Part shown: positions 1-64,000 of the stretch, in pieces
Position numbering within the stretch: position 1 is the first letter of the stretch
Layout: every line of letters begins with the position of its first letter
NCBI RefSeq assembly: GCF_001434055.1
Contig: NZ_AZCZ01000002.1
Span: forward strand, 3,472-67,471
Reading direction: 5' to 3'
Source: Levilactobacillus parabrevis ATCC 53295
Lineage (GTDB): Bacteria; Bacillota; Bacilli; Lactobacillales; Lactobacillaceae
DNA length: 64,000 nt
Notes under the pieces: generated by a model
Told to the model about the DNA's origin: nothing
What the model saw: the letters and a program-made list of their open reading frames with translations, nothing else
The model's database searches: none
Program-made: the position numbers and the translations under genes

Positions 1-128
1 AATCAGAGTGTGAAAGAGGGCGATAGGTCCTGAGCATTAACGTAGATAAGCTCCCGCTTGGCGGAGCCGAGCCGGTGCTTATCTGGGTTAAGCGCAGGGA
101 CCTGCCCGACTGAACACGTTTCGGAGGC
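1..128 (+). repeat. Family R structured repeat, copy 1
   Basis: This is a hairpin-forming intergenic repeat. An outer stem pairs AGGTCC (near 25) with GGACCT (near 105). An inner stem pairs AGATAAGC with GCTTATCT, and the apical hairpin pairs GCTTGGC with GCCGAGC. The core words GAGCATTAACG, GGGTTAAGCGCAG and CACGTTTC recur at 11641-12150 and 45905-46163. Stem sequences differ between copies but stay complementary. The left edge may extend beyond the window. Confidence 0.7.
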
Positions 129-161
129 CGCAAGTTTTCGGACATCTTGGCGAGAGCCAAT

Positions 162-263
162 TCAATGCTCCAAACTAGAGTGATCACTAGTAGTTACACC
201 AAAATAGTCAGTAATCTCAGTAGTCCCGGTCAACAGGTTTTCAATCCGCAAAGTCAAATCCAT
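162..263 (-). other. Possible small ORF or gene remnant (33 codons)
   Basis: An open frame on the minus strand starts at ATG 263 and stops at 162. It also stays open upstream for about 12 codons before a stop. The only Shine-Dalgarno-like sequence (GGGAG) is about 14 nt from the ATG, which is too far. The peptide has a protein-like composition but no recognisable domain. It may be the 3' remnant of a decayed gene or chance. The rest of 128-412 shows nothing supportable. Confidence 0.2.
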
Positions 264-409
264 GCTGTACGTGTCAACTCCCGCTAACGGAGAACATCCC
301 TACACTTACTACTAATGTAAAAATCCCCAAATGAGTCGCACAAATCCGCCAAATCCAATAAAATCTTAAACATTCCCAATAGTCTCAACCAGCTTACACA
401 TCTCTAGGC

Positions 410-456
410 AAAAAACATCGCGTAACCCCGGCCGCATCCGGAGTTACGCGATGTTT
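410..456 (-). terminator. Intrinsic terminator of the 28-aa peptide gene
   Basis: A perfect 14-bp inverted repeat (AAACATCGCGTAAC / GTTACGCGATGTTT) has a 16-nt loop. On the minus strand it is followed by a run of T. It lies directly downstream of the small gene at 474-560. Confidence 0.85.
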
Positions 457-473
457 AACTTTATCAAACAATA

Positions 474-560
474 CTAACTTAAGTTGACTACTCCCCAAAT
501 CAATAAGATGGCCAACATCCCCGCAAGAATGATTAGGGCTAGTTTTTGTTGCCAGCGCAT
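474..560 (-). CDS. Small single-pass membrane peptide (28 aa)
   Basis: An ATG at 560 is preceded by AGGGGGGATTTG, a strong ribosome binding site. The frame encodes about 28 residues: a short basic N-terminus (MRWQQK) and then one hydrophobic helix of about 20 residues (roughly 7-26) rich in L, I, A and V. A Rho-independent terminator follows the stop, and a TATACT -10-like box lies upstream near 595-600. Ribosome binding site, helix and terminator together support a real gene despite its size. The function is unknown. Such peptides can be type I toxins or regulators of membrane proteins, but nothing here decides that. Confidence 0.6.
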   Translation of the reverse strand: MRWQQKLALIILAGMLAILLIWGVVNLS

Positions 561-678
561 CAAATCCCCCCTAGCCATATCAACTGACTACAGTATAGCT
601 GGATTCAATGATTAACAACCACAATCGTCCTTATCGTGGAAAAATTGACGTTTACGATTTTGACGATTTAAGGAAGGG

Positions 679-1569
679 TTACTTCCCTGAGAACACGCCG
701 AAATCGGCCGGTATAGGAGCCGTCACGGTCGTTAAAGGGCCATCCATGGCAAATGGCTGTGGGAAGGTCAAACGCCAACAGTGAAGCCGTAAGCGGTCCT
801 GACTGATGGCGGCGTACAGCGGGTCGCCAATCAAGGGATGTCCCGCGGCCGCCAGGTGGACGCGCAGCTGGTGCGTTCGGCCAGTTTCCAGCCAGAGTTT
901 GACCAGTGTGGCGTTGGCTTGGTGATCGACGGCTTCGTAGTGGGTTACGGCGGATTGGGCGTTCAGTCCGTTCACTTGGCGCTTGCGTTTATCCTGAGGA
1001 TCACGGCCGATGGGGTCGGTAAAGGTGCCACTCCCAGTGAGCTGACCGTGAACCCAGGCCAGATAGGTCCGTTGCACGCGCTTCTCAGCAATGTTACGGA
1101 CCATGATGGGAACCACGGCAGGCGTCTTGGTCATCATCAGCGCGCCAGTGGTCTCCTGGTCCAATCGACTCAGAATGTAAGGCCCCGGCTGATCATCGCC
1201 CAGGTAAGCGGCCACGTGATTCAGGGTGGTTCCGCGCTCACCGGGTTGATTGGGATGGGTCTTACTGCCGCGAGTCTTATTGATGATGAGCAGGTCGGTT
1301 GTCTCATAGAGAACCGCGACCGTCGCCGCACTATCTGGGTCTACATCGGGGAAAGGCTCGGCGAAGTCGGCCGGTAGAAAGGTCAGGTGAACGGTGTCGC
1401 CGGCTGTGACCAGTTGATTCATCGAGCGGTAGGCACCGTTCACCAGCACGCGTTGGCTGATTCGCAGGTCGTGAATCAAGTGTTTGGGAATCAGCCATGT
1501 GCTCAGGAGCTGTCGCAGGGGTAGTGGTGCTTGACTGCTGGGAATGGTGATGGTATAAGTCCAGTCCAT
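679..1569 (-). CDS. RluA/RluD-family RNA pseudouridine synthase
   Basis: This protein isomerises specific uridines in rRNA or tRNA to pseudouridine in the cytoplasm. From ATG 1569 it is 296 aa, a normal length for the family. The start was chosen because GGAAAGGAG lies 6 nt upstream; a longer frame reaching 1635 lacks a ribosome binding site. The catalytic motif SRLDQETTG is at about 134-142, with the presumed nucleophile Asp137; the usual His before RLD is Ser here. The C-terminal GRTHQLRVH block is also present. The first 75 residues look like the S4-like extension of RluD-type enzymes. The exact target base cannot be told from sequence. Confidence 0.88.
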   Translation of the reverse strand: MDWTYTITIPSSQAPLPLRQLLSTWLIPKHLIHDLRISQRVLVNGAYRSMNQLVTAGDTVHLTFLPADFAEPFPDVDPDSAATVAVLYETTDLLIINKTRGSKTHPNQPGERGTTLNHVAAYLGDDQPGPYILSRLDQETTGALMMTKTPAVVPIMVRNIAEKRVQRTYLAWVHGQLTGSGTFTDPIGRDPQDKRKRQVNGLNAQSAVTHYEAVDHQANATLVKLWLETGRTHQLRVHLAAAGHPLIGDPLYAAISQDRLRLHCWRLTFPQPFAMDGPLTTVTAPIPADFGVFSGK

Positions 1570-1625
1570 GGAAAGCTCCTTTCCAAAAAGTAGGGGTGAC
1601 TTGAAAATACAGCCTGACCAGACAA

Positions 1626-1656
1626 AATGACCCACCGCAAAAGCGGCGGGCCATTT
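1626..1656 (-). terminator. Terminator downstream of the universal stress protein gene
   Basis: A GC-rich hairpin (AATGACCCACCGC / GCGGCGGGCCATT with few mismatches, AAAA loop) is followed by T residues on the minus strand. It lies between the stress protein stop and the pseudouridine synthase start. Confidence 0.6.
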
Positions 1657-1667
1657 TAAGTTAGCTG

Positions 1668-2123
1668 TTATTTCGTAAGTTCTGGTTTGACAATCAGCAC
1701 GTCGCAGATAGCGGAACGGCTGACGTAGTTGGTAACTGAGCCGACCATTAACCGTTCAACGGCGGTCAGACCAGTTGAGCCGATCACGATTAATTCTGAA
1801 CCGTGGTCCGCAGGAAATTCCCGCGCAATAACTGGCTTAGGGTTTCCGAAACGCACGTGAATGCTGACATCGGGAACACCGGCGTTGATGGCCTGTTGCT
1901 TCAAGCTTTCCAGCCGGTCTTGAACGTCTTGTGAGAGCTTGTAAATGACATCGCCGCTCACAGCGCCACCATAAGTATCGCTGAATTGGTTAACTTCGAG
2001 GACGTTTAAGATATCAAGATGTGTTTGGTTACGTTTAGCGACTTCGATTGCTTTTTCTAAAACTGGTTGGGTTGCCTTAGAACCGTCAACGGGAACCAGA
2101 ATGTTCTTGTATTGTTGTAACAT
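1668..2123 (-). CDS. Universal stress protein, UspA family
   Basis: This is a cytoplasmic nucleotide-binding stress protein of 151 aa starting MLQQYKNILVPVDGS. The start at 2123 was preferred over an in-frame ATG at 2150 because GGGGTGG lies about 9 nt upstream and the family begins at this point. The C-terminal ATP-binding signature G-x2-G-x9-GS is seen as GSTGLTAVERLMVGS, so it belongs to the ATP-binding subclass. It appears monocistronic, with a TATAGTAT-type -10 near 2165. The physiological trigger cannot be inferred. Confidence 0.9.
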   Translation of the reverse strand: MLQQYKNILVPVDGSKATQPVLEKAIEVAKRNQTHLDILNVLEVNQFSDTYGGAVSGDVIYKLSQDVQDRLESLKQQAINAGVPDVSIHVRFGNPKPVIAREFPADHGSELIVIGSTGLTAVERLMVGSVTNYVSRSAICDVLIVKPELTK

Positions 2124-2198
2124 AAAGAATGCCACCCCTTCACGAGACATGTTGATACTTTACCTATACTATATCATTTATTGGCGAATGTGTAAGCA

Positions 2199-2247
2199 CT
2201 TAATTGCACGTCCCGCAGTTAAAGGACGTGAAAAAGCCGCAATTAAG
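2199..2247. terminator. Nested hairpin between CPBP and Usp genes
   Basis: An outer perfect repeat CTTAATTGC / GCAATTAAG encloses a second perfect repeat ACGTCC / GGACGT. It lies downstream of the CPBP gene and upstream of the usp promoter, so a terminator for the former is the simplest reading. There is no good T tract, so a regulatory role is possible. Confidence 0.45.
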
Positions 2248-2278
2248 GGGGTTGACGGATTGTAAAAAAATCTGCCGC

Positions 2279-3037
2279 TCACAATTGAAAATGCGTGGCG
2301 ATACTTTTTCGCTGATTTGGCCGTAATAGCCAGAAGACGGTAGCCAGTTCGGTGAGGAATTCGATGGTACTAAAACTGATAGTAAATAGGTTGGGTGCAG
2401 CCTGAACAACAGAGCCCGTTCCAGCTATGACGATGAAATCATTAGCAAAATGAAGGACAATCGGCCACCATAAGCTACCCGTCCGTAAGTAGATGGCTGC
2501 GTACAGGGCACCGAGGGCAAAGGTAAAGCCAACTTGATACAGCGTGGTGGGGAGATCTTGCCGGGCAAGATTCATCAGGTGAGAGAGCCCAAAGAGTAGG
2601 CTACTCCAGAAGACGGCGGGTAGGACGTTACCGAATTTGCTCAGGCGAAGGAAACTTTCCAGAATGTAACCACGAATGAGTGTTTCCTCGAAAAGAGCCA
2701 CGACGGGGGCAACGGCGAGGTCCGTCAGCGTGTGTTGTAGAGACAAGGGCCCCCTGAGCGAGACGGCAAGGGCTAAAAAAGCGAGGTAGAACAACGGCAG
2801 GAGGCTGACGCGTAACTGACGGGGAAAGGGTATCCGTGGTCGCCAGAAGAGAGGAGTGTCCAGCCAGAATTGAAGGAGGCCCGCCAATACGAGTAGTGAG
2901 AGGCCATCCTCCAGAACATTCTGGAGGTTCGTGTTGAGGTGGTAGGATACCAGGATTCGACGCATAAGCAACATGAAGCCTAGCATACCGATCCATACAA
3001 GGAGCGTGGTGAAAATTGACGCACGTTTTATCTTCAT
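2279..3037 (-). CDS. CPBP-family intramembrane metalloprotease
   Basis: This is a polytopic membrane protein of 252 aa in the CAAX-protease/Abi (CPBP, type II) family. The family's three motifs are visible: EETLIR (Glu117, Glu118, Arg122), FGLSH (His153) and HFAND (His196, Asp200), which form the metal-dependent active site. About seven hydrophobic segments surround them. Lactobacillus members are often linked to bacteriocin immunity or protein processing, but no bacteriocin gene is nearby. The gene starts 27 bp after the CDF transporter stop and is probably co-transcribed with it. Confidence 0.88.
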   Translation of the reverse strand: MKIKRASIFTTLLVWIGMLGFMLLMRRILVSYHLNTNLQNVLEDGLSLLVLAGLLQFWLDTPLFWRPRIPFPRQLRVSLLPLFYLAFLALAVSLRGPLSLQHTLTDLAVAPVVALFEETLIRGYILESFLRLSKFGNVLPAVFWSSLLFGLSHLMNLARQDLPTTLYQVGFTFALGALYAAIYLRTGSLWWPIVLHFANDFIVIAGTGSVVQAAPNLFTISFSTIEFLTELATVFWLLRPNQRKSIATHFQL

Positions 3038-3063
3038 CCGGGACAGCTTCTTTCGTTACAGAG

Positions 3064-4029
3064 TTAGACGCGGTCACGTGGTACGACCATCAGGGCCGTT
3101 GCGGCTACGTTGAAGCGGTGTTGCATGACACTGTCGATCTGGCGGGTCAGGTCGTAAATCGTAGCGGCCGTCATCTGCGGATCAACGGCGACAGTGACAC
3201 TGACCATGATGAGGTTACCGTCGTAGTAGGCTTTAAGGAAGACTACCGAGCGGACTCCTGGGAAGGCGGCAATCTGTTGGCGGTAGCGGTGTTCCAGCTG
3301 GGGATCAAAGTAATCGACGAGGTTTAGGCTGCTAGTCCGAAAGATTTTGATCCCGGTATAGAGAATGTAGCAGCCTAGAATCAGACTGGCCAGGCCATCG
3401 AGCCAGGTCGCCCGCAACCAAGCTACGCTAATGATGGTCAGAACGGTCACGGCGCTAGTCAACGCATCCGTCAGGGAGTCCCGCGCGGCCGCAGTCAGCG
3501 CGGTATTGGCGAGCACCTTAGCCCAGTGGCGGTTGGAGAGCCACAACCCGGTCAGAAGAAACCCGGAAATCAGGGCGCCAACGACAGCAACGCCTTGTTC
3601 CAGGTGATAGGTCGGCCGCTGAATCAGGACGAGCAGGGCCTTGTAGATGATATCGGCGGCGATGATCACCATAACCAGGCCGGCAATCAGCGTGTAGATC
3701 GTTTCAAAGCGAAAGCGGGATTGCTGGATGCGGGGCCCCAGGGTGGCCTGTTCCTCTTTGGAAATGGGCGCGCCCCAGAGGTCATCGTCCTTGGTTTTGG
3801 CGGCAATGTACAGCCCAGTCATGAGGAGACCCGTGGAAAAGATGCCGGAGAGGTTATTGAAGGCGTCGGCTTGGAGTACCTGTGAGTGGCCAACTTGTGC
3901 GCAGAAAAACTCCACGGTGAAGAGGCCGAGGTAAATGCTGACGTTTTCCCAGAGGTGATGGTGGGCGCGGCGTAAACGGTCAACGGCGGCGTGTTGAATT
4001 TGGTCCCAGTGGGGATTGGCAGTGGTCAT
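3064..4029 (-). CDS. Cation diffusion facilitator (CDF) family transporter
   Basis: This is a probable proton-coupled exporter of divalent metals such as Zn, Mn, Co or Fe across the cell membrane. It has 321 aa and about six membrane segments. The expected metal-site helices are present as QADAFNNLSG (about 53-62), where the usual H/D-xxx-D reads A-D-A-F-N-N, and AARDSLTDALTS (about 181-192). A cytoplasmic C-terminal domain of about 90 residues follows. The N-terminus is His-rich (HHH near 23-25). The Asn in place of Asp in the first site suggests a metal preference other than classic Zn. It is the first gene of a two-gene unit with the CPBP protease. Confidence 0.85.
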   Translation of the reverse strand: MTTANPHWDQIQHAAVDRLRRAHHHLWENVSIYLGLFTVEFFCAQVGHSQVLQADAFNNLSGIFSTGLLMTGLYIAAKTKDDDLWGAPISKEEQATLGPRIQQSRFRFETIYTLIAGLVMVIIAADIIYKALLVLIQRPTYHLEQGVAVVGALISGFLLTGLWLSNRHWAKVLANTALTAAARDSLTDALTSAVTVLTIISVAWLRATWLDGLASLILGCYILYTGIKIFRTSSLNLVDYFDPQLEHRYRQQIAAFPGVRSVVFLKAYYDGNLIMVSVTVAVDPQMTAATIYDLTRQIDSVMQHRFNVAATALMVVPRDRV

Positions 4030-4427
4030 GGTAACATCTCCCGTTTAGTTAAAAGTAGCCCTAGTATTGAGCCTAACGGGGGTTAGTGCCATTCTAACGA
4101 CTAGGTTGGGGAGGTAGGTTAACCGATGGCAGGTGCTATAACAAAATAAATATCGGGGTGGTGTTTCAGCGAAGGAATTTGGTGTCTGGTGGCTAGTGTC
4201 CCATGACCTTCAGCGTTATTAAAATGCTTATAAAGGCTGATGTGGCGGGGATTTAATGCTTGGTGTTTGTCAGGCATTCGCGTATAGTGGCGAATACAGA
4301 AACTGAAATGGAAGAGAGGGTAGTTGTGGCAGCAGGTATGGCGATTGTGATAGCTGAGGGGGGGAGTGTATCGGCATAGAGATGGCCTGTGTGGTGCTGT
4401 TGTCTTACTTAGGGTTAAAGCTAGCGT

Positions 4428-4619
4428 AGCCGGAGGAGGTCAGGGATGCAGTCAGCTGTGGCGACGGTGTTAGGCCGGGCGGTTGGTTCTCCCCGGTCTT
4501 ACAACATGGGATGACCTTGAAGACACGTGGGTTTTGCGTGGCTTCAAGGCAAGCCGGAAGCCCGTACTCTGGCTGAAGGCGGTCCCCACAGCAGACGGAA
4601 TCCCTGGCAGCCGCAGGCG
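4428..4619 (+). repeat. Family S structured repeat, copy 1
   Basis: This is an intergenic element of about 190 bp bounded by AGCCGGAGGAGG and GGCAGCCGCAGGCG. The ends can pair through CAGGG near the start and CCCTG near the end. An internal hairpin pairs CTTGAAG-ACACG with CGTG-GCTTCAAG, followed by a short AGCC/GGCT hairpin around GGAAGCCCG. Sister copies lie at 22492 and 42208, with changed but still paired stems. Between 4030 and 4427 nothing else is supportable. Confidence 0.7.
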
Positions 4620-4646
4620 AAAGGCTTTTAACCGTAAGGACAACAA

Positions 4647-4676
4647 AACCGCCGCCTCCCGAAGGAAGCGACGGTT
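4647..4676 (-). terminator. opp operon terminator
   Basis: A 13-bp stem (AACCGCCGCCTCC with GGAAGCGACGGTT, including G-T wobbles) has a 4-nt loop (TTCG on the minus strand). It lies about 25 bp downstream of the oppA stop. The T tract is short (TTTTGTTG). Confidence 0.7.
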
Positions 4677-4701
4677 CCAGTGAACCTAACGCTACATCAG
4701 C

Positions 4702-6528
4702 TTACTTCATGCTTGAAGAAGTTAATGACAGGTTAGTCCAGAAGTTGTTGTTAGCAGCGCCCATGTCAAAGCCCTTAACCCGCTTGTTGACAGGACCCCA
4801 GTTGTAACTGAAGGAACCTGGGGCAACGGCAGCTTGTTCGTTCATGTACTTCTGCCATTGCTTGAAGGCCTTAGCACGGTAAGCATCGTTCCAAGCCTTG
4901 CTGTTGTTCATGTTAGCCATCAATTGCGTATTCTTCTTGGATACGAAGTGACCCATGTTGTAGGTAGCGTCTTCACCGTACATTTGCGTAGGGGTAGGTT
5001 CGGATGATAAGCCCCAGGCAGCGGCGTAGACATCAACCTTGCTTTGCTTTGGTGATTGCAGAGTGGAGTAGAAACTGTTCATTTCCATCGTCTTACCACC
5101 GGTAAACTTAACGTTCAAGCCAACCTTGTGCCATTGTTGCAGGTAGTCTTGGTATTCAGCGGCTTGGGCGGAAGTTCCGGTCATGGCACCGAAGTAGATG
5201 GTTAACTTCTTGCCATTAGGATCAGTACGCCACTTGCTACCGTCGCGCTTCTTGTAGCCGGCGTCAGTCAGTAACTTGTTAGCCTTCTTGATGTTCAGAG
5301 GGTAACCCTTGGCTGAAGAATCCCAGTACTTGCCGAAAATTGGTGGAATCAAGGTGTTGGCACGCCAAGTAACCCCGTTCCCGAACTTCTTGCTGATAGC
5401 ATCGAGGTTCAAGGCGTACATCATAGCTTGACGCAAGCTCTTGTTGGCCATCTTGCTGTTCTTGTCCATGACGTTCTTTTGCGTCTTGGTGTCGTAGTGA
5501 CCGACGTTAAAGCCAAAGTAGTCGTATGCCAAGGCTGGTTGACCGACAATCTTGTAGTTCTTGACGTTCTTCAATTGCTTGTAGTCGGTTCCGTGCATGA
5601 CACTGTTAGGCACCGTGAAGTCGTACTTGTTGGATTGGATAGCCTTGTCGATGTTGTTGGAAGAAACCACGTTGATCGAGATGTGCTTGATTTGTGGTGT
5701 CTTGCCATAGTAGTACTTGTTAGGTGACCAAGTCGTGGATTCACCTTCGACCACCTTATCCAGCTTGTAAGGACCCGTGAAGAGGGGGTTCTTCCGAATT
5801 TGCTTGGATGAAGCTAACTTAGCAATTGGCACGTTCTTGATGTATTCATAAGGTTCAACAGAACTCCAGATAAATGAGTTACCAACGTACTTCATGGCAG
5901 GGGTAACCTTGGTTAAGTGAATAACGGCAGTCCGGCCCTTTTGACCGTCGGGGAAGGTGATCCCAGAGATGGTCTTGGCGTTACCAGTATGGTAGGCAGC
6001 CATCCCCTTGATGGCGTTGTAGTCAGCAGAATATTGTTGAGAAGTCGTGTTCTTGTTGGCAATAACTTCGTATGGATATTCAATATCCTTTGCGGTTACA
6101 GCGGAACCGTTTGACCACTTGGCATCTTTACGCAAAGTAATCGTAACGGTCTTAGCTTTCCGGTTGATGGTTTCGTTAGCTAACCCACCCTTGATAATCT
6201 TGAAGTTCTTGTCGGTATGGAACAGGCTGTTGGTGTTGCCGGGTTGGTCACCACCAGGTGAGAAGACGTCAGCATCTTCAGCGTTGGTCGACAGAACGGG
6301 ATCGGCAATCCCTTGGAATGGCGCGTCGTTTGGTTCGGCAAGCTTTAATGTACTGTTCTTTGTCGCAGTCTTGTCGGTTGCCTTGGTGTTCTTGTAGGCA
6401 GCCTTTAATTGAACGGAAGCACCACTGGTTCCGCTCTTAGAACTGGATGAACTTTTGCTGGAACATGCTGCGAGACTAACGGTTGCGAGGACCGCCATCG
6501 CAGACAATGCGAGCTTTTTCTTATCCAT
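4702..6528 (-). CDS. oppA: Oligopeptide ABC transporter, substrate-binding lipoprotein
   Basis: This is the extracellular lipid-anchored peptide receptor of the Opp system, which delivers oligopeptides to OppBC. It has 608 aa. The signal peptide MDKKKLALSAMAVL ends in lipobox SLAAC with Cys22 as the lipidated residue, followed by a Ser-rich linker. The remainder matches the family 5 solute-binding fold (SBP_bac_5), including the early TLRKDAKWSNG-type block. It is the last gene of the operon, 144 bp after oppC. The receptor is commonly made in excess of the permease, and the gap may hold processing signals. It starts at ATG 6528 after AGGGGGAAA. Confidence 0.93.
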   Translation of the reverse strand: MDKKKLALSAMAVLATVSLAACSSKSSSSSKSGTSGASVQLKAAYKNTKATDKTATKNSTLKLAEPNDAPFQGIADPVLSTNAEDADVFSPGGDQPGNTNSLFHTDKNFKIIKGGLANETINRKAKTVTITLRKDAKWSNGSAVTAKDIEYPYEVIANKNTTSQQYSADYNAIKGMAAYHTGNAKTISGITFPDGQKGRTAVIHLTKVTPAMKYVGNSFIWSSVEPYEYIKNVPIAKLASSKQIRKNPLFTGPYKLDKVVEGESTTWSPNKYYYGKTPQIKHISINVVSSNNIDKAIQSNKYDFTVPNSVMHGTDYKQLKNVKNYKIVGQPALAYDYFGFNVGHYDTKTQKNVMDKNSKMANKSLRQAMMYALNLDAISKKFGNGVTWRANTLIPPIFGKYWDSSAKGYPLNIKKANKLLTDAGYKKRDGSKWRTDPNGKKLTIYFGAMTGTSAQAAEYQDYLQQWHKVGLNVKFTGGKTMEMNSFYSTLQSPKQSKVDVYAAAWGLSSEPTPTQMYGEDATYNMGHFVSKKNTQLMANMNNSKAWNDAYRAKAFKQWQKYMNEQAAVAPGSFSYNWGPVNKRVKGFDMGAANNNFWTNLSLTSSSMK

Positions 6529-6672
6529 ACTATGTTTCCCCCTTGATTTTAAAAATCCTCTTATGAGACGGGCGGGTAATTCTCCTCAGGATCACTCGTC
6601 ATTACTACGCTAGGCTGAAAAGCTACTGTTTGAGTGGCCACCATCTCCTCAAATGGGTTATGACTTTTAAGA

Positions 6673-7623
6673 CTAGTTGACGGAACCTTGCCGTTGTGAG
6701 GAATCCGCAGCGCGACGCAGAACTTGGCCAACGTAACTAATTGATAAACAAAGAATAATGATTTCGAGTGCGGCCGGTAACCACGTCCACCAGTACTGCG
6801 TGATGTTGTTCGGGTCGTTGGCGTTGGCAATCATGGTCCCTAGGGAAGGCGTCTGACTTGGTAGCCCGAAGCCCAGGTAGGAAAGCCCAGTTTCAACCCC
6901 GATGTTCTCGGCGAAGGACAGGGTACAATCCACGATGATCAACGACGAAATGTTGGGCATGATTTCTCTAAAGATGATCTTCCAATGACTGGTCCCGGAA
7001 GCTTTAGAGGCGGCCACGTAATCCTTTTCCGACTCGGCTAAGGTCCGTGATCGAATCAGCCGTGATGTTCCTTCCCAGTAGAAGATGGAGAAGATGAACG
7101 TTAAGGTGACGGAGTTGTAGTGTGGGATGATGGTAACCAGAACAATGATCATCATGGTCATTGGTAACATCATCATGAAGTCGTAGATCCGTTGCATCCC
7201 CCAGTCGATGTAGCCGTTGAAGTACCCGGAAATCAGGCCCCAACAGATCCCGAAGGTGGATGAGATGACCGTCAAGCCAATGGCGATCCCAATTGAGTTC
7301 CGTGAACCGACAATCAATTGCTTAGCAACCGAACGGCCAGCGGAATCGGCACCGAGCCAGAAGTCTGCGGTAAAGGGTTGGTTGAAATAACCCATGATGT
7401 TGGTTTCCATCATTTTCGGGGTGTTGATGAACAAGGCCCCAATCATCACGAAGAGAATGAAACCGACGATAATAATGAGTGCTGCCATGGCGGGTTTGTC
7501 CGCCTTGAATTCACTCCAGATGATTTTAGCCGTCGAAGGGGTGGCTTCCGCCTGAGCCTCTTGAGTCAGCCGGGCTAAATCAGCTGCGGAAATGTCTGAG
7601 TGTTGTTCGAAATTTTCTGCCAT
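6673..7623 (-). CDS. oppC: Oligopeptide ABC transporter permease OppC
   Basis: This is one of the two membrane permeases forming the peptide channel. It has 316 aa: a cytoplasmic N-terminus of about 45 residues, one membrane helix (about 47-68), a loop and five further helices. The EAA-type cytoplasmic loop, which contacts the ATPases, is seen as the SEKDYVAASKASG block. A strong AAAGGAGG precedes ATG 7623. It lies 16 bp after oppB and is followed by oppA. Confidence 0.93.
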   Translation of the reverse strand: MAENFEQHSDISAADLARLTQEAQAEATPSTAKIIWSEFKADKPAMAALIIIVGFILFVMIGALFINTPKMMETNIMGYFNQPFTADFWLGADSAGRSVAKQLIVGSRNSIGIAIGLTVISSTFGICWGLISGYFNGYIDWGMQRIYDFMMMLPMTMMIIVLVTIIPHYNSVTLTFIFSIFYWEGTSRLIRSRTLAESEKDYVAASKASGTSHWKIIFREIMPNISSLIIVDCTLSFAENIGVETGLSYLGFGLPSQTPSLGTMIANANDPNNITQYWWTWLPAALEIIILCLSISYVGQVLRRAADSSQRQGSVN

Positions 7624-7639
7624 TCTGTTTTAGCCTCCT

Positions 7640-8599
7640 TTACTGGATTCGAATTCGTGGATCGACAATGCTGAGAATAATATCTGAAAGTAACGTCCCA
7701 ATCAGGTTCAAAATCCCGTAAATCAGGACCAGTGCGGTAATAACCGTGTAGTCCCGGAAGCTGATGGAATTCACAAAGAGTAAACCCATCCCGGGGTAAG
7801 AGAAGACCGTTTCGGTAAAGATCGATCCGTTTAACAAACCGGTGATCGAGTAACCAGCGAAAGCGGCGATTGGAAGCAAGGAGTTCCGGAAGATGTGGTG
7901 ACGGTAGATGTCCTTGCTTGGGACCCCCTTGGAACGCGCCGTCCGCACATAGTCGGAATGCTTGGAATCAATCACTTCGGAACGTAAGTACTGGACGATG
8001 TTGACGGTCCCGAACAAGGCTCCGAGAAGACCAGGTAATAGAATATGGTAGAAACGCGACCCGAAGGTATGTAGCCAACCGCTTGCGTCTGACGATATTG
8101 ATCCGGTCGTAGGGAACCAACCCAGAACGTAACCAAAGATCCAGATTCCGATAACTAAGATAACGAAGAAGGGAATACAGTAAGTGACGTAGGTGTAGAC
8201 CCGGATGATAGTATCGGGTAATTTACCTTCATGCCGACCGGCGTAGACACCCATTGGTAAAGCGAAAGCGTAGGTCAGGATCATGGTGAAGAGGGCCAAC
8301 CATAAGGTGTTGCCGGCCCGGCCACCGATCAGACGAGTAACGGGTTCCTGGTATTGGTAACTGTTCCCTAAGTCTCCGTGGAACAAGTGAACGACCCAGT
8401 TCCAATACTGTTGGTACCAAGGGTCGTACAACCCATTGATTTTCATTAAATGATGAATCTGTGCGGGGTCCGCCTTTGGGTTAATGGAGCCGGTAAACGG
8501 GTCACCGGGCATCGCCTTGGCCAAGAGGAAGACCAGAATACTTAGGATAATGACTTCCGGAATCATGATTAAGAAACGCCGTAGAATCGTTTTCCACAT
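7640..8599 (-). CDS. oppB: Oligopeptide ABC transporter permease OppB
   Basis: This is the second Opp permease subunit, 319 aa with six membrane helices. It begins MWKTILRRFLIMIPEV, the usual OppB/DppB N-terminal helix. The EAA loop is visible near YVRTARSKGVPSKDI. Its start overlaps the oppF stop by one base (TAATG), which implies translational coupling. Confidence 0.93.
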   Translation of the reverse strand: MWKTILRRFLIMIPEVIILSILVFLLAKAMPGDPFTGSINPKADPAQIHHLMKINGLYDPWYQQYWNWVVHLFHGDLGNSYQYQEPVTRLIGGRAGNTLWLALFTMILTYAFALPMGVYAGRHEGKLPDTIIRVYTYVTYCIPFFVILVIGIWIFGYVLGWFPTTGSISSDASGWLHTFGSRFYHILLPGLLGALFGTVNIVQYLRSEVIDSKHSDYVRTARSKGVPSKDIYRHHIFRNSLLPIAAFAGYSITGLLNGSIFTETVFSYPGMGLLFVNSISFRDYTVITALVLIYGILNLIGTLLSDIILSIVDPRIRIQ

Positions 8600-9573
8600 T
8601 AGGCCTGCACCTCCCCTTCCTGGCTAGCGAGTTGTTGCGCGATAGTTTGTGGTAGGGCCACGGCGTGCGTTGGGGTGACCTGCACCAGAGGGTAGGCCGC
8701 ACCGTTCTCGTCGTAGTACTTACCCTGTTGGTCTTGGTAGACCTGTTCAACGGCTAACCGAGAAGCCCGGTGGGCCTCACGAGAGTTAACGTCGGTTTCA
8801 GGAATAGCAGCCAAGAGACGCTTGGTGTAGATGTGGAGAGGATGGTTATAAATATCATCCCGGGTCCCAATCTCGACCAGTCGACCACGGTTCATGATGG
8901 CGATGTTGTTACACATGTGCCGCACGACCCCTAAATCATGGGAAATGAATAAGTAGGAAATACCGAATTCCCGTTGAATCTTCTTCATGAAGTTCAATAC
9001 CTGTGCTTGAACGGAAAGGTCCAGCGCAGAGACGGGTTCATCGGCGATAATCAGCTTAGGATTGGTAGCCACCGCGCGGGCGACCCCGATCCGTTGCCGC
9101 TGTCCACCGGAAAATTGGTGAGGATACTTATAGAGCGCATCGGCATCCAGCCCGACAATGTTTAATAATTGCAAAACCCGTAATTTTTCATCGTCCTTAC
9201 TGAGATGCTCGAAGTTGCGGAGCGGTTCGGCGATGATGTCTTCGATTCGTTTCCGCGGATTCAAACTGGATAGGGAATCTTGGAAAATCATCTGAACATC
9301 GTGGTTGTAATCCAACTTACGCCGGTTCTCGGCTTGGGTGATGTCGAGGCCTTTGTACATAATGGAGCCACTCGTTACCTTTTCCAGCCCCACCACGGAT
9401 TTCCCCGTGGTGGACTTGCCAGAACCAGATTCGCCAACCAGTCCGTAGGTTTCGCCGGCTTCAATGTTGAAGCTGACACCATCCACGGCCCGGACGGAAT
9501 CGGTGATCCGATTCCAGAACCCGGAGCGAATGGGGTAGTGGACTTTTAAATCTTTGATTTCGATTAAGCTCAT
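8599..9573 (-). CDS. oppF: Oligopeptide ABC transporter ATPase OppF
   Basis: This is a cytoplasmic ATPase that powers peptide import. It has 324 aa: Walker A GESGSGKST at about 47-55, ABC signature FSGGQRQR near 155, Walker B LIIADEP, then an oligopeptide/dipeptide transporter C-terminal extension. It overlaps the oppD stop by 4 bp (ATGA) and the oppB start by 1 bp. With OppD it forms the nucleotide-binding heterodimer. Confidence 0.94.
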   Translation of the reverse strand: MSLIEIKDLKVHYPIRSGFWNRITDSVRAVDGVSFNIEAGETYGLVGESGSGKSTTGKSVVGLEKVTSGSIMYKGLDITQAENRRKLDYNHDVQMIFQDSLSSLNPRKRIEDIIAEPLRNFEHLSKDDEKLRVLQLLNIVGLDADALYKYPHQFSGGQRQRIGVARAVATNPKLIIADEPVSALDLSVQAQVLNFMKKIQREFGISYLFISHDLGVVRHMCNNIAIMNRGRLVEIGTRDDIYNHPLHIYTKRLLAAIPETDVNSREAHRASRLAVEQVYQDQQGKYYDENGAAYPLVQVTPTHAVALPQTIAQQLASQEGEVQA

Positions 9574-10583
9574 ACCGTCACGCTCCCTTGCTCATCTGGA
9601 AATTGAAAATGTTTGTAGCAGGTGCAGCGGACTTCGTGGCCCGGTGCGACCTCGTGCATCGTTGGATTTTCTTCGTGAGCCTCGGCAGGGACCCAGGGAA
9701 TTCGGGGAGCGAACCGGTCACCCTTGGCTGGCATCTTCTGTAAGGAAGGGACGTTACCCTTAATGACGTAGAGGTCATCGTTTTCGTTGTCCCGTTGTGG
9801 CATTGACCGCAGTAGGGACCGCGTGTAGGGATGTTCAGGCGTGTTGAAGACCTGTTCGGCTGTCCCTTGTTCGACGATTTGGCCAGCGTACATGACGGCA
9901 ACTCGGTCGGCCGTTTCAGCAACGACGCCCAAATCATGTGTGATAAGAATGATACCAGCGTGGTTTTCCTTTTGAATGTCGCGTAGTACATCCAGAATCT
10001 GTGCTTGGATGGTAACATCCAGTGCCGTGGTGGGTTCATCGGCGATGATTAAGTCTGGCTTGCAGGCAATCGCGATGGCGATGATGACCCGTTGGCGCAT
10101 CCCACCGGAAAGTTCATGGGGGAATTGACGCGCCGTTCGTTGAGGATTAACGATCCCAACCTGGTTTAACAGTTCAATGACGCGGTTGTGCTTGTCTTCA
10201 GCGGATAAGTCGGTGTGATAGTCCATGACTTCGCTGATTTGTTCTTCAATTCGCTTCAATGGATTCAAGGCTGACAGAGGATCTTGGAAGATCATTCCAA
10301 TCTTAGCGCCTCGGAATTGGTTATAACCTTTTTCATCTAACTTGAGGAGGTCGGTGCCTTCGAAGTCTACTTCGCCGGAAATTTTAGTCTCTGCCGGATC
10401 ATGGAGACCCATGATGGTAGTGGCCAGGGTACTTTTACCACAACCTGATTCACCAACGATGGCGAGAATTTCGTCGTGTTGGACCTGGAGGTTAATGTGG
10501 GAGATGGCGTCGTAGTACTGGCCATTAATTTTGAAAGCCGTGCTGACGTCCTTAATGTTTAGAAAGTTTGATGCGGTTTCCAC
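9570..10583 (-). CDS. oppD: Oligopeptide ABC transporter ATPase OppD
   Basis: This is the partner ATPase and first gene of the operon. I place the start at GTG 10583 (337 aa) because GGGAGGG lies 7 nt upstream. A TTG-initiated reading five codons longer would put the ribosome binding site inside the gene. Walker A is GESGCGKST (about 44-52), the signature is LSGGMRQRV and Walker B LIIADEP. The C-terminal Cys pair (RCTCYKH) typical of this subfamily is present. The order D-F-B-C-A matches other lactobacilli. Confidence 0.93.
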
Positions 10584-10687
10584 GGAAATCCCTCCCAATG
10601 TTCTAATCTACCTCTCATTTGTAGATGAAGCCTGATGAATAAACGCATTTGCGTATTCAATTCGCTCCTGAACAATAATTGTTTTTG

Positions 10688-10716
10688 ATTATAGTTAATC
10701 AAATTCTCATTTACAA
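10688..10716 (-). promoter_or_regulatory. Promoter of the opp operon
   Basis: On the minus strand TTGTAA (10716-10711) and TATAAT (10693-10688) are separated by exactly 17 bp, giving a leader of about 100 nt before the oppD GTG. The surrounding 10600-10900 is very AT-rich and otherwise featureless. Confidence 0.75.
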
Positions 10717-11016
10717 CCCCTTAATTCTTAAAAGTAGTCATAATTTATTCATAAAATCCTCATAAACTTTGTTATATCAATCTTCTCAGATAACTTATAA
10801 AATGATAAAAAATTTAACTTAAATGGTGTAAGTTGGGTAATTTGCTTGCTGAACCAATGATTAACAGGGCTAATGTATACAAACTTTTGAAAAGTTATGC
10901 ATGTATATTCGAGATGAGAATTTGCTCATTGATTGTCAGAGAACGAGATGTTACGTCACGGAATGTGGTATGATACCAGTATTGATTACAGACTTTTTGA
11001 AAGCGATGGCTAGACG

Positions 11017-11478
11017 ATGAGATTAGACTTTTCCGTTGCCGTGCACAGCCTGCTCTACCTGGACGAAAATCGTCCCCGGAAGATTGCGAGCCGCGAACTA
11101 GCAACGTCACTACAATTAAATGCGGTGATGATCCGCAATATTCTCTCCGTGTTGCACAAGCAAGGCTACATTGAGGGTTCCGTTGGGAAAAATGGCGGGT
11201 ACCAATTAATTCGGAGCCTTGATGAAATCAACGTGGGGGAACTTTACGACCTGACGATTCCACCGACAATTAGCTACGCACGGTTCATTACGGGCGATTC
11301 TAAGGGCACGAAGGCCACGGACACGACCGACATTTCTGCCAATATTTCGCAAACACTGACGGATCTGTTCACGTTAGCCGATGAGGATTACCGGAAGTTC
11401 TATCATCAATTCACGATGACTGACCTCAAACAAGACCTCCACGCTCACGGTTATTTCCGGCGTCTAATTAACGACTAG
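11017..11478 (+). CDS. Rrf2-family transcriptional regulator
   Basis: This is a DNA-binding regulator of 153 aa. It has an N-terminal winged helix (about 1-80) with the typical MRLDFSVAVHSLLYL start, a recognition helix around LNAVMIRNILSVLHKQG and the wing GKNGGYQL. The C-terminal half has no cysteines, so it cannot carry the [2Fe-2S] cluster of IscR/NsrR and belongs to the cluster-free group. An extended -10 (TGGTATGAT) lies at 10966-10974. The divergent neighbour is the opp operon, a possible but unproven target. Confidence 0.85.
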   Translation: MRLDFSVAVHSLLYLDENRPRKIASRELATSLQLNAVMIRNILSVLHKQGYIEGSVGKNGGYQLIRSLDEINVGELYDLTIPPTISYARFITGDSKGTKATDTTDISANISQTLTDLFTLADEDYRKFYHQFTMTDLKQDLHAHGYFRRLIND

Positions 11479-11517
11479 TTTGTGAGCTAAATGCTACTAA
11501 ACTTTAGTTAGCGGCGT

Positions 11518-11636
11518 TATAATAAGGGTACAAACTCGAATGGTGACTAAGGCCACCATTAATAACAGTCATAACCGCCAGGGGTGAACTCTGACGGGGG
11601 CTGGATCCACACTATGTTGGGTGTGGATCTTTTTTA
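11518..11636 (+). ncRNA. Candidate small structured RNA of unknown class
   Basis: A TATAAT box (11518-11523) is followed by three successive hairpins: AATGGTG/CACCATT, CCGcCAGGG/CTCTGaCGG, and a perfect GATCCACAC/GTGTGGATC stem followed by TTTTTT. The last is a textbook Rho-independent terminator. No ORF is present in these 110 nt, and the next gene is 800 bp away behind a repeat array. A riboswitch is therefore unlikely and a small regulatory RNA plausible. The -35 is weak. Confidence 0.45.
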
Positions 11637-11640
11637 TAAA

Positions 11641-12150
11641 AAAGAGTGCGGACCAAGGCGGTTAGACTCTGAGCATTAACGTCAATAAGGATAAAAGCCC
11701 GGGTTTGGCTTTTTCCTTATTGGGGTTAAGCGCAGGAGTCTGCCTTGTGGAGCACGTTTCAGCAGTGTAAGGTTGGAGAGAAAGGTTCTGAACCAGTAAA
11801 ATAGTAGTCTGGATTTTTGGCTTAGTGGGGTTAAGCGCAACCAGCTGCTTTGTGGAGCACGTTTCAGCAATGTGAGATTAGAGGGAAAAGCGCCGAACCA
11901 GTGAAAAGTAGTAATCTGGCTTTTTCCTTATTGGGGTTAAGCGCAGGAGTCCGCTTTGTGGAGCACGTTTCGGCAATATGAGGTTGGAGAGAAAGGTTCT
12001 GAACCAGTAAAAAATAGTAGTCTGGATTTTTGGCTTAGTGGGGTTAAGCGCAACCAGCTGCCTTGTGGAGCACGTTTCAGCAATATGAGGTTGGAGAGAA
12101 AGGTTCTGAACCAGTAAAAAATAGCAGCCTGGCTTCTCGACTCAAATAAA
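11641..12150 (+). repeat. Family R repeat plus tandem array (about 106-bp period)
   Basis: The first unit (11641-11760) is a complete family R hairpin: AAGGC...GCCTT, AGACTC...GAGTCT and CAATAAG...CTTATTG. It is followed by partial units in which GGGGTTAAGCGCA recurs at about 11722, 11827, 11933 and 12040, so the period is 105-107 bp. Each partial unit carries GTGGAGCACGTTTC and GGTTCTGAACCAGT. No gene lies here. The remainder, 12150-12340, is AT-rich with nothing evident. Confidence 0.8.
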
Positions 12151-12341
12151 GCACCCCTGAACCAGCGAAAATTTCCACAGAGATAGTTAACCTACCATCC
12201 AAATTTCGATGAAAGTAAAATCAACAGTTTCACATAATATAAGTAACTTCATAAATCCCTGCATTACCCAGTCCTTAAGCCGTTTTCACTGCATTAAGAT
12301 GAGGCAGTTTGCACACTCTTTTCCATTATATTGGCACTAAA

Positions 12342-12370
12342 TTGTAATCGGTTCCAATGCGTGCTATCAT
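12342..12370 (+). promoter_or_regulatory. lplA promoter with overlapping cre-like site
   Basis: TTGTAA (12342-12347) and TATCAT (12365-12370) are spaced 17 bp apart. TGTAATCGGTTCCA (12343-12356) overlaps the -35 and matches the CcpA cre consensus TGWNANCGNTNWCA at all but one defined position. That suggests carbon catabolite control of lplA; this is an inference. Confidence 0.55.
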
Positions 12371-12428
12371 TTATCGTAGCCGGGGTCGTTACCCGGCGGT
12401 TGGTTAATTCGAAAGGGGTTTTTGAGTT

Positions 12429-13442
12429 ATGTATTGGTATGCCATGAAGTCACATGATATTCGTCACAACTTAGCAACCGAGCAGTACTTAATGAACAAT
12501 AAGAAGTTCGATGAGCCACTGGTTTTGTTCTACTACGAAGGACCTTGCATCATCGTTGGGCGGAATCAAAACACGTTGGAAGAAATCAATCAAAAATACG
12601 TGGAGGAAAATGACATCACGGTCACCCGTCGGTTATCGGGTGGTGGTGCGGTCTATCAAGATCTCGGCAATCTTTGCTTTAGCTTCGTGGTTGATAGCGA
12701 CAGTGAAGAATTTGGCGATTTCAAATCCTTTGTTCAACCCATCGTGGACGCCTTGCACGCCATGGGGGCCAAGACGGCGGAAGTTTCCGGCCGAAATGAC
12801 ATCTTAGTTGATGGCAAGAAGTTCTCGGGGAACGCGATGTACTCACACAGCGGTAAGACCTTCTCTCATGGGACGTTGATGCTCGACGTGGACCAAAATG
12901 TGATTGCTCACACGCTGAATGTGCCAGAAGACAAGATGAAGTCGAAGGGCATCAAGTCTGTTCGTTCACGGGTCACGAACCTAAAGCCTTACTTGGCACC
13001 AGAATATCAAAATCTGACGGTACCCGAATTCAGAGATACCTTGCTGAAAGAATTGTTCCACGTGGACAGTCTCGATGCGATTGCTGACAAGGAAGTTCAG
13101 ATTGCCGACAGCGAAAAGGCAGCTATCGATAAAATCTTTAACGAGTACTACGCTAACTGGGATTGGGTCTACGGCAATTCTCCTGAATTTACGGTCAAGA
13201 AGCGGCAACACTTCACGGCTGGGACCATCGATGCACGGTTGTTGGTCGACAATGGGAAGATTGAAAATATCAAATTCTACGGTGACTTCTTTGGGCCAAG
13301 TGATGCCACGGAATTGGCAGATCAACTCAAGGGTGTGCGCTACGACCGCGAACATGTGGGGGCTGTCTTGAACAGCGTCAACACGCAGTTGTACTTCAAC
13401 GGGATTGATACCAAGGACGTGCTGGACCTGTTAGTCGATTAA
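12429..13442 (+). CDS. lplA: Lipoate-protein ligase A
   Basis: This enzyme activates free lipoate with ATP and attaches it to lysines of E2 subunits and GcvH in the cytoplasm. It has 337 aa, matching bacterial LplA with its C-terminal accessory domain. The lipoate-binding motif RRLSGGGAVYQD is at 67-78, and the catalytic-lysine block VDGKKFSGNAMY follows near 127-138. The start is ATG 12429 after GAAAGGGG. It is monocistronic with its own promoter and a hairpin terminator downstream. Confidence 0.93.
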   Translation: MYWYAMKSHDIRHNLATEQYLMNNKKFDEPLVLFYYEGPCIIVGRNQNTLEEINQKYVEENDITVTRRLSGGGAVYQDLGNLCFSFVVDSDSEEFGDFKSFVQPIVDALHAMGAKTAEVSGRNDILVDGKKFSGNAMYSHSGKTFSHGTLMLDVDQNVIAHTLNVPEDKMKSKGIKSVRSRVTNLKPYLAPEYQNLTVPEFRDTLLKELFHVDSLDAIADKEVQIADSEKAAIDKIFNEYYANWDWVYGNSPEFTVKKRQHFTAGTIDARLLVDNGKIENIKFYGDFFGPSDATELADQLKGVRYDREHVGAVLNSVNTQLYFNGIDTKDVLDLLVD

Positions 13443-13514
13443 TTATCGTCTAAGATTAGTGGATTTGCTGATTTTATAGGCTAGATACGTTAGAATAGAA
13501 AATGAAATTGACGA

Positions 13515-13550
13515 AAGCGTGGTCGATTGGGGCCACGCTTTTAATTACTT
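13515..13550 (+). terminator. lplA terminator
   Basis: A perfect 8-bp stem (AAGCGTGG / CCACGCTT) is followed by TTTAATT, 70 bp after the lplA stop. Confidence 0.75.
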
Positions 13551-13577
13551 AGCACTTATTGAGGAGTTTAATTCTAA

Positions 13578-14003
13578 ATGAAAGATCGTAACGTGATTTC
13601 CTGGGCCATCATCTCGATGTTTGGTTTCCTAGTGATTAATTTTCTGATGTCCCGGACGTTTGTCGGTTTGGCCACGTCCATGAGTGAGTTTTGGCGGTCC
13701 ACCTTCTTGGCAATCGCCCTGTATGCGGTGACCATTGTGTTGGCAGCATTGGACTGGAAGCCTTCGTTTTACCTGATGGGGCTGGTCATTGCGCTCTACA
13801 CGCTGTCTCTGATTAGCGTGCTGATCACGATGTGGAGCTACGACAAGGCAACCTTCATGATTCGGGTGTTGATGTCGGCGGGGAGTATCGCCGTGATGGT
13901 GATCAACGCCTACTGGTTAGTTCTTGCGCTACGGTTACGGAAGCGCGAGCGAGATAAACGCGACCGGGAAAGATTTCGGCATCAAAACGAGGTGGATAAA
14001 TGA
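13578..14003 (+). CDS. Hypothetical four-helix membrane protein
   Basis: A 141-aa protein with four hydrophobic segments (about 8-26, 38-58, 65-90 and 97-120). It ends in a highly charged Arg/Glu/Asp tail that is likely cytoplasmic. I recognise no family. The start at ATG 13578 follows GAGGAG about 11 nt upstream. It overlaps the next gene by 4 bp (ATGA), so the two are translationally coupled and probably act together. Confidence 0.7.
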   Translation: MKDRNVISWAIISMFGFLVINFLMSRTFVGLATSMSEFWRSTFLAIALYAVTIVLAALDWKPSFYLMGLVIALYTLSLISVLITMWSYDKATFMIRVLMSAGSIAVMVINAYWLVLALRLRKRERDKRDRERFRHQNEVDK

Positions 14004-14482
14004 AGCGAGAAGTACAGACGTTTATTGACGCAGTAGCGGATGATAAACTGGAACATTTCACAGCGGAGACCACGCAAGCGAAGTTCTTTGCGGATCCAGA
14101 TGGCGTGATGGTTCCGTTGGCGGATTTCATCCGGCAACAGATCAGTGCGGACAAGTTGGCGCAAGCTGAGTTAAACGTGACCGATACGGAGGTTTCCGTG
14201 CGGTTGGAACTGAGCGTGATTAACTTGCCATTGCAGGATACCAAGACCATCGGTAAGATCATGGAAACGGACGAAGAACGTGAGCTCAACGTCTATGCTG
14301 TGATTGAAACGCCAGACATCAACGTTTCTGGTCTGCGAATTGATGCATTGGCACCGGCCGCGACCTATGTGGATCAGGCTGCTACGGCTGATCAAAGTCT
14401 GCATGACTGGTTAGGTCTGCAGATTGAAAAGCTTCAAGCCGCTGCGACCAATAAAGAAGAGACTGATGTAAAGAAGAAATAA
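14000..14482 (+). CDS. Hypothetical soluble protein coupled to the membrane protein upstream
   Basis: An acidic 160-aa protein without signal peptide or membrane segment. It alternates helical stretches (MKREVQTFIDAVADDKLEHF) with beta-like stretches in the middle and ends in a Lys-rich tail (DVKKK). No conserved motif is recognised. The 4-bp overlap with the membrane protein gene suggests a two-component membrane-plus-cytosol unit, but its job is unknown. Confidence 0.65.
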   Translation: MKREVQTFIDAVADDKLEHFTAETTQAKFFADPDGVMVPLADFIRQQISADKLAQAELNVTDTEVSVRLELSVINLPLQDTKTIGKIMETDEERELNVYAVIETPDINVSGLRIDALAPAATYVDQAATADQSLHDWLGLQIEKLQAAATNKEETDVKKK

Positions 14483-14484
14483 CC

Positions 14485-14513
14485 TTGCGTTGGGACAATG
14501 GCTGTGGTAGTAT
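14485..14513 (+). promoter_or_regulatory. Promoter for the candidate RNA at 14520-14729
   Basis: TTGCGT (14485-14490) and TAGTAT (14508-14513) have a 17-bp spacer and lie immediately after the preceding stop codon. The match to consensus is moderate. Confidence 0.4.
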
Positions 14514-14519
14514 TGTCTC

Positions 14520-14729
14520 TATGCGATGAGTCGAGAAATCACGCGTTCCTTGCTTGCAAGGGGCGTCCGCGCAAGCGGCTAGGTGAATTTGTCAGCAGGG
14601 CACATATGTCACCGTATTGTGACGTGTCTGATTTTGAGGGAATGTGGATTCCGAGATAAATCCATTCGTTTCGACGAATGCTGTGTGAAAAACGTCTGAT
14701 TGGCCTTTGGCCGATTGGGCGTTTTTTTT
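14520..14729 (+). ncRNA. Candidate structured RNA of about 210 nt, class unknown
   Basis: This gene-free stretch folds into a row of strong hairpins. They include CCTTG/CAAGG with flanking pairs, CCGC-GCAA-GCGG (a GNRA tetraloop), GGCAC..GTCAC/GTGAC..GTGTC, and CATTCGT/ACGAATG. It ends in a terminator stem (CG...ATTGGCC/GGCCGAT...CG) with eight T. It lacks the signatures of SRP RNA, tmRNA and RNase P, and I could not fit it to 6S RNA with confidence. The following 300 bp (14730-15032) is AT-rich and shows no gene. Confidence 0.5.
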
Positions 14730-15032
14730 GCGCTCATGGCAGTAGTTATTTTGTAAGAAATAAGTTTATGGGTGCGGACCTAATCGCTTTGATTTTAGTT
14801 TTTCCAAATTGTAAGCGGTTAATTTTATAGTGTTAACGAAATACTTCGAAATTATATAATCTCTTTGATAGAGCGCCCCTTCTATATTGCTGGCTAATTT
14901 AATAGCCATATAAATTAAGGCTATTGACCACATTGATAAATATGTGGTATCTTTTATCATTAAATTAATGTTATAGTTTTTACATAGAAAAAACTAATAA
15001 ATGAAGGCGATAAATAAAGGGGAAAATAATTT

Positions 15033-15467
15033 ATGAAGAAGTGGTATAAAGGACTCTTGGCTTTAGCGGTTGTATTGAGCGTTGGCGTGGGTTGGAACCT
15101 CATTTGGTCGATGAGTAGCCACCAAAAGAACACGTTGTCACCGAGTACATCAGTTAGGGCGGCTGTGGTGAAACGCGTCAAGACCAGTGAGATGACCCAT
15201 GTTAGGACAACGTCTCAGGCCAATCCTGCCGATAATCAGCTTGATTATCAGGTACAGTCTAAGCCGATTAAATACGTTCGGGCGAAGACCATGATTCGCC
15301 GCTACGAAGACGTTAACCTGACGAAGGTTGTGCAGGCTTACCAGCAGGGGACGGTCTTCACGGTTAAGGGCTGGGACTATGCCCACACGGCTTCTGGTAC
15401 CAAGCGCTACAAGGTGGTTGGTGGCTACATTACTGCCAACAGTAAATACGTCACGGCGATTCAATAG
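15033..15467 (+). CDS. Secreted or membrane-anchored protein with DUF5776-like C-terminus
   Basis: A 144-aa protein with an N-terminal hydrophobic segment (about 6-27). The lysines before it mark it as an export signal or membrane anchor. A Ser/Thr-rich linker leads to a 60-residue C-terminal module with the pattern of DUF5776-type repeats found on Lactobacillus surface proteins (V-F-T-V-K-G-W-D, R-Y-K-V-V-G-G-Y-I-T-A-N, K-Y-V). A role at the cell surface is inferred. The ribosome binding site is AAAGGGG. Confidence 0.65.
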   Translation: MKKWYKGLLALAVVLSVGVGWNLIWSMSSHQKNTLSPSTSVRAAVVKRVKTSEMTHVRTTSQANPADNQLDYQVQSKPIKYVRAKTMIRRYEDVNLTKVVQAYQQGTVFTVKGWDYAHTASGTKRYKVVGGYITANSKYVTAIQ

Positions 15468-15602
15468 ATTTCCCCGGAGGCTGCCAGCAATGGTGGCTTT
15501 TGATTTCCCACAATTGCCCACGAAAACCCGTCGGTAACACCGTTCAGCCATTGTTCCCACTGGCTAATCATTATATACTAGCCTTGTGAGGGGCGATGAC
15601 CT

Positions 15603-16157
15603 ATGGGAAAGAATACCAAGCAACGGCTTTCGGCGGCGCTCGTGACCCAGTTACAGCGGACGCCGGTCGACAAGATTACGATCAAATCGATCGTTGATGC
15701 CTGTGACCTGACACGGCAGACCTTTTATAATCATTTCAGTGACATCTACGAGCTAGTTGAGTGGACGGCTAAGGAGGCCACGGCGGAATCACTCAAGAAC
15801 GTCGCGGATTATGACAATTGGCAACACGGCTTCTACAATGTGATGGTGACCATCAAGGCCAATCGTTATCTGGTGGAGAATACCTATCAGTCGGCGTACC
15901 GTGACCTGCTGGAGAAGTACATCTACGCCGTGCTTTACCGGTACATCATAGCCGTTGTTGAGCGCCAAGCAGTGGGCATGCAAGTGGCGCAGAAGCACAA
16001 GGACTTTATTGCACATTTCTATAGTCTGGCCTTCATTGCGTTGATCTTCGAGTGGGTCAAGGACGGACTCAAAGAGGATCCCGGCGACATCGTTGAACAG
16101 ACCGGCGTGCTGATTCAGGGAGACTTTAAAAAGGCATTACATAAATACGCGGAGTAG
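15603..16157 (+). CDS. TetR-type regulator, next to oleate hydratase
   Basis: A 184-aa regulator. The N-terminal helix-turn-helix includes ITIKSIVDACDLTRQTFYNHFSD (about 24-46), the TetR/AcrR signature. The C-terminal domain resembles the TetR_C subgroup seen in DhaS-like proteins. It is directly upstream of and co-directional with the oleate hydratase gene, with a palindrome (16245-16260) between them. Control of ohyA, perhaps in response to fatty acids, is the natural inference. The start is ATG 15603 after GAGGGG. Confidence 0.82.
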   Translation: MGKNTKQRLSAALVTQLQRTPVDKITIKSIVDACDLTRQTFYNHFSDIYELVEWTAKEATAESLKNVADYDNWQHGFYNVMVTIKANRYLVENTYQSAYRDLLEKYIYAVLYRYIIAVVERQAVGMQVAQKHKDFIAHFYSLAFIALIFEWVKDGLKEDPGDIVEQTGVLIQGDFKKALHKYAE

Positions 16158-16244
16158 GCGTCGGACTCAATCTTTGAAATCACGTTGCCGCCAACTTATC
16201 TGGTGAAGAACAAACTAAACTGAATTTTTACATTCCCAGCGAGC

Positions 16245-16260
16245 TGTCAAAATCTTGACA
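16245..16260. promoter_or_regulatory. Putative TetR operator upstream of ohyA
   Basis: The perfect palindrome TGTCAA-AATC-TTGACA contains a consensus -35 hexamer, and a further half-site TGTCAA follows at 16273-16278. Its place between a TetR-type gene and its neighbour fits an operator. No good -10 is visible at 17 bp. Confidence 0.5.
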
Positions 16261-16347
16261 ACCCGCTTTTTCTGTCAATTGTTTCCGCTTTCTTCTGGCC
16301 TTATCGTTGAGACAAGCAAGAAATCCAAAACGAAGAAGGTCATCTCC

Positions 16348-18147
16348 ATGAATATCTATCAAACGATGTATCGGCCGCTAAAACCGGCTGGAATTGACGA
16401 TCGACGTGCCAATATTGTTGGTGGTGGGATTGCTGGACTGGCAACTGCGGTATTTCTGATTGACGACGCACAGATGCCAGCGCGTAACATTACGATTTTC
16501 GAGAAGAAGCCCGTTATGGGGGGCTCGATGGATGGAACCAAGGATAGCCAAGGTTACCTGTGTCGGGCCGAACGTGAGCTGGAACCCTACATGGAATGTC
16601 TGTGGTACCTCTGCAGTAAGATTCCATCACTGGAGAATCTCGGGCGGACAGTGTTGGATGACGTGGTCGACTTTAACCGTGATGAACCCATTCACAGTGA
16701 AGCGCGGGTCATCATCAACCAAGGTGAAATCGACAGTCACTACCACGATTACAAATTAAAGCCAGAATATGCGGCAACCATGCAACTAATCGTGAACTCG
16801 ACGGAAGAGGAGTTGGCCGACAAACGGTTGGACGAATTCTTCGATCCCGATTTCTTCCGCACAAACTTCTGGACTTGTTTCCACAGTCAATTGGCTTTCA
16901 AACACTACCACAGTGCGATCGAATGTCGGCGTTACTGGCAACGGTTCACCTTCATTTCTCGGCACGAGTATTTGGAAGGCTTCGTGCACACGAAGTACAA
17001 CGAATACGATGCCATCATCTTGCCAATCGAACGTTGGTTGATCGATCAGGGTGTCCGCTTTGAAAATAACTTTAACGTGACCGACTTGGGCTTCTCCGAC
17101 GCCAACAACACGGTCAATGAAATTATTGCAACCCGTGATGGCAACGCTGCCAACGTTCATGTGAACCGGCAGGACTTGGTCTTCGTCACGACTGGTTCCA
17201 TCAGTGAAAATAGTACCTTTGGGGACAACCACACCGTGGCCCCAACGAACCGCGATACTGAGGACATGGGAACCTTCACGATTTGGCAGAACTTAGCAAA
17301 GAAGGATGCGAAGTTTGGTCATCCTGAGAAGTTCTTAGGGCAGATCGACAAGACCAAGTGGATCTCATTCTTCCCAACGGTTAAGGATTACCCTGAATTC
17401 TTCAAACGGATCGAAGAGATGTCTGGTAGTCCGGCTGGTACGGGTGGTCTGATGACGTTCAAGGATTCCAACTGGGACCTGTCGTTTGAAATTCACCACA
17501 AGCCATTCTTCCCGTATCAAGCTGACGATGAAGAAGTTGGCTGGGGCTACGGCTTGTATGGTGAAAACGAAGGGAATTACATCAAGAAACGGATGTGGGA
17601 CTGTACCGGGGATGAAATCCTAACGGAACTGCTCTACCATCTGGGAATGCTCGACATCAAGGATGAAGTTCTCGCCCACACCTACATGTCGACGGCGATG
17701 ATGCCATACTGTACCAGCCAGTTCATGCCACGTAAGGCGGGCGATCGTCCGCTGGGTGTGCCAGCTGGATGCACCAACTTGGGCCTGTTAGGGCAGTTTG
17801 TGGAAATTGACGATGACGTGGTCTTCACGGTAGAAACTTCCGTACGGACCGGGTTAGAGGCCGTCTATCAACTGCTGAACTTCGACAAGAAGCCGCTGGA
17901 AGTCAACCCCTCGCGTTACGACATCCGGTACCTCTTGGAACGGCTCAAGCGATTCCAAGGTATCCATGGCGATGTGACGGTCGCGGACTTGCCACAGGTT
18001 GAACCCGCAGAGTTGCCCGCTCTGACGGAGAAACTCCTGAAGGTTGTCAACGCCGTACCACCGTACTACCAGATGTATCTTGGCCGTGACCAAACAATCC
18101 CCCAAAAGGCCGCGGTGCTCCATCCTAAGGCACCACACAGCAAATAA
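16348..18147 (+). CDS. ohyA: Oleate hydratase (myosin-cross-reactive antigen family)
   Basis: This FAD-dependent enzyme adds water to the cis-9 double bond of oleate or linoleate to give 10-hydroxy fatty acids. In lactobacilli this is a detoxification step and the first step of CLA saturation metabolism. From ATG 16348 it is 599 aa, slightly long but typical. The longer frame from 16255 has no ribosome binding site. The dinucleotide-binding motif GGGIAGLATAVFL lies near 25-37, followed by an FEKK acidic end and the long family-specific body. It ends with a hairpin terminator at 18188. Confidence 0.92.
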   Translation: MNIYQTMYRPLKPAGIDDRRANIVGGGIAGLATAVFLIDDAQMPARNITIFEKKPVMGGSMDGTKDSQGYLCRAERELEPYMECLWYLCSKIPSLENLGRTVLDDVVDFNRDEPIHSEARVIINQGEIDSHYHDYKLKPEYAATMQLIVNSTEEELADKRLDEFFDPDFFRTNFWTCFHSQLAFKHYHSAIECRRYWQRFTFISRHEYLEGFVHTKYNEYDAIILPIERWLIDQGVRFENNFNVTDLGFSDANNTVNEIIATRDGNAANVHVNRQDLVFVTTGSISENSTFGDNHTVAPTNRDTEDMGTFTIWQNLAKKDAKFGHPEKFLGQIDKTKWISFFPTVKDYPEFFKRIEEMSGSPAGTGGLMTFKDSNWDLSFEIHHKPFFPYQADDEEVGWGYGLYGENEGNYIKKRMWDCTGDEILTELLYHLGMLDIKDEVLAHTYMSTAMMPYCTSQFMPRKAGDRPLGVPAGCTNLGLLGQFVEIDDDVVFTVETSVRTGLEAVYQLLNFDKKPLEVNPSRYDIRYLLERLKRFQGIHGDVTVADLPQVEPAELPALTEKLLKVVNAVPPYYQMYLGRDQTIPQKAAVLHPKAPHSK

Positions 18148-18187
18148 TCGACCCTTTACCCCCGTAGATTCTGTGTGATGTTTGTGA

Positions 18188-18216
18188 AAAAGGCTGCCGT
18201 CATGGTGGCCTTTTTT
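18188..18216 (+). terminator. ohyA terminator
   Basis: A stem of AAGGC with GCCTT is followed by six T, 40 bp after the ohyA stop. Confidence 0.7.
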
Positions 18217-18386
18217 GCGTTGTTAAGTGATCAAGATGACTCCTATCCGTATTGTAATATGGGGTGAGAATGATGGTCAGAGCAAGTGAATTTGAGCTAT
18301 AAGGTTAGTCGGAGAATTCAGATGGTTTGCGTAGTATACGGGACTGCCGGAAGTTTGGCTAGCCCCCTAAAATAAGGGGATTTATA

Positions 18387-18420
18387 AAAGGCCGATGCGC
18401 GACCGGAGCTATCGGCTTTC
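18387..18420 (+). terminator. Isolated hairpin with T tract
   Basis: GCCGAT/ATCGGC is flanked by AAA and TTT. A second hairpin, CCCCTAAAATAAGGGG, lies just upstream. No gene longer than a 10-codon frame (at 18272, behind GGGGTGAGA) precedes it. It may end a decayed gene or a small transcript. Confidence 0.4.
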
Positions 18421-18554
18421 AAATTTCTAAAAGAATTTTCTTGGGTTAGAGATTCCACTAATGTCCGCCCAACACCATGTGAGACCTTATCTACCCCGCC
18501 TATAAACAGTTATGCTATTCTAAAACTATCATAATGTTTTGAGGGGGATTTTGG

Positions 18555-19135
18555 ATGAACAAAGGACGCGTGGAGGCTTTCACGGATGCGGTGATCTAAC
18601 CATCATGGTGCTGGAGTTTAAGACACCGGAGGAACCAACGTTTACGGCGCTAATGGCGAACTGGAGCTATCTCGTGGCGTATTTGATTAGTTTTCTATTT
18701 ATCGGCGTGGCTTGGTACAACCATCACTACATGTTCAGTCTGACCAAACGGGTGACGAAGAAAATCTATTGGGTCAATAACCCCTGGATTCTGACCATGA
18801 GTATGTTGCCGGTCTCAACGGCTTGGGCTGGGCGGTTTATTAACGATGTCCACCCGGAGTTATTCTATTTCTTTATTTTCACGCTGTGGGCCTTGGCCTA
18901 CGCGGCATTGTCCTATACCGTTATGCGAACCAACCGGAAGGACCATCCGGAAATCGCCGAGAAAATTCGAAAAATGCCGGCTTACCGACTACACGCGAAT
19001 GTTTGGTTCTGGCTGATCTGGGCGGGTGTGATTGCTCTCATCTTTTACTGGCCACCAATATCGTTGGTTTTCACCTTGGCGGAGTTGGTGCTGATGGCCG
19101 TTTTGACACCGGCAGATAGTGATAAATTGTTTTAG
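18555..19135 (+). pseudogene. Frameshifted TMEM175 (DUF1211) family potassium channel-like protein
   Basis: ATG 18555 sits behind GAGGGGGA and starts the canonical family N-terminus MNKGRVEAFTDAVI, but a TAA follows at 18597. The rest of the family sequence (LTIMVLEFK onward, with FIGVAWYNHHYMF and further helices) continues in another frame to 19135. The junction reads GTGATC-TAACC. Restoring about 10 nt (A-I-I plus one base) would rejoin the frames, so a small deletion inside ATC repeats is likely. A longer frame from 18539 reads through but with an aberrant N-terminus. The intact protein would be a small multi-helix cation channel. Confidence 0.78.
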
Positions 19136-19229
19136 GTATTTGAATACTGTATTTTTGGAAAGGTGACTTATTATTTCGTGTTGTTGTACACCTTGTCGAT
19201 AATATTAGGCCGCTGGGAGGAAGAAATTC

Positions 19230-19520
19230 ATGGGCACAAAAAAGTCTGTCACCAAGAAAGTTCAAATTAGTATTGATAAAAAATTAGCCAATGATGCTGA
19301 AGCCATCTTTGAAGATATTGGGCTAAATCAAGCGACTGCACTGACAGTATTTTATAAAAAAGTGGTGGCGGAGGGTGGACTACCCTTTGATTTAAAGCAA
19401 ACACCAGAGCAACGGAGAAATTGTCGACTGCATGAAGCTTTGACAGGTATTCCGGTCCAGAAGTTAGAGAGTCGTGGACAAATTGAAACGTGGTTTAAAG
19501 ATGAGACTCAAGATTATTAG
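19230..19520 (+). CDS. RelB/DinJ-family antitoxin without visible toxin
   Basis: A 96-aa protein. The N-terminal half (VQISIDKKLANDAEAIFEDIGLNQATALTVFYKKVV) is the ribbon-helix-helix of RelB/DinJ antitoxins, which bind their own operator as dimers. The C-terminus, normally toxin-wrapping, ends WFKDETQDY. A good GGGAGG precedes ATG 19230. No RelE/YafQ-like toxin follows; a terminator and an unrelated YdcF gene do. It is therefore an orphan antitoxin or has been adapted to another regulatory task. Confidence 0.8.
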   Translation: MGTKKSVTKKVQISIDKKLANDAEAIFEDIGLNQATALTVFYKKVVAEGGLPFDLKQTPEQRRNCRLHEALTGIPVQKLESRGQIETWFKDETQDY

Positions 19521-19593
19521 GCACGAGGCTAGGCTTCCAAATTGAATTGAGTTAGACTGAAATGCATTATTTGAAATTCGCAGACGTTAAAGA

Positions 19594-19624
19594 GACCCAT
19601 CAAAACATACAGATGGGCCTTTTT
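19594..19624 (+). terminator. Terminator after the RelB-like gene
   Basis: The stem ACCCATC/GATGGGC is followed by TTTTT. Confidence 0.75.
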
Positions 19625-19680
19625 GGCGCAACCGGCCGGACGTGGTATCCTAAACGTATCAATTGTTTTGGAGGAGTCTC

Positions 19681-20748
19681 ATGCAAGATGAATTATTTAG
19701 TATTCCGCCAGTCGTTTATTGGGGCTGGTTGGTGCCGCTCTTATTCGGCGCCATCTTCTTTACCAGTTATGCTATCGAGAAACGGCGACTGAGCAATGGT
19801 ATTTGGTTTTCACTATTTTTCTACAGCACCATGGTCATGCTAGCCATCTCGATTATGGGATATGGCAACAAGCTCCTGTTTGGTTTTAGTCTGATTGCCT
19901 TCATCGTGGTGATCCTACTGATTGGGCTGGCGTTCGCGCTCCAAGCCTTTCTCTTGCTGTGGAATGCGTGGATCGTTTGGCGCCGCGAGAGTCATACCCT
20001 GGCCAACATGCTGACGTTATTCCTAGGGATTGCAATTCTGCTGACCCCGTTTATCGTGCGGCTGACCTCGCTCTACCTGCCATTACCGCTGGCAACGTTC
20101 ATTAATCTATTTCCTGCTATGGTGATTATTTACGTGCTCTTTTGGTTCTACAACTACTTAACGATGCTGGTGATTTATCAGTTCAACCATCCGCGCTACC
20201 GGCAGGATTACCTGATTGTCCTGGGGGCAGGGCTGTTAAATGGGGATGAGGTTTCCCCGTTACTGGGCCAACGGATCGATCGCGCCTTGAAATTTTACCG
20301 TAAGCAGCTGCGTAAGATTGGCCAAGGCCCCGTGATCATTTTCTCCGGAGGCCAGGGTGCCGACGAAACGGTGTCGGAGGGGGTGGCTATGCGTCAGTAT
20401 GCTATTGACCATGGCTTGCCGCCTGAACAGGCGATTGCTGAAGATCAGTCGAAGACCACCTATGAGAACATGGTCTTTTCCAAGAAGATCATCGCGGCCC
20501 GGGGTAATGTTCAACCACGAATAACGTTTGTGACCAACGGCTACCACACCTTCCGCGCGGGGATGATTGCCCGCAAGGCTGGTCTGAAAGCCAACGGTAT
20601 CGGCGCCCATACGGCGAAGTTCTTCCTACCCAACGCCATCATTCGCGAATACATCGCCATTTTCGTTGGCAATAAGCGCTGGCACGCCATCGCCATTGGG
20701 CTGATGTTCGTGCTGAGCCTGGTTCTGGTTTGGGCGGAATATCAATAA
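19681..20748 (+). CDS. YdcF/SanA-like (DUF218) membrane protein
   Basis: The protein has 355 aa from ATG 19681, directly after GGAGGAG. The N-terminal half has about five membrane segments. The C-terminal half is the DUF218 domain with hallmarks VLGAGL, RIDRAL, FSGGQG and a YENMVFSK block. The domain is thought to act on cell-envelope or vancomycin-barrier functions in SanA relatives, but the reaction is unknown. A last hydrophobic helix closes the protein. It is monocistronic. Confidence 0.85.
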   Translation: MQDELFSIPPVVYWGWLVPLLFGAIFFTSYAIEKRRLSNGIWFSLFFYSTMVMLAISIMGYGNKLLFGFSLIAFIVVILLIGLAFALQAFLLLWNAWIVWRRESHTLANMLTLFLGIAILLTPFIVRLTSLYLPLPLATFINLFPAMVIIYVLFWFYNYLTMLVIYQFNHPRYRQDYLIVLGAGLLNGDEVSPLLGQRIDRALKFYRKQLRKIGQGPVIIFSGGQGADETVSEGVAMRQYAIDHGLPPEQAIAEDQSKTTYENMVFSKKIIAARGNVQPRITFVTNGYHTFRAGMIARKAGLKANGIGAHTAKFFLPNAIIREYIAIFVGNKRWHAIAIGLMFVLSLVLVWAEYQ

Positions 20749-20817
20749 GATTATAATGCGTTTTGATTGTATCTCCTCAAGGGTTCCTGTAGTGTTGATC
20801 CCTGAGAGGTGAGAGCC

Positions 20818-21087
20818 GTGGAATCTTTGAACCTACACCAAGTCGAGCAGCCAATCCGTTCGTTGGCAACGTATCAAGATGTTCTGACACGGGTAACGCC
20901 AGAGAATATGGTGATTTTGACCGAGAATCAGGCACCTAGGTTTGTCATGATGACAGCGGTGGATTTTGAACGTCAGCAGAAACGGTTGGCGACTTATGAA
21001 CTACTAGCTATGCTTATCAAATCTAAATCAGGCAAGGAGTATTCCTTAGCCGACCTTAAACGAGAGTTCTTAAGTGGCAAAGATTAA
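20818..21087 (+). CDS. Phd/YefM-like antitoxin without visible toxin
   Basis: An 89-aa protein from GTG 20818. GAGAGGTG lies 6 nt upstream; a second in-frame GTG at 20809 falls inside that site. The pattern of an early dimer-strand region, then ILTENQAPRFVMMTAVDFERQQ, resembles Phd/YefM antitoxins, where the phrase is usually 'vlxxnxpxavlvsxxdy'. No RelE/Doc/YoeB toxin follows, and a strong terminator comes next. It is the second orphan antitoxin within 2 kb. Confidence 0.65.
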   Translation: MESLNLHQVEQPIRSLATYQDVLTRVTPENMVILTENQAPRFVMMTAVDFERQQKRLATYELLAMLIKSKSGKEYSLADLKREFLSGKD

Positions 21088-21160
21088 AAGTAAAGAACTA
21101 TGGTTGTCTTTCATTTACCATTCTCTTACGTATAGCAACTAATTTTAATCCGTAACAAAA

Positions 21161-21212
21161 CAGGAATTTCAGGTTTCTCCACAATAGAGAAAGTTTGAAA
21201 TTCCTGCTTTTA
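21161..21212. terminator. Convergent terminator between Phd-like gene and small membrane peptide
   Basis: The perfect outer stem CAGGAATTTCA/TGAAATTCCTG has an inner TTTCTC/GAGAAA. A-rich and T-rich flanks suit both directions. Confidence 0.8.
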
Positions 21213-21213
21213 G

Positions 21214-21318
21214 TTACTCATCACGATGAGCCTGATAGCTTGCGAACACCGCGTAACCTAGTGCGATGGCCAGCAAAGTTCCCAGACCGTAAAATAAGAT
21301 ATTCCCCAGTGCTACCAT
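21214..21318 (-). CDS. Small single-pass membrane peptide (34 aa)
   Basis: ATG 21318 lies behind GGGAGGGCTCCATTT, a strong ribosome binding site. The 34 residues contain one hydrophobic helix of about 24 residues (roughly 3-26, rich in L, G, A and I) and a charged tail ending HRDE. A terminator follows at once. Layout and size resemble the peptide at 474-560. Both are minus-strand, intergenic and terminator-flanked, though their sequences differ. The function is unknown. Confidence 0.65.
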   Translation of the reverse strand: MVALGNILFYGLGTLLAIALGYAVFASYQAHRDE

Positions 21319-21422
21319 AAATGGAGCCCTCCCTACGTCGATTAACCTCTAATATAATATCAAAAGGTTAATATCGGGTAAACCGGTAGCGGCTGGTTTG
21401 TTAATTTGTAATATTTGGAGGG

Positions 21423-22274
21423 CTATTTCACGAGGTAAACGTGGTCCTTGACCAAGTCAATCGGCGTGAAGTGGTGGTTCAGCGCGCGGGTATCCTTGTT
21501 TTCTAGGAGCTCGGCGTGATTCCAGAAGTCCTCGGATCCGGTTGCGCCGTGGGGTTCGCCAATGACGACGAAGTCTACGTCCTTATTCGCGGCCCGGATG
21601 GCCTGTAGCAAGTCCCAATCCAGCGGTAAGCCGTCGGGAGACCAGGACATGACGACCACGCCAACCTCATCCTGATACTTTTCCCAGGCAGCGACGGCGG
21701 CGAGTGGTTCAATGGCTGTCAGCGGATGCCGACCCGTTTCGTTTTCACTGGTCCACGCCTGACTATCCGTGGCGTAGACCGTCTTGTGGGCGTCGCGGAG
21801 TCCTTTAGAAATGTAGCCATTGCCGGCCATTACTTCCAACACGGCCCGGTCACCCACGAATTTCGCGAGATCGGTCACAAAGGGTGCGGATGTATAGGCC
21901 CACATTCCGTAGTGATTCTCTAGGTAATCGCGGAAGGACCGCAAGTCGTGGTCCAAATCGGGCAGAGCGGCAGTCAACTCATTCCAGAGTTTATCCCCGG
22001 TTGCATCGCCAGCGGGGTACTTTTCACCCAACTTCTTAAAGATCTGATCCTGCACGTCATCGGGTAGCTGAAGGAGGGGCACTTGTTGTGGCAAATCGCC
22101 AGCAGCCAGCATCCGGTCGGCCAGCAGGATATTACTGATCAGAATCTTAACGGCAGGAAAGTCATTGAATTGATGATAATAGTCCGTCATCCGCGCGATG
22201 TAGGCGGTTTTTCGCTGATTTAAGGGTTGATGGCGAATCTTTTTCTTGAGCTTTTTGAGTTTTTTAGGATTCAA
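21423..22274 (-). CDS. SAM-dependent methyltransferase-like protein
   Basis: A 283-aa cytoplasmic protein beginning at TTG 22274; AAAGGA lies about 9 nt upstream and no better start exists. A basic N-terminus (KKLKKLKKKIRHQ) precedes a helical region. The SAM-binding motif I is then visible as VLEVMAGNGYISKGL (about 140-155), followed by an acidic loop with D at YATDSQAW. The later VVMSWSPDG segment fits motif IV. The substrate is unknown. A basic patch could indicate RNA or DNA binding. Confidence 0.72.
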   Translation of the reverse strand: MNPKKLKKLKKKIRHQPLNQRKTAYIARMTDYYHQFNDFPAVKILISNILLADRMLAAGDLPQQVPLLQLPDDVQDQIFKKLGEKYPAGDATGDKLWNELTAALPDLDHDLRSFRDYLENHYGMWAYTSAPFVTDLAKFVGDRAVLEVMAGNGYISKGLRDAHKTVYATDSQAWTSENETGRHPLTAIEPLAAVAAWEKYQDEVGVVVMSWSPDGLPLDWDLLQAIRAANKDVDFVVIGEPHGATGSEDFWNHAELLENKDTRALNHHFTPIDLVKDHVYLVK

Positions 22275-22491
22275 GGGAGAGGGTCCTTTCGAAAGTGAAT
22301 TTGAGTTTTTATAATGTTAATTCAAGGTTTTAATAACTATAAGAAAAGATTGTAATTGGGTCTATGGGGCTAAATCTGTGTTAGCCGTGAGAATTATCTT
22401 AGTGGCTGGACATCAACTTTAAGATGAAGTTAGTGGCGACCTGTTTTTTGATTCTGGGGGTGGCCACTGGAGTTGACTGACGGTAGACCAT

Positions 22492-22680
22492 AGCCGGAGG
22501 AGGCCAGGATGGAGCCAGCTGTGTCGGTGGCGTTAGAGCGGGTGTTAGGTTTTCCCCGGTCTTACGGCACGGGACGAGCTTGGAGATGCGCGACTTGGGC
22601 GCAGCTTCAAGTCGAGCTGGAAGCCCGGACTTTGGCTGGAAGCGACCCCACAGCAGGTGGAATTCTGGCAGCCGCAGGCG
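22492..22680 (+). repeat. Family S structured repeat, copy 2
   Basis: The ends AGCCGGAGGAGGCCAGG and CTGGCAGCCGCAGGCG match the other copies. The internal hairpin is CTTGGAG-aTGCG with CGCA-gCTTCAAG, so the ACACG/CGTG step of copy 1 has changed to TGCG/CGCA while staying paired. Upstream, 22358-22490 holds further hairpin-like sequence (GGTCTA/TAGACC; GGCTAA/TTAGCC). No gene lies in 22275-22762. Confidence 0.7.
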
Positions 22681-22728
22681 GGGTAAGGCGGACTATAAAC
22701 ACAAGTTTAGCTCCCAGAACCAATAAAA

Positions 22729-22756
22729 GAGTCGACCGGCGAGAACCGGCCGACTC
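22729..22756 (-). terminator. Terminator of the XRE regulator gene
   Basis: The stem GAGTCGACCGG/CCGGCCGACTC has one mismatch and a 6-nt loop. On the minus strand TTTTATTGG follows. Confidence 0.8.
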
Positions 22757-22762
22757 ATCGTA

Positions 22763-23188
22763 TTAATGGTCGTCTAAATGCAGATCCAATTCTTCCTGCT
22801 GGTTGGTATCCTGCGGCGTAGCCCGGTTTTCCCGGCCGTGCAGGTAGCCATCGATCAGTTGGTAAATTTCGTAACGATCGCGGCCACTCAACAGTTCCCG
22901 GTTGAAGCTAAGCTGCTTACCAGAGAGAAACAACCGTCCGAGGTCGTACTCATCGCGTTCGGCCTTCCCAGTGAGGTAGTCCATGGTGACGTCGAAGTAT
23001 TCCGCGAGCTTACGAACTTCAACGAATGAAGGCGTCCGGATACCCCGTTCCCAATTTCCAATCTGTGAAGCCGTATTTTTGGAATGATCATCCGGCCCCA
23101 CGGACTGTTGTTCGTTTAAGGCCGTTGCCAGTTGTTCCAATGTAATGTGTTGACCGCGCCGTAAAGCCCGAAGTCGTTCAGAAAACAT
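22763..23188 (-). CDS. XRE-family helix-turn-helix regulator
   Basis: A 141-aa DNA-binding protein. The Cro/C1-type helix-turn-helix spans about 3-70, with recognition region NTASQIGNWERGIRTPS and the typical FDVTMDYLTG that closes such domains. The C-terminal 70 residues (EIYQLIDGYLHGR) are probably for dimerisation. It is monocistronic and lies upstream of no obvious phage or toxin gene. The targets are unknown. Confidence 0.85.
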   Translation of the reverse strand: MFSERLRALRRGQHITLEQLATALNEQQSVGPDDHSKNTASQIGNWERGIRTPSFVEVRKLAEYFDVTMDYLTGKAERDEYDLGRLFLSGKQLSFNRELLSGRDRYEIYQLIDGYLHGRENRATPQDTNQQEELDLHLDDH

Positions 23189-23261
23189 TCAACTCACCCG
23201 TTTCTTTCGATAGTCTTTACGCTTATTATACCACTTAGCGTTGTTTTTAACCGAAAGTTGA

Positions 23262-25070
23262 CTATTTCACCAGTGAATCGGTTAGCCGCATAAATTCTGC
23301 GACGTCCTGCTTGATCAGTTTGACACCAGCCAACCAGAAGTCCGGCTTGGTCAGGTCGACCCCGAGGTGCTTCTGCGCCAGTTCCTCGGTGGACATGTTC
23401 GCCGTGTCCCGGAGGAGGGCGATGTAGCTATCCTCGAAGTCACCTTCCTGCTGGGCCTTGGCGTAGATCCCCAGACTGAACAGGTAACCGAAGACGTAAG
23501 GGAAGTTGTAGAAGGCGGGTTCGTCGATGTAGAAATGCAGCTTGCTAGCCCACAGATGAGGCGAGTAGGTCGAAAGGTCGTGACCGAAGGCTTCCTTCTG
23601 GGCGTTTAACATCAGCTCGTTCAGCTCAGCTGGGGTGACCAGCTTCTTCTGCCGGAGTTGGTAGAAATGCGTTTCAAAGAGGAACCGCGCGCGGATGTTC
23701 AGGAACATTGCCAGTGGATTATCCATCTTGGCGTTGATCAGCGTGATCTTCTCCGCATCGGTCTTAGCGGCTTTCACGTTGGCATCCGCCACGATCAATT
23801 CGCCAAAGGTTGAGGCCGTTTCCGCTACGTTCATGGCGTAATCTTGCCGCAACTGAGGTAAGTCCTCCATGACACTGGAGTGAAAGGCGTGGCCCAACTC
23901 ATGTGCTAGCGTGGAGACATCGTTTGGCGAGCCGGTAAAGGTCATGAAGATCCGAGATTCATTGGTCTCCGGAGCACTTTCCATCCAGCCACCCGGTGCT
24001 TTGCCCGCCCGGTCTTCGGCTTCGATCCAACGGTTTTCAAAGGCCTGTTGTGCGAGGGCGGCCATCTTCGGAGAGAATTCACCGTAGTGCTTGATAATGA
24101 AGGCTGCGGCCTCGTCGTAAGTGAAGTGGTGGAGTTGGCTACCTGGCAAATTCAGGGGCGCTTCCACGTCCTGCCAGCCGGCGTGTTTCTTACCTAACAG
24201 TGCCGCTTTACGGTCGAGATAGTCGAGCAGAAATTGCTTGTTATTGTCGACCACTTGCCAAATGGTGTTCAGGGTTTCGGCGCTTAACCGGTTGTCCTTT
24301 AAAGGTTCACGCAGAAAATCAGTCGTTCCGTGAGCAGCGTACTCGGTCAATCGGAAGCCGGCCAAATGGTTCAACGTGTCGGCAAAGAGTTGTTCCTTGT
24401 CCGTCCAAGCCTGTTCCCACGCGGGTAAGAGGTCGGCCCGGTACTGCGGATCGGCGTTTCCCAGCAGATTGTTGTCGGCTTGCCCGGCAGATAGCGTGGC
24501 GGGGTTACCGTCCGCATCGTGGAAGGGCACGGTGACCGTGGCAACTAGGGAGTCGTAGTGAGAACTCCAAGCGGCCTTGCCGTCGAGGTTGAGCCGGCTG
24601 ATGAGGGCCTCGGTCTTGTCGTCCAGTAATTCCTTGCCATCTTCGCGCATTTCCTTCAAATTGAAGGCGATGGGTTTGAGGTCAGGTTGGGCCAACATCT
24701 CGGCGAAGTTAACGTCGGGAACCTGAACCAGAACTTTTTTGAGCTTACCACTCACGTTGTCGGCCTGGGTTCCAAGGTCTCGTAGTTGGGCTTCCATCGG
24801 GGCAACGTCGGGATTATTAACGTCCGCGGAACCCACGGCAGTGATGAAGATCCCCGCCTGGCCGATGGCGTTGTTGATGGCCTGAAGTTGGGTGATCAGT
24901 TTTAAAAATTGCTGATACTGTGGGGCGTCACTGGCCGCATCCCAGCGGTCCAGGAGATCACCGAGGGCCGCAATGGCAGTCTTGGTCTGTGCCAATTTCG
25001 TTTTCAACTGGGCGGAGTTGATGCCGCCACTAAAGAGTGAATCGAGATCCCAATTCAAAGAATATTTCAT
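23262..25070 (-). CDS. M3-family oligoendopeptidase (PepF-like)
   Basis: This cytoplasmic zinc endopeptidase cleaves oligopeptides and works downstream of Opp-type peptide uptake. It has 602 aa, the length of PepF. The zinc motif HELGHAFHS (HExxH) lies about two thirds along, and the following glutamate ligand is in NVAETASTFGE. It starts MKYSLNWDLDSLF after AGGAGGG. It could be the pepF/M3 subgroup rather than PepF1, so no symbol is given. Confidence 0.92.
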   Translation of the reverse strand: MKYSLNWDLDSLFSGGINSAQLKTKLAQTKTAIAALGDLLDRWDAASDAPQYQQFLKLITQLQAINNAIGQAGIFITAVGSADVNNPDVAPMEAQLRDLGTQADNVSGKLKKVLVQVPDVNFAEMLAQPDLKPIAFNLKEMREDGKELLDDKTEALISRLNLDGKAAWSSHYDSLVATVTVPFHDADGNPATLSAGQADNNLLGNADPQYRADLLPAWEQAWTDKEQLFADTLNHLAGFRLTEYAAHGTTDFLREPLKDNRLSAETLNTIWQVVDNNKQFLLDYLDRKAALLGKKHAGWQDVEAPLNLPGSQLHHFTYDEAAAFIIKHYGEFSPKMAALAQQAFENRWIEAEDRAGKAPGGWMESAPETNESRIFMTFTGSPNDVSTLAHELGHAFHSSVMEDLPQLRQDYAMNVAETASTFGELIVADANVKAAKTDAEKITLINAKMDNPLAMFLNIRARFLFETHFYQLRQKKLVTPAELNELMLNAQKEAFGHDLSTYSPHLWASKLHFYIDEPAFYNFPYVFGYLFSLGIYAKAQQEGDFEDSYIALLRDTANMSTEELAQKHLGVDLTKPDFWLAGVKLIKQDVAEFMRLTDSLVK

Positions 25071-25272
25071 AAGCAGGCCCTCCTAGGCAGTATTTTAACT
25101 TGAATGAAGCGGGTGTAACCCGGTGAAATCGCATGTCGACGGCGCATGTTGTGCCTATTATAGCAAATTTCGTATCGATTGCGCTGGAAGAAAGAACTCC
25201 GTATACTAACGGAAGAGAGAAATTGTGCGCAGGCCCATCGTGGCGGGCGCGGAGAATTGGGAGGCAACAATT

Positions 25273-26217
25273 GTGAGTAAACGAAAGAAATGGGGACTAA
25301 TCAGTCTCGGCGTGATCGTTGTGCTGATTGCGGGGGGCTTGCTGGGTGCGAGCCTGTACTTCTACAACATGACGGTGGCTAGCGGTAAGAAAGATTTTGT
25401 CGCGAGTGGGGCAACCCTGAAGAAGAGCGACCCGATGTATAGCCAGAAGAAGTGGTATCAGGATGTGAAGAAGCAACGGTGGACGGAAAAGGCTGCTGGG
25501 GCCAATTTAAAATTAGTCGCGGACTACATTCCAGCGGTAAAAGCCACCAAGAAGACAGTGGTGCTGGTCCACGGCTTCGGCTCCAATAAGGAAGCTATGG
25601 GCGGCTATGTCGCCATGTTCCATCAACTGGGCTACAACACGCTGATTCCGGATACCCGTGGCCAGGGACAGAGTCAGGGGAAAGTTATCAGTTATGGTTA
25701 CTATGAGAGTAAGGATTATTTGAAATGGGTCAATCAGGTCATCGCCAAGCAGGGAAAACAGTCGCAGGTCGTCTTATTTGGGGTCTCCATGGGGGGCGCC
25801 ACGACGATGATGACCAGCGGCTTGAAGACACCGAGCCAGCTGAAAGCCTACATTGAAGACTGTGGGTACACCGATGCCCAGGCGGAAATCACCTACCAGG
25901 CCAAGCAGATGTACAACGTTCCTTATTGGCCGTTGGTGCCGTTAACCAGCACGGTAGCACGGGTCAAAGCCGGCTTCCACTTCAAGGATGCCAACGCCGT
26001 AGCCGCGGTCAAGAAGAATCATAAGCCGATGCTGTTCATTCACGGTGGGGCGGATACCTTCGTGCCAACGCGGATGGTCTACCAAGTTTACCGCGCCGAC
26101 AGCGGCCCTAAGCAACTGCTGATCGTGCCGGGCGCTAAGCATGCTGCGGCGCTATCTCATAGCCCAGCCCTGTACGAACGTAAGGTTAAGGCCTTTTTGG
26201 CGGAATATGTGAAGTAG
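25273..26217 (+). CDS. Membrane-anchored alpha/beta hydrolase
   Basis: 314 aa from GTG 25273, chosen because GGGAGG lies 8 nt upstream. An N-terminal anchor (about 8-30) places the catalytic domain outside the cell. The oxyanion region is VVLVHGFGSNK, the nucleophile elbow is LFGVSMGG, and the acid and His are seen as HGGADTFVP and PGAKHAAA. This is typical of lactobacillus cell-surface esterase-like hydrolases. The substrate is unknown. DUF1275 follows within 31 bp on the same strand. Confidence 0.87.
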   Translation: MSKRKKWGLISLGVIVVLIAGGLLGASLYFYNMTVASGKKDFVASGATLKKSDPMYSQKKWYQDVKKQRWTEKAAGANLKLVADYIPAVKATKKTVVLVHGFGSNKEAMGGYVAMFHQLGYNTLIPDTRGQGQSQGKVISYGYYESKDYLKWVNQVIAKQGKQSQVVLFGVSMGGATTMMTSGLKTPSQLKAYIEDCGYTDAQAEITYQAKQMYNVPYWPLVPLTSTVARVKAGFHFKDANAVAAVKKNHKPMLFIHGGADTFVPTRMVYQVYRADSGPKQLLIVPGAKHAAALSHSPALYERKVKAFLAEYVK

Positions 26218-26247
26218 TTAAGGTTAGTTGGGAGGTAGGTGATTCAC

Positions 26248-26940
26248 ATGGAAATCGAGACAACGCGGCAATTTCGGCCGGTGACCGATACGGTGCTGGG
26301 CCTGGGTGCGACCCTTTTGATGGGGGCTATCGATGCCGATACCTTTCTTAAACACGGCGAAGTCCTGGTCAGCGCACAGACGGGAAACTTAATCGTGGGC
26401 GTGGTCAAGCTGGTCACGAGTGGCTGGCAGGCTGCGTGGGTCAACGGGTTCGTGTGGGTCGGTTACTTTCTGGGTTGCTTTGTGGCACAGGGGCTGAGCG
26501 AACACGTGGGTGAGCATAATCATCGCCGGCAAATGCGGTGGCTAATGCTGATTGATGTGGTAGCTTACGCCGCGCTGGCGGGGCTACAGCGTAGTCTGCC
26601 GGAGCAGTGGCTGTTGTTTTTCCTTGGGATTATGGCTGGTTTTGAGCTGACGACTTTTCGGCAGGTTGGCGGGATTGCCATCAACAATGGTATCATGACC
26701 GGGAATACAAAAAATATGGCAACGAGTGCCTACCAGGCATTGATCGATGGTAATCGGGCCGCTCGCAACCGCTTCTTCCGCTTCATCCTAGTCCTGGTCA
26801 CCTTCCTATTAGGGTGTGCTGTGGGTGTTAGACTCGCCAATTTGGCGGCGCTCGATGTTTTATGGATAGCGAGTGGTTTCAAGCTGGCGCTACTGTGCTG
26901 GCTGTTTGTGCCGATGGCTATGGAAAAACCGCGCACGTGA
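26248..26940 (+). CDS. DUF1275 (YoaK) family membrane protein
   Basis: A polytopic membrane protein of about 230 aa with the family's opening pattern GAIDADTFLKHGEVLVSAQTGN and about six helices. The motif MTGNTKNMAT marks the second half. The function of the family is not known. ATG 26248 was preferred to the in-frame GTG 26239, which sits 3 nt from GGAGG; AGGTGAT before the ATG also pairs with 16S rRNA. Probably co-transcribed with the hydrolase upstream. Confidence 0.83.
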   Translation: MEIETTRQFRPVTDTVLGLGATLLMGAIDADTFLKHGEVLVSAQTGNLIVGVVKLVTSGWQAAWVNGFVWVGYFLGCFVAQGLSEHVGEHNHRRQMRWLMLIDVVAYAALAGLQRSLPEQWLLFFLGIMAGFELTTFRQVGGIAINNGIMTGNTKNMATSAYQALIDGNRAARNRFFRFILVLVTFLLGCAVGVRLANLAALDVLWIASGFKLALLCWLFVPMAMEKPRT

Positions 26941-26944
26941 ACGG

Positions 26945-26973
26945 TTGGGTTGTGACCGTAAATAGCGTATAAT
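26945..26973 (+). promoter_or_regulatory. Promoter of the RNase Y-like gene
   Basis: TTGGGT (26945-26950) and TATAAT (26968-26973) are separated by 17 bp. The start point near 26980 leaves a leader of about 60 nt to the TTG start at 27039. Confidence 0.65.
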
Positions 26974-27038
26974 TAACGAGATAAGTGACCAACCCACCCG
27001 AGAGCCTTTCGGGACTGAAAACTAAGGAGCACAGCATA

Positions 27039-28643
27039 TTGTTAATAACAGGACTAATTATCGGTCTGTTGTTGATCGGGCTGGTGCTCGGCTACCTCAT
27101 CAGACGGCGACAACACCGCGCAGAATTAATGGCGGTGCAAGCAGAAGCCCGCGAGATTATTGCCCAGGCGACCGAGCAGACCAAAGCAAAGGTGGACCAG
27201 CTTAACCAAAAGAGCCGGCGCGATACCTTGGCCTATCAACAATCCGTAAAAGATGAACTGACCGAACAGCAGAGTGACATTCAGGTAAGAGAACAACGGC
27301 GTCAACAACGTGAACAGCTTATGGGGCAGATGGCCGTCCGCTTAGACGACCAGACGGCCATGCTGGATGAGCGTAGCCAGGCTAACCGAGATCAACGGCA
27401 AGCGATTCATTTGCGCCGCGACCAGGCAGGAGAATTACGTGAGAAGCGTGAGGAAACGCTGGTCGAACAGGCGGGGATGGACGTAAAGGCCGCGCAAGAC
27501 ACGGTGGTTCAAAACACCGAGTTGGAATTAAAGCGTGATCGTGACGTTGAAGTCAAGGCACTGAACGACAACGCCGTGGCGAGTGCCGAACGCTGGGCCA
27601 AGGACGTGGTGCTTTCCGCCACCGAGAGTGGGCCGCAGGATTTGCCGAAGGAACATTTGGAACACACCGTCACCGTCCCTAATGGTGAGATTCGCAGCAA
27701 GATCATCGGTCGCGAGGGCCAGCACATTCGCCTTCTCGAGACGTTGACCGGGACTGATTTGATTTTTGTGCCAGACGATAACACCACGTTATTTATCAGC
27801 ACGCACGATCCGATTCGCCGTGAAGTGGCCCGGGTGGCTCTGACCAATCTGGTCGCTAGTCGGCGGATCTCCGCAACGCAGATTGAAACGCAGGTCGAAA
27901 ATGCCCAGCGTGACGTCAACCACAGCCTGTGGGAGACCGGGGAACAGACCGTTAGCCTGCTCCACGTGGGCTGGATGCATCCCGATCTGATGAAGCTGAT
28001 TGGGCGTCTCAAGTACCGGACCAGTTACGGTCAAAACGTGTTGCTTCACTCGATTGAAGTGGCGCAGTTGACCGGTGCCATGGCCGCACGCTTGGGATAT
28101 AACACGCGATTGGCCCGCCGTGCCGGCTTGCTCCATGACTTGGGGAAGGCCATCGACCATGAAGTCGAGGGGACCCACGTGGAAATCGGAACGGAATTTG
28201 CCCAGAAGTATGGCGAAGAGGACGTCGTGATCAATGCGATTGCGGCCCACCATGGCGACGTTGAGAAGACGTCACCACTGTCCGACCTAGTTGCCGCAGC
28301 CGATGCCATTTCTGGTGCCCGGCCCGGTGCCCGGAGCGAGTCAGTTGAAGATTATATCAACCGACTACGTGCGCTGGAACAGATTGCCAACGAGCAGTCT
28401 GGGGTCTCGGAAAGTTACGCCATCCAGGCCGGTCGGGAACTACGGATCATCGTCAAGCCACAAGAACTGGATGACAGCGCCTCAGCTGAGCTGACCCAAG
28501 AAGTGGCCAAGCAGGTTGAAGCCAAACTGACGTATCCCGGCAAGATCAAGGTCACCACGATTCGAACGTCCACGGCGGTCGAATACGTTGGCGATGAAAA
28601 GAAAAAGAAGAAGCACAAAAAGAAAAAAGCCGCTAACGCCTAG
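27039..28643 (+). CDS. Ribonuclease Y-like membrane-anchored endoribonuclease
   Basis: RNase Y starts mRNA decay at the membrane. This protein has the full architecture: N-terminal helix (about 1-22), long coiled coil (25-190), KH domain with IGREGQHIRLLETLTG, and an HD domain with HDLGKAIDHE. The start TTG 27039 follows AAGGAG by 9 nt; a longer frame from 26985 would begin at the transcription start. The KH domain is diverged from housekeeping RNase Y (VPNGEIRSK, DLIFVPDDNTTLF), and the C-terminus is a Lys tract (KKKKKHKKKK) unusual for the family. It may be a second paralogue, so rny is not assigned. Confidence 0.85.
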   Translation: MLITGLIIGLLLIGLVLGYLIRRRQHRAELMAVQAEAREIIAQATEQTKAKVDQLNQKSRRDTLAYQQSVKDELTEQQSDIQVREQRRQQREQLMGQMAVRLDDQTAMLDERSQANRDQRQAIHLRRDQAGELREKREETLVEQAGMDVKAAQDTVVQNTELELKRDRDVEVKALNDNAVASAERWAKDVVLSATESGPQDLPKEHLEHTVTVPNGEIRSKIIGREGQHIRLLETLTGTDLIFVPDDNTTLFISTHDPIRREVARVALTNLVASRRISATQIETQVENAQRDVNHSLWETGEQTVSLLHVGWMHPDLMKLIGRLKYRTSYGQNVLLHSIEVAQLTGAMAARLGYNTRLARRAGLLHDLGKAIDHEVEGTHVEIGTEFAQKYGEEDVVINAIAAHHGDVEKTSPLSDLVAAADAISGARPGARSESVEDYINRLRALEQIANEQSGVSESYAIQAGRELRIIVKPQELDDSASAELTQEVAKQVEAKLTYPGKIKVTTIRTSTAVEYVGDEKKKKKHKKKKAANA

Positions 28644-28661
28644 AGTGTTACGGGTGAATTG

Positions 28662-28702
28662 AGGTAGCCAACCGGTAGTGATCCGGAGTTGCTGCCTTTT
28701 TT
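28662..28702 (+). terminator. Terminator of the RNase Y-like gene
   Basis: The stem AGGTAGC/GCTGCCT (one wobble) is followed by TTTTTT. Confidence 0.7.
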
Positions 28703-28825
28703 GATGGATGTTTATTATTTGTGTTGGACAATTTGAGAATGAGATTGCTGGTTGCGGAGAAAGAGGCATGCAGATTAAATGTGAGGTGTGATAATGCTGG
28801 CGGGCTAGATTAATGTAAAGCCGTA

Positions 28826-28995
28826 GGGATGGTGAAAATGGGCCCAACTGTGGGAATTATCTTAGCGGTGGGTTACGCCGCTTAGATAATTGGTGCGGGT
28901 GAAACTCGGTTCTCAGAGGTTCATCCGCAAGCCTAAAGACCGTTCTATGGCTTTAGGCGTCCGCCCGCAGTGTCCCGGCCCATTTTCACCATCCC
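28826..28995. repeat. 170-bp multi-hairpin element closed by a 19-bp perfect inverted repeat
   Basis: The termini are perfect inverted repeats (28826-28844 and 28977-28995; starts GGGATGGTGAAAATGG). Inside lie three independent hairpins: AATTATCT-AGCGG/CCGCT-AGATAATT, GCGG-TGAA...TTCA-CCGC, and GCCTAAAG..CC/GG..CTTTAGGC. As RNA this would be a closed four-way multiloop. It carries no ORF. It lies between convergent genes, outside their terminators. Confidence 0.75.
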
Positions 28996-29014
28996 GAAGG
29001 CAATGGAATAAATT

Positions 29015-29069
29015 CAAAAAAGCAGTTATCACTAGTATCTCGGGAAAGGAGATAACAGTGATAACTGCT
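29015..29069 (-). terminator. 5'-nucleotidase gene terminator
   Basis: The perfect outer stem AGCAGTTATCACT/AGTGATAACTGCT has an inner TATCTC/GAGATA. A T run follows on the minus strand. Confidence 0.85.
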
Positions 29070-29087
29070 CTTTACGCAACGCAAAAA

Positions 29088-30662
29088 TTATTCAGGATCG
29101 TAAACCACGGTAAAGTTCTTATTCGCTGTGGCATCAATAGTCGGGTGTTCTTGCAGGTAATCCGCAATGATTTCACTCATGGCACCCTGACTTTCAGCGC
29201 GAATCTTGTCGGCGCTGTACATCGGGTAGTGGCCACCGCCGACCGCACGATACTGGTTCAGTGCAATGCGGAGCCGTTGGTCGTCTTCGATTGGCTGACC
29301 GTGGTAGGTGAGGTTCTCGATGCGTTGGCCCATCGGCTTGGCCACGTTGATTCGGTAGTCAACGCCCTCATACATGTCGTAGTTGTATTGACGACGCTTG
29401 GGGTGAATAAATGCCGGATTGACAATGATTTCGCCGTCTTGAGAGCTGAAGTAGCGGGCGGTTACTTCCAGCGCGCCCTTCAGATCTGCCCCGGTAATGT
29501 TTAAGAGGGATAAGCCGTTTGGGTAGACGTAGTTGGTCATAATATTTCGCATGGTGATGGGGTTTTCAAATCCACGGGCTTCATCGTTAAATAGCGCCGT
29601 TGCGGAGATGTCTGCGCCCATCGTGGCCATTTGAACTTTTTGAATAAATTCGATGTAAGGTGTCTCGTCGATACGAGCTGCGAAGGGATCGGTGAAGGTC
29701 ATGTCACCCTTGATGTGGCCTAACGGTTGATCTAGCCAGTGGCCGACCTCATCGTTTAAACCATTTGCGGCTTTTAAAACTTTTTCGTCCAGTGGGGCTT
29801 CGGCTGCGGAGACCAATTCGGAGCCGTGGTTGACGACGATGACCTTGCCGTTGGCGTCCCGGTCGAGGTCCAACGTAATCTTACCGATGGCTTGGCCTCG
29901 GAAACCGGGTTGCGTGGTCGGAATGTCAAAGACATCTGTCGCCAGTTGCCGGTGTTGGTGGCCGGTGACCAGAGCATCGATGCCAGGAATGGCCTCTAAG
30001 ATATGGTAGGCTTCGTTTTCGCCGACGTGAATGTCATTAGGCTTACCCGTGGTTAAATCGCGTTCAAAGCCACCGTGATAGCACACAACGACGATGTCGG
30101 CTTGTTCACGAATGATGGGCACATATTTTTTAGCAGCAATGTAGGCCGATTCGAATTGTAGGCCACTGATGTTGGTGGCCTTTTCCCACTTGTAGACGGC
30201 TTGGGTGGTGAGCCCCAGCACGCCGATCTTGATGCCTGCCTTTTCGATGATTCGGTAAGGTTGGCCGTATTCGGGGTCCCCATTACTATCTAAAATGTTG
30301 GCGCACAAAATGGTTCGCTTGGCGTCGCGAATCGCAGCTTGTAAGTACTTTTGACCGTAGTTAAATTCGTGGTTACCGAGAATCCCACAGTCGTAATCGA
30401 TTTGGTTATAAATGTTCATCAAGGGTTGAGGATCGCGGTCGGGATTCACCCGAGCTACGTAATAGGCGAGGGGTGATCCCTCGAGAAAATCCCCATTCTC
30501 AATGGTGACGACCGGACCCTGTTCCTTGGCGGCGGCTTGCTCTTGGGCAATGACCGTGGCCGCACGGGCCAGTCCGAAGCCCAGTTGGGTCCCCTTCTTC
30601 ACGTAGTTCGTGGGGAAGACGTACCCGTGGGTATCGCTTGTCGATAAAATTGTCAGCTTCAT
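29088..30662 (-). CDS. 5'-nucleotidase / metallophosphoesterase (UshA/YunD-like)
   Basis: A two-domain metal-dependent phosphoesterase of 524 aa. The N-terminal calcineurin-like domain has STSDTHG (about 8-14), GNHEFNYG and VTGHQHRQ metal motifs. The C-terminal 5_nucleotid_C domain follows from about 320. There is no signal peptide, so unlike UshA it should be cytoplasmic, as YunD is. A role in nucleotide or UDP-sugar turnover is likely. It starts at ATG 30662 after GGAGGG and is monocistronic. Confidence 0.9.
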   Translation of the reverse strand: MKLTILSTSDTHGYVFPTNYVKKGTQLGFGLARAATVIAQEQAAAKEQGPVVTIENGDFLEGSPLAYYVARVNPDRDPQPLMNIYNQIDYDCGILGNHEFNYGQKYLQAAIRDAKRTILCANILDSNGDPEYGQPYRIIEKAGIKIGVLGLTTQAVYKWEKATNISGLQFESAYIAAKKYVPIIREQADIVVVCYHGGFERDLTTGKPNDIHVGENEAYHILEAIPGIDALVTGHQHRQLATDVFDIPTTQPGFRGQAIGKITLDLDRDANGKVIVVNHGSELVSAAEAPLDEKVLKAANGLNDEVGHWLDQPLGHIKGDMTFTDPFAARIDETPYIEFIQKVQMATMGADISATALFNDEARGFENPITMRNIMTNYVYPNGLSLLNITGADLKGALEVTARYFSSQDGEIIVNPAFIHPKRRQYNYDMYEGVDYRINVAKPMGQRIENLTYHGQPIEDDQRLRIALNQYRAVGGGHYPMYSADKIRAESQGAMSEIIADYLQEHPTIDATANKNFTVVYDPE

Positions 30663-31015
30663 TAGATCTCACCCTCCAATAACGTCTAACAGATCACTAG
30701 CGAACAGCCGCCGAATCTATAACGTGTTAAAGAAATTATAAGCTAGTTTGTACCGAGTGTAAATTTACGATGGCAAATTCTCTTAAATTATGAGGAGTTT
30801 TCTCACAATTGGGTGGGGAAAGGGAGCGGGAAACGGTTTCTTTTGACTGTGGGGATCTGTCTGGGATGTTTTTTGTTGGAAAGTTTGGAGATAAGGTAGT
30901 TTTTAGTGGGGTGCGGGGGATTCTGTTGGTAGGGTAATTTTGGAAATATATGATTTTTAGGAGATGTGGGTTGGGAAGAGGAGTGATGACTGTCCAAAGA
31001 AGCCGTTGTTGACTA

Positions 31016-31440
31016 TTTTAGTTTGGTTCGATGGGTTTTCTCTCGCCAGAACACTTGGGAAATATGCGGCCTCTGAAACGAGTTGTGCGAGGTAGACTCT
31101 TCCGCTTAGGCAAATAAGAGATTTCTGGTCGGCGAAGGTTGTTAGTGGCTACTTTAGTTTGGTTCGTTAGATTTTCTCTCGCCCGGAAACTGGGGAAATA
31201 TGCGGCCTTTGAAACGAGTTTCGCAAGGCAGGTTCTTCCGCTTAGAAAGCTAAGTCCTCCTGTCCGGCGAAGGTTGTTTGTTTCGTTAGATTTTCTCTCG
31301 CCAGAACACTGGGGAAATATGCGGCCTCTGAAACGAGTTCCGCAAGCCAGATTCTTCCGCTTAGCAAAATAAGTGACTCCTGCCCGGCAGAGCCGAACAG
31401 AAGCCCCTTATTTCCCTAATGCTCGGAATCTAAACGGCTT
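31016..31440 (+). repeat. Tandem family R-related repeats (three units)
   Basis: Three units begin TTTTCTCTCGCC at about 31036, 31172 and 31291, so the period is 119-136 bp. They share GGGAAATATGCGGCCT and GAAACGAGTT..GC-AG...TTCTTCCGCTTAG. The last unit runs into CCCTAATGCTCGGAATCTAAACGGCTTG and so completes a family R hairpin: CAAGCC/GGCTTG, AGATTC/GAATCT and AAATAAG/CTTATTT. Upstream, 30670-31015 is strongly G+T rich on the plus strand with no gene. Confidence 0.75.
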
Positions 31441-31458
31441 GCTTCACTCTCTTTAACA

Positions 31459-31495
31459 AAAAAACAGCGACCGGACCAAATTGTCCGCATCGCTG
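31459..31495 (-). terminator. CPA1 antiporter gene terminator
   Basis: The stem CAGCGA..GGAC/GTCC..TCGCTG is followed by seven T on the minus strand. It lies 170 bp beyond the antiporter stop. Confidence 0.8.
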
Positions 31496-31666
31496 CTTGA
31501 AGAAAAAACGTTTATTACGTTTGGAGTTGGTCGATACCATAGCGGGTCGACCGTAATTTTTACTTTGGAGGAGTAAAATTATTAACTTATTCGTTCGTAA
31601 ATTCGTAAGTTATGAGGACAACTATAACAGGTAATTGTGAAGAAAATATGACGGTGGGAAAATAAT

Positions 31667-33622
31667 CTAGTCAGCACCGGCAAATTCTTGGGTGTAGAGC
31701 ATCTGGTCGGTTGAAACTTGTTGGTAGAGTTCGTCTGCCAGTTCTGAGGGGATTGCGCCGGCCGTTCGTCGTTGTTGAATGTAAGTGTATTCGTATTGGA
31801 AAGCTTGAATAAATAATTCATTTTGTTGGTCCGTTGACTTGTTGGCTACGAAGCGGCTGTGACGGGCGTTGTAGTAGTTGCGGACGGCATTTACTTCAGT
31901 CTGATTATCTACTGTAGAAATTTCGGTTAAAAAGTTAATGACGTTTGTGTAAATGTCAGCTTCAATTTTTAAATAGTTTTCACGTTGCTGTTTTCTAGCA
32001 ACATGTTTAACGCGACGCCAATTATGGCTGAACATGAACGTTATCCGGTGGCTAATGAACCGGAACCACAATGACAAGTTGACGAAAGGATTATGACTGC
32101 TCATTTGTGATTTCATCACCAGTATCCGCACGTAGCGGTTGGCAAAGCCATTAGAAATGACATGATTATCAGCTAGGCTCTGGACAGTCTTGACCTCTAC
32201 CTGAGCCGCTTGATTGATCAGAGCTCGAACCTTTTTACGATCGGGTCGGATGTCGGTAGCTTGGCTGCTCAGGGTTTCAATTACGGATTGGGCAGCTGCG
32301 GTGTTATCCGGATTTTCTTGGGCGAGTCGTTCTGCAGCGTAGGCGACTAGCGCTTTACGTTCTTGAATAACGGTATCGGGGTCTACAACGGTTGTTTTCT
32401 TAGGCAGGATAAACGGCAAGACAATAGTTGGAACCAATAGGCTCAAGATGATAACAATGGCAGCCACGAAGATCAGTGTATTTCTAAAGGGAAAGGCGGC
32501 GCCGTGGAGGGTTAATGGTAGTGAAAAGGCCATGGCTAGTGTAATGGTTCCGTGGACGCCAGAGAGGGCGCCAATCAAGGCGTTTCGCGATCGGTCTTTT
32601 TTACCAGAACGAATCATTGCCCAGTCGAAGCGAATCCAAAGGTAACGTAAGGCTAACATGACCAAGTAAAGGATAACGGCCAGCAGAAGGAAACTAGGCA
32701 ACGATTTGGTGCCATCGCGTTGAATATTTACCCATACGGTTGGTAGGGAGACACCCAGCAGGACAAAGACAAATCCATTTAAAATACTGGTAAAGAAATC
32801 CCATGTGGAGCGTGAGACGAGTTGTAATTGCGTACTAGATAGGCGTAGTTGATTGCTGGAAGCACTATAGATCAGCCCAGCGGCAACAACGGCTAGAATA
32901 CCAGATAGTTCAAGGTGCTCTGCGGCCAGGTAGATTAGAAATGGCATGATTAAATCATAAGGGATAATCACACTAGAGGAATCCTTTCCGCTCTGGACCA
33001 GGAAGACACGGATGATAACGGAGACAAGTCCTAAGACGACCCCGATTAATAGACCGCCAAGGAAGACCACAAAGAAGTGTTTGATGCCGTCACCTAGGGA
33101 AAATTGACCAGTAGTGAAAGCAGTAAGGGCAAGATTGAAGGCAACCAAGCCGGAAGCATCGTTGAAGAGTGATTCGCGTTCTAGCATGCCCATAACGCGC
33201 TCCGGCACAGCCATGTTACTGGTAATGGAGGAGACGGCAACGGCATCGGTTGGTGTGACGATAGCTGCGAGTGCGAAGGCTAAGGCTAGGGGAATCCCAA
33301 CGATAACAGCGTGACTCAGGTAGCCCATGCCGACCACTGTTAATACCGCTAGAACGATGGCCATTGAGATGATTGACCCCATATTTTTGCGGAGCTCACG
33401 GGCATTCGCGTTTTTTCCGTCATAGAACATAAGGGGCGCAATGATAATGAGCATAAACATCTCGGGTTCAAGGACGAAGTGGTGGTACATCGGCACCAGA
33501 GAAAGAATGGCACCAGCAAAGATTTGATAGAAGGCTTTCGGAATTAACGGAAAATAGGGATAGACTGTATTGGCAACGATGGTCGCAACAATCAGTAAGA
33601 CAACAGCGTAAAAGGCTAACAA
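31667..33622 (-). CDS. CPA1-family Na+(K+)/H+ antiporter
   Basis: This membrane exchanger extrudes Na+ or K+ against H+ for pH and salt homeostasis. It has 651 aa. The first 410 residues have about twelve hydrophobic segments with family landmarks ATPTDAVAV-type (IVTPTDAVAVSSI) and ESLFNDASGLVAF, the ion-binding region of NhaP-type proteins. The last 240 residues are a hydrophilic cytoplasmic domain rich in Gln and Arg, probably regulatory. It is monocistronic. Confidence 0.9.
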   Translation of the reverse strand: MLAFYAVVLLIVATIVANTVYPYFPLIPKAFYQIFAGAILSLVPMYHHFVLEPEMFMLIIIAPLMFYDGKNANARELRKNMGSIISMAIVLAVLTVVGMGYLSHAVIVGIPLALAFALAAIVTPTDAVAVSSITSNMAVPERVMGMLERESLFNDASGLVAFNLALTAFTTGQFSLGDGIKHFFVVFLGGLLIGVVLGLVSVIIRVFLVQSGKDSSSVIIPYDLIMPFLIYLAAEHLELSGILAVVAAGLIYSASSNQLRLSSTQLQLVSRSTWDFFTSILNGFVFVLLGVSLPTVWVNIQRDGTKSLPSFLLLAVILYLVMLALRYLWIRFDWAMIRSGKKDRSRNALIGALSGVHGTITLAMAFSLPLTLHGAAFPFRNTLIFVAAIVIILSLLVPTIVLPFILPKKTTVVDPDTVIQERKALVAYAAERLAQENPDNTAAAQSVIETLSSQATDIRPDRKKVRALINQAAQVEVKTVQSLADNHVISNGFANRYVRILVMKSQMSSHNPFVNLSLWFRFISHRITFMFSHNWRRVKHVARKQQRENYLKIEADIYTNVINFLTEISTVDNQTEVNAVRNYYNARHSRFVANKSTDQQNELFIQAFQYEYTYIQQRRTAGAIPSELADELYQQVSTDQMLYTQEFAGAD

Positions 33623-34166
33623 AACGGGTTCCTCCCGACAAAAACGTAATTTATGATGTCCCTATTTTACGCTTCTAGGAAATAAATGTGGGGAGAAATC
33701 GCTTGTCAAAGAAAAGGTTTAGCCATTTTGGTTAGTTTGAGTAAGCGCTTTTATGAACTAAAGGAAGATCTGAATGAATATTAAAACATTTAATATGAAT
33801 ATTAATGCATTTTAGATAAAAAGAGACGCCGGGACCGTTTTTAGTCATAAATTTAGGTCATATCATGAGATAGTTGACTAACTGCCCTAACTTTGTGGGA
33901 GCTTTAGTGGCGATGCTTTCAAGGATTTTTGCGAGTTATCACAAGTGGATAAATGATTGCGAAAATAGTTGGGAAAGACAACCAACCCACCAAAAAATGT
34001 TGACCGTTATTTAGAAAGTTTCCAAAAAGGGTTGATTATTCATTCAATTGTGGTAACATATAAGTTGGTTCTACTAGATAGTTCAGTGAAATATTCGGGG
34101 GGAACCAGAACAAGTCAGTTGTTTTTTCTATCGTTACTCAATCCAACGATAAGGAAGTGCTTAGAT

Positions 34167-34565
34167 ATGATCAATTTGTATATTGCGCCAAGTAGCGCAT
34201 CCAGTCGGAAGGCACGGGCATGGCTGAAGGATCACGACATTGCGTTCAATGAACGGAATATCAAGTCCAAGCCGTTAAATGCCGCCGAAGTTAAGCAGAT
34301 TCTACGCTTAACGGAGAATGGCAGTGAGGACATCATCTCAACGCGGTCTAATGTATTTAAGGAATTGCACGTTGATTTAGATAGTCTCTCAGTTAGCCAG
34401 CTTGTTGACTTAGTTGTTAAGTACCCAGACTTAATTAAGCGGCCCATCATCTTTGATGACAAGCGACTTGAAGTGGGTTACAACGAAGAGGAAATTCGTC
34501 GGTTCTTACCACGTGAAGTGCGGACAGCCGAATTACACCACTTAGAATCACAATTAAGCTCATAG
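34167..34565 (+). CDS. Spx/ArsC-family regulator lacking the CxxC redox switch
   Basis: Spx proteins bind the RNA polymerase alpha C-terminal domain and redirect transcription under thiol stress. The gene encodes 132 aa from ATG 34167 (AAGGAAG upstream), the exact Spx length. A longer frame from 33969 is spurious. The fold is intact (RKARAWLKDHDI, ERNI, LVVKYPDLIKRPIIFDD, GYNEEEIRRFLPR). Positions 10 and 13, normally CxxC, are both Ser (PSSASSRKAR). The protein has no Cys at all near the switch, so oxidation cannot activate it this way. It is a constitutive or differently controlled paralogue. Confidence 0.88.
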   Translation: MINLYIAPSSASSRKARAWLKDHDIAFNERNIKSKPLNAAEVKQILRLTENGSEDIISTRSNVFKELHVDLDSLSVSQLVDLVVKYPDLIKRPIIFDDKRLEVGYNEEEIRRFLPREVRTAELHHLESQLSS

Positions 34566-34566
34566 A

Positions 34567-34607
34567 CCGGATCGATCAGTTCTCGGGGGAGTGCTGATCG
34601 GTTTTTT
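34567..34607 (+). terminator. Spx paralogue terminator
   Basis: The stem CGATCAG/CTGATCG is followed by GTTTTTT. Confidence 0.75.
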
Positions 34608-34637
34608 GTGGAGAACACTAAATATAAACGAATAAAT

Positions 34638-34686
34638 AAAGCGATTGCCAGATCAACTTTTGAGTTGAAAGGGTGATCGCTTTTTT
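34638..34686. terminator. Second terminator, shared with the Fic gene
   Basis: The outer stem AAAGCGAT/ATCGCTTT and inner TCAAC/GTTGA have T tracts on both strands. It separates the convergent Spx and Fic genes. Confidence 0.75.
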
Positions 34687-34691
34687 CGTGA

Positions 34692-35552
34692 TTAACTGGA
34701 TTGGTCAGAATTGTTCTGATCCAATAACTTTCGTAGTTTGGGGCTGATATCATTCGCGGCGTCCTTTTGATTCTGTTCATTAAGCGCCAACGTCTGAATG
34801 CGTCGTTTGAGTTCAGCAATGGTATAGTTCGTAATCAGTTTTTCAAAAACCAATCGGGGGCCCTGAGCCTCTTGAGAGGCCTCGAGAGCGGTCATATAGG
34901 CCTGGCGAGCTGCTTTGTCGGGTTGCACATTGATAACGGGATAGCCTGCTTGCGTTAAGGCCATATTCATGAGTAGTCGTGCGGTTCGGCCGTTGCCGTC
35001 TAGAAAAGGATGAATCGTGACAAATCTTTGGTGAAAATCGGCCGCATAGATAATGGGATGTTGCATCGCCTGGGCCTGGTTTGCCCAAGAAATCAGGGCG
35101 TCAACCGCTGGCTGGATATCTAAGGGACTGGTATAAGGACGATGTTCAGAGCCGTAGGGCCACACATCAATCGTCCGGTAAGTCCCGGCTTCGCTGACGT
35201 CATTTGCTGTTTTTAACGTGACGATCCGGTTGAGGTCTCGAATAATGGTGGTGCTTAGAGGAATGTGCTCCGTAGCTAGAGTGGTCATATATTCATAAGC
35301 GGCGTTAAGATCCAACGTCTCCAGGACATCCTTGATGGGGACGTTGTGAATGGTCATTCCAGTATCTAGAATTGACGCAGTTTCATAGCGATTGAGTGTA
35401 TTTCCCTCGATGGCATTGGATGACCAGACGTGTTCAATTCGGATGTTTTTTTCGAGCTGAGCGACTGCAGCTTCGGATAGCGGTCGATAAGCAGCCATCT
35501 TAGTTTTTAACTGACTAGCTTGCTCTAAAAGTTGATTGAGTTCAGTATCCAT
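34692..35552 (-). CDS. Fic-domain protein (class II, self-inhibited)
   Basis: Fic proteins transfer AMP from ATP to target proteins. The gene encodes 286 aa from ATG 35552, behind AAAGGGGGA. The core motif HPFLDGNGRTAR is at 181-192 and complete (His181, Gly-Asn-Gly-Arg). The N-terminal inhibitory helix motif S/T-xxx-E-G is seen as S45-NAI-E49-G50, which makes it class II: the inhibitor is in the same chain and no separate antitoxin is needed. The C-terminal 60 residues are charged and probably helical. The target is unknown. Confidence 0.9.
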   Translation of the reverse strand: MDTELNQLLEQASQLKTKMAAYRPLSEAAVAQLEKNIRIEHVWSSNAIEGNTLNRYETASILDTGMTIHNVPIKDVLETLDLNAAYEYMTTLATEHIPLSTTIIRDLNRIVTLKTANDVSEAGTYRTIDVWPYGSEHRPYTSPLDIQPAVDALISWANQAQAMQHPIIYAADFHQRFVTIHPFLDGNGRTARLLMNMALTQAGYPVINVQPDKAARQAYMTALEASQEAQGPRLVFEKLITNYTIAELKRRIQTLALNEQNQKDAANDISPKLRKLLDQNNSDQSS

Positions 35553-35696
35553 GAGGAAAATCCCCCTTTCTGTTGTTTTCAATTTTAGCAGAGTTCTCTT
35601 GCCGAAGATAAAAAAAGTACTGGGCCATCTGCTCAGTACTTTTTCAAATACAGTCGATTTAAGAATTAGTGATACCAGTAACCAGGTTTCAGCTAC

Positions 35697-35984
35697 CTAA
35701 GCGTGTTGCTGCTTCCGGTAGCTTTGCGCCATGTTGGCGTAACCGAGCTGTTCCAGGGTGTCAACCACGGTGGCCTCAATCGTTCCAGTTGCAACGACGT
35801 CAAAGCCGGCTAATTGGGCCACAATGAGGCTTTCTACGCGGTGGACAACGGTGGGATCGTTGGTCAGCGCCGTTAGTGCTGCATGGATCTGACGGGAATT
35901 GAACGGAACGTGCTCCCCAGCCAAATTTTCCACGGTTAGGCCACCTGGATACATCGTAGTCTGTGATCTTCTTAAAACGTCCAT
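35697..35984 (-). CDS. Stand-alone ATP-cone-like domain protein
   Basis: A 95-aa protein starting MDVLRRSQTTMYPGG after AGGAGGG. The pattern (VPFNSRQIHAALTAL early, VDTLEQLGYANMAQSYRKQQ at the end) resembles the ATP-cone that senses ATP/dATP in NrdR, NrdA and NrdD. No other domain is attached and no ribonucleotide reductase gene is nearby. It may be a free nucleotide-sensing subunit. The family assignment rests on pattern only. Confidence 0.6.
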   Translation of the reverse strand: MDVLRRSQTTMYPGGLTVENLAGEHVPFNSRQIHAALTALTNDPTVVHRVESLIVAQLAGFDVVATGTIEATVVDTLEQLGYANMAQSYRKQQHA

Positions 35985-36165
35985 CGTCTCTAGCCCTCCT
36001 AGGTTTGCCGAACCCGTTAAACGAAAATACTAACGACCGGTTAAAATGAGTATAGGTCTATGTTACGATGAATTTCAGAAAAATACAACTAGATATAGTA
36101 CGAATATGTGAGACTTTTCTACATATGGTAGTAAAACCACAGAGTGTGGTGTATCGAATTTTCTG

Positions 36166-37098
36166 TTACTTGATTCCCTTTAGACTTTCCTGACTGTGAA
36201 TCAATTGGGCGAGCAGCGCATTGGTTGGGGCAGGAACGTTGAGCTTAGCGCCAAGTTTGGCAACGTAGCCGTTAAGAAAGTCAATTTCGGTTGGCCGCTT
36301 CTTAGCCATATCTTGGTGCATCGACGGGTAGTGCCCCCCATTTTTACTAGGGTCGAACTGTGCGGCAATCAGGGCCGTTACATCGGCCGCACTGAATTGG
36401 ATCTTGGCTGCGGTGGCGACGGCTTCGAACTCGTTGAGGACGGCATCGTTCAATGTCCGCCAGTTAGGGAGACTACCGAATTCGGCGATGTTGCAGTCGA
36501 ACAGGGTGCAGTAAGTGTTGAGGACGCTGTTCAGACCAGCCTTTTTCCAGATGGCGGCCAGGACATTTTCGGCCGGGCTAGCGTTGAGACCAGCCCCATT
36601 TAAGGTCGCAATTAGTCCGGGCAAGTCTGGGAACTTTTCGGGGACAATGGCCTGTAGGGAAATGCTCCCGGTTCCCGTGACCGTGATGTGGCCGGGTCCC
36701 GTGAGGCTAGAAGACCAGACCGTGGTCCCAGCGACGACGTGATCCTTAGGCACGTGGCGTTCGATGGTCTCGACGTTACCGATGCCGTTGGCTAGCGTCA
36801 ACACAGTTGGCTGATTACCCAGTACACCGCTGAGTTGTTGGAGCATCTGATCCATCTGCATGGCTTTAGTAAAGAGGATGACGAGGTCAAACTGTTCGGT
36901 GACCTCTTCAGGCCGCTTAGCCGTCATGTGGTAGACGTGGTCAGTACCATCATCGGTCGTGACAGTCAGGCCTTGCTGTTGAATGGTCGTGACATGCTCG
37001 TCCCAGTTATCAATCAAGGTGACCTGGTTACCAGCTGATTGAAGCTTTACGCCAAAGCGGCTACCCATGGCACCCGCACCAGCAATTGCAATTTTCAT
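36166..37098 (-). CDS. panE: 2-dehydropantoate 2-reductase (ketopantoate reductase)
   Basis: This enzyme reduces ketopantoate to pantoate with NADPH, for coenzyme A synthesis. The gene encodes 310 aa from ATG 37098 (AAGGAGTGA upstream). A frame extending to 37215 adds 39 residues ahead of the family start. The Rossmann motif GAGAMG is at 7-12, and KAGLNSVLNTYCTLF and YPSMHQD match the catalytic and C-terminal blocks. Lactobacilli carry several ApbA/PanE paralogues, some acting on other 2-keto acids, so the substrate is the uncertain part. Confidence 0.85.
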   Translation of the reverse strand: MKIAIAGAGAMGSRFGVKLQSAGNQVTLIDNWDEHVTTIQQQGLTVTTDDGTDHVYHMTAKRPEEVTEQFDLVILFTKAMQMDQMLQQLSGVLGNQPTVLTLANGIGNVETIERHVPKDHVVAGTTVWSSSLTGPGHITVTGTGSISLQAIVPEKFPDLPGLIATLNGAGLNASPAENVLAAIWKKAGLNSVLNTYCTLFDCNIAEFGSLPNWRTLNDAVLNEFEAVATAAKIQFSAADVTALIAAQFDPSKNGGHYPSMHQDMAKKRPTEIDFLNGYVAKLGAKLNVPAPTNALLAQLIHSQESLKGIK

Positions 37099-37269
37099 TT
37101 CAAGCTCACTCCTTCTGTCTGCGTTACTCCCAGTGTAGCAGGTTTCAGTGGAAGTGGCGTAATGTGGGGGTTGATAATTGACATCGCACCGGAGCTGGCT
37201 TAACATTAAAAACAATTATTTGATGAGAAAATAATGAGAAAATTTATAAATAGCTAGGAGCGATGCGGT

Positions 37270-39243
37270 ATGTCCCAAGGGGTCAGTGCACAAGATCTTT
37301 ATCGATTAAAATCTGTGTCCCAAGCGTCAGCGGCGAATCAGCAGGTTTTCTTCGTCGAAAATAGTATTGATGAGGCTAACAATCAGTATTTGGCCCGCAT
37401 TAAGCGCGTTGACCAAGCTGGTCACACACAAGATGTGGCGGTCAATGGCCAGTTGAACTTACAACCCGCCGTTGCCGGTGACCAATTATTTTACGCAGCT
37501 AAAGTTGGTACGGCAAAGCCACAACTATTTGCGGTGGCTGTAAATGATGGTGAATCGACGCTGATAACCACGACGACACCGAATGAAGCTGTGAATACGG
37601 TGATGGCTGCGGCCGATGGTCAAAGTGTTTATTTCAAAACGACCGAGACTGCCGAGCGCCCCAAGTTACCTAACCAAGAAAAGTTTCCTAAGACCCGGCA
37701 CGTCACCCGGTTAGTCAATAAGGCCGATGGCTACGGTTGGCTACCACAGGACGTGACGTATCGGTTACGACGCTACTTACCGGCAACTGGAGTTGTGGAG
37801 GAAATCTGCCAACAGGGTGCCGACTTCAGTTTGACCTCGGTTAGCCAGGACGGGCGCTACGTCACCATTCTTCAGGATGATCATCCCGATGACGACCGTA
37901 ATTTTGCCCACGGTGCGTATTGCCTGGACACCCAAACGGGACAGATGGTAGATTTGACGGCGAATTTGATCCACGGCCATTTTGCGGATGCCACGCTGTC
38001 ACCCGATGGCCAACAGGTCGCGTTAGTTGGGGACAACGGCGCGGCTGGCCGCCACACTGTGGCCAACGTCTACCTCGTTGCCGCAACTGGTGGTGATCTG
38101 ACCAGTCTGACTGATGACTTAGATGCCGACCCGAATCCCGAATTTGCTGGGGACTTTGTGCAGCAGGCTGGGAGTAAACTCGTGCGCTGGTTGGATGCCG
38201 ACCGAGTCGTCTTTGTCACGGCCTTTCACGGGCACAGCCAACTCTACGTGGGCGATGCTCGAGGAATTACGTTAATCGATGATACGGCTCGCCAAATCGT
38301 GGACTTTGACGTGGTGGATGCCGAGACACTAGCGCTAAGTGTTTCCTATCAGGATCAGCCGAGTCAGTTGCGGGCATTCAAGGTGGCCGACGGTGCTGAA
38401 ACCGTCAGCTATGATCCCAACGCGGCCTACGAGAATACCCACGAATTCGCCCATCCCCAACGTTTTGACTACACGTCAGTGGACGGTCAAGCGCTAGAAG
38501 GCTGGTACTTGCCAGCGCAAACCAACGCGCCGAAGCAGCCAGTCTTACTTTACGTTCACGGGGGACCACACGCCAACTATGGCGAGGCCTTCTTCTATGA
38601 ATTCCAGGTCCACGCGAGTCGTGGTTACGGGGTGGTCTTCTTCAATCCGCGAGGTTCAACCAGTTACGGTCAGGCCTTCGAAAGCAACGTGAACGGGCAC
38701 TACGGTGAGGATGACTACGATGACGTCATGACGGGGTTGGACGTGGCGTTAGCCAAATTCCCCCAGCTTGATGCGGACCGTCAGTACATTGCCGGTGGCT
38801 CGTATGGTGGCTTCATGACCACGTGGGCGGTTGGCCACACGAAGCGGTTTGCGGCGGCTGTCTCACAGCGGTCGGTGACGAACTGGATCAGCCTCTTTGG
38901 AATCAGTGATATTGGTTTCTACTTCAATCCGGAAGAACTGGCCATCGACTTGTTTGCAGACGGTGGGGTCGAATCCTACTGGAAACAGTCCCCGTTGGCC
39001 TACGCCCAGAACGTGACGACACCGATTCGTCTGCTCCACGGGGAGTGGGATATGCGCTGTCCAATCAGTCAGTCGGAGGAATTTTTTACAGCTGTTAAAC
39101 GTAACGGGGTCGACGCGGACTTTATTCGCTACCCACAGAGTTTCCACGGTGTTTCGCGGAACGGGTTACCTAGCTTACGTATTCAGCGGATCGATGACAT
39201 GACGGAGTGGTTCACGGCGCACCCTTCAGTGAAACGGGATTAG
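37270..39243 (+). CDS. S9-family serine peptidase (acylaminoacyl/prolyl oligopeptidase type)
   Basis: A cytoplasmic serine exopeptidase/oligopeptidase of 657 aa. An N-terminal beta-propeller (about 1-390) contains WD40-like repeats (SPDGQQVALVGDNG). A catalytic alpha/beta hydrolase domain follows: HGGPH, the nucleophile motif GGSYGGFMT near 507-515, the acid in HGEWDMRCP near 593 and His in SFHGVSR near 624. There is no signal peptide. It fits peptide breakdown downstream of Opp. The start follows AGGAG. Confidence 0.9.
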   Translation: MSQGVSAQDLYRLKSVSQASAANQQVFFVENSIDEANNQYLARIKRVDQAGHTQDVAVNGQLNLQPAVAGDQLFYAAKVGTAKPQLFAVAVNDGESTLITTTTPNEAVNTVMAAADGQSVYFKTTETAERPKLPNQEKFPKTRHVTRLVNKADGYGWLPQDVTYRLRRYLPATGVVEEICQQGADFSLTSVSQDGRYVTILQDDHPDDDRNFAHGAYCLDTQTGQMVDLTANLIHGHFADATLSPDGQQVALVGDNGAAGRHTVANVYLVAATGGDLTSLTDDLDADPNPEFAGDFVQQAGSKLVRWLDADRVVFVTAFHGHSQLYVGDARGITLIDDTARQIVDFDVVDAETLALSVSYQDQPSQLRAFKVADGAETVSYDPNAAYENTHEFAHPQRFDYTSVDGQALEGWYLPAQTNAPKQPVLLYVHGGPHANYGEAFFYEFQVHASRGYGVVFFNPRGSTSYGQAFESNVNGHYGEDDYDDVMTGLDVALAKFPQLDADRQYIAGGSYGGFMTTWAVGHTKRFAAAVSQRSVTNWISLFGISDIGFYFNPEELAIDLFADGGVESYWKQSPLAYAQNVTTPIRLLHGEWDMRCPISQSEEFFTAVKRNGVDADFIRYPQSFHGVSRNGLPSLRIQRIDDMTEWFTAHPSVKRD

Positions 39244-39504
39244 TTTGATTGAAAACTTCAAATTAGATGATGTAAGAAAAATTTAACCTTAATTGAGAGG
39301 GTCGGGGTCCGTAAAGGGCGTCGGCCTTTTTGGCGGGGGTGATGCGTACGTGATATGGCAGGGGGCTGTCCTGTTTGTTGGGAGGCTAAATAATAGGTTA
39401 GAATCCCCCGGTGTTGCCGCATTGCCCATGTACAGCGGCCTAGCAGAGGAGTATCCTTGCGAGTGGTGCTTTGGCACTAGACTAAATTGGTGTGTGTAAA
39501 TTTA

Positions 39505-41115
39505 ATGGATAAAAAAATTATTTCAGGATCATTTTGGCTCTCGTTTGGGAGTATCTTTTCACGAATCTTAGGCGTCGTTTACCTGATCCCGTGGCTGGCG
39601 ATGATTGGTTCGCCCCAGCATCAGACCGTGGCTCAGGCGCTGTTTAATACAGCCTACACGCCGTATGCGTTGTTCATTGCGCTCGGGACGGCAGGTTTTC
39701 CGTCCGCCATTGCTCGGCGGGTGGCGTTCTTTAACGGGGAAGATAGCTTCATCAACTCTAAACACATTGCGTATGCGGGTTTTGGTTTCATGCTGGTGTC
39801 CGGCGTGATCTGTGGGGCTTTACTCTATGGGCTTGCGCCAATCTTGGCCGCTAACAGTCCCGTTAGCTCGGTGGCCAACGCCACGTTTGCCATTCGTTGC
39901 CTGGTTCCGGCCATCGTAATCCTGCCATCGATGAGCATTCTGCGGGGCTGGTTTCAGGGAAATGGGGACCTCAAACCGTTTGGGATTTCCCAACTTTGGG
40001 AACAGTTTATCCGGATCATTGTGATTCTTGGTGGGACCTACTGGTTGATTGAAATTAGTCACCAAGGCTATGTACAGGCAGTCTTCGTAAGTGTCGCGGC
40101 GGCCTTTGTTGGTGCCGTGGCCAGTTACCTCTACTTATTGGGCCATTTATGGCGTCAGCGCGGCGTTTATCGGCAAATGACGGCCAAGAGCCAGACGGGT
40201 AAGCAACATGCCGCGGGTAAGCTCCTGCGGATGATTGGCTATGAGTCGATTCCGTTTGTCATTGTGGGCTCAGGAATTACCCTGAGTCAGCTGATTGACC
40301 AGCTCTTCTTCAAGCAGATCATGCAGGGCCTCTTGCATCAGTCGGCAGAGGCCACACAGTATGTCTTCACAATCTTCTCGGCCAACCCTAACAAGATTAC
40401 CACGGTGATCGTGTCGTTAGCGATGGCGGTGGCAGAGACGTCGCTGCCGTTGTTGGCGGGGAAGCTAGCCGACATCAAAAAGAATCGTCAAGAGATTGGC
40501 GCACTGTTGACCAACAACGTTCAGCTACTGACATTTGTTCTCTTACCGCTGGTGGTGTTGGTGAGCACCTTTGCCTACCCCATCTACGGGATCTTCTTCA
40601 ACTTTGACGGGGCTGGGGCAACCTATCTGGTGGCCAACGTCTGGCAAAGCTTGATTCTGGCACTGGCGCTGGACTTGTTGACGGTGCTCCAGGCGTTACG
40701 GATGAGTAAGAAGGCCACGACGTACCTGTTGACTGGGTTAGGGATTAAACTAGTGCTGCAATTGCCGTTGGTCTACTTGTTCCAAGGTTATGGGGCGCTG
40801 TTGACCACGGGGATTGCCTTTGGCTGGATTACCATCGTCAGCTGGCGTCTGATCCGCCGGAGTTATGCGGTAGCTCTGGGTGGCATTCGGCCAATTATCC
40901 GGCTGAATCTGGTCTTTGCGGTACTAGCAACGATTCTGGTGGATGGCTGTCAGTGGCTCTTCGGTAGTGTCTTCTTCACGGGGAAACTGCTTACGATGGG
41001 TTACGCAGCCGTTCTTGGGTTGATTGCGGTCGGCCTATACGTTTGGCTGGCTAATCGATTAGGTGTGGCCCAGTTGATCTTCAAACGACCACTTAAATTA
41101 GAAATTCGGCGTTAA
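39505..41115 (+). CDS. MurJ/SpoVB-like oligosaccharide flippase
   Basis: A MOP-superfamily membrane protein with about 14 helices and 536 aa from ATG 39505. It is most like the YtgP/MurJ or polysaccharide exporter group, which moves lipid-linked cell-wall precursors across the membrane. The opening KIISGSFWLSFGSIFSRILG is typical. No convincing Shine-Dalgarno precedes the ATG or the alternative GTG at 39487. The roughly 100-nt leader after a TTGTTG/TTAGAAT promoter has a small hairpin near 39465, so initiation may be regulated. Confidence 0.82.
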   Translation: MDKKIISGSFWLSFGSIFSRILGVVYLIPWLAMIGSPQHQTVAQALFNTAYTPYALFIALGTAGFPSAIARRVAFFNGEDSFINSKHIAYAGFGFMLVSGVICGALLYGLAPILAANSPVSSVANATFAIRCLVPAIVILPSMSILRGWFQGNGDLKPFGISQLWEQFIRIIVILGGTYWLIEISHQGYVQAVFVSVAAAFVGAVASYLYLLGHLWRQRGVYRQMTAKSQTGKQHAAGKLLRMIGYESIPFVIVGSGITLSQLIDQLFFKQIMQGLLHQSAEATQYVFTIFSANPNKITTVIVSLAMAVAETSLPLLAGKLADIKKNRQEIGALLTNNVQLLTFVLLPLVVLVSTFAYPIYGIFFNFDGAGATYLVANVWQSLILALALDLLTVLQALRMSKKATTYLLTGLGIKLVLQLPLVYLFQGYGALLTTGIAFGWITIVSWRLIRRSYAVALGGIRPIIRLNLVFAVLATILVDGCQWLFGSVFFTGKLLTMGYAAVLGLIAVGLYVWLANRLGVAQLIFKRPLKLEIRR

Positions 41116-41128
41116 GGTATTGAAGTCT

Positions 41129-41152
41129 AGGCAAATTGCCTGGGCTTTTTAT
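41129..41152 (+). terminator. Flippase gene terminator
   Basis: AGGCA-aat-TGCCT is followed by GGGCTTTTTATTTT. A near-identical hairpin recurs at 41451. Confidence 0.75.
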
Positions 41153-41247
41153 TTTTGTTAGACTTGGTAGGTATTAGGGGATAACTAGCTATAGGAAATA
41201 GAAGAAGTTAACCTAAGGAGTTATCAGAAGAGTTCTGGAGAGGAAGA

Positions 41248-41409
41248 ATGGGGGATTGGATGCGATTTGAAAATCTGTTTTATCTTTGCTTTTTTGGCGG
41301 ATTTGTTGTTTTCATGGCGTTTTCGGTACCTAAGTGGTTTGTCGTAATATACGCTATTTTAGGCGTTGTTGGAATTCTCTATTTTGATAGAAAACACAGG
41401 CAACATTAG
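41248..41409 (+). CDS. Small two-helix membrane protein (53 aa)
   Basis: ATG 41248 follows GGAGAGGA. The 53 residues comprise a short N-terminus (MGDWMRFEN), two hydrophobic helices (about 10-26 and 31-45) separated by SVPKW, and a basic tail (DRKHRQH). A terminator follows 40 bp later. It is too short to be noticed by length-filtered gene calling. No family is recognised. Confidence 0.6.
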   Translation: MGDWMRFENLFYLCFFGGFVVFMAFSVPKWFVVIYAILGVVGILYFDRKHRQH

Positions 41410-41450
41410 AAAAATGGCGCTTATTTAGGTTGCGTTTTAAGAATAGGTCT

Positions 41451-41475
41451 AGGCAAACTGCCTGGACTTTTTATT
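41451..41475 (+). terminator. Terminator of the 53-aa gene
   Basis: AGGCA-aac-TGCCT then GGACTTTTTATTTT: the same hairpin as at 41129 with two changes. Confidence 0.75.
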
Positions 41476-41519
41476 TTGGAAATAAATCTTCAGAATGATT
41501 AGCTATGTAGGACTAAGGC

Positions 41520-41548
41520 TTGACGCCTGGGCGTTCGCAACCTATTAT
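41520..41548 (+). promoter_or_regulatory. Promoter of the XRE-membrane regulator gene
   Basis: TTGACG (41520-41525) and TATTAT (41543-41548) are separated by exactly 17 bp. The 105-nt leader has two GCCCGGG-containing segments that could pair. Confidence 0.7.
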
Positions 41549-41660
41549 GCAACCATGACGGGCGCAACTAGCCCGGGCAAAGTGCATGATGTTCGGCTTT
41601 GTTCGCTAGGAAGCCCGGGACACATCGGGTATGATAAATTTAATCAAAGGGGATGAGAGC

Positions 41661-42017
41661 ATGGAGAATGTGTTTAGTCAGCAGTTGGTAAAATTGCGGC
41701 GTCGGCAGAATTTGTCACAGGAACAACTCGCTCACGAGCTATTTGTGTCACGACAGTCGATTTCAAAGTGGGAGCAGGGTGAGACGTCACCGGATTTGGA
41801 CACGGTTGTGAAGCTTGCCAATCTCTTACAGGTGGATCTGAATGAACTGGTCGGGGGCCAAGTAGCAGAAGCTAAAGAACAGTCTTACAAGGCAGTCAAG
41901 ACTTTGCCAGAGGGACAACGACCGATGAATGGCTGGGAGTTCCTTTCGAAGAATTGGTGGATGATTTTTCCGCTACTGGTTGCGCTCAGCTGGGTTGTTG
42001 GGATGTTTCAACATTAA
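41661..42017 (+). CDS. XRE regulator with C-terminal membrane helix
   Basis: 118 aa from ATG 41661, after AAGGGGATG. The helix-turn-helix (about 7-62; QNLSQEQLAHELFVSRQSISKWEQG) is a classic Cro/C1 domain. A linker and one hydrophobic helix near the C-terminus (WWMIFPLLVALSWVVGMF, about 98-115) suggest it is tethered to the membrane. Such regulators often control envelope or stress genes, but the target is unknown. Confidence 0.85.
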   Translation: MENVFSQQLVKLRRRQNLSQEQLAHELFVSRQSISKWEQGETSPDLDTVVKLANLLQVDLNELVGGQVAEAKEQSYKAVKTLPEGQRPMNGWEFLSKNWWMIFPLLVALSWVVGMFQH

Positions 42018-42059
42018 TTTGATTGTCAGACTGATTAAGTTAAAATGTAAATAATTGTG

Positions 42060-42098
42060 AAGCGGTCGCCTCATCTTCGTCGTGAGGCGACCGCTTTA
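42060..42098 (+). terminator. Strong terminator after the XRE-membrane gene
   Basis: A perfect 13-bp stem (AAGCGGTCGCCTC/GAGGCGACCGCTT) is followed by TTA. Confidence 0.8.
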
Positions 42099-42207
42099 TG
42101 TGACTACAGATTCTGATAGGTCGGTAACGAGGGCTTTGCAGGGCGCACTTAACTGAAAAGGTAGAAGTTTGTGGGATTCAATATTTGAAATGGGGGATAA
42201 CAATTTT

Positions 42208-42388
42208 AGCCGGAGGAGGCCAGGGACGGATCCGGCCGTGAAAGTGGTGTTAACTGGTGTTTTGGGCCAGTTTACAGCACGGGCAGTTTTGAAGACACGG
42301 TTTTTTCGTGGCTTCAAATTGAGTCGGAAGCCCGTTTCTCAGGCTGAAGCGTCCCCACAGCAGGTGGAATCCCTGGCAGCCGTAGTGC
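42208..42388 (+). repeat. Family S structured repeat, copy 3
   Basis: It begins AGCCGGAGGAGGCCAGGG and ends CCCTGGCAGCCG. The internal hairpin is TTTGAAG-ACACG/CGTG-GCTTCAAA, so the outermost C-G of copy 1 is T-A here, a compensated change. The conserved words GGAAGCCCGT and CCCCACAGCAGGTGGAAT are shared. No gene overlaps. Confidence 0.7.
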
Positions 42389-42460
42389 GAATATTAACTT
42401 AGTCTAGTGGCGATAGTGCATGCCAATTCGTCTACATCAAAGCCTTAGTGCAAAACAAAA

Positions 42461-42488
42461 ACCCTCGCTGCGACGTAACAGCGAGGGT
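42461..42488 (-). terminator. NlpC/P60 gene terminator
   Basis: The perfect stem ACCCTCGCTG/CAGCGAGGGT is followed by TTTTTG on the minus strand. Confidence 0.85.
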
Positions 42489-42524
42489 TAGAATTCATTT
42501 CATTTATGAAGGTTAGACGAGATG

Positions 42525-43001
42525 TTACTTAACGTTTGCGACCCGTGCGTAACCAACGGCGTGCCACCAAGGTGCGTGGACGGCTTCAGTAACGACCCCA
42601 CGGTTCTGGGAATCGATCATCCGACCATGACCAACGTACATACCAACGTGGGAGATAGAACGCTTAGACCCACCGAAGAAGACCAAGTCACCCTTCTTGA
42701 TGTGCTTGTAGCTAACGTGCTTGTACTTGTTGTATTGTGCTTGAGCGGTACGAGGGATCTTCTTAGAAGCACCCTTCTTGTAAACGTAACCGGTAAAGCC
42801 AGAGCAATCAAAACGGGAAGGACCAGTAGAACCCCAACCGTAAGGCTTACCTAATTGGGCCTTTGCGACCTTATGTAACTTGCTGTAGGAAACCGTCTTA
42901 GCAGCGGATGCACTGACGGGTTGGTTAACGGCGATGCCGGCAACCGTGAAAGCCACCATAGCGATTAATGATAATACAATTTTAGTCAACGTCTTCTTCA
43001 T
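42525..43001 (-). CDS. Secreted NlpC/P60 peptidoglycan hydrolase
   Basis: An exported D,L-endopeptidase that cuts peptidoglycan stem peptides. 158 aa from ATG 43001. The signal peptide (about 1-34, MKKTLTKIVLSLIAMVAF...) ends near VSASAAK. The catalytic domain holds Cys66 (RFDCSGF) and His118 (SISHVGMY). There is no cell-wall-binding domain, so it is a minimal form. The Shine-Dalgarno AAGGAG is 13 nt from the ATG, rather far. It has its own promoter and terminator. Confidence 0.9.
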   Translation of the reverse strand: MKKTLTKIVLSLIAMVAFTVAGIAVNQPVSASAAKTVSYSKLHKVAKAQLGKPYGWGSTGPSRFDCSGFTGYVYKKGASKKIPRTAQAQYNKYKHVSYKHIKKGDLVFFGGSKRSISHVGMYVGHGRMIDSQNRGVVTEAVHAPWWHAVGYARVANVK

Positions 43002-43038
43002 AAATGTAAACAAACTCCTTTAATTTCAATTATTTTTT

Positions 43039-43067
43039 AGTATTAAATGTTCTTTCGTTCGATTCAA
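43039..43067 (-). promoter_or_regulatory. Promoter of the NlpC/P60 gene
   Basis: On the minus strand TTGAAT (43067-43062) and AATACT (43044-43039) are spaced 17 bp apart. Confidence 0.55.
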
Positions 43068-43159
43068 CATGATTAATACTATCAGGGAGTTGTTACAGAA
43101 ATGTCTCAAACGAATATCAATCGGATTAAAGGTGAGATTGTCGTTTGCAACATTCCGAA

Positions 43160-44116
43160 TTATTCAGGGGCATATGCATGTGGATAATGCCGGTGGGCCG
43201 CCATTTCTGGCGTTAATGTCATTTGTTGCAAACGGCCAGATTTTCGTGAAATAAAATTGTAAGTTGCCGTGGAAATATCGATGATAGCCCGGTAATGGGT
43301 GTAATTATGGTTCAATTCGGCACGTCGACTAGGGTCGTAGGGGAGGCTAACTTCGGCTAACCAGTGGAAGATTTGATGCAAACTGGCAGCTGTCGTAGTC
43401 ATCGGCCGAGTGCCCCAACGCCGCAATGCCATGTGAATGAAGCGGGTTGTAGGGATGGTTCCGGTGGGTAGCGGTGCGCCACTCTGAAGATAGTCGCGTG
43501 CGGCTGTGACTGTTCGGCCCGTGAACTCTGACCCGGGGATTTTCAGAAAATCGTTCAAGTTCTGCAAATGCGTGGCTAGAATTGGAGTGTTCGTCAGGAC
43601 GCCAACTGGATTTAACTGAGCTTTCAGCGGACCACCGGTAGGTTCAATTACCAAGGTCTGCCCGCTGCGGTCACTGAGAATCCAGTGAAAGGGGTAGACG
43701 TAGGGGTCATTCCCCCAACGACGGGCCACCAGCGTGACTTGAGGAAGATCGGCCACAACCTCGGCCAACGTCGCGTGTTCGCCTAGAACCCAGTTGATAA
43801 AGTCCTGGGGTGTGAGGTTAATGCTGTCGGCAACGGGATCACTGGCATAGCTGACGACGCCGGGTAGGTAGAGTTCGGCGCAGGTGATGCCGCCCTCGTT
43901 GATGCCATCTGCCATGAGATAGGTTGAAAAGTCCGCGGCTGGCCGGCCCCCACCGAGAAAGGCATAGCGGGTCGTTCGTGGGGTGTGGAGCGCGGTTTGC
44001 CAGTGATAGTTGCGGGGTAAGAAGACGGGCCGCCAGGACGTGGTCGTAGGAAAGTCCATGGTGCGGGCGAAAAAGTGGTGTTCAGCGGCTGACGTATAGG
44101 TTAGACTAGTACACAC
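43160..44116 (-). CDS. Choloylglycine hydrolase-family amidase (bile salt hydrolase / penicillin V acylase type)
   Basis: An N-terminal nucleophile amidase of 318 aa. Cys2 becomes the nucleophile after Met removal. Arg18 and Asp21 (FARTMDFP) are in the expected places. The family splits into bile salt hydrolases, penicillin V acylases and acyl-homoserine lactone acylases. Sequence alone does not decide here, and several later blocks look diverged. There is no signal peptide, so it acts in the cytoplasm. Confidence 0.82.
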   Translation of the reverse strand: MCTSLTYTSAAEHHFFARTMDFPTTTSWRPVFLPRNYHWQTALHTPRTTRYAFLGGGRPAADFSTYLMADGINEGGITCAELYLPGVVSYASDPVADSINLTPQDFINWVLGEHATLAEVVADLPQVTLVARRWGNDPYVYPFHWILSDRSGQTLVIEPTGGPLKAQLNPVGVLTNTPILATHLQNLNDFLKIPGSEFTGRTVTAARDYLQSGAPLPTGTIPTTRFIHMALRRWGTRPMTTTAASLHQIFHWLAEVSLPYDPSRRAELNHNYTHYRAIIDISTATYNFISRKSGRLQQMTLTPEMAAHRHYPHAYAPE

Positions 44117-44353
44117 GAGACATTCCTCCTCATAATAAAAGAATTAATTTTAGTATAGCTTAGGTCTGAGGAGAGTTAAACCCGCGCACGATGAAAATGG
44201 CGGCAACAATCCGTGAGTTGGTGGCGGTGTGCCGCAGCGTTAACGTCAGAATTTTCAGGAAGTAGCGCTTGTATTCCCGGCGTGAATCTCGTAAGCTAAT
44301 AGAGAACAGAAATACCCGTAAGAGGTTTGTTTCTTGGAAGGGAATTGGGAACT

Positions 44354-44998
44354 ATGAAATCAGCATGGAACTTAGTGGGGATGGGCCTATGGTTGGTCGT
44401 CCTCGTGACACTCGTGTGGATGGTCCATGACATGCGGGTCCGGCGCATTCGGTTGATCGTGAAGGAACACCGCAGCTTTTCGTGGCAGAACTTGACGCTC
44501 TCAACGATTGAGTTGGTGGTGTGGCTACTGTTCTTTGGTGGGATGAGTTACACGACCTTCTTCCAAAACGTGAATCAGTTAGGGAGCAATCGGATCAGTC
44601 AAACGACTCGCTATGAACCACTGGTCATCAATACGGGCGCGTCGTCCGGCTCAGCTTACTACGTTGAAGTCGACAACAGTGATGGCAAGAAGCCAGTGCA
44701 ACACTATACGTACTTGACCGAAGGCGAGAAGTACCAGGTCAGCAGCACGGACGCCACCGTTTCGGATGGCAAGAAACCCATCAACTTGCCGGCTTCGGCC
44801 TATAAGTGGGATGAACAAAAGGTCGCCAAGTATGACCAGCGCCATCAAAAGGCGTGGGTCGGCGTCATCGAAACCACCTATAAGAAGTCATTCGTCAACG
44901 GTCTCGGGTTACACGCCGGTCGACTGGCGAACCGCTTCACGTTGATTCGGATTCCGGATCATTCCTTTATGTTGAAGGATTCGGGTTACACCAATTAA
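44354..44998 (+). CDS. Hypothetical membrane protein of the L. brevis group
   Basis: 214 aa from ATG 44354. Two N-terminal membrane helices (about 7-27 and 45-65) are followed by a soluble, probably extracellular, domain of about 140 residues rich in Ser, Lys and Tyr. It resembles a conserved Levilactobacillus protein family without known function. I rely on memory of that family and cannot verify it. It ends with a hairpin terminator. Confidence 0.65.
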   Translation: MKSAWNLVGMGLWLVVLVTLVWMVHDMRVRRIRLIVKEHRSFSWQNLTLSTIELVVWLLFFGGMSYTTFFQNVNQLGSNRISQTTRYEPLVINTGASSGSAYYVEVDNSDGKKPVQHYTYLTEGEKYQVSSTDATVSDGKKPINLPASAYKWDEQKVAKYDQRHQKAWVGVIETTYKKSFVNGLGLHAGRLANRFTLIRIPDHSFMLKDSGYTN

Positions 44999-45011
44999 TT
45001 GAGAAGTTTAT

Positions 45012-45047
45012 GAGGGGTTCTGAGCGGATGCTTGGGGCCTCTTTTTT
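45012..45047 (+). terminator. Terminator of the membrane protein gene
   Basis: GAGGGG pairs with the downstream CCTC region and is followed by six T. Confidence 0.6.
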
Positions 45048-45076
45048 AGGCAAAGCCTCATAAATTAAAGACAATT

Positions 45077-45117
45077 AAAAATGGAACCGACTCGCTCAGC
45101 GAGTCAGTTCCATTTTT
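45077..45117. terminator. Convergent terminator
   Basis: The perfect stem AAAAATGGAAC/GTTCCATTTTT has an inner GACTC/GAGTC. It serves the dipeptidase-like gene on the minus strand. Confidence 0.85.
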
Positions 45118-45120
45118 AAG

Positions 45121-45693
45121 TTATGCGTGTTCAGCAATTTGGAAATCGTTAGGGTCGGCTGTTGCTGGTGGATAATCATCCATTTGGGTGTCGCGGTAGT
45201 CCCACCACTCGTTCTCGTAGCCAAAGAATCCGGCTGAGTGCATGGCTTCATCGAGAATTTGGTAATGTTTTTCCTGAAGCGGTGTCCGCGTGAAGTCCCG
45301 GTGAGCGGCCACTGAGAAGTCGTCGAATTCCGTCTGCATTTCTAATTCCCTGCCAGCGGCGTCACACAGCGTGACATCGAAGGTAACGCCTTTTTGGTGG
45401 GAGAAGTTCGGGTTGGGTTTGGCGACGAACGAAGGATCGGGGTAGACATCATAGAGCCGTTCTTGTGCGGAGACGGGGCGGTAGGCATCCCAGACTTTCA
45501 GCCGATAGCCCTGTGACCGTAGTAGTTCGCTCGCTTTGGCTAACTTCTTCGCGGTTCCCGTTCGGGCGATGGCAGTGGCAAAATCGTAAATAACTTGATG
45601 CGTAAAATTATCCGTGGTGGCGTAGCGCAGGTCGACAATAATGCTGGGGTCCAGCGCTTGGACGTTGGTGAAGCCAGTTTCTAGTTGTGACAT
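45121..45693 (-). CDS. D-Ala-D-Ala dipeptidase (VanX/DdpX) family protein with altered zinc site
   Basis: 190 aa from ATG 45693, behind GGGAGG. A frame extending to 45846 has no ribosome binding site. VanX-type enzymes cut D-Ala-D-Ala, which suits lactobacilli that build walls with D-Ala-D-Lac. Arg72 (YRP), His99 and Asp106 (SHQKGVTFD) match the substrate and zinc residues, and Glu162 (ENEWW) matches the catalytic base. The third zinc ligand, His in EWWH, is Asp165 here (EWWDYR). Activity may be altered or use another ligand. Confidence 0.85.
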   Translation of the reverse strand: MSQLETGFTNVQALDPSIIVDLRYATTDNFTHQVIYDFATAIARTGTAKKLAKASELLRSQGYRLKVWDAYRPVSAQERLYDVYPDPSFVAKPNPNFSHQKGVTFDVTLCDAAGRELEMQTEFDDFSVAAHRDFTRTPLQEKHYQILDEAMHSAGFFGYENEWWDYRDTQMDDYPPATADPNDFQIAEHA

Positions 45694-45904
45694 GTGGGGC
45701 ACCTCCCAATTATAGTTAGTGCTAGTATACCGGGTTTGTGGGGAGAAAGCTTGTGAAGTGGCTTGAGGGGGTGGGGATGGTTTGAGCCTTTCTCTAATTA
45801 TGTGGCGGAAACGTTGTCCGTGGGGCGGCTGGGTGAGTTTAACCATAGATTATGGGTGGGGCTAAGCCTTGGATTCTTTTTTTGGTTTGGGGCGCTCTTT
45901 GATT

Positions 45905-46163
45905 TTTATATAGCCGAAACGTGCTCCACAAAGCAGGTCCCTGCGCTTAACCCCATTAAGCCCAAAAGCCAGGCCCGGGCTGTTGACTTAATGACGTTAA
46001 TGCTCAGGACCTAATCGCTTTGTTCCGCCCTCTTTTCTGAAACGTGCTCCACAAGGCAGACTCCTGCGCTTAACCCCAATAAGGAAAAAGCCAAGCCCGG
46101 GCTTTTACCCTTATTGACGTTAATGCTCAGAGTCTAACCGCTTTGTTCCGCACTCTTTTTACA
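45905..46163 (-). repeat. Two tandem family R structured repeats
   Basis: On the minus strand there are two units of about 126 bp. One pairs AAAGC/GCTTT, AGGTCC/GGACCT and CATTAAG/CTTAATG. The other pairs AAAGCGG/.., AGACTC/GAGTCT and CAATAAG/CTTATTG. The second unit is almost identical to the one at 11641. Every stem change is compensated. No gene is present between 45700 and 46300. Confidence 0.8.
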
Positions 46164-46197
46164 AAAAACGACCAGAGCCTCAGGAGGGGTTCTGGTC
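46164..46197 (-). terminator. nnrE-marR unit terminator
   Basis: The perfect stem GACCAGA/TCTGGTC is followed by a T run on the minus strand. Confidence 0.75.
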
Positions 46198-46302
46198 GCA
46201 GTCAAGAAACACGAAAGTCACTCTAGCTTTCGCGCCTTTTAGTTTACGCTTTGATGGGGCGCGGGTTGTAGCGAGATGGCATGGTTGGTTCGGTCACCAC
46301 GC

Positions 46303-46953
46303 TTAACGGGCGTGCTCGAGGTGGTCTTGCGCGTAGATACCGATGTCGGCTACGTGGACGGTCCCGCTGTGTTGCTTACCAGTGATCGTCAGAAGACCAA
46401 TCTTGTTGTAGGCCATGGTGGTCGTGCTGTCGGCAACGACCGCAACCCCCATGACTTCACCGGTGTCGGCGTTGATGCCGGATGGAACGTCGATGGCGAC
46501 CGTCTTTGCGTCGGCCGCATTAATCGCGTTGATGGCGTCGGCAAATTTACCAGTGATATCACGCGACAGACCCACACCGAAAATGGCATCGACAATCAGC
46601 GTGGCGTTGACTACGTGATTGAGGTCGGTCGTGAACGGAATGTGATAGTAGTTGGCAATCTTAAGTTGTTGGCTCGTCTGCGGGGTGGCCTTGGCCGGAT
46701 CGCCCAGCAGATAAATTTCAACGTCGATACCGCGAATGTGCAACAGCCGGGCGACAGCAATCCCATCGCCACCGTTGTTGCCGGTCGCAGCCACAACCAC
46801 GACACGGCTCAAATCAAAATCATCATTTAACAGGTTATTAAACGTTGCCAAGGCGGCGCGCTCCATGAGAACTAATGCGGGAATACCGATCTCGTTGATG
46901 GTATGCGCGTCATAACGTTGGGCTTCGGCAATGGTAATGGCTTTACTCATCAT
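46303..46953 (-). CDS. nnrE: NAD(P)H-hydrate epimerase
   Basis: This metabolite-repair enzyme interconverts R- and S-NAD(P)HX so that the dehydratase can restore NAD(P)H. 216 aa from ATG 46953 (AAGGAGG 5 nt upstream; the next codon is also ATG). The YjeF N-terminal domain stands alone, without the fused dehydratase. The motifs GNNGGDGIAVARLL and VDAIFGVGLSR are typical. It lies 33 bp downstream of the MarR-type gene and is probably co-transcribed. Confidence 0.9.
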   Translation of the reverse strand: MMSKAITIAEAQRYDAHTINEIGIPALVLMERAALATFNNLLNDDFDLSRVVVVAATGNNGGDGIAVARLLHIRGIDVEIYLLGDPAKATPQTSQQLKIANYYHIPFTTDLNHVVNATLIVDAIFGVGLSRDITGKFADAINAINAADAKTVAIDVPSGINADTGEVMGVAVVADSTTTMAYNKIGLLTITGKQHSGTVHVADIGIYAQDHLEHAR

Positions 46954-46986
46954 GAATCCCTCCTTAGATGGGGAAAACAAAGTTAA

Positions 46987-47439
46987 TTATGAATGTTCCG
47001 TTTGCTGATCCTGCAGGACGCTACTGGAAAGTAATTGCAGTTGGGCGGTGATACTGGCGTAGTCAAAGTCGGCATCGGTTGGCGTGGCTTGTTGCCACCA
47101 ATCGTGGAGGACCTCAATGGCTTGTTTTACCAAACGTTTACCATCGGTGGTTAGCTTCAAACGACGGTTACGACGATCACGCGGGTCCGTTTCCTTTTGC
47201 AATAGGGACAGCTTAACCAGGTGCTGCACCATCCGGGCCATGAGACCTTCGTCTACAGCCATCGTCCAGGCAGCTTTCCGCTGGTTCAGGTGGCTGGTCT
47301 CAGAGACCAGCACTAACAAATAAAATTCAGTGATGTTTACCGGCATTTCATCGGCTTCAAGAATCTGATTCATTGCCCGCTGGAATTGCCGGTGGAGAAT
47401 GGCCAGGTTCGTAGTAAAGTCTAGTATCGAGTCTTCCAT
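46987..47439 (-). CDS. MarR-family regulator
   Basis: A 150-aa winged-helix dimeric regulator. The recognition helix is in AVDEGLMARMVQHLVKLSLL and the wing in DPRDRRNRRLKLT. No Cys suggests ligand rather than thiol sensing. It heads a two-gene unit with nnrE and is divergent from the gene at 47576, with the shared region 47440-47575 as the likely site of autoregulation. Confidence 0.85.
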   Translation of the reverse strand: MEDSILDFTTNLAILHRQFQRAMNQILEADEMPVNITEFYLLVLVSETSHLNQRKAAWTMAVDEGLMARMVQHLVKLSLLQKETDPRDRRNRRLKLTTDGKRLVKQAIEVLHDWWQQATPTDADFDYASITAQLQLLSSSVLQDQQTEHS

Positions 47440-47575
47440 GAGCCACCTCCTAGGTAGTCAGAATGTTTGCATACCCCTAGTTTACACCAGATTTGAATAG
47501 AGGATAACATTCGCACTCGTTTCTTTGTCAGGAAGTGCTAGAATAGCAGTAAAACTAATTATGGGAGGCATTCCA

Positions 47576-47902
47576 ATGTTTATTCAGATACCAACCGATA
47601 TGGACGAGGTGCAGTTGCGCCAGTTACAATTAAAACAGCACGGTGAAGACAAGACCGAGGATGAAATTATTAATCAAGCAGTCTTGGACATTTTTCAGGG
47701 ATTCCTAGACCAAGTGGAGGACGGTCACTATGACACCGCCAGTTGGCAGGGTGAAACACTGATCGTGACGGATATTGATGGTGTACAAACGGCTACGGTA
47801 ACCGCACAAGGCGCCAGCTTCGGTGCTGACTTCCGGGAGAGTGCCGAAAAGCTCGAGTTACATTTGGAACAAGAGGCGGTTCGAGCATCGGGGGCGCGCT
47901 AA
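47576..47902 (+). CDS. Hypothetical acidic protein
   Basis: 108 aa from ATG 47576, with GGGAGG 7 nt upstream. A longer frame to 47525 lacks a ribosome binding site. It is acidic and soluble, with a helical first half (MDEVQLRQLQLKQHG) and a beta-rich middle (ETLIVTDIDGVQTATVTAQG). No domain is recognised. It is divergent from the MarR regulator and so a candidate target of it. Confidence 0.65.
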   Translation: MFIQIPTDMDEVQLRQLQLKQHGEDKTEDEIINQAVLDIFQGFLDQVEDGHYDTASWQGETLIVTDIDGVQTATVTAQGASFGADFRESAEKLELHLEQEAVRASGAR

Positions 47903-47930
47903 ATTATTTGGTGTTATAACTAGTTTTGGA

Positions 47931-47963
47931 TTACACTAAGGATGTTAAGCGTCCTTAGTGTAA
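47931..47963 (+). promoter_or_regulatory. Perfect hairpin overlapping the tRNA 5' end
   Basis: TTACACTAAGGA (47931-47942) and TCCTTAGTGTAA (47952-47963) are exact 12-bp complements with a 9-nt loop. The right arm is part of the tRNA acceptor and D stems, so a transcript that includes the leader would have a competing fold. Confidence 0.8.
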
Positions 47964-48020
47964 TGGATAGCACGAGAGATTTCGGTCCTTTCGATCGGGG
48001 TTCGACTCCCCGGGGACGCA
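47949..48020 (+). tRNA. tRNA-Arg (anticodon TCG)
   Basis: A 72-nt cloverleaf. Acceptor GCGTCCT/GGGACGC, D stem GTGT/GCAC, T stem CGGGG/CCCCG with TTCGACT loop, and discriminator A. The anticodon loop TTTCGGT gives anticodon TCG (reads CGA/CGG). The anticodon stem AGAGA/CCTTT is weak, with an A-C mismatch next to the loop and a G-T pair. CCA is not encoded. A terminator follows. Confidence 0.82.
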
Positions 48021-48041
48021 TCATATCAATCGGATTGTGTG

Positions 48042-48070
48042 AGACGCTATGATTACGTGGCGTCTTTTCT
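48042..48070 (+). terminator. tRNA-Arg terminator
   Basis: The stem AGACGC/GCGTCT is followed by a T-rich run. Confidence 0.75.
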
Positions 48071-48078
48071 TTTTTCCA

Positions 48079-48119
48079 AAATACAGGTAGGTCCGTAAAA
48101 TCGGGACCTACCTGTATTT
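48079..48119 (-). terminator. Diguanylate cyclase gene terminator
   Basis: A perfect 16-bp stem (AAATACAGGTAGGTCC/GGACCTACCTGTATTT) has a 9-nt loop and a T-rich tail on the minus strand. Confidence 0.85.
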
Positions 48120-48134
48120 AGCATAAAAAGTTAT

Positions 48135-49316
48135 TTATTGAAATTCTTGGGCTTCACCCTCAACGGTAATTCGGTCACGACCAGCCTCCTTTGCGAGGTA
48201 GAGGTAGTGATCGACCCGTTTGAACCAGCTGTTGAAGTCGGCATCATCCGGTTGTAAGGCGGAGATACCAATGGAGACAGTCACGACGAGTTGTTGGCCG
48301 TTGATCTTTACCGGATGTTGTTGGAGCGTATCGCGAATCGATGTGACGATACGCTGGGCATCTGTGGGGGCGGTATCTTTAAAGATGATGACAAACTCCT
48401 CGCCACCGTAACGGAAGATTTCACCGTTATTCGTTTGCTGGGCCAATTCTTCGTTGAAGTGGTGGGCTACGTGCTTGAGTACGGCATCACCAGTCAAGTG
48501 GCCATATTTATCGTTGAATTGTTTGAAGTGGTCGATGTCGAACATCGCCATGGTAATCGGTGTCGTGGGGTGCTGCCGGTAAACGCCGAAGACCCCAACT
48601 GTGGTCGTATCAAAGTTGGCGCGGTTGCGCACACCGGTCAGTTCATCGTAGTTAGCTTCTTGATCTAACCGTGCAAAGTGACTGATGACGCGATTAACCC
48701 GCGTGACGAAGAACCGAATGATCCACATGTATATGATAAAGACCACGAGGACGTTGACCGTGTAGATGAGATGAAATGGCCGTACGGACCAGATGACCAT
48801 ACACCAGGCGAAGCCATATAGGAGCTGTAAGAGTAAGAAACGCCACTCGGAGTCCAACGCCAGTGCCTGATGATGGCTGATGTAAAGGATGACACTAATC
48901 AAAATGACTAATGCGATGGCGGAGACCCACCAGTATTGGAGGCTGGCGCCGATGTAGAGGGCCTGACCATAGAAGAATAGTGGCATGATCAGGTTGACCA
49001 GAGCTACCGCGAAGTTTTGCATTGAATAGAGACTGAATAACAGGATCATTAACTGCGCAATGGCGTAGCCCCAGCTTAAGACGTTGCCATTATTTAGGAC
49101 CCAGAAGGTTTGCCGGAGAATGATGACGCTGGCAATGACGATGGCGGCCTCAATTAAATCTAGAATGATGGTAGCGGTCCGTGACAGCCGGGCTATTCGC
49201 TGTGCGAGAAAGTAAGTCATGACCATCATAATGGCGATAAGGCCAACGGTGATCAGGGCCATAATAATTGACTTTATATCAAAGATGTCGTGAAGAAAAT
49301 TTTCAAAGAGGTACAT
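48135..49316 (-). CDS. Membrane-bound diguanylate cyclase (GGDEF)
   Basis: This enzyme makes cyclic di-GMP from two GTP. 393 aa: about six to seven N-terminal membrane helices (1-210), then a GGDEF domain with DELTGVRNRANF, MFDIDHFKQFND and the active-site GGEEF intact (FRYGGEEFVIIF). The inhibitory RxxD site usually found just before GGEEF is absent (NNGEIF instead), so product feedback is probably lost. Cyclic di-GMP enzymes are uncommon in lactobacilli. The N-terminal region may sense a membrane signal. Confidence 0.9.
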   Translation of the reverse strand: MYLFENFLHDIFDIKSIIMALITVGLIAIMMVMTYFLAQRIARLSRTATIILDLIEAAIVIASVIILRQTFWVLNNGNVLSWGYAIAQLMILLFSLYSMQNFAVALVNLIMPLFFYGQALYIGASLQYWWVSAIALVILISVILYISHHQALALDSEWRFLLLQLLYGFAWCMVIWSVRPFHLIYTVNVLVVFIIYMWIIRFFVTRVNRVISHFARLDQEANYDELTGVRNRANFDTTTVGVFGVYRQHPTTPITMAMFDIDHFKQFNDKYGHLTGDAVLKHVAHHFNEELAQQTNNGEIFRYGGEEFVIIFKDTAPTDAQRIVTSIRDTLQQHPVKINGQQLVVTVSIGISALQPDDADFNSWFKRVDHYLYLAKEAGRDRITVEGEAQEFQ

Positions 49317-49518
49317 TGTTTCACCCGCTCATATTACGATTCTAAAGTACACAGATAAGCATACCATAAATGGGGGTAACGGTTTCATTGATTAATAAAT
49401 AAATTCATAAAATGGCGGGGACAATGTTGATGGAGTGTGGGGGCAGTGAGTGGGGATGGGGCTGGAATTAACGATTTGGAGAAGCCCGGCGATTATTGCG
49501 ATTCAATGGTGGAACGCT

Positions 49519-49788
49519 TTATTCGCGAGCAATCTTTAGGTCAACTGTAAGGAGGATGACCAGTTGCTGTGGCGTATGGGCAATGCTACCCGGGTCTGAC
49601 GGTTGGGGCAATCTTTCGCGGTTTTCCTCAGCTGTGAGCAAGTAACCTGTGAGTGCGTCGTTTGCCATGTGTAGGGTGTCGGGCATATCTTTGCCAAATG
49701 TGGCAGCGTGGGGTGCCAAGTCGGGAAAAGTAACTTCTACTTGCCCGTTTGAATTTTGTGAAAAGAGTGCAGCATATCGGTATTTCAT
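49519..49788 (-). CDS. HicB-like antitoxin without visible HicA
   Basis: 89 aa from ATG 49788 (GGAGGG upstream). The pattern MKYRYAALFSQ..GQVEVTFPDL, then DTLHMANDALTGYL, is the partially degenerate RNase H-like fold of HicB. No HicA ribonuclease ORF is present on either side. It is the third orphan antitoxin-like gene in this window. Confidence 0.75.
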   Translation of the reverse strand: MKYRYAALFSQNSNGQVEVTFPDLAPHAATFGKDMPDTLHMANDALTGYLLTAEENRERLPQPSDPGSIAHTPQQLVILLTVDLKIARE

Positions 49789-49894
49789 GAGTGAGCCCTC
49801 CAATTATAGATACCTTATGTAACTGGACTGAGCTTACCACGTCTAAAGGCAATTCGTTAGGTTTAAGCTCTCTCATCTTTTTTTAATTTACCCA

Positions 49895-49923
49895 TTGATT
49901 TCTAATGATTGGCAGTCTATAAT
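49895..49923 (+). promoter_or_regulatory. brnQ leader promoter
   Basis: TTGATT (49895-49900) and TATAAT (49918-49923) have a 17-bp spacer. Confidence 0.75.
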
Positions 49924-49929
49924 ACACAA

Positions 49930-50182
49930 CAATACTTATAAAACGTTGAAGAAAGTAGTAACGAATCCGTTGGTGCCTAGGGAGTCACGTGAAGTGGAAA
50001 GTGACCGCCGCGCGTTCGTGAAGGTTAATTCTGAGTTCGGCAGTTGCTAAGGCTGTCGTGGTCGCCACCATTACCTGGCTAGCGGATGTTTGTCCGCGAT
50101 GAGTGTGGTAGGTGACTGTCGCAAAAAGGTGGTACCGTTCTACTTGTAGAGCCCTTTTCCCGTATGGGAGAGGGCTCTTTTT
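49930..50182 (+). promoter_or_regulatory. T-box riboswitch controlling brnQ
   Basis: This leader of about 250 nt carries the T-box sequence AAGGTGGTACCG (50126-50137), which pairs with the uncharged tRNA end. It is followed by a terminator stem (AGAGCCCT/AGGGCTCT, then TTTTT). Stem I lies in the first 100 nt (AACGAA/TTCGT, GTCAC/GTGAC). By context the specifier should be a branched-chain codon (Ile, Val or Leu). I see AATT/GTT candidates near 50025 but cannot fix the codon. Confidence 0.88.
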
Positions 50183-50224
50183 CACGTTTACGGGTAAAAA
50201 AATTAAGTTCAGGAGGAATTGAAG

Positions 50225-51607
50225 ATGGAAGAAATTAACGCAACACCACGGAAAAATTTGGGGCAATTGTTAGTCGTCAGTTCGTTGATCTTTGGGATGT
50301 TCTTTGGTTCTGGGAACTTGATTTTTCCCGTTCACTTGGGTCAGATGGCTGGATCGAATTGGTTTTTAGCAGCGTTGGGATTTGCGATTTCCGGGTCGCT
50401 GTTCCCGCTACTGGCGATTCTCGCCGTTGTTGTGACCAAGAGCGATGGCCTGCTCGACTTCGCACGACCACTGGGACGTCACTTCGCAGCCATTTTTCTC
50501 ATACTGGTTCACTTGACGATTGGTCCGTTCTTCGCCACGCCACGGACGGCCGCCACGGCTTATCAAATGGCGGTGGCATCCTTTATTCCCAAGCATTTTT
50601 CGACACTGGGCATGTTGCTCTTTACCGGTTTATTCTTTGCGGTGACCTACCTGGCTGCGACCCATCAGAACAGTTTATTGAAGATTGTGGGTAAGTACCT
50701 GAACGCCGGTTTTCTAACGTTATTGGCCATCGTCTTCCTAGTGGCTTTTATCAAACCAATGGGTAACCTCAGTCAGGCGCCGACCGCTACCTACCAGGCA
50801 AATGCCACGATCGGTGGGTTGCTGGAAGGCTACAATACATTGGACGCCGTCGCTTTGTTGGCGCTGAGTGTCACGCTGATTCATGCCATTCGTGGCTTGG
50901 GTTACCGGGGCCGGGCGTTGACGAAACTGACGGCCAAGGCTGGACTAATCAGCATCTCGCTAGAGGTCTTGATTTACTTTGGATTGGTCATGTTGGGCGC
51001 ATTGAGCATGAATCAGTTTAAACTTTCCGCAAATGGGGGGATCGCGCTTTCTCAAATCGTGGGGCATTACTTTAGCAGCGTGGGAACGTTGTTGCTGGGG
51101 GCTCTGGTCACGTTGGGTGTGCTGACGACTGCCATCGGTTTAGTTTGTTCGTTTGCCCAGGATTTCCACAAGTTATTCCCAAAGGTCAGCTACCGGGCCT
51201 GGTTACGAACGACGACGATCCTGTCCTTCCTGGTGGCCAACGCGGGCCTCGACACCATCATTTCCTGGTCGTTACCCATTCTGATGCTGATGTACCCGTT
51301 GGCCTTGGCGCTGATTCTGTTGTCACTGACTGTTTCGCAACGACCTTACGCTGGTACCGTCTACAAGGTCACGATTGCGTTCACCATTTTACCGGCAATC
51401 TTGGATATGTTGGCCAATACACCGGCCACCATCTCTGGCTTAGCCCCCATTCAACGTTTATTGACGCTGTATCACACGGCAATTCCATTTGCGAGTCTTG
51501 GCTTGGGGTGGCTGGTACCCACGCTGATTGGCTTTACCATCGGCATCATCTGGGGCCGTTTGCGCTGGGTCGGCCAACGCGGGACGCTGCCTGAGAGCAA
51601 TCGTTAA
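50225..51607 (+). CDS. brnQ: Branched-chain amino acid:cation symporter
   Basis: A Na+-coupled importer of Leu, Ile and Val in the membrane. 460 aa from ATG 50225 (AGGAGG 8 nt upstream) with about 12 helices. The family signature SSLIFGMFFGSGNLIFP opens the protein. Control by the T-box upstream ties expression to the charging of a branched-chain tRNA. A terminator follows at 51749. Confidence 0.93.
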   Translation: MEEINATPRKNLGQLLVVSSLIFGMFFGSGNLIFPVHLGQMAGSNWFLAALGFAISGSLFPLLAILAVVVTKSDGLLDFARPLGRHFAAIFLILVHLTIGPFFATPRTAATAYQMAVASFIPKHFSTLGMLLFTGLFFAVTYLAATHQNSLLKIVGKYLNAGFLTLLAIVFLVAFIKPMGNLSQAPTATYQANATIGGLLEGYNTLDAVALLALSVTLIHAIRGLGYRGRALTKLTAKAGLISISLEVLIYFGLVMLGALSMNQFKLSANGGIALSQIVGHYFSSVGTLLLGALVTLGVLTTAIGLVCSFAQDFHKLFPKVSYRAWLRTTTILSFLVANAGLDTIISWSLPILMLMYPLALALILLSLTVSQRPYAGTVYKVTIAFTILPAILDMLANTPATISGLAPIQRLLTLYHTAIPFASLGLGWLVPTLIGFTIGIIWGRLRWVGQRGTLPESNR

Positions 51608-51748
51608 AATGTGGGATAAGGGGCGGTTAGCCGGTGAGCGTTAAGGCTGATGACCGAATAGTCCTGGTTTTGGCTGGTTTAGTTATCAGGTTTAAACGGA
51701 ACTGACTGCCTTTTGGCACATGTCTCTACCATATAAGATTGGATAACA

Positions 51749-51783
51749 ACAGAGTCTGGAATTTGCCGCCAGACTCTGTTTTA
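51749..51783 (+). terminator. Terminator after brnQ
   Basis: A perfect 11-bp stem (ACAGAGTCTGG/CCAGACTCTGT) is followed by TTTT. It lies between convergent genes. Confidence 0.8.
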
Positions 51784-51793
51784 GTGACTAAGT

Positions 51794-52717
51794 TTATTGG
51801 GCGATGGCCTTGAGAAAGTCGGATTCGCCGATGATGGTGATGACCGGAAAGATGCGGTTAAGCTCCTCGGCCTTGCGAATCTTGGGTGATTTGCCATCGT
51901 TGCCGACGACCTGTGGATTGGTGTGGCCGACTACAAGAAAATTGGTCGTTGCCGTTAAGGTGTGTTGTGGGGTGCCGCCGACTGCGGTGATTTTTTGAAA
52001 GGCAGTAGCACGCGTCATGAGCTGCAAGTTACCAGTGAGTACCACGTTGCGTTGGTAGAAGAGTGCGGCGGGCGTGAATTTTTCAAAAGTTGCCGTTTTT
52101 ACATCGTGCGAGATATCCATCAGGTCGAGTACGCTGGTCTTTTGAAATTTTTTCTGTTCTAGTTGTGAGGAGACTCCCAGCTGATGAAAGCCGGCCGCGT
52201 TGAGGAGACTGTTGAGCGTGGGGACTTCGAGTTGCGCAACCAGGGACGCGATAATGTGGCCGCAGGTTTGCGCGTCGCTGAGGGCGTGATGTTCGTGGGC
52301 GTTGTGGATGCCGAAGTAGGCGGCCATATCGGCCAGACGGTGATGGGGATAGGCGATGAGTTGTTGGCAGACAATATAACTATCGAAGTATTTAAAAGGA
52401 AGCTGCGGCTGGCCGTGTTTCGCTAACGTTTGGCGTAACGCCGAGATGTCAAAATTAGTGTGGGAGACGATCAGTTGATGATCGAGCCAGCGGTGGAGGA
52501 GTGGCAACAGATCGCTAAAGGTCGGTGCGGTGGCGACTAGGTTGGCGTCGATTCCATGAATGGCGGTGTTACGGTCGGCAAACGGTTCGTGTGGGTTGAT
52601 GAGGCTGTAGAAACTATTGGTCAGCTCACCGCGTTTGAATTGGGCGATCCCGATGGCACAGATTGAGGCGCGCGAGGCGTTCGCCGTTTCGACATCGATT
52701 GCAACGTAGTCTTCCAT
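51794..52717 (-). CDS. DnaQ-like 3'-5' exonuclease fused to a BRCT domain
   Basis: 307 aa from ATG 52717 (AAAGGAG upstream). The N-terminal DEDD exonuclease domain has DVETAN (Asp8, Glu10) and later HALSDAQTC. A linker is followed by a C-terminal BRCT domain (about 215-305; VVLTGNLQLMTRATAFQKITAVGG, GKSPKIRKAEEL), as found at the end of DNA ligase. It is a probable DNA repair or RNA-processing nuclease seen widely in lactic acid bacteria. It directly precedes the BREX island, but nothing ties it functionally. Confidence 0.88.
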   Translation of the reverse strand: MEDYVAIDVETANASRASICAIGIAQFKRGELTNSFYSLINPHEPFADRNTAIHGIDANLVATAPTFSDLLPLLHRWLDHQLIVSHTNFDISALRQTLAKHGQPQLPFKYFDSYIVCQQLIAYPHHRLADMAAYFGIHNAHEHHALSDAQTCGHIIASLVAQLEVPTLNSLLNAAGFHQLGVSSQLEQKKFQKTSVLDLMDISHDVKTATFEKFTPAALFYQRNVVLTGNLQLMTRATAFQKITAVGGTPQHTLTATTNFLVVGHTNPQVVGNDGKSPKIRKAEELNRIFPVITIIGESDFLKAIAQ

Positions 52718-52828
52718 AGTTGTGAGGCTCCTTTGATTGGCCAGCAAATGTAACCCACAGTTAGCAGATTCGGACTGGACATTTTCTCCATCATACGGTA
52801 TAAAGTTAAGAAATACTAGACAATTCAC

Positions 52829-53195
52829 TATGGCCTTATTGGATAATATGGTTGCCCGATTAGGAGGTATGGGACGGTAGTGAATTTGGAAGTGCTGGTG
52901 GGGCGTGATGGACGACAGGGTGTGTTGTTTTAAATCATTTTCCGAAGAAATTGTTTGCCTTTTTGATGTCTAATTAAAATTAATGCGACAAATTTCGCTA
53001 TTTTTACATTAGTAGTAAGTGTAGGTTCTTTTTGAACTCACCGGCAATTGCTATACTTATCAATAAGTGAATTTATAATAAATTGGGGCGACGGTCGGCT
53101 AATTCTACTGAAAGTCTCGCGCTGACTGCGATTATCTTATATACTTAGAACGTGATAAGGACAAGCATTCCGATGATAGAAAGCTGGTATAAATA
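52829..53195 (+). other. Left boundary and promoter region of the BREX island
   Basis: A 367-bp AT-rich gap. Candidate -10 boxes are TATAAT at 53074-53079 and TATACT at 53140-53145, neither with a good -35. A short frame behind AGGAGG (GTG 52879, 17 codons) looks like a remnant. No BrxR-type regulator gene is present here, so control of the island is not visible. Confidence 0.4.
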
Positions 53196-53789
53196 ATGGC
53201 ACAATACAGTGCTTCAATGATTACGCATTCGTTCTGGTTTAACGAATTTTCCCAGTACCTAGAACTTCGTGAGCAAGGCATCAGTGATGATGATATTCGC
53301 GAGATGAGCGTTGATGAGAACTACTTTCAACAACAATCTAAGGCACGGTCTTTGGACATGGTGCGGGTCGTTAAACAACGTGTGGATACATTGGATGATG
53401 ATTATTTTGATCTTTTTCCATCATTGGATATGGCCAATCAGAAACTGGTTAATCTCGTCGCTAGTGTGAAGTGTAACCAGCTATTTGACGACTTCATGTA
53501 TGAGGTCTACCGGAGTGAATTGCTCCTGGGGGATGCTAAGTTACATAGTTATGAAGTAGAAGCTTTTTTTAATCAGAAGCAAGTTGATAGTCTGCAAATT
53601 GCAGCTTGGACGGAGCAGACTGTTCGGCGCTTGTCTGGGACGTTTAAGACTTTTCTCCGTGAGGCTGATTTACTCGAGGACCAGGGGGACTATGACTTGG
53701 TAAAACGACCGTTGTTGGATACACGATTAGAATTTTTATTGCAAACAAAGGGAGCTACTCGGCAACTGGCAGCTCTTTTGGGGAGATAG
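53196..53789 (+). CDS. brxA: BREX protein BrxA (DUF1819)
   Basis: The first gene of the type 1 BREX cluster. 197 aa with the DUF1819 pattern, starting MAQYSASMITHSFWFNEFSQYLELREQG; it is helical throughout. BrxA is a small helix-rich DNA-binding component needed for full defence in studied systems. The Shine-Dalgarno is weak (AGAAAG). It is followed after one base by brxB, as in other BREX operons. Confidence 0.88.
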   Translation: MAQYSASMITHSFWFNEFSQYLELREQGISDDDIREMSVDENYFQQQSKARSLDMVRVVKQRVDTLDDDYFDLFPSLDMANQKLVNLVASVKCNQLFDDFMYEVYRSELLLGDAKLHSYEVEAFFNQKQVDSLQIAAWTEQTVRRLSGTFKTFLREADLLEDQGDYDLVKRPLLDTRLEFLLQTKGATRQLAALLGR

Positions 53790-53790
53790 T

Positions 53791-54369
53791 ATGACAAATA
53801 CGACAGAAAAATTGAAGCATTTACGTGAAAAGGTTGCGGATCCCGATTTTCAGCAAAGTCGGGGACTATCCAATGAAGTTTCCTACTATATTTTAGCTTT
53901 TGCACCACAGGATCAGCCATTGGTAACCGAAGAGATTCACAGCATGGAACAGCAATTGAATCGGGAAACGATTGGCATGGACATTGTTGAGTTTAATTTA
54001 TACAACATCATGTGGGAATTGTTAGATGATATGGGCATTCGCGAAGATGTCATAGCGATGGAAGCGTCTGATGGGATTGATTATCTAACAGAGCAATTGA
54101 ATAACGCGCTGGAAATGACAAGTTCTGATAATCTGTTCGTTCAATACATGCAGCGACACTTACCTAAGGATCCGGTGATTGTGTTTGTCACTGGAATTGG
54201 CGAAATCTTCCCATTAATCCGCGCACACAAGGTGCTTAACACCATGCATCAGATCGTAAATAGCGTCCCGGTAGTCTTCTTTTATCCCGGGACGTATGAT
54301 AGTTTAAGTCTCAGTATGCTTGGTGAGTCCAAAGAGGATAACTACTACCGAGCATTTCAGATCAATTAG
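53791..54369 (+). CDS. brxB: BREX protein BrxB (DUF1788)
   Basis: 192 aa of the DUF1788 family. The segment FVTGIGEIFPLIRAHKVLN and the closing FFYPGTYDSLSLSMLG are typical. Its role within the complex is unclear, but it is required for defence and methylation in studied type 1 systems. ATG 53791 lies one base after the brxA stop, with GGGGAG inside the brxA end, so the two are translationally coupled. Confidence 0.9.
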   Translation: MTNTTEKLKHLREKVADPDFQQSRGLSNEVSYYILAFAPQDQPLVTEEIHSMEQQLNRETIGMDIVEFNLYNIMWELLDDMGIREDVIAMEASDGIDYLTEQLNNALEMTSSDNLFVQYMQRHLPKDPVIVFVTGIGEIFPLIRAHKVLNTMHQIVNSVPVVFFYPGTYDSLSLSMLGESKEDNYYRAFQIN

Positions 54370-54381
54370 GGGAGAGCCGCA

Positions 54382-57300
54382 ATGAAAATTAAAGATATTT
54401 TTGCCAAATCGATTGACCGAGATATTAAAGGGGTCATTACGATTGGCGATGAGCAAGATGCAAACGTTAAACAGGAATTAGAAGAATACGTGGTGACCAA
54501 GGAACTGGATAACCACTTCAAGGACTTCTTCGCGGCCTATGCGGAGGGCATTCACCACGATACGACTAATATGGGTGTCTGGATCTCCGGGTTCTTTGGA
54601 TCTGGGAAATCTCATTTCTTGAAAATTCTAGCTTATTTATTGGAAAACCGAGAAGTTGCTGGGAAGAAGGCCCTCGATTACTTCGTTGATGATCAGAAGA
54701 TTCACGATCAGGGAACCTTAGCTGACATGAAGTTGGCGACCACGGTGCCGAACGAGGTCATGCTGTTCAACATTGATTCCAAGGCCAAGAATGGTAATAA
54801 GTCGCAAAAGGATGCCATCCTTAATGTTTTCCTCCAGGTTTTTAACGAACAGTTGGGCTTGTTTGGCGCTGACTTTTGGATTGCTGATTTGGAACGTGAT
54901 CTGATTGCACAAGGAAAATATGACGAATTTCAAGCGAAATTTCAGGAATTGGATCGGCAACATCGCGAGTGGAAGGACGCACGTAATGCCTATGCCTTCT
55001 TGAAGGGAACCATTCGTGATACGTTGGTTGGTATTGGCTTTATGTCGACGGATGATGCCAATGGTTTTATCGACCAACTGAAGAAGGAATATCCGGTTAG
55101 CGTGGAGAGCTTTGCCAAATTAGTCAATCAATACATTGAAAAGCAAGAGCCTAACTATCACATGGTTTTTCTAGTAGATGAAGTTGGGCAATACATCGGA
55201 TCTAGTCAACAGCGGATGCTTAATCTGCAGAGTATTGTTGAAGATCTAGGGACTTACACGCATGGTAAGGCGTGGGTTATTGTCACAAGTCAACAGGCGA
55301 TTGATAAGGTGACCACCAACATTAATGGTCAAGATTTCTCCAAGATTCAGGGCCGGTTCAAGACACGGATTGCGATGTCTTCAGCAAACGTTGATGAGGT
55401 GATTCAAAAGCGACTGCTTGCAAAGACGGACAGTAGCGAGCGGTTGTTGGAAGCCACCTTTGGAGACAATCAGCACGTCATTAATAACTTAATCAGCTTT
55501 GATGGCAAAGAAGAACGGAAGCGTTACGACAACGCGAAGATGTTTGCTGATCTTTATCCGTTTGTCCCTTACCAAATCTTCCTACTGCAAGATACATTGA
55601 CGGCGATTCGGGAGAATGGGTCTGATGGAAAGCATTTGGCCAACGGTGAACGATCAATGTTGGCTGTGTTCCAGGAATCGGCACGACGTTTAGAGAATCG
55701 CGATACAAAAGTTTTAGTTCCATTTAGCATTTTCTTCCAGGGACTGAGTCACTTCTTGGATCATACCCATATGATTGTGATTCAGCGGGCACAGAACAAT
55801 GAATTGATCAATCCAACGGGGGAAGATAATCCCTTCGCTGTTCAGGTTCTGGAAACTTTGTTCATGGTAAAGTACGTTCAAGACTTTGACGCCACTTTGA
55901 ATAATTTGGTGACGCTGATGATTGATTCGATCGATACGGACCGGATTGAATTGGAAGCCAAGGTTAAACAAGCCTTGCAGGTACTGCAAGAACAAAATAT
56001 TGTTGAAAAGACCAGTAAGGGCTATGAGTTCTTAACCGATGCGGAACAGGACATCAGTAAGCAGATTCAACGGCAAAACGTGGATTCTGGAGATATCTCA
56101 CAGGCGATTGGGGAGTACCTCTTCAGCAGTGCTGCAATTTCAAAGCGCTACACCTATCCAAAGCTGAAGCAGCAGTATACCTTCGTCTTTAATCAGTGGG
56201 TGGATGATCGTCCAGTTGGTCAGACTAATCAAGATATTAACCTGAAGATTTCTACAGTTGAAAATGTAGATAATCATGAGGATATCGAATTACGACGGCA
56301 ATCGAGTTCGCCAGAACAGCCGCAGATTATTATCGATCTGCCACAGGAACGACAATATGCCGATGACCAGCAGCAAGTATTGCGGATTCAGAAGTTCATT
56401 TTAAATCCTCAGGAGCAGTCGCAGGATGCCCGTTCACAACGAATCGTGGACTTAAAGAAGACGGAGCTATCTTCGTTGAAGGCTACTGTGGCTCAGGAAC
56501 TCTTGGAGGTGCTCCAACGCGCGGACATTTACGTGCAAGGTGAGCGAATTGACGCTGGGACAAAGGATTTCTTTGCCCGGTTAGCACAGGCGCAGGAGCA
56601 GTTGATTAACGAAATCTATCGTAACTTAGACTACATTAGTGTGGTTAAGCAAGAAAGTGACGTTGTCGCGCTCTTCAAAGACACCAATGAATTAGTCAAG
56701 ACCGATGAAAATGCGCGGGCCGTTCAAGCCGTCTTGGAACGGATTAACCGCGAGTATTCGGGCCATAATAAGATCTCCTACAAGTCCATTTTAGAACGAT
56801 TCAGTAAAGTGCCTTATGGATATCGTGAGATTGATACCAAATGGTTAGTTGCCAGACTTTTCGCTGATGCTAAGCTAAAAGTTTATGTGAACGGTGAAGC
56901 ACTCAGTCTACGTGCAGAATCGTCGGCCAACGAGTTGGCCAAATACTTCCTTAAGCGGCAGTATATTGATGCTGTTCAAGTGGAACCACGCCAAGCGATT
57001 AGCGAACAGAAGAAGAAAGATCTACGAAAGGTGGCAAAGGAGGTCTTTGGCAAGGAGTCGTTTAGCGATGCCGAGGATGACACTTTGATGCACGAGTTGC
57101 AGGATGCGGTGACTCATGAACGTGATGCTGTGGCAGTTTATGCCAATAAGGATGGATTCTATCCGGGCCACGACGTTTTGCAAGACGGAATTGATCTGAT
57201 GAACAAATTGTTGGTACAGCATGATACCGATAAGTTCTATGATCTGATTAGCCAAAGACGAGAAGACCTGCTGTACTGGCATGACGAGATGGAAGACGAT

Positions 57301-58053
57301 GGTATCAATGAATTCTATCACAGTGCAACGCAACAGAAAATTTGGCAGGATGCGCATTTCCAACAGAATGTTTTCGCGCATTCCAAAGAATTTGTCACTA
57401 GTCCACAGGTCAAAGACTTGATTGCGCAAATTGATAAGATTATGCGTCAACGGCCACAGGGTAAAACTAAAAAGCTTAACGACTTGGTAGAAGCCTTTCG
57501 GACAGCATTTAGTACCGAATTCGATGCAGGCTTGGGTGACACTCAGAGTAAAATTGAGGATGAACAGGCTGCCACGGAGAGTTATGCGGAGGAGCACCAG
57601 CTAACGCGTGAATTTGAAAGCAGGATTAAGCAAGACTTTATGCACCTGTTGGAAAACGCACGGGATGCGACCACTTTAAACGAACTCTTTGTCGTGCCGC
57701 AACAAGCGCAGAAGCGACGGGAAGCTTTGACCAAAGAAATGGATCGGTTGTTGGCTATGCGGGCTGAAGCAGCAGATCGGGCGAGTCACGAGAAAGATGA
57801 TAATACAGGTAACGGTCGAAACACATTGTCTAGAGTTACACCAGGTTTAGGTTCAGGACCCGATCCTGAATCAGGCTCGACTGGTAAGGTAGTGGTAGAG
57901 AAGGAACCTAAGAATGTTAGCGCCAAAACCTTGCCGATGGATCAGACCTGGCGTTTGAGCAACTCTCAGGACATTGACGTTAAAGTTGAACAACTGAGAA
58001 CAATCCTCAAACAACAACTAAAGGATAATGGCAAAATTGATTTTGAACTGTAG
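54382..58053 (+). CDS. brxC: BREX ATPase BrxC
   Basis: A large cytoplasmic P-loop protein of 1223 aa (DUF6079 type) and a core BREX component. Walker A GFFGSGKS lies at about 70-77 in the characteristic GVWISGFFGSGKSHFLK. A Walker B-like MVFLVDEVGQY is near 262. Long helical and coiled-coil regions fill the C-terminal half, and a low-complexity Gly/Ser/Pro stretch lies near 1155-1175. It follows brxB by 12 bp. Confidence 0.93.
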   Translation: MKIKDIFAKSIDRDIKGVITIGDEQDANVKQELEEYVVTKELDNHFKDFFAAYAEGIHHDTTNMGVWISGFFGSGKSHFLKILAYLLENREVAGKKALDYFVDDQKIHDQGTLADMKLATTVPNEVMLFNIDSKAKNGNKSQKDAILNVFLQVFNEQLGLFGADFWIADLERDLIAQGKYDEFQAKFQELDRQHREWKDARNAYAFLKGTIRDTLVGIGFMSTDDANGFIDQLKKEYPVSVESFAKLVNQYIEKQEPNYHMVFLVDEVGQYIGSSQQRMLNLQSIVEDLGTYTHGKAWVIVTSQQAIDKVTTNINGQDFSKIQGRFKTRIAMSSANVDEVIQKRLLAKTDSSERLLEATFGDNQHVINNLISFDGKEERKRYDNAKMFADLYPFVPYQIFLLQDTLTAIRENGSDGKHLANGERSMLAVFQESARRLENRDTKVLVPFSIFFQGLSHFLDHTHMIVIQRAQNNELINPTGEDNPFAVQVLETLFMVKYVQDFDATLNNLVTLMIDSIDTDRIELEAKVKQALQVLQEQNIVEKTSKGYEFLTDAEQDISKQIQRQNVDSGDISQAIGEYLFSSAAISKRYTYPKLKQQYTFVFNQWVDDRPVGQTNQDINLKISTVENVDNHEDIELRRQSSSPEQPQIIIDLPQERQYADDQQQVLRIQKFILNPQEQSQDARSQRIVDLKKTELSSLKATVAQELLEVLQRADIYVQGERIDAGTKDFFARLAQAQEQLINEIYRNLDYISVVKQESDVVALFKDTNELVKTDENARAVQAVLERINREYSGHNKISYKSILERFSKVPYGYREIDTKWLVARLFADAKLKVYVNGEALSLRAESSANELAKYFLKRQYIDAVQVEPRQAISEQKKKDLRKVAKEVFGKESFSDAEDDTLMHELQDAVTHERDAVAVYANKDGFYPGHDVLQDGIDLMNKLLVQHDTDKFYDLISQRREDLLYWHDEMEDDGINEFYHSATQQKIWQDAHFQQNVFAHSKEFVTSPQVKDLIAQIDKIMRQRPQGKTKKLNDLVEAFRTAFSTEFDAGLGDTQSKIEDEQAATESYAEEHQLTREFESRIKQDFMHLLENARDATTLNELFVVPQQAQKRREALTKEMDRLLAMRAEAADRASHEKDDNTGNGRNTLSRVTPGLGSGPDPESGSTGKVVVEKEPKNVSAKTLPMDQTWRLSNSQDIDVKVEQLRTILKQQLKDNGKIDFEL

Positions 58054-58085
58054 TCAAGATTTGAGATGGAGTGAAGGAAAAGTAT

Positions 58086-61000
58086 ATGGATAAAACAGCA
58101 ATTAAAAAGTTTGCGGTTGCGGCACGTAATTCACTCATCGAAAGTATCAGGTTGAAGGCGGCAACGCTGGGAATTACTGAAACGGGTGCCAGTGACAAGC
58201 TGTCAGTCTCAACATCAGAAATTGAATATTACGTAGATGATCAACACGGAATCACAGGGCATGATATCGTGAAACGTCAAAAGCTTGTTGACGAGCTGAA
58301 TCAACGGTCACGTAAGAATGACTTTGCCACAGCATTCAATGATTTGGTCGAAGAGGTCGCCTACACGTGGTTCAACCGAATCATTGCCATTCGCTTTATG
58401 GAAGTTAACGACTATTTGCCTAGTGGTATCCGGGTGTTATCAAGCACCGAGAACCGTAATGTTCCAGATATTATGGTAAATACAGGGGATGCCGAAGAGG
58501 ATTTGGGTGGATTTACATTCAAAGAACATGCATTAATTGATCGGGCAATGGACACGGAAAAACCGAGCGACATGGACGCAGAGTACCAGATGTTATTCAT
58601 CAAACAGGCGAACGCTTTACACAAGAATCTGCCTTATTTATTCGAAACAACGAATGATTATGCAGAATTATTGTTCACTCCAAGCTATCACGATGGCGTT
58701 ATTCAGCATTTAATTACCGACGTCAGCGAGGATGATTTCAATGTGGCCGTGGGCGGTCAGGTCGAGATTATTGGGTGGCTGTATCAGTACTATAATACGG
58801 AACCACATGATCAAGTTGTGAATATTACTGGTGGCCCTGTCAAAAAGAATGACATTCCAGCCGCTACCCAATTGTTCACCACGGATTGGGTTGTTAAATA
58901 CATGGTAGATAATTCGTTGGGAAAGTATTGGCTAGAGCGACACTCCGAGAGCAATCTTAAAGATAAGCTGAAGTTTCTACTTCCCGGCGATATTGAAGTG
59001 ATTAGTGACGACGAATCAGTTGAAGATCTAAAAATCATTGATAATGCCTTGGGATCAGGCCATATTCTGGTATATGCCTTTGATGTTTTGATGGAGATCT
59101 ATCAAGAACAAGGTTACTCTGTCAGAGATGCCGCTACTCTAATTATCAAGAATAATTTATTTGGACTGGAAATTGACCAGCGGGCGTATCAATTATCGTA
59201 TTTTGCGTTGATGATGAAGGCTCGTCAATTTAATCGTCGCGCACTGCGTAAGGGCAGCTTTGAACCGAACGTTTTTGTTTTTGAAGATACCGACGATATT
59301 CCAGAAGAATTCATGACGCGGATACCTAAGGAGTCTCAAGCTGATTTGGCGGACATTATTGACAGATTCAGTAATGCACGTGAACTAGGATCAATTATCG
59401 ATTTTGATAATAAAGACTATAATTTTGAAGCTTTGCGGGATGCTATCAAATCGGTAGAGGTCGAGGGACTGGATGTTTTTGGTCTACAAGAGACGAAAGA
59501 TAAGCTATTACGAGTTCTATCGATTGCTGAAATTTTGACTAAACATTATGAAGTGGTCGTAACGAATCCACCTTACATGAACAAAATGGATGCAGCACTG
59601 AAAAAGTACGTCAAAAAGCACTATGCAGATTATTCTGGTGATCTATTCTCGGTATTTATTTTCAATAACAGTAATTTAGCTAAAGTTGGTGGCTATTCCG
59701 CCTTCATGACGCCATTCGTTTGGATGTTCATCAAGACTTATGAAAAGCTGCGGAAGTACTTAATTGAAACGAAGAAGATTGATAGTCTCATTCAGATGGA
59801 ATACTCTGCATTTGAAGAAGCAACGGTACCGATTAATACGTTTGTGATGAAGAATGTGACAAACGAGGCTGTGGGCACTTACGTGAAACTTTCAGCGTTC
59901 AAGGGTGGCATGGATGTCCAGAAGGATAAGGTTCTTGAGGCGATAGCTAACCCTGATACTAGCTACCTTTATCGAACTAACCAAGCGAACTTTGCTAAGA
60001 TTCCGGGAATGCCAATTGCTTATTGGGCTAGTGCTAACTTGATTCATGACTTTGAAGTTGGTACGCGCATGGGTGAACTAGTAGACGCTCGACAAGGTAT
60101 TGCGACGACAGACAACAAAAGATTTTTACGCATGTGGTTTGAAATACAGAAGTCGGCGATTAATTTTAATGCCACATCTACTCAGGACGCATTGTCATCA
60201 GGAATGAAGTGGTTTCCTTGCAATAAGGGAGGCGCATATCGAAAATGGTATGGAAACTATGACTATGTAATCAATTATCAAAATGATGGTTCGGAAATTA
60301 AAAATAATGTACTCAGAAAATATCCTTATTTAAAGACTCCTGACTTTGTAGTAAAAAACACTAGTTATTACTTTCGTGAAGCGATAACTTGGCCCAAAAT
60401 AACTTCAGGTCAATTTAGTGTACTGTATAGGGAAAATGGTTCTATACCGGAAACAGCTGGAAATGAAGCTTTCTCCACAGATAAGAATCAGCTGCTGTAT
60501 ATTCTCGCGTTTTTAGGCACGAAAGTAACGAATAAAATTATGCGTACGTTAAACCCAACAATAAACTCTCAAGTCGGTGACTTCAATAACGTTCCTGTTC
60601 TTTTAAGTAATGGTCTGAAGCCCATACGCATAGTAAAAGAACTTATTAACATTGCAAAAGATGATTGGGATTGCTTTGAGATCTCCTGGGACTTCAACAC
60701 TCATCCACTCCTAATCCACATCGCTGACGATAAGCGAAACGAAGTGAATGGCAAGCTTAAAAATGCGTTTAATTTATGGCAAAATGAAGCTCAAGATCGG
60801 TTTGATCAGCTCAAGGCGAATGAAGAAGAGTTAAATCGAATCTTCATTGATTTGTATGGCCTGAACGATGAACTAACACCAGAAGTAGCTGATAAGGATG
60901 TTTCTGTAAGGCTGGCTGACGAAGAACGCGACATTAAGTCTTTCCTGTCGTATTTCGTGGGTGTTGTGCTTGGTCGTTATTCATTAGATGTTGAAGGGTT

Positions 61001-61652
61001 GGCCTTTGCTGGTGGTGAATGGGATTCGAGCAAGTACCGGTCATTTGTGCCAAACGAAGATAATCTATTGATGCTAAACGATACCGACTACTTTGATGAT
61101 TCACGTGATATTATTTATCGTTTGAAGGAATTTTTAACGGCTACTTTTGGGCCAGAAACGGTTGATGAGAATATTACTTATATTGCCTCAGTGATTGGGA
61201 AAAAGGCTGATTCAGATGAAGCGGCCATTCGTCGGTACTTTGTGGAAGACTTCTTTAAGGATCACAAGAAGATCTATCAAAAGCGGCCAATATATTGGGA
61301 GTATAGCAGTGGCAAGAACAATGGGTTCAAGGCATTGATGTACCTCCATCGCTACGATTCTGATGAATTGGCCATGATTCGGACAAACTATCTGCATCCG
61401 TTGCAGGGCAAGTACGAATTACGAATTGGTCAATTGACTCAGCTAGCAAGTAATGAGACGGTAACGAGTCAAAAGAAGCGCTATGAAAAGGAACTCAAGC
61501 ATTTAAACCAGCAGTTAGCTGAAATCATTAAGTATGATCCGGTGATTCAGCATATTGCTAACCAGAAAATTGAACTTGATTTAGATGATGGAGTTGTTGT
61601 GAATTACGACAAGCTTCAAGATGGTAGCACCATTTTGTCTAAGTTAAAATAA
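58086..61652 (+). CDS. pglX: BREX adenine-specific DNA methyltransferase PglX (expressed copy)
   Basis: This enzyme methylates adenine N6 in the BREX recognition site, marking self DNA, and it sets specificity. 1188 aa from ATG 58086 (GAAGGA 7 nt upstream). Motif I is NALGSGH near 320 and motif IV NPPY near 495. The target-recognition region follows: residues about 626-664 are encoded by a 116-bp repeat shared with the inverted copy, and about 868-883 by a second shared block. Between and before these blocks the two copies diverge, which marks variable specificity modules. Confidence 0.94.
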   Translation: MDKTAIKKFAVAARNSLIESIRLKAATLGITETGASDKLSVSTSEIEYYVDDQHGITGHDIVKRQKLVDELNQRSRKNDFATAFNDLVEEVAYTWFNRIIAIRFMEVNDYLPSGIRVLSSTENRNVPDIMVNTGDAEEDLGGFTFKEHALIDRAMDTEKPSDMDAEYQMLFIKQANALHKNLPYLFETTNDYAELLFTPSYHDGVIQHLITDVSEDDFNVAVGGQVEIIGWLYQYYNTEPHDQVVNITGGPVKKNDIPAATQLFTTDWVVKYMVDNSLGKYWLERHSESNLKDKLKFLLPGDIEVISDDESVEDLKIIDNALGSGHILVYAFDVLMEIYQEQGYSVRDAATLIIKNNLFGLEIDQRAYQLSYFALMMKARQFNRRALRKGSFEPNVFVFEDTDDIPEEFMTRIPKESQADLADIIDRFSNARELGSIIDFDNKDYNFEALRDAIKSVEVEGLDVFGLQETKDKLLRVLSIAEILTKHYEVVVTNPPYMNKMDAALKKYVKKHYADYSGDLFSVFIFNNSNLAKVGGYSAFMTPFVWMFIKTYEKLRKYLIETKKIDSLIQMEYSAFEEATVPINTFVMKNVTNEAVGTYVKLSAFKGGMDVQKDKVLEAIANPDTSYLYRTNQANFAKIPGMPIAYWASANLIHDFEVGTRMGELVDARQGIATTDNKRFLRMWFEIQKSAINFNATSTQDALSSGMKWFPCNKGGAYRKWYGNYDYVINYQNDGSEIKNNVLRKYPYLKTPDFVVKNTSYYFREAITWPKITSGQFSVLYRENGSIPETAGNEAFSTDKNQLLYILAFLGTKVTNKIMRTLNPTINSQVGDFNNVPVLLSNGLKPIRIVKELINIAKDDWDCFEISWDFNTHPLLIHIADDKRNEVNGKLKNAFNLWQNEAQDRFDQLKANEEELNRIFIDLYGLNDELTPEVADKDVSVRLADEERDIKSFLSYFVGVVLGRYSLDVEGLAFAGGEWDSSKYRSFVPNEDNLLMLNDTDYFDDSRDIIYRLKEFLTATFGPETVDENITYIASVIGKKADSDEAAIRRYFVEDFFKDHKKIYQKRPIYWEYSSGKNNGFKALMYLHRYDSDELAMIRTNYLHPLQGKYELRIGQLTQLASNETVTSQKKRYEKELKHLNQQLAEIIKYDPVIQHIANQKIELDLDDGVVVNYDKLQDGSTILSKLK
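59962..60077 (+). repeat. Inverted repeat IR1, left copy (116 bp, perfect)
   Basis: It is identical, in inverted orientation, to 63522-63637. It encodes residues around YRTNQANFAKIPGMPIAYWA in both pglX copies, in the same reading frame. Sequence diverges sharply on both sides. Confidence 0.95.
60210..60267 (+). repeat. Inverted homology block IR2, left copy (58 bp, 7 mismatches)
   Basis: It matches 63332-63389 inverted at 51 of 58 positions. It encodes WFPCNKGGAYRKW in both copies. Confidence 0.85.
60687..60733 (+). repeat. Inverted repeat IR3, left copy (47 bp, 2 mismatches)
   Basis: It matches 62884-62930 inverted. It encodes WDF-THPLL-HIADD, in frame in both copies. The silent cassette ends 12 codons later, while the expressed gene continues for about 305 residues. 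Confidence 0.92.
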
Positions 61653-61655
61653 GCC

Positions 61656-61691
61656 AAAGGGGACTTCTCAAACCGATGAGAAGCCCCCTTT
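61656..61691. terminator. Convergent terminator between pglX and the recombinase
   Basis: The stem AAAGGGGACTTCTC/GAGAAGCCCCCTTT has one mismatch and an 8-nt loop. Confidence 0.85.
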
Positions 61692-61710
61692 GTGCCAAGT
61701 TATGTGCCAA
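61691..61710 (+). promoter_or_regulatory. Direct TGTGCCAA pair, possible recombinase arm site
   Basis: TGTGCCAA occurs twice (61691-61698 and 61703-61710) at the recombinase 3' end. The inverse, TTGGCACA, occurs at 62824-62831 just upstream of the recombinase start. Flanking the gene in inverted orientation fits recombinase binding sites; this is inference. Confidence 0.35.
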
Positions 61711-62799
61711 CTATTTTGAGATATTATTCAGGATTGAAATGATCTTGTCTTGATCCTGAGATTCAAGTTCTTTGATGATGTGTAGGTATGTTGATTGGGT
61801 GGTTGTGATGTTACTGTGTCCCAATCTACGAGAGACTGATAAGACACTAACCCCTTTGTAGAGCAGGATTGAAGCGTGTGTATGTCGTAAACCATGAAAA
61901 GTGATTCGAGGAATGTTGAGCTGCTCTAGCTTTTCTGTCAGGATCTTATTGATTTCGGCGCTAACCAAGATATGACCGGTTGCGTTCATGAAAATGGGAC
62001 GATTTGAACTCAGAAAGTGCAGATCAAGAAATTCTTGAAGTTTCTGACTAGTTTGTTGGTCAATGGCAATGTCTCGGACCGAGGACTGGGTCTTGGTCTT
62101 CATAAAACCGGTCTTATACTTGTAATCCCAAGCTTTGTTCACAGCAATTAGATTGTTTTTTAGATCGATATCGCTTGGCGTGAGCCCTACGATTTCACCA
62201 TAACGCATGCCAGTGACAGCAGCTAAATACACGATCATTTCGCCAATTTGTGATGTATCGAGATTGAGTAGTAGTTTTTTCCAATCATCGTAGTTCAGAG
62301 TCTTAGAAACTTTAGGTCGTTCACAACCTGTGATCACAGCCTTTCTGGTCGGGTCAGTGGTAATTATTTTTTCATCTAAGGCTTCTAGAATGCAGGCACG
62401 AAGCTGTTTGTGGAAACACGAAACCGTTCTCTTGGCATGACTTTCGGCAAATTTATTTAGCTGTTCTTGGTAGATAAGTTTGGTTAAATCTTTCAATTTG
62501 AGGTCGCCAAAAAGCTCGTTGGCATGTTTGGCGGTATTTTGGTATTTGTTATAGGTAATTGGTGTTACGGCGTTTTGTTTGTAAACTTGAATCCACCGCC
62601 GATAGTAGGAGACTAAGGATTCACTACCAGACTGGACAGTTGTGAGGTTGGGATGCTCCGTTTGAACTTTACTAGCAGCTAAAATAGCCTCAGATTTGAG
62701 CAGAAAGCCTGATTTACGAAGCTTCTTGTACTTTCCATTTTGGTCCTTATAGGAGATTTCGTATTGCCAAGCATTACCACGTTTACGATAACTTACCAT
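61711..62799 (-). CDS. Tyrosine recombinase inside the BREX cluster
   Basis: 362 aa, phage/Tn916-type integrase. The N-terminal arm-binding domain (about 1-50, YRKRGNAWQYEISYKDQNGK) is followed by a SAM-like core-binding domain (60-165) and the catalytic domain. Catalytic residues are visible: Arg in TGMRYGEIVGL, Lys in MKTKTQSS, His-x-x-Arg in HGLRHTHAS, His in LGHSN and the nucleophile Tyr in TQSTYLH. It lies between the expressed pglX and the inverted cassette, in the invertible segment. The likely job is inversion of pglX modules. It starts after GGAGGG. Confidence 0.93.
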   Translation of the reverse strand: MVSYRKRGNAWQYEISYKDQNGKYKKLRKSGFLLKSEAILAASKVQTEHPNLTTVQSGSESLVSYYRRWIQVYKQNAVTPITYNKYQNTAKHANELFGDLKLKDLTKLIYQEQLNKFAESHAKRTVSCFHKQLRACILEALDEKIITTDPTRKAVITGCERPKVSKTLNYDDWKKLLLNLDTSQIGEMIVYLAAVTGMRYGEIVGLTPSDIDLKNNLIAVNKAWDYKYKTGFMKTKTQSSVRDIAIDQQTSQKLQEFLDLHFLSSNRPIFMNATGHILVSAEINKILTEKLEQLNIPRITFHGLRHTHASILLYKGVSVLSVSRRLGHSNITTTQSTYLHIIKELESQDQDKIISILNNISK

Positions 62800-62823
62800 G
62801 TTTTTCCCTCCATTATGTGTCTA

Positions 62824-62831
62824 TTGGCACA
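62824..62831 (-). promoter_or_regulatory. TTGGCACA, inverted partner of the 61691 sites
   Basis: This 8-bp word is the reverse complement of the two copies at the other end of the recombinase gene. It is short and could be chance. Confidence 0.3.
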
Positions 62832-62852
62832 ATTTTGTCACAGATTGACTAG

Positions 62853-64000
62853 TTAGCCAACGGGAGAACGACAGTATGATAGGTTATCGTCAGCGATGTG
62901 GGTTAGGAGTGGATGAGTGGTGAAGTCCCAAGCGGTTTCATATAGATTCCAATCTGTTTGGGCAATATCTATACATTTCTTCACCAAAGTAAGATCAATG
63001 TCTTTTGTCAGCAAAACTGGAAAATTAACAAAGTTACCGGTTTTTAAATGAATTGTCGGATTTAGTAAATTGAATATATGTCCAGCAACCTTCGTATTCA
63101 ATAATGCCATCAAATATAGTAGATCCATCTTTTTATAGAAAGCAGACATGCCTGTAGTTTCAGGTATGAAGCCATTATCGACTAATCTTGCACCAAATTC
63201 ACCACTCGTAATATCAGACCAAGTTATCGCTTCACGAAAGTAATAATCGGTGTTTTGTGGTCGTGACCGTACTTTACCATTTTTATCAGTAAAATTACGA
63301 ATTTCATGACCGTTATTTTTCCAGTTTACAACATAATCATAGTTTCCAAACCATTTTCGATAAGCGCCACCTTTGTTACAAGGAAACCATTTTTTTTGAG
63401 ACTTAACTGACTCAGATATACTAACAGATCTGAAGCTTATTTTCTTATTATCTACTTCATACCAAATCCGTAAAAACTTATTATTATCCCCCGTCTGAAG
63501 ACCAACCTTGGCATCAACCAATTCACCCATGCGCGTACCAACTTCAAAGTCATGAATCAAGTTAGCACTAGCCCAATAAGCAATTGGCATTCCCGGAATC
63601 TTAGCAAAGTTCGCTTGGTTAGTTCGATAAAGGTAGCCCACATCGGTATTCTTAACTGCCGATAAATAAGCTTGTTCCTTTTTCTGCTGCGAATCAAAGT
63701 TAACCAGTCGTTCGTAAGTCCCAATGAAATTAGCAATAGTCTGGTGTCTGAAGATGAATGTTGTAGATTGAACAACCTCTCCACCAATTTCTTCAAACGC
63801 GCGTGTTCCCAGGTGTGCCATATTAATCAACGTATCTGCTTTCAGAACTGAGCGTAATTTTTCAAAACTCGAAAGGAACATCCAAGCATGTTGCGTAATC
63901 ATAGCATAATAACCATTCGTATCAGTTAAACTTCGTAGGCGTTCCATGAATACCGCGAAGAGATCCGACTTACTATTTGGAAAATGCTTTTTAACGTATT
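62853..64000 (-). CDS. Silent inverted pglX cassette, truncated C-terminus, cut by the window edge
   Basis: The frame is open through base 64000 (YVKKHF..SDLFAVF continues the PglX match upstream of the apparent ATG 63947), so the gene extends beyond the window. It aligns with expressed PglX from just after motif IV. An N-terminal module (about 100 aa) is diverged, the block encoded by IR1 is identical, a second module of about 197 aa is diverged apart from IR2, and IR3 follows. It stops 12 codons after IR3 (LSYCRSPVG) and lacks the last 305 residues. It has no promoter in view and is probably a donor of specificity modules. Confidence 0.9.
   Translation of the reverse strand, partial: YVKKHFPNSKSDLFAVFMERLRSLTDTNGYYAMITQHAWMFLSSFEKLRSVLKADTLINMAHLGTRAFEEIGGEVVQSTTFIFRHQTIANFIGTYERLVNFDSQQKKEQAYLSAVKNTDVGYLYRTNQANFAKIPGMPIAYWASANLIHDFEVGTRMGELVDAKVGLQTGDNNKFLRIWYEVDNKKISFRSVSISESVKSQKKWFPCNKGGAYRKWFGNYDYVVNWKNNGHEIRNFTDKNGKVRSRPQNTDYYFREAITWSDITSGEFGARLVDNGFIPETTGMSAFYKKMDLLYLMALLNTKVAGHIFNLLNPTIHLKTGNFVNFPVLLTKDIDLTLVKKCIDIAQTDWNLYETAWDFTTHPLLTHIADDNLSYCRSPVG
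62884..62930 (-). repeat. Inverted repeat IR3, right copy
   Basis: Partner of 60687-60733 (45 of 47 positions), in frame with the silent cassette. Confidence 0.92.
63332..63389 (-). repeat. Inverted homology block IR2, right copy
   Basis: Partner of 60210-60267 (51 of 58 positions). Confidence 0.85.
63522..63637 (-). repeat. Inverted repeat IR1, right copy
   Basis: Exact reverse complement of 59962-60077. The frame is preserved: the first base is the second codon position in both genes. Confidence 0.95.

What the first reader, a model, noticed from the sequence alone, without database searches (positions are those of the whole stretch)
58086..64000. BREX pglX built as an invertible, modular specificity gene
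Seen: expressed pglX and an opposed partial pglX flank a tyrosine recombinase. A perfect 116-bp inverted repeat (59962-60077 / 63522-63637) and a 47-bp one with 2 mismatches (60687-60733 / 62884-62930) are in frame in both copies, while the intervening 600 bp and the sequence before the 116-bp block are strongly diverged. Known: some Lactobacillus type 1 BREX loci carry an inverted second pglX with a recombinase and switch phase. Inferred: with three homology borders (IR1, IR3 and one expected beyond 64 kb near the NPPY motif), two recognition modules could be shuffled independently, as in phase-variable HsdS, giving up to four PglX specificities rather than on/off.
Basis: partly seen in the sequence, partly recalled or inferred. 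Interest (0 to 1): 0.92.

Follow-up and report, generated by a model that had tools for sequence, protein, structure and literature searches.

The report
Shuffling phage-defence gene with three borders
A lactic acid bacterium carries a phage-defence gene whose two DNA-reading parts appear to be swapped, singly or together, with a spare inverted copy next to it, so that a population could vary which DNA motif it marks as its own.

Summary
The missing third border (IR-A, 135/137 nt) lies at 58668-58804 and, beyond the window, at 64867-65003: not near NPPY but upstream of the whole methyltransferase domain. The three borders fall at or near PglX domain joints: NTD|MTD (A), MTD|TRD hinge (B), TRD|CTD (C). 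MTD and TRD are thus separate cassettes. The anatomy recurs across Lactobacillaceae, with border C the least conserved. Relatives with 91-100% identical outer domains differ by the predicted inversions: MTD alone, TRD alone, both, or border C alone. In silico all eight states stay in frame: four full length (1187-1217 aa), four lacking the CTD (891-921 aa). Any single inversion removes the CTD; a second restores it. The MTD cassette carries the loop reported to read the sixth base: the active copy has the type of enzymes ending in T, the spare copy that of enzymes ending in G. Inverted pglX with a recombinase is known in Lactobacillus; I found no description of three borders, an MTD cassette or the parity rule in what I could search, but key papers were not held. 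Switching in this strain, the recombinase's sites and the motifs are untested.

The parts
53196..53789 (+). brxA
   Evidence: ORF; Pfam BrxA 154 bits
53791..54369 (+). brxB
   Evidence: ORF; Pfam BrxB 124 bits
54382..58053 (+). brxC
   Evidence: NCBIfam BREX_BrxC 1102 bits, cut-off 400
58071..61652 (+). pglX, full-length copy in the operon (1193 aa)
   Evidence: NCBIfam BREX_1_MTaseX 1300 bits, cut-off 500
58668..58804 (+). border A, arm 1 (partner at 64867-65003, outside the window); residues 200-245, NTD|MTD joint
   Evidence: 135/137 identical to the reverse complement of the partner
58805..59961 (+). module 1a: MTase domain (SAM motif 59043-59063, NPPY 59565-59576), class I
   Evidence: about 51% nt identity to module 1b; motif names recalled
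59787..59843 (+). LIQMEYSAFEEATVPINTF, aligned with the E. coli BrxX sixth-base loop 587-601
59962..60077 (+). border B, arm 1; residues 631-669, MTD|TRD hinge
   Evidence: 116/116
60078..60686 (+). module 2a: target recognition domain
   Evidence: 57% nt identity to module 2b; 4 of 5 aligned base-contact positions differ
60687..60733 (+). border C, arm 1; residues 873-888, near the TRD|CTD joint
   Evidence: 45/47
60734..61652 (+). C-terminal domain with stop codon, present only in this copy
61711..62799 (-). tyrosine recombinase, 362 aa
   Evidence: Pfam Phage_integrase, Arm-DNA-bind_4 and SAM-like domains
62853..64000 (-). silent partial pglX (717 codons; continues to 65003)
   Evidence: NCBIfam BREX_1_MTaseX positions 194-907 of 1210
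62884..62930 (-). border C, arm 2
62931..63521 (-). module 2b (TRD)
63522..63637 (-). border B, arm 2
63638..64000 (-). module 1b (MTD, class II; continues to 64866); loop MAHLGTRAFEEIGGEVVQSTTFIF at 63750-63821

Best explanation
This is a Type 1 BREX locus whose specificity gene is an invertible modular gene. Recombination between inverted copies of three borders exchanges the methyltransferase domain (module 1) and the target recognition domain (module 2) between the operon copy and a silent copy that lacks both ends. Border A alone moves everything, B moves TRD plus CTD, C moves the CTD alone. Two inversions therefore give a full-length PglX with MTD, TRD or both changed, and one inversion gives a PglX without its C-terminal domain. 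Specificity would be combinatorial: the TRD reads bases 1-4, the MTD loop base 6 (class I predicted T, class II predicted G). Shown: borders, frames, recurrence, rearranged relatives. Inferred: ongoing switching in this strain, the recombinase as agent at one or more borders, the motifs, the phenotype of CTD-less states.
For: Third border and exact identities. Eight in-silico states all open: 1193/1187/1211/1217 aa with CTD, 897/891/915/921 aa without. Borders mapped by eye on E. coli BrxX from the alignment printed: A = 183-225 (NTD/MTD joint 210/211), B = 640-677 (hinge 638-675), C = 862-873 and a gap after it (TRD ends 837); domain limits from PMC11842806 passages. Recurrence in a panel of 26 loci. 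Rearranged relatives: L037/L038 TRD alone, inverted match residues 887-631, 704 nt, 94.5%; L049/L056 MTD+TRD, residues 886-200, 2077 nt, 96.9%; L082/L085 and L049/L085 MTD alone and reciprocal, 95.5-98.8%; L059/L083 the segment between the two C borders inverted, 2121 nt, 92%. L049 and L059 rearranged at C although no C block was detected in them, which favours a short specific site there. L059 and L061 carry the CTD on the other copy. Whether the class I MTD is in the operon or the silent copy (14 to 11) needs 8 changes on a backbone tree, shuffled mean 8.5, 244 of 500 shuffles as low. The two copies differ in sixth-base loop class in 26 of 27 loci with two MTDs, and at 2 or more of 5 aligned TRD base-contact positions in 28 of 28; some of these loci are close relatives, so the counts are not independent. 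Class I loops resemble those of the E. fergusonii (GCTAAT) and Acinetobacter NEB394 (GTAGAT) enzymes, class II those of E. coli (GGTAAG) and Salmonella (GATCAG). The recombinase is 42% identical to one beside an inverted partial hsdS in the same genome.
Against: No reads of this strain were seen; its assembly shows one state only. The rearranged relatives are different species or plasmids, so allelic exchange between strains also contributes (TRDs in particular are replaced). Borders B and C are not conserved everywhere: over residues 634-653 B is under 90% between the copies in 5 of 26 loci, over 866-888 C is under 80% in 15 of 26; the block search found no C block in 8 of 26 and no B block in 1 (L057). 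Copies in one genome resemble each other more than the nearest other genome for A in 19 of 24, but for B in only 9 and C in 4. No common recombinase core was convincingly found among A, B and C. The published E. coli/E. fergusonii loop hybrids lost defence, so loop swaps are not trivially tolerated. The T/G rule rests on four enzymes of known motif.
Confidence: 0.82

Rival explanations
1. Simple on/off phase variation: the inverted copy mainly serves to truncate or restore PglX (inversion at C), and module differences are a by-product.
For: Any single inversion removes the CTD; two reference assemblies sit in that state; the C inversion, apart from TRD differences, separates L059 from L083.
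Against: Relatives differ by exact MTD-only, TRD-only and MTD+TRD exchanges that keep the CTD in place. A pure on/off switch needs one border and no diverged second MTD/TRD; copies differ in loop class in 26 of 27 and in TRD contacts in 28 of 28.
Confidence: 0.1
2. Relic plus gene conversion: an old duplicate whose borders are kept alike by conversion, with no inversion going on; the recombinase is a leftover.
For: Long identical tracts can arise by conversion; B and C identity is weak in some loci.
Against: Conversion does not turn the CTD-recombinase segment round (L059, L061) or put one MTD into the other copy reciprocally (L082/L085). The recombinase keeps its domains and lies between the two copies in 26 of 26 loci of the panel (broken in two frames in L058).
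Confidence: 0.05
3. The partial copy is expressed as a second, independent or regulatory methyltransferase.
For: It keeps SAM and NPPY motifs and an open frame of 717 codons. PMC10164179 suggests a regulatory role for the second methyltransferase of L. paracasei Zhang (passage).
Against: It lacks NTD and CTD. In L. paracasei Zhang inactivating pglX, but not the second methyltransferase, abolished m6A (same passage).
Confidence: 0.05

Closest known systems
Inverted pglX pair with recombinase in Lactobacillus Type 1 BREX (L. rhamnosus GG, LRHMDP2/3)
   Same: [quoted passage not shown] rhamnosus GG (PMC7513527 passages). Phase variation or duplication of pglX is mentioned there and in PMC11842806 with reference to earlier work. 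That this earlier work is Goldfarb 2015, and that it described switching, is recalled; it is not held.
   Different: The passages I could read describe a full and a partial pglX. They do not describe three borders at domain joints, MTD and TRD as separate cassettes, the sixth-base loop or the CTD parity rule. Goldfarb 2015, Hui 2019/2022 and Milman 2023 could not be read and may contain part of this.
Inverting Type I RM hsdS systems (four-way switch of S. suis; pneumococcal SpnIII/Spn556II with PsrA)
   Same: Second, inverted variable gene copy, recombinase at the locus, inverted repeats before and between recognition domains, combinatorial specificities (PMC7394358, PMC4948785 passages). A relative of this recombinase stands in such a locus in this very genome.
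   Different: Here the gene is a fused methyltransferase and specificity protein, one swapped module is the catalytic domain, and a third border decides whether the conserved C-terminal domain is present. There PsrA was needed for only one of three inversions (15-bp IR1).
Gene-altering programmed inversions (Milman, Yelin and Kishony 2023)
   Same: Gene plus inverted shorter copy (recalled).
   Different: Paper not held; whether it lists pglX is unknown to me.

Membership tests
Type 1 BREX | brxA, brxB, brxC, pglX and pglZ type A together | tested here: met
   Pfam BrxA, BrxB; NCBIfam BrxC, BREX_1_MTaseX, PglZ type A 433 bits over cut-off 270
Type 1 BREX | brxL | tested here: not met
   PF13337: 0 matches in the own genome. 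Of 23 other genomes: 0 of 11 Levilactobacillus, 0 of 2 of genus g38, 10 of 10 of the rest. Described as BREX type 1 without brxL.
Type 1 BREX | m6A at a 6-bp non-palindromic site | not testable with these tools
   no methylome data
Phase-variable genes switched by inversion | inverted repeats in frame in an expressed and a silent copy | tested here: met
Phase-variable genes switched by inversion | dedicated recombinase with intact domains beside the gene | tested here: met
   the R, HxxR, GH and Y motifs (names recalled) are visible in the alignment
Phase-variable genes switched by inversion | alternative orientations seen among relatives | tested here: met
Phase-variable genes switched by inversion | alternative orientations within one clone | not testable with these tools
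   no reads available; PMC6256098 Table 1 is suggestive for L. rhamnosus GG
Inverting Type I RM hsdS | hsdR/hsdM/hsdS gene set | tested here: not met
   This locus is BREX. It works like one but is not one; a locus with that gene set lies on contig C74.

The most novel reading that the evidence does not exclude
Parity as a safety device. Because the CTD exists once, every change of specificity passes through a CTD-less PglX, and in that state the recombinase gene lies 53 nt downstream of pglX and in the operon's direction. If CTD-less PglX still methylates but does not restrict, the cell re-marks its genome with the new motif before a second inversion re-arms restriction. That would answer how a defence system can change its self mark without attacking its own chromosome. 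Shown: geometry and frames, CTD-less states in nature, and, from passages of a review and of a research paper, C-terminal PglX changes that unlink restriction from modification. Not shown: any activity of the CTD-less form; the reported role of CTD residues in DNA binding speaks against it.
Probability: 0.2. Interest if true: 0.9.

Novelty: new variant of a known kind. Interest (0 to 1): 0.76.

Why it matters
BREX marks self and attacks non-self with one specificity protein, so changing its motif is both useful against phages and dangerous to the host. If the model holds, this design, found in many Lactobacillaceae, gives one cell line four BREX motifs, built by exchanging a catalytic domain and a recognition domain at natural joints, plus four CTD-less states. 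It makes concrete predictions: last base T or G by module 1, first four bases by module 2. It shows which PglX domain joints nature tolerates, which is useful where published loop hybrids failed, and makes the question of switching a self mark safely directly testable in harmless lactic acid bacteria.

Tried and rejected
Third border near NPPY: rejected; it is at residues 200-245.

Common recombinase core in borders A, B and C: compared as position profiles. A/B not above shuffles (47 and 28 of 200 shuffles as high), A/C weakly above in both orientations (4 and 6 of 200), B/C above in one (3 of 200) and not in the other (111 of 200). Inconclusive. Each border has its own block of conserved third codon positions.

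Concerted evolution as proof for all borders: clear for A only.

PglX-recombinase fusion suspected from the open-frame lengths of G337 and G305: not borne out; in L038 the silent frame ends before the recombinase, and in L037 no open frame over 700 aa was found on that strand.

Promoter scan of L003 4050-7700: no more promoter-like sites than shuffles (8 found, mean 9.8).

brxL elsewhere in the genome: not found.

The arrangement outside the family: 25 other Bacilli genomes with pglX, none with opposed copies (my count from the rows; that search scored at most two candidates in each genome).

Rows dropped before counts: L048 (near copy of L047) and L040 (no silent MTD) from the 24-genome comparison. 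L040, L056, L057 and L058 were not counted in the 14:11 label count, in which L048 is counted with L047's class. L048 was left out. L060-L070 were left out of the module panel: partial contigs, different architecture or odd layout. A gap at a contact position (one each in L043 and L058) was counted as a difference; without it both still differ at three or more. L097-L099 and L071-L081 were fetched but their modules were not analysed.
Full report
What is there. The window ends inside the locus. It is G000:C46:3472-67471 of a contig of 121,923 bases. L003 (C46:61000-80000) shows the rest; window position = L003 position + 57528. Order: brxA, brxB, brxC, full pglX (+), tyrosine recombinase (-), partial pglX (-), pglZ (+), then rarA. 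The genus is most probably Levilactobacillus: nine named Levilactobacillus contigs hold a recombinase 78-94% identical to this one, the best in L. huananensis, though a Lactiplantibacillus dongliensis contig has one at 82%. Several of these contigs have the same lengths as contigs of genomes given as same genus.

Borders and modules. The silent copy (L003 5325-7475, 2151 nt) aligns to the full one as three near-identical blocks in a diverged background: A 58668-58804/64867-65003, 135/137; B 59962-60077/63522-63637, 116/116; C 60687-60733/62884-62930, 45/47. Between A and B lie 1157 and 1229 nt (about 51% alike), between B and C 609 and 591 nt (57%). The silent copy begins at A and ends just after C, so it has neither N-terminal nor C-terminal domain. 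Carried by eye over the alignment printed to E. coli BrxX, A is residues 183-225, B 640-677 and C 862-873 followed by a gap. PMC11842806 (passages and section 9 seen) gives NTD 1-210, MTD 211-650, TRD 651-837, CTD 838-1205 and flexible hinge loops 638-675. A spans the NTD/MTD joint, B coincides with the hinge, C lies about 25 residues into the CTD.

What inversions would do. All eight combinations were built in silico with one crossover point per border. Every one leaves an open frame. Even numbers of inversions give 1193, 1187, 1211 and 1217 aa with CTD; odd numbers give 897, 891, 915 and 921 aa ending ...HIADDNLSYCRSPVG. In the odd states the recombinase gene starts 53 nt after the pglX stop and points the same way as the operon.

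Recurrence. Of 397 genomes of the family 53 have a pglX match, and 34 of these 53 have matches on opposite strands of one contig (my count from the rows; at most two candidates were scored in each genome, so this may be a lower bound). In a drawn set of 398 Bacilli, 25 genomes besides the own one have pglX and none has opposed copies (my count, same limit). In a panel of 26 two-copy loci (L003, L035-L059) border A (residues 203-243) is 92-100% identical between the copies in all 25 that have it, B (634-653) about 90% or more in 21 of 26, C (866-888) at least 80% in 11 of 26. MTDs are 45-51% alike in 24 of 25 (77% in L058) and TRDs 41-76% in 26. A search for blocks alike between the copies gives, besides weaker matches inside modules, a block at about 200-245 in 25 of 26, at about 632-653 in 25 of 26 and at about 861-889 in 18 of 26. 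Within-genome likeness exceeds that to the nearest other genome for A in 19 of 24, for B in 9, for C in 4, so only A shows concerted evolution clearly.

Rearrangements among relatives. MTD alone, reciprocal: L. plantarum K25 plasmid (L082) against L. brevis TMW 1.2108 plasmid (L085), flanks 99.0-99.5%, MTDs inverted at 98.8 and 97.4%; likewise L049/L085. MTD and TRD together: L049/L056, 2077 nt, 96.9%, residues 886-200. Same operon MTD (99-100%) with unrelated TRD: L056/L085. Border C alone: L059/L083, the 2121 nt between the C borders turned round at 92%; their N-terminal domains are 91% alike and their TRDs differ. L059 and L061 have a truncated pglX frame (935 and 914 aa, upstream codons included) with the CTD on the other copy. 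L084, from L. brevis TMW 1.2111, is identical to L085 over 16,889 nt and gives no extra evidence. L049 and L059 have no detectable C block, yet are rearranged there, which points to a short specific site. On a quick tree of NTD, CTD and recombinase, whether the class I MTD is in the operon or in the silent copy needs 8 changes; shuffled labels need 8.5 on average, so the label does not follow descent.

A published hint. Table 1 of PMC6256098 (section 14 read) lists SNPs of L. rhamnosus GG KCTC 5033 against ATCC 53103 in its two BREX methyltransferase genes: 2158707 C>T and 2158710 G>A in the shorter gene, 2164871 A>G and 2164868 T>C in the longer one. Both pairs of positions add up to 4323578 and the bases are reciprocal, as expected if sequence was exchanged between the arms of border A (about residue 220 of the longer gene). 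A third SNP (2158719) has no partner. Table 2 lists changes at 2160010 and 2163622 in evolved clones (passage), the latter near residue 635, compatible with border B. No occurrence of the word inversion was found in that paper. This is my inference from tabulated positions and was not checked on sequence.

Specificity. In E. coli BrxX the TRD reads bases 1-4 through residues 681, 684, 751, 784 and 823, and MTD loop 587-601 fixes base 6. The loop lies in module 1. Panel loops fall into three classes (I ..QMEYSAFEEATVPINT.. and a variant QMETHA.., II ..HLGTRAFEEIGGEVVQST.., III ..HMENNVMGIAFGTAVT..), and the two copies of a locus differ in class in 26 of 27 (panel without L048 and L040, plus three plasmids; six of these loci share nearly one backbone). 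The exception, L058, has a four-residue insertion in the loop of one copy. Class I resembles the loops of Acinetobacter NEB394 (GTAGAT) and E. fergusonii (GCTAAT), class II those of E. coli (GGTAAG) and Salmonella (GATCAG); I aligned them. Class III has no counterpart of known motif here. The window's active copy is class I (predicted last base T), its silent copy class II (predicted G). At the five aligned TRD contact positions the window's copies read QAKTN and VQQTH; all 28 pairs differ at two or more. In the 11 pairs with TRDs at least 55% alike, contact positions differ in 36 of 55 cases against 668 of 1848 over all TRD columns; 35 of 2000 random five-column sets reach that share.

The recombinase. 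It has the Phage_integrase, arm-binding and SAM-like domains. It is 42% identical over 303 residues to a recombinase on contig C74 of the same genome that stands between hsdS and an inverted partial hsdS of a Type I RM locus. In pneumococcus the analogous PsrA was needed for only the 15-bp IR1 of three inverted repeats (PMC4948785 passages). By analogy the enzyme may act at C, which shrinks to 19 identical nt in L046-L048, while A and B could also recombine by homology. Untested.

What is known. Full and partial PglX flanking an integrase are reported for L. rhamnosus (PMC7513527 passages). In L. paracasei Zhang only pglX was needed for m6A (PMC10164179 passage). In a 2026 BREX survey (PMC12839542) no words beginning invert, inversion, recombinase, integrase or shuffl occur in the main text. 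Ten searches of the library gave no paper that, from listings and the passages read, describes MTD/TRD cassettes or three borders in pglX. Goldfarb 2015, Hui 2019 and Milman 2023 and Wozniak 2023 are not held; Hui 2022 was seen as a reference only. So 'not in print' is not claimed.

Verdict. Confirmed and extended: an invertible, three-border, two-cassette BREX specificity gene with a parity-controlled C-terminal domain. New variant of a known kind.

Noticed in passing
L003:7561-11473 (window numbering 65089-69001): pglZ is followed by rarA; brxL (PF13337) is missing from this genome and from 11 of 11 other Levilactobacillus genomes tested (8 with this pglX, 3 shown only to hold this recombinase) and 2 of 2 of genus g38, while 10 of 10 of the other genomes tested have it. 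A BREX lineage that seems to do without BrxL.
   Followed up: partly
L096:2992-10936 (G000:C74): Type I RM locus hsdR-hsdM-hsdS, recombinase and inverted partial hsdS with 26-56 nt inverted repeats: a second, HsdS-type locus of the inverting layout in the same genome, with a related recombinase.
   Followed up: partly
L060, L063, L064, L065: Another layout: NTD-MTD-TRD, then inverted TRD-MTD and recombinase, then a CTD segment on the operon strand beyond the recombinase. Possibly a PglX split into two polypeptides.
   Followed up: no
61655-61692: Terminator-like hairpin of 16 pairs between the 3' ends of pglX and the recombinase gene (4 such sites found in the scanned stretch, shuffles mean 2.9).
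   Followed up: no
L003:11489-11872 (window numbering 69017-69400): Tandem repeats of about 51 nt after rarA.
   Followed up: no
L058 (G115): Both MTDs are class I and 77% alike in nucleotides, but one has a 4-residue insertion in the sixth-base loop; the operon pglX and the recombinase match in broken frames.
   Followed up: no
L040, L067: The silent copy begins near border B and holds the TRD only, so only two borders are left.
   Followed up: no
L068, L069 (G260): pglX loci of the same layout and orientation near both ends of a 2.33-Mb contig, perhaps an overlap of a circular chromosome.
   Followed up: no
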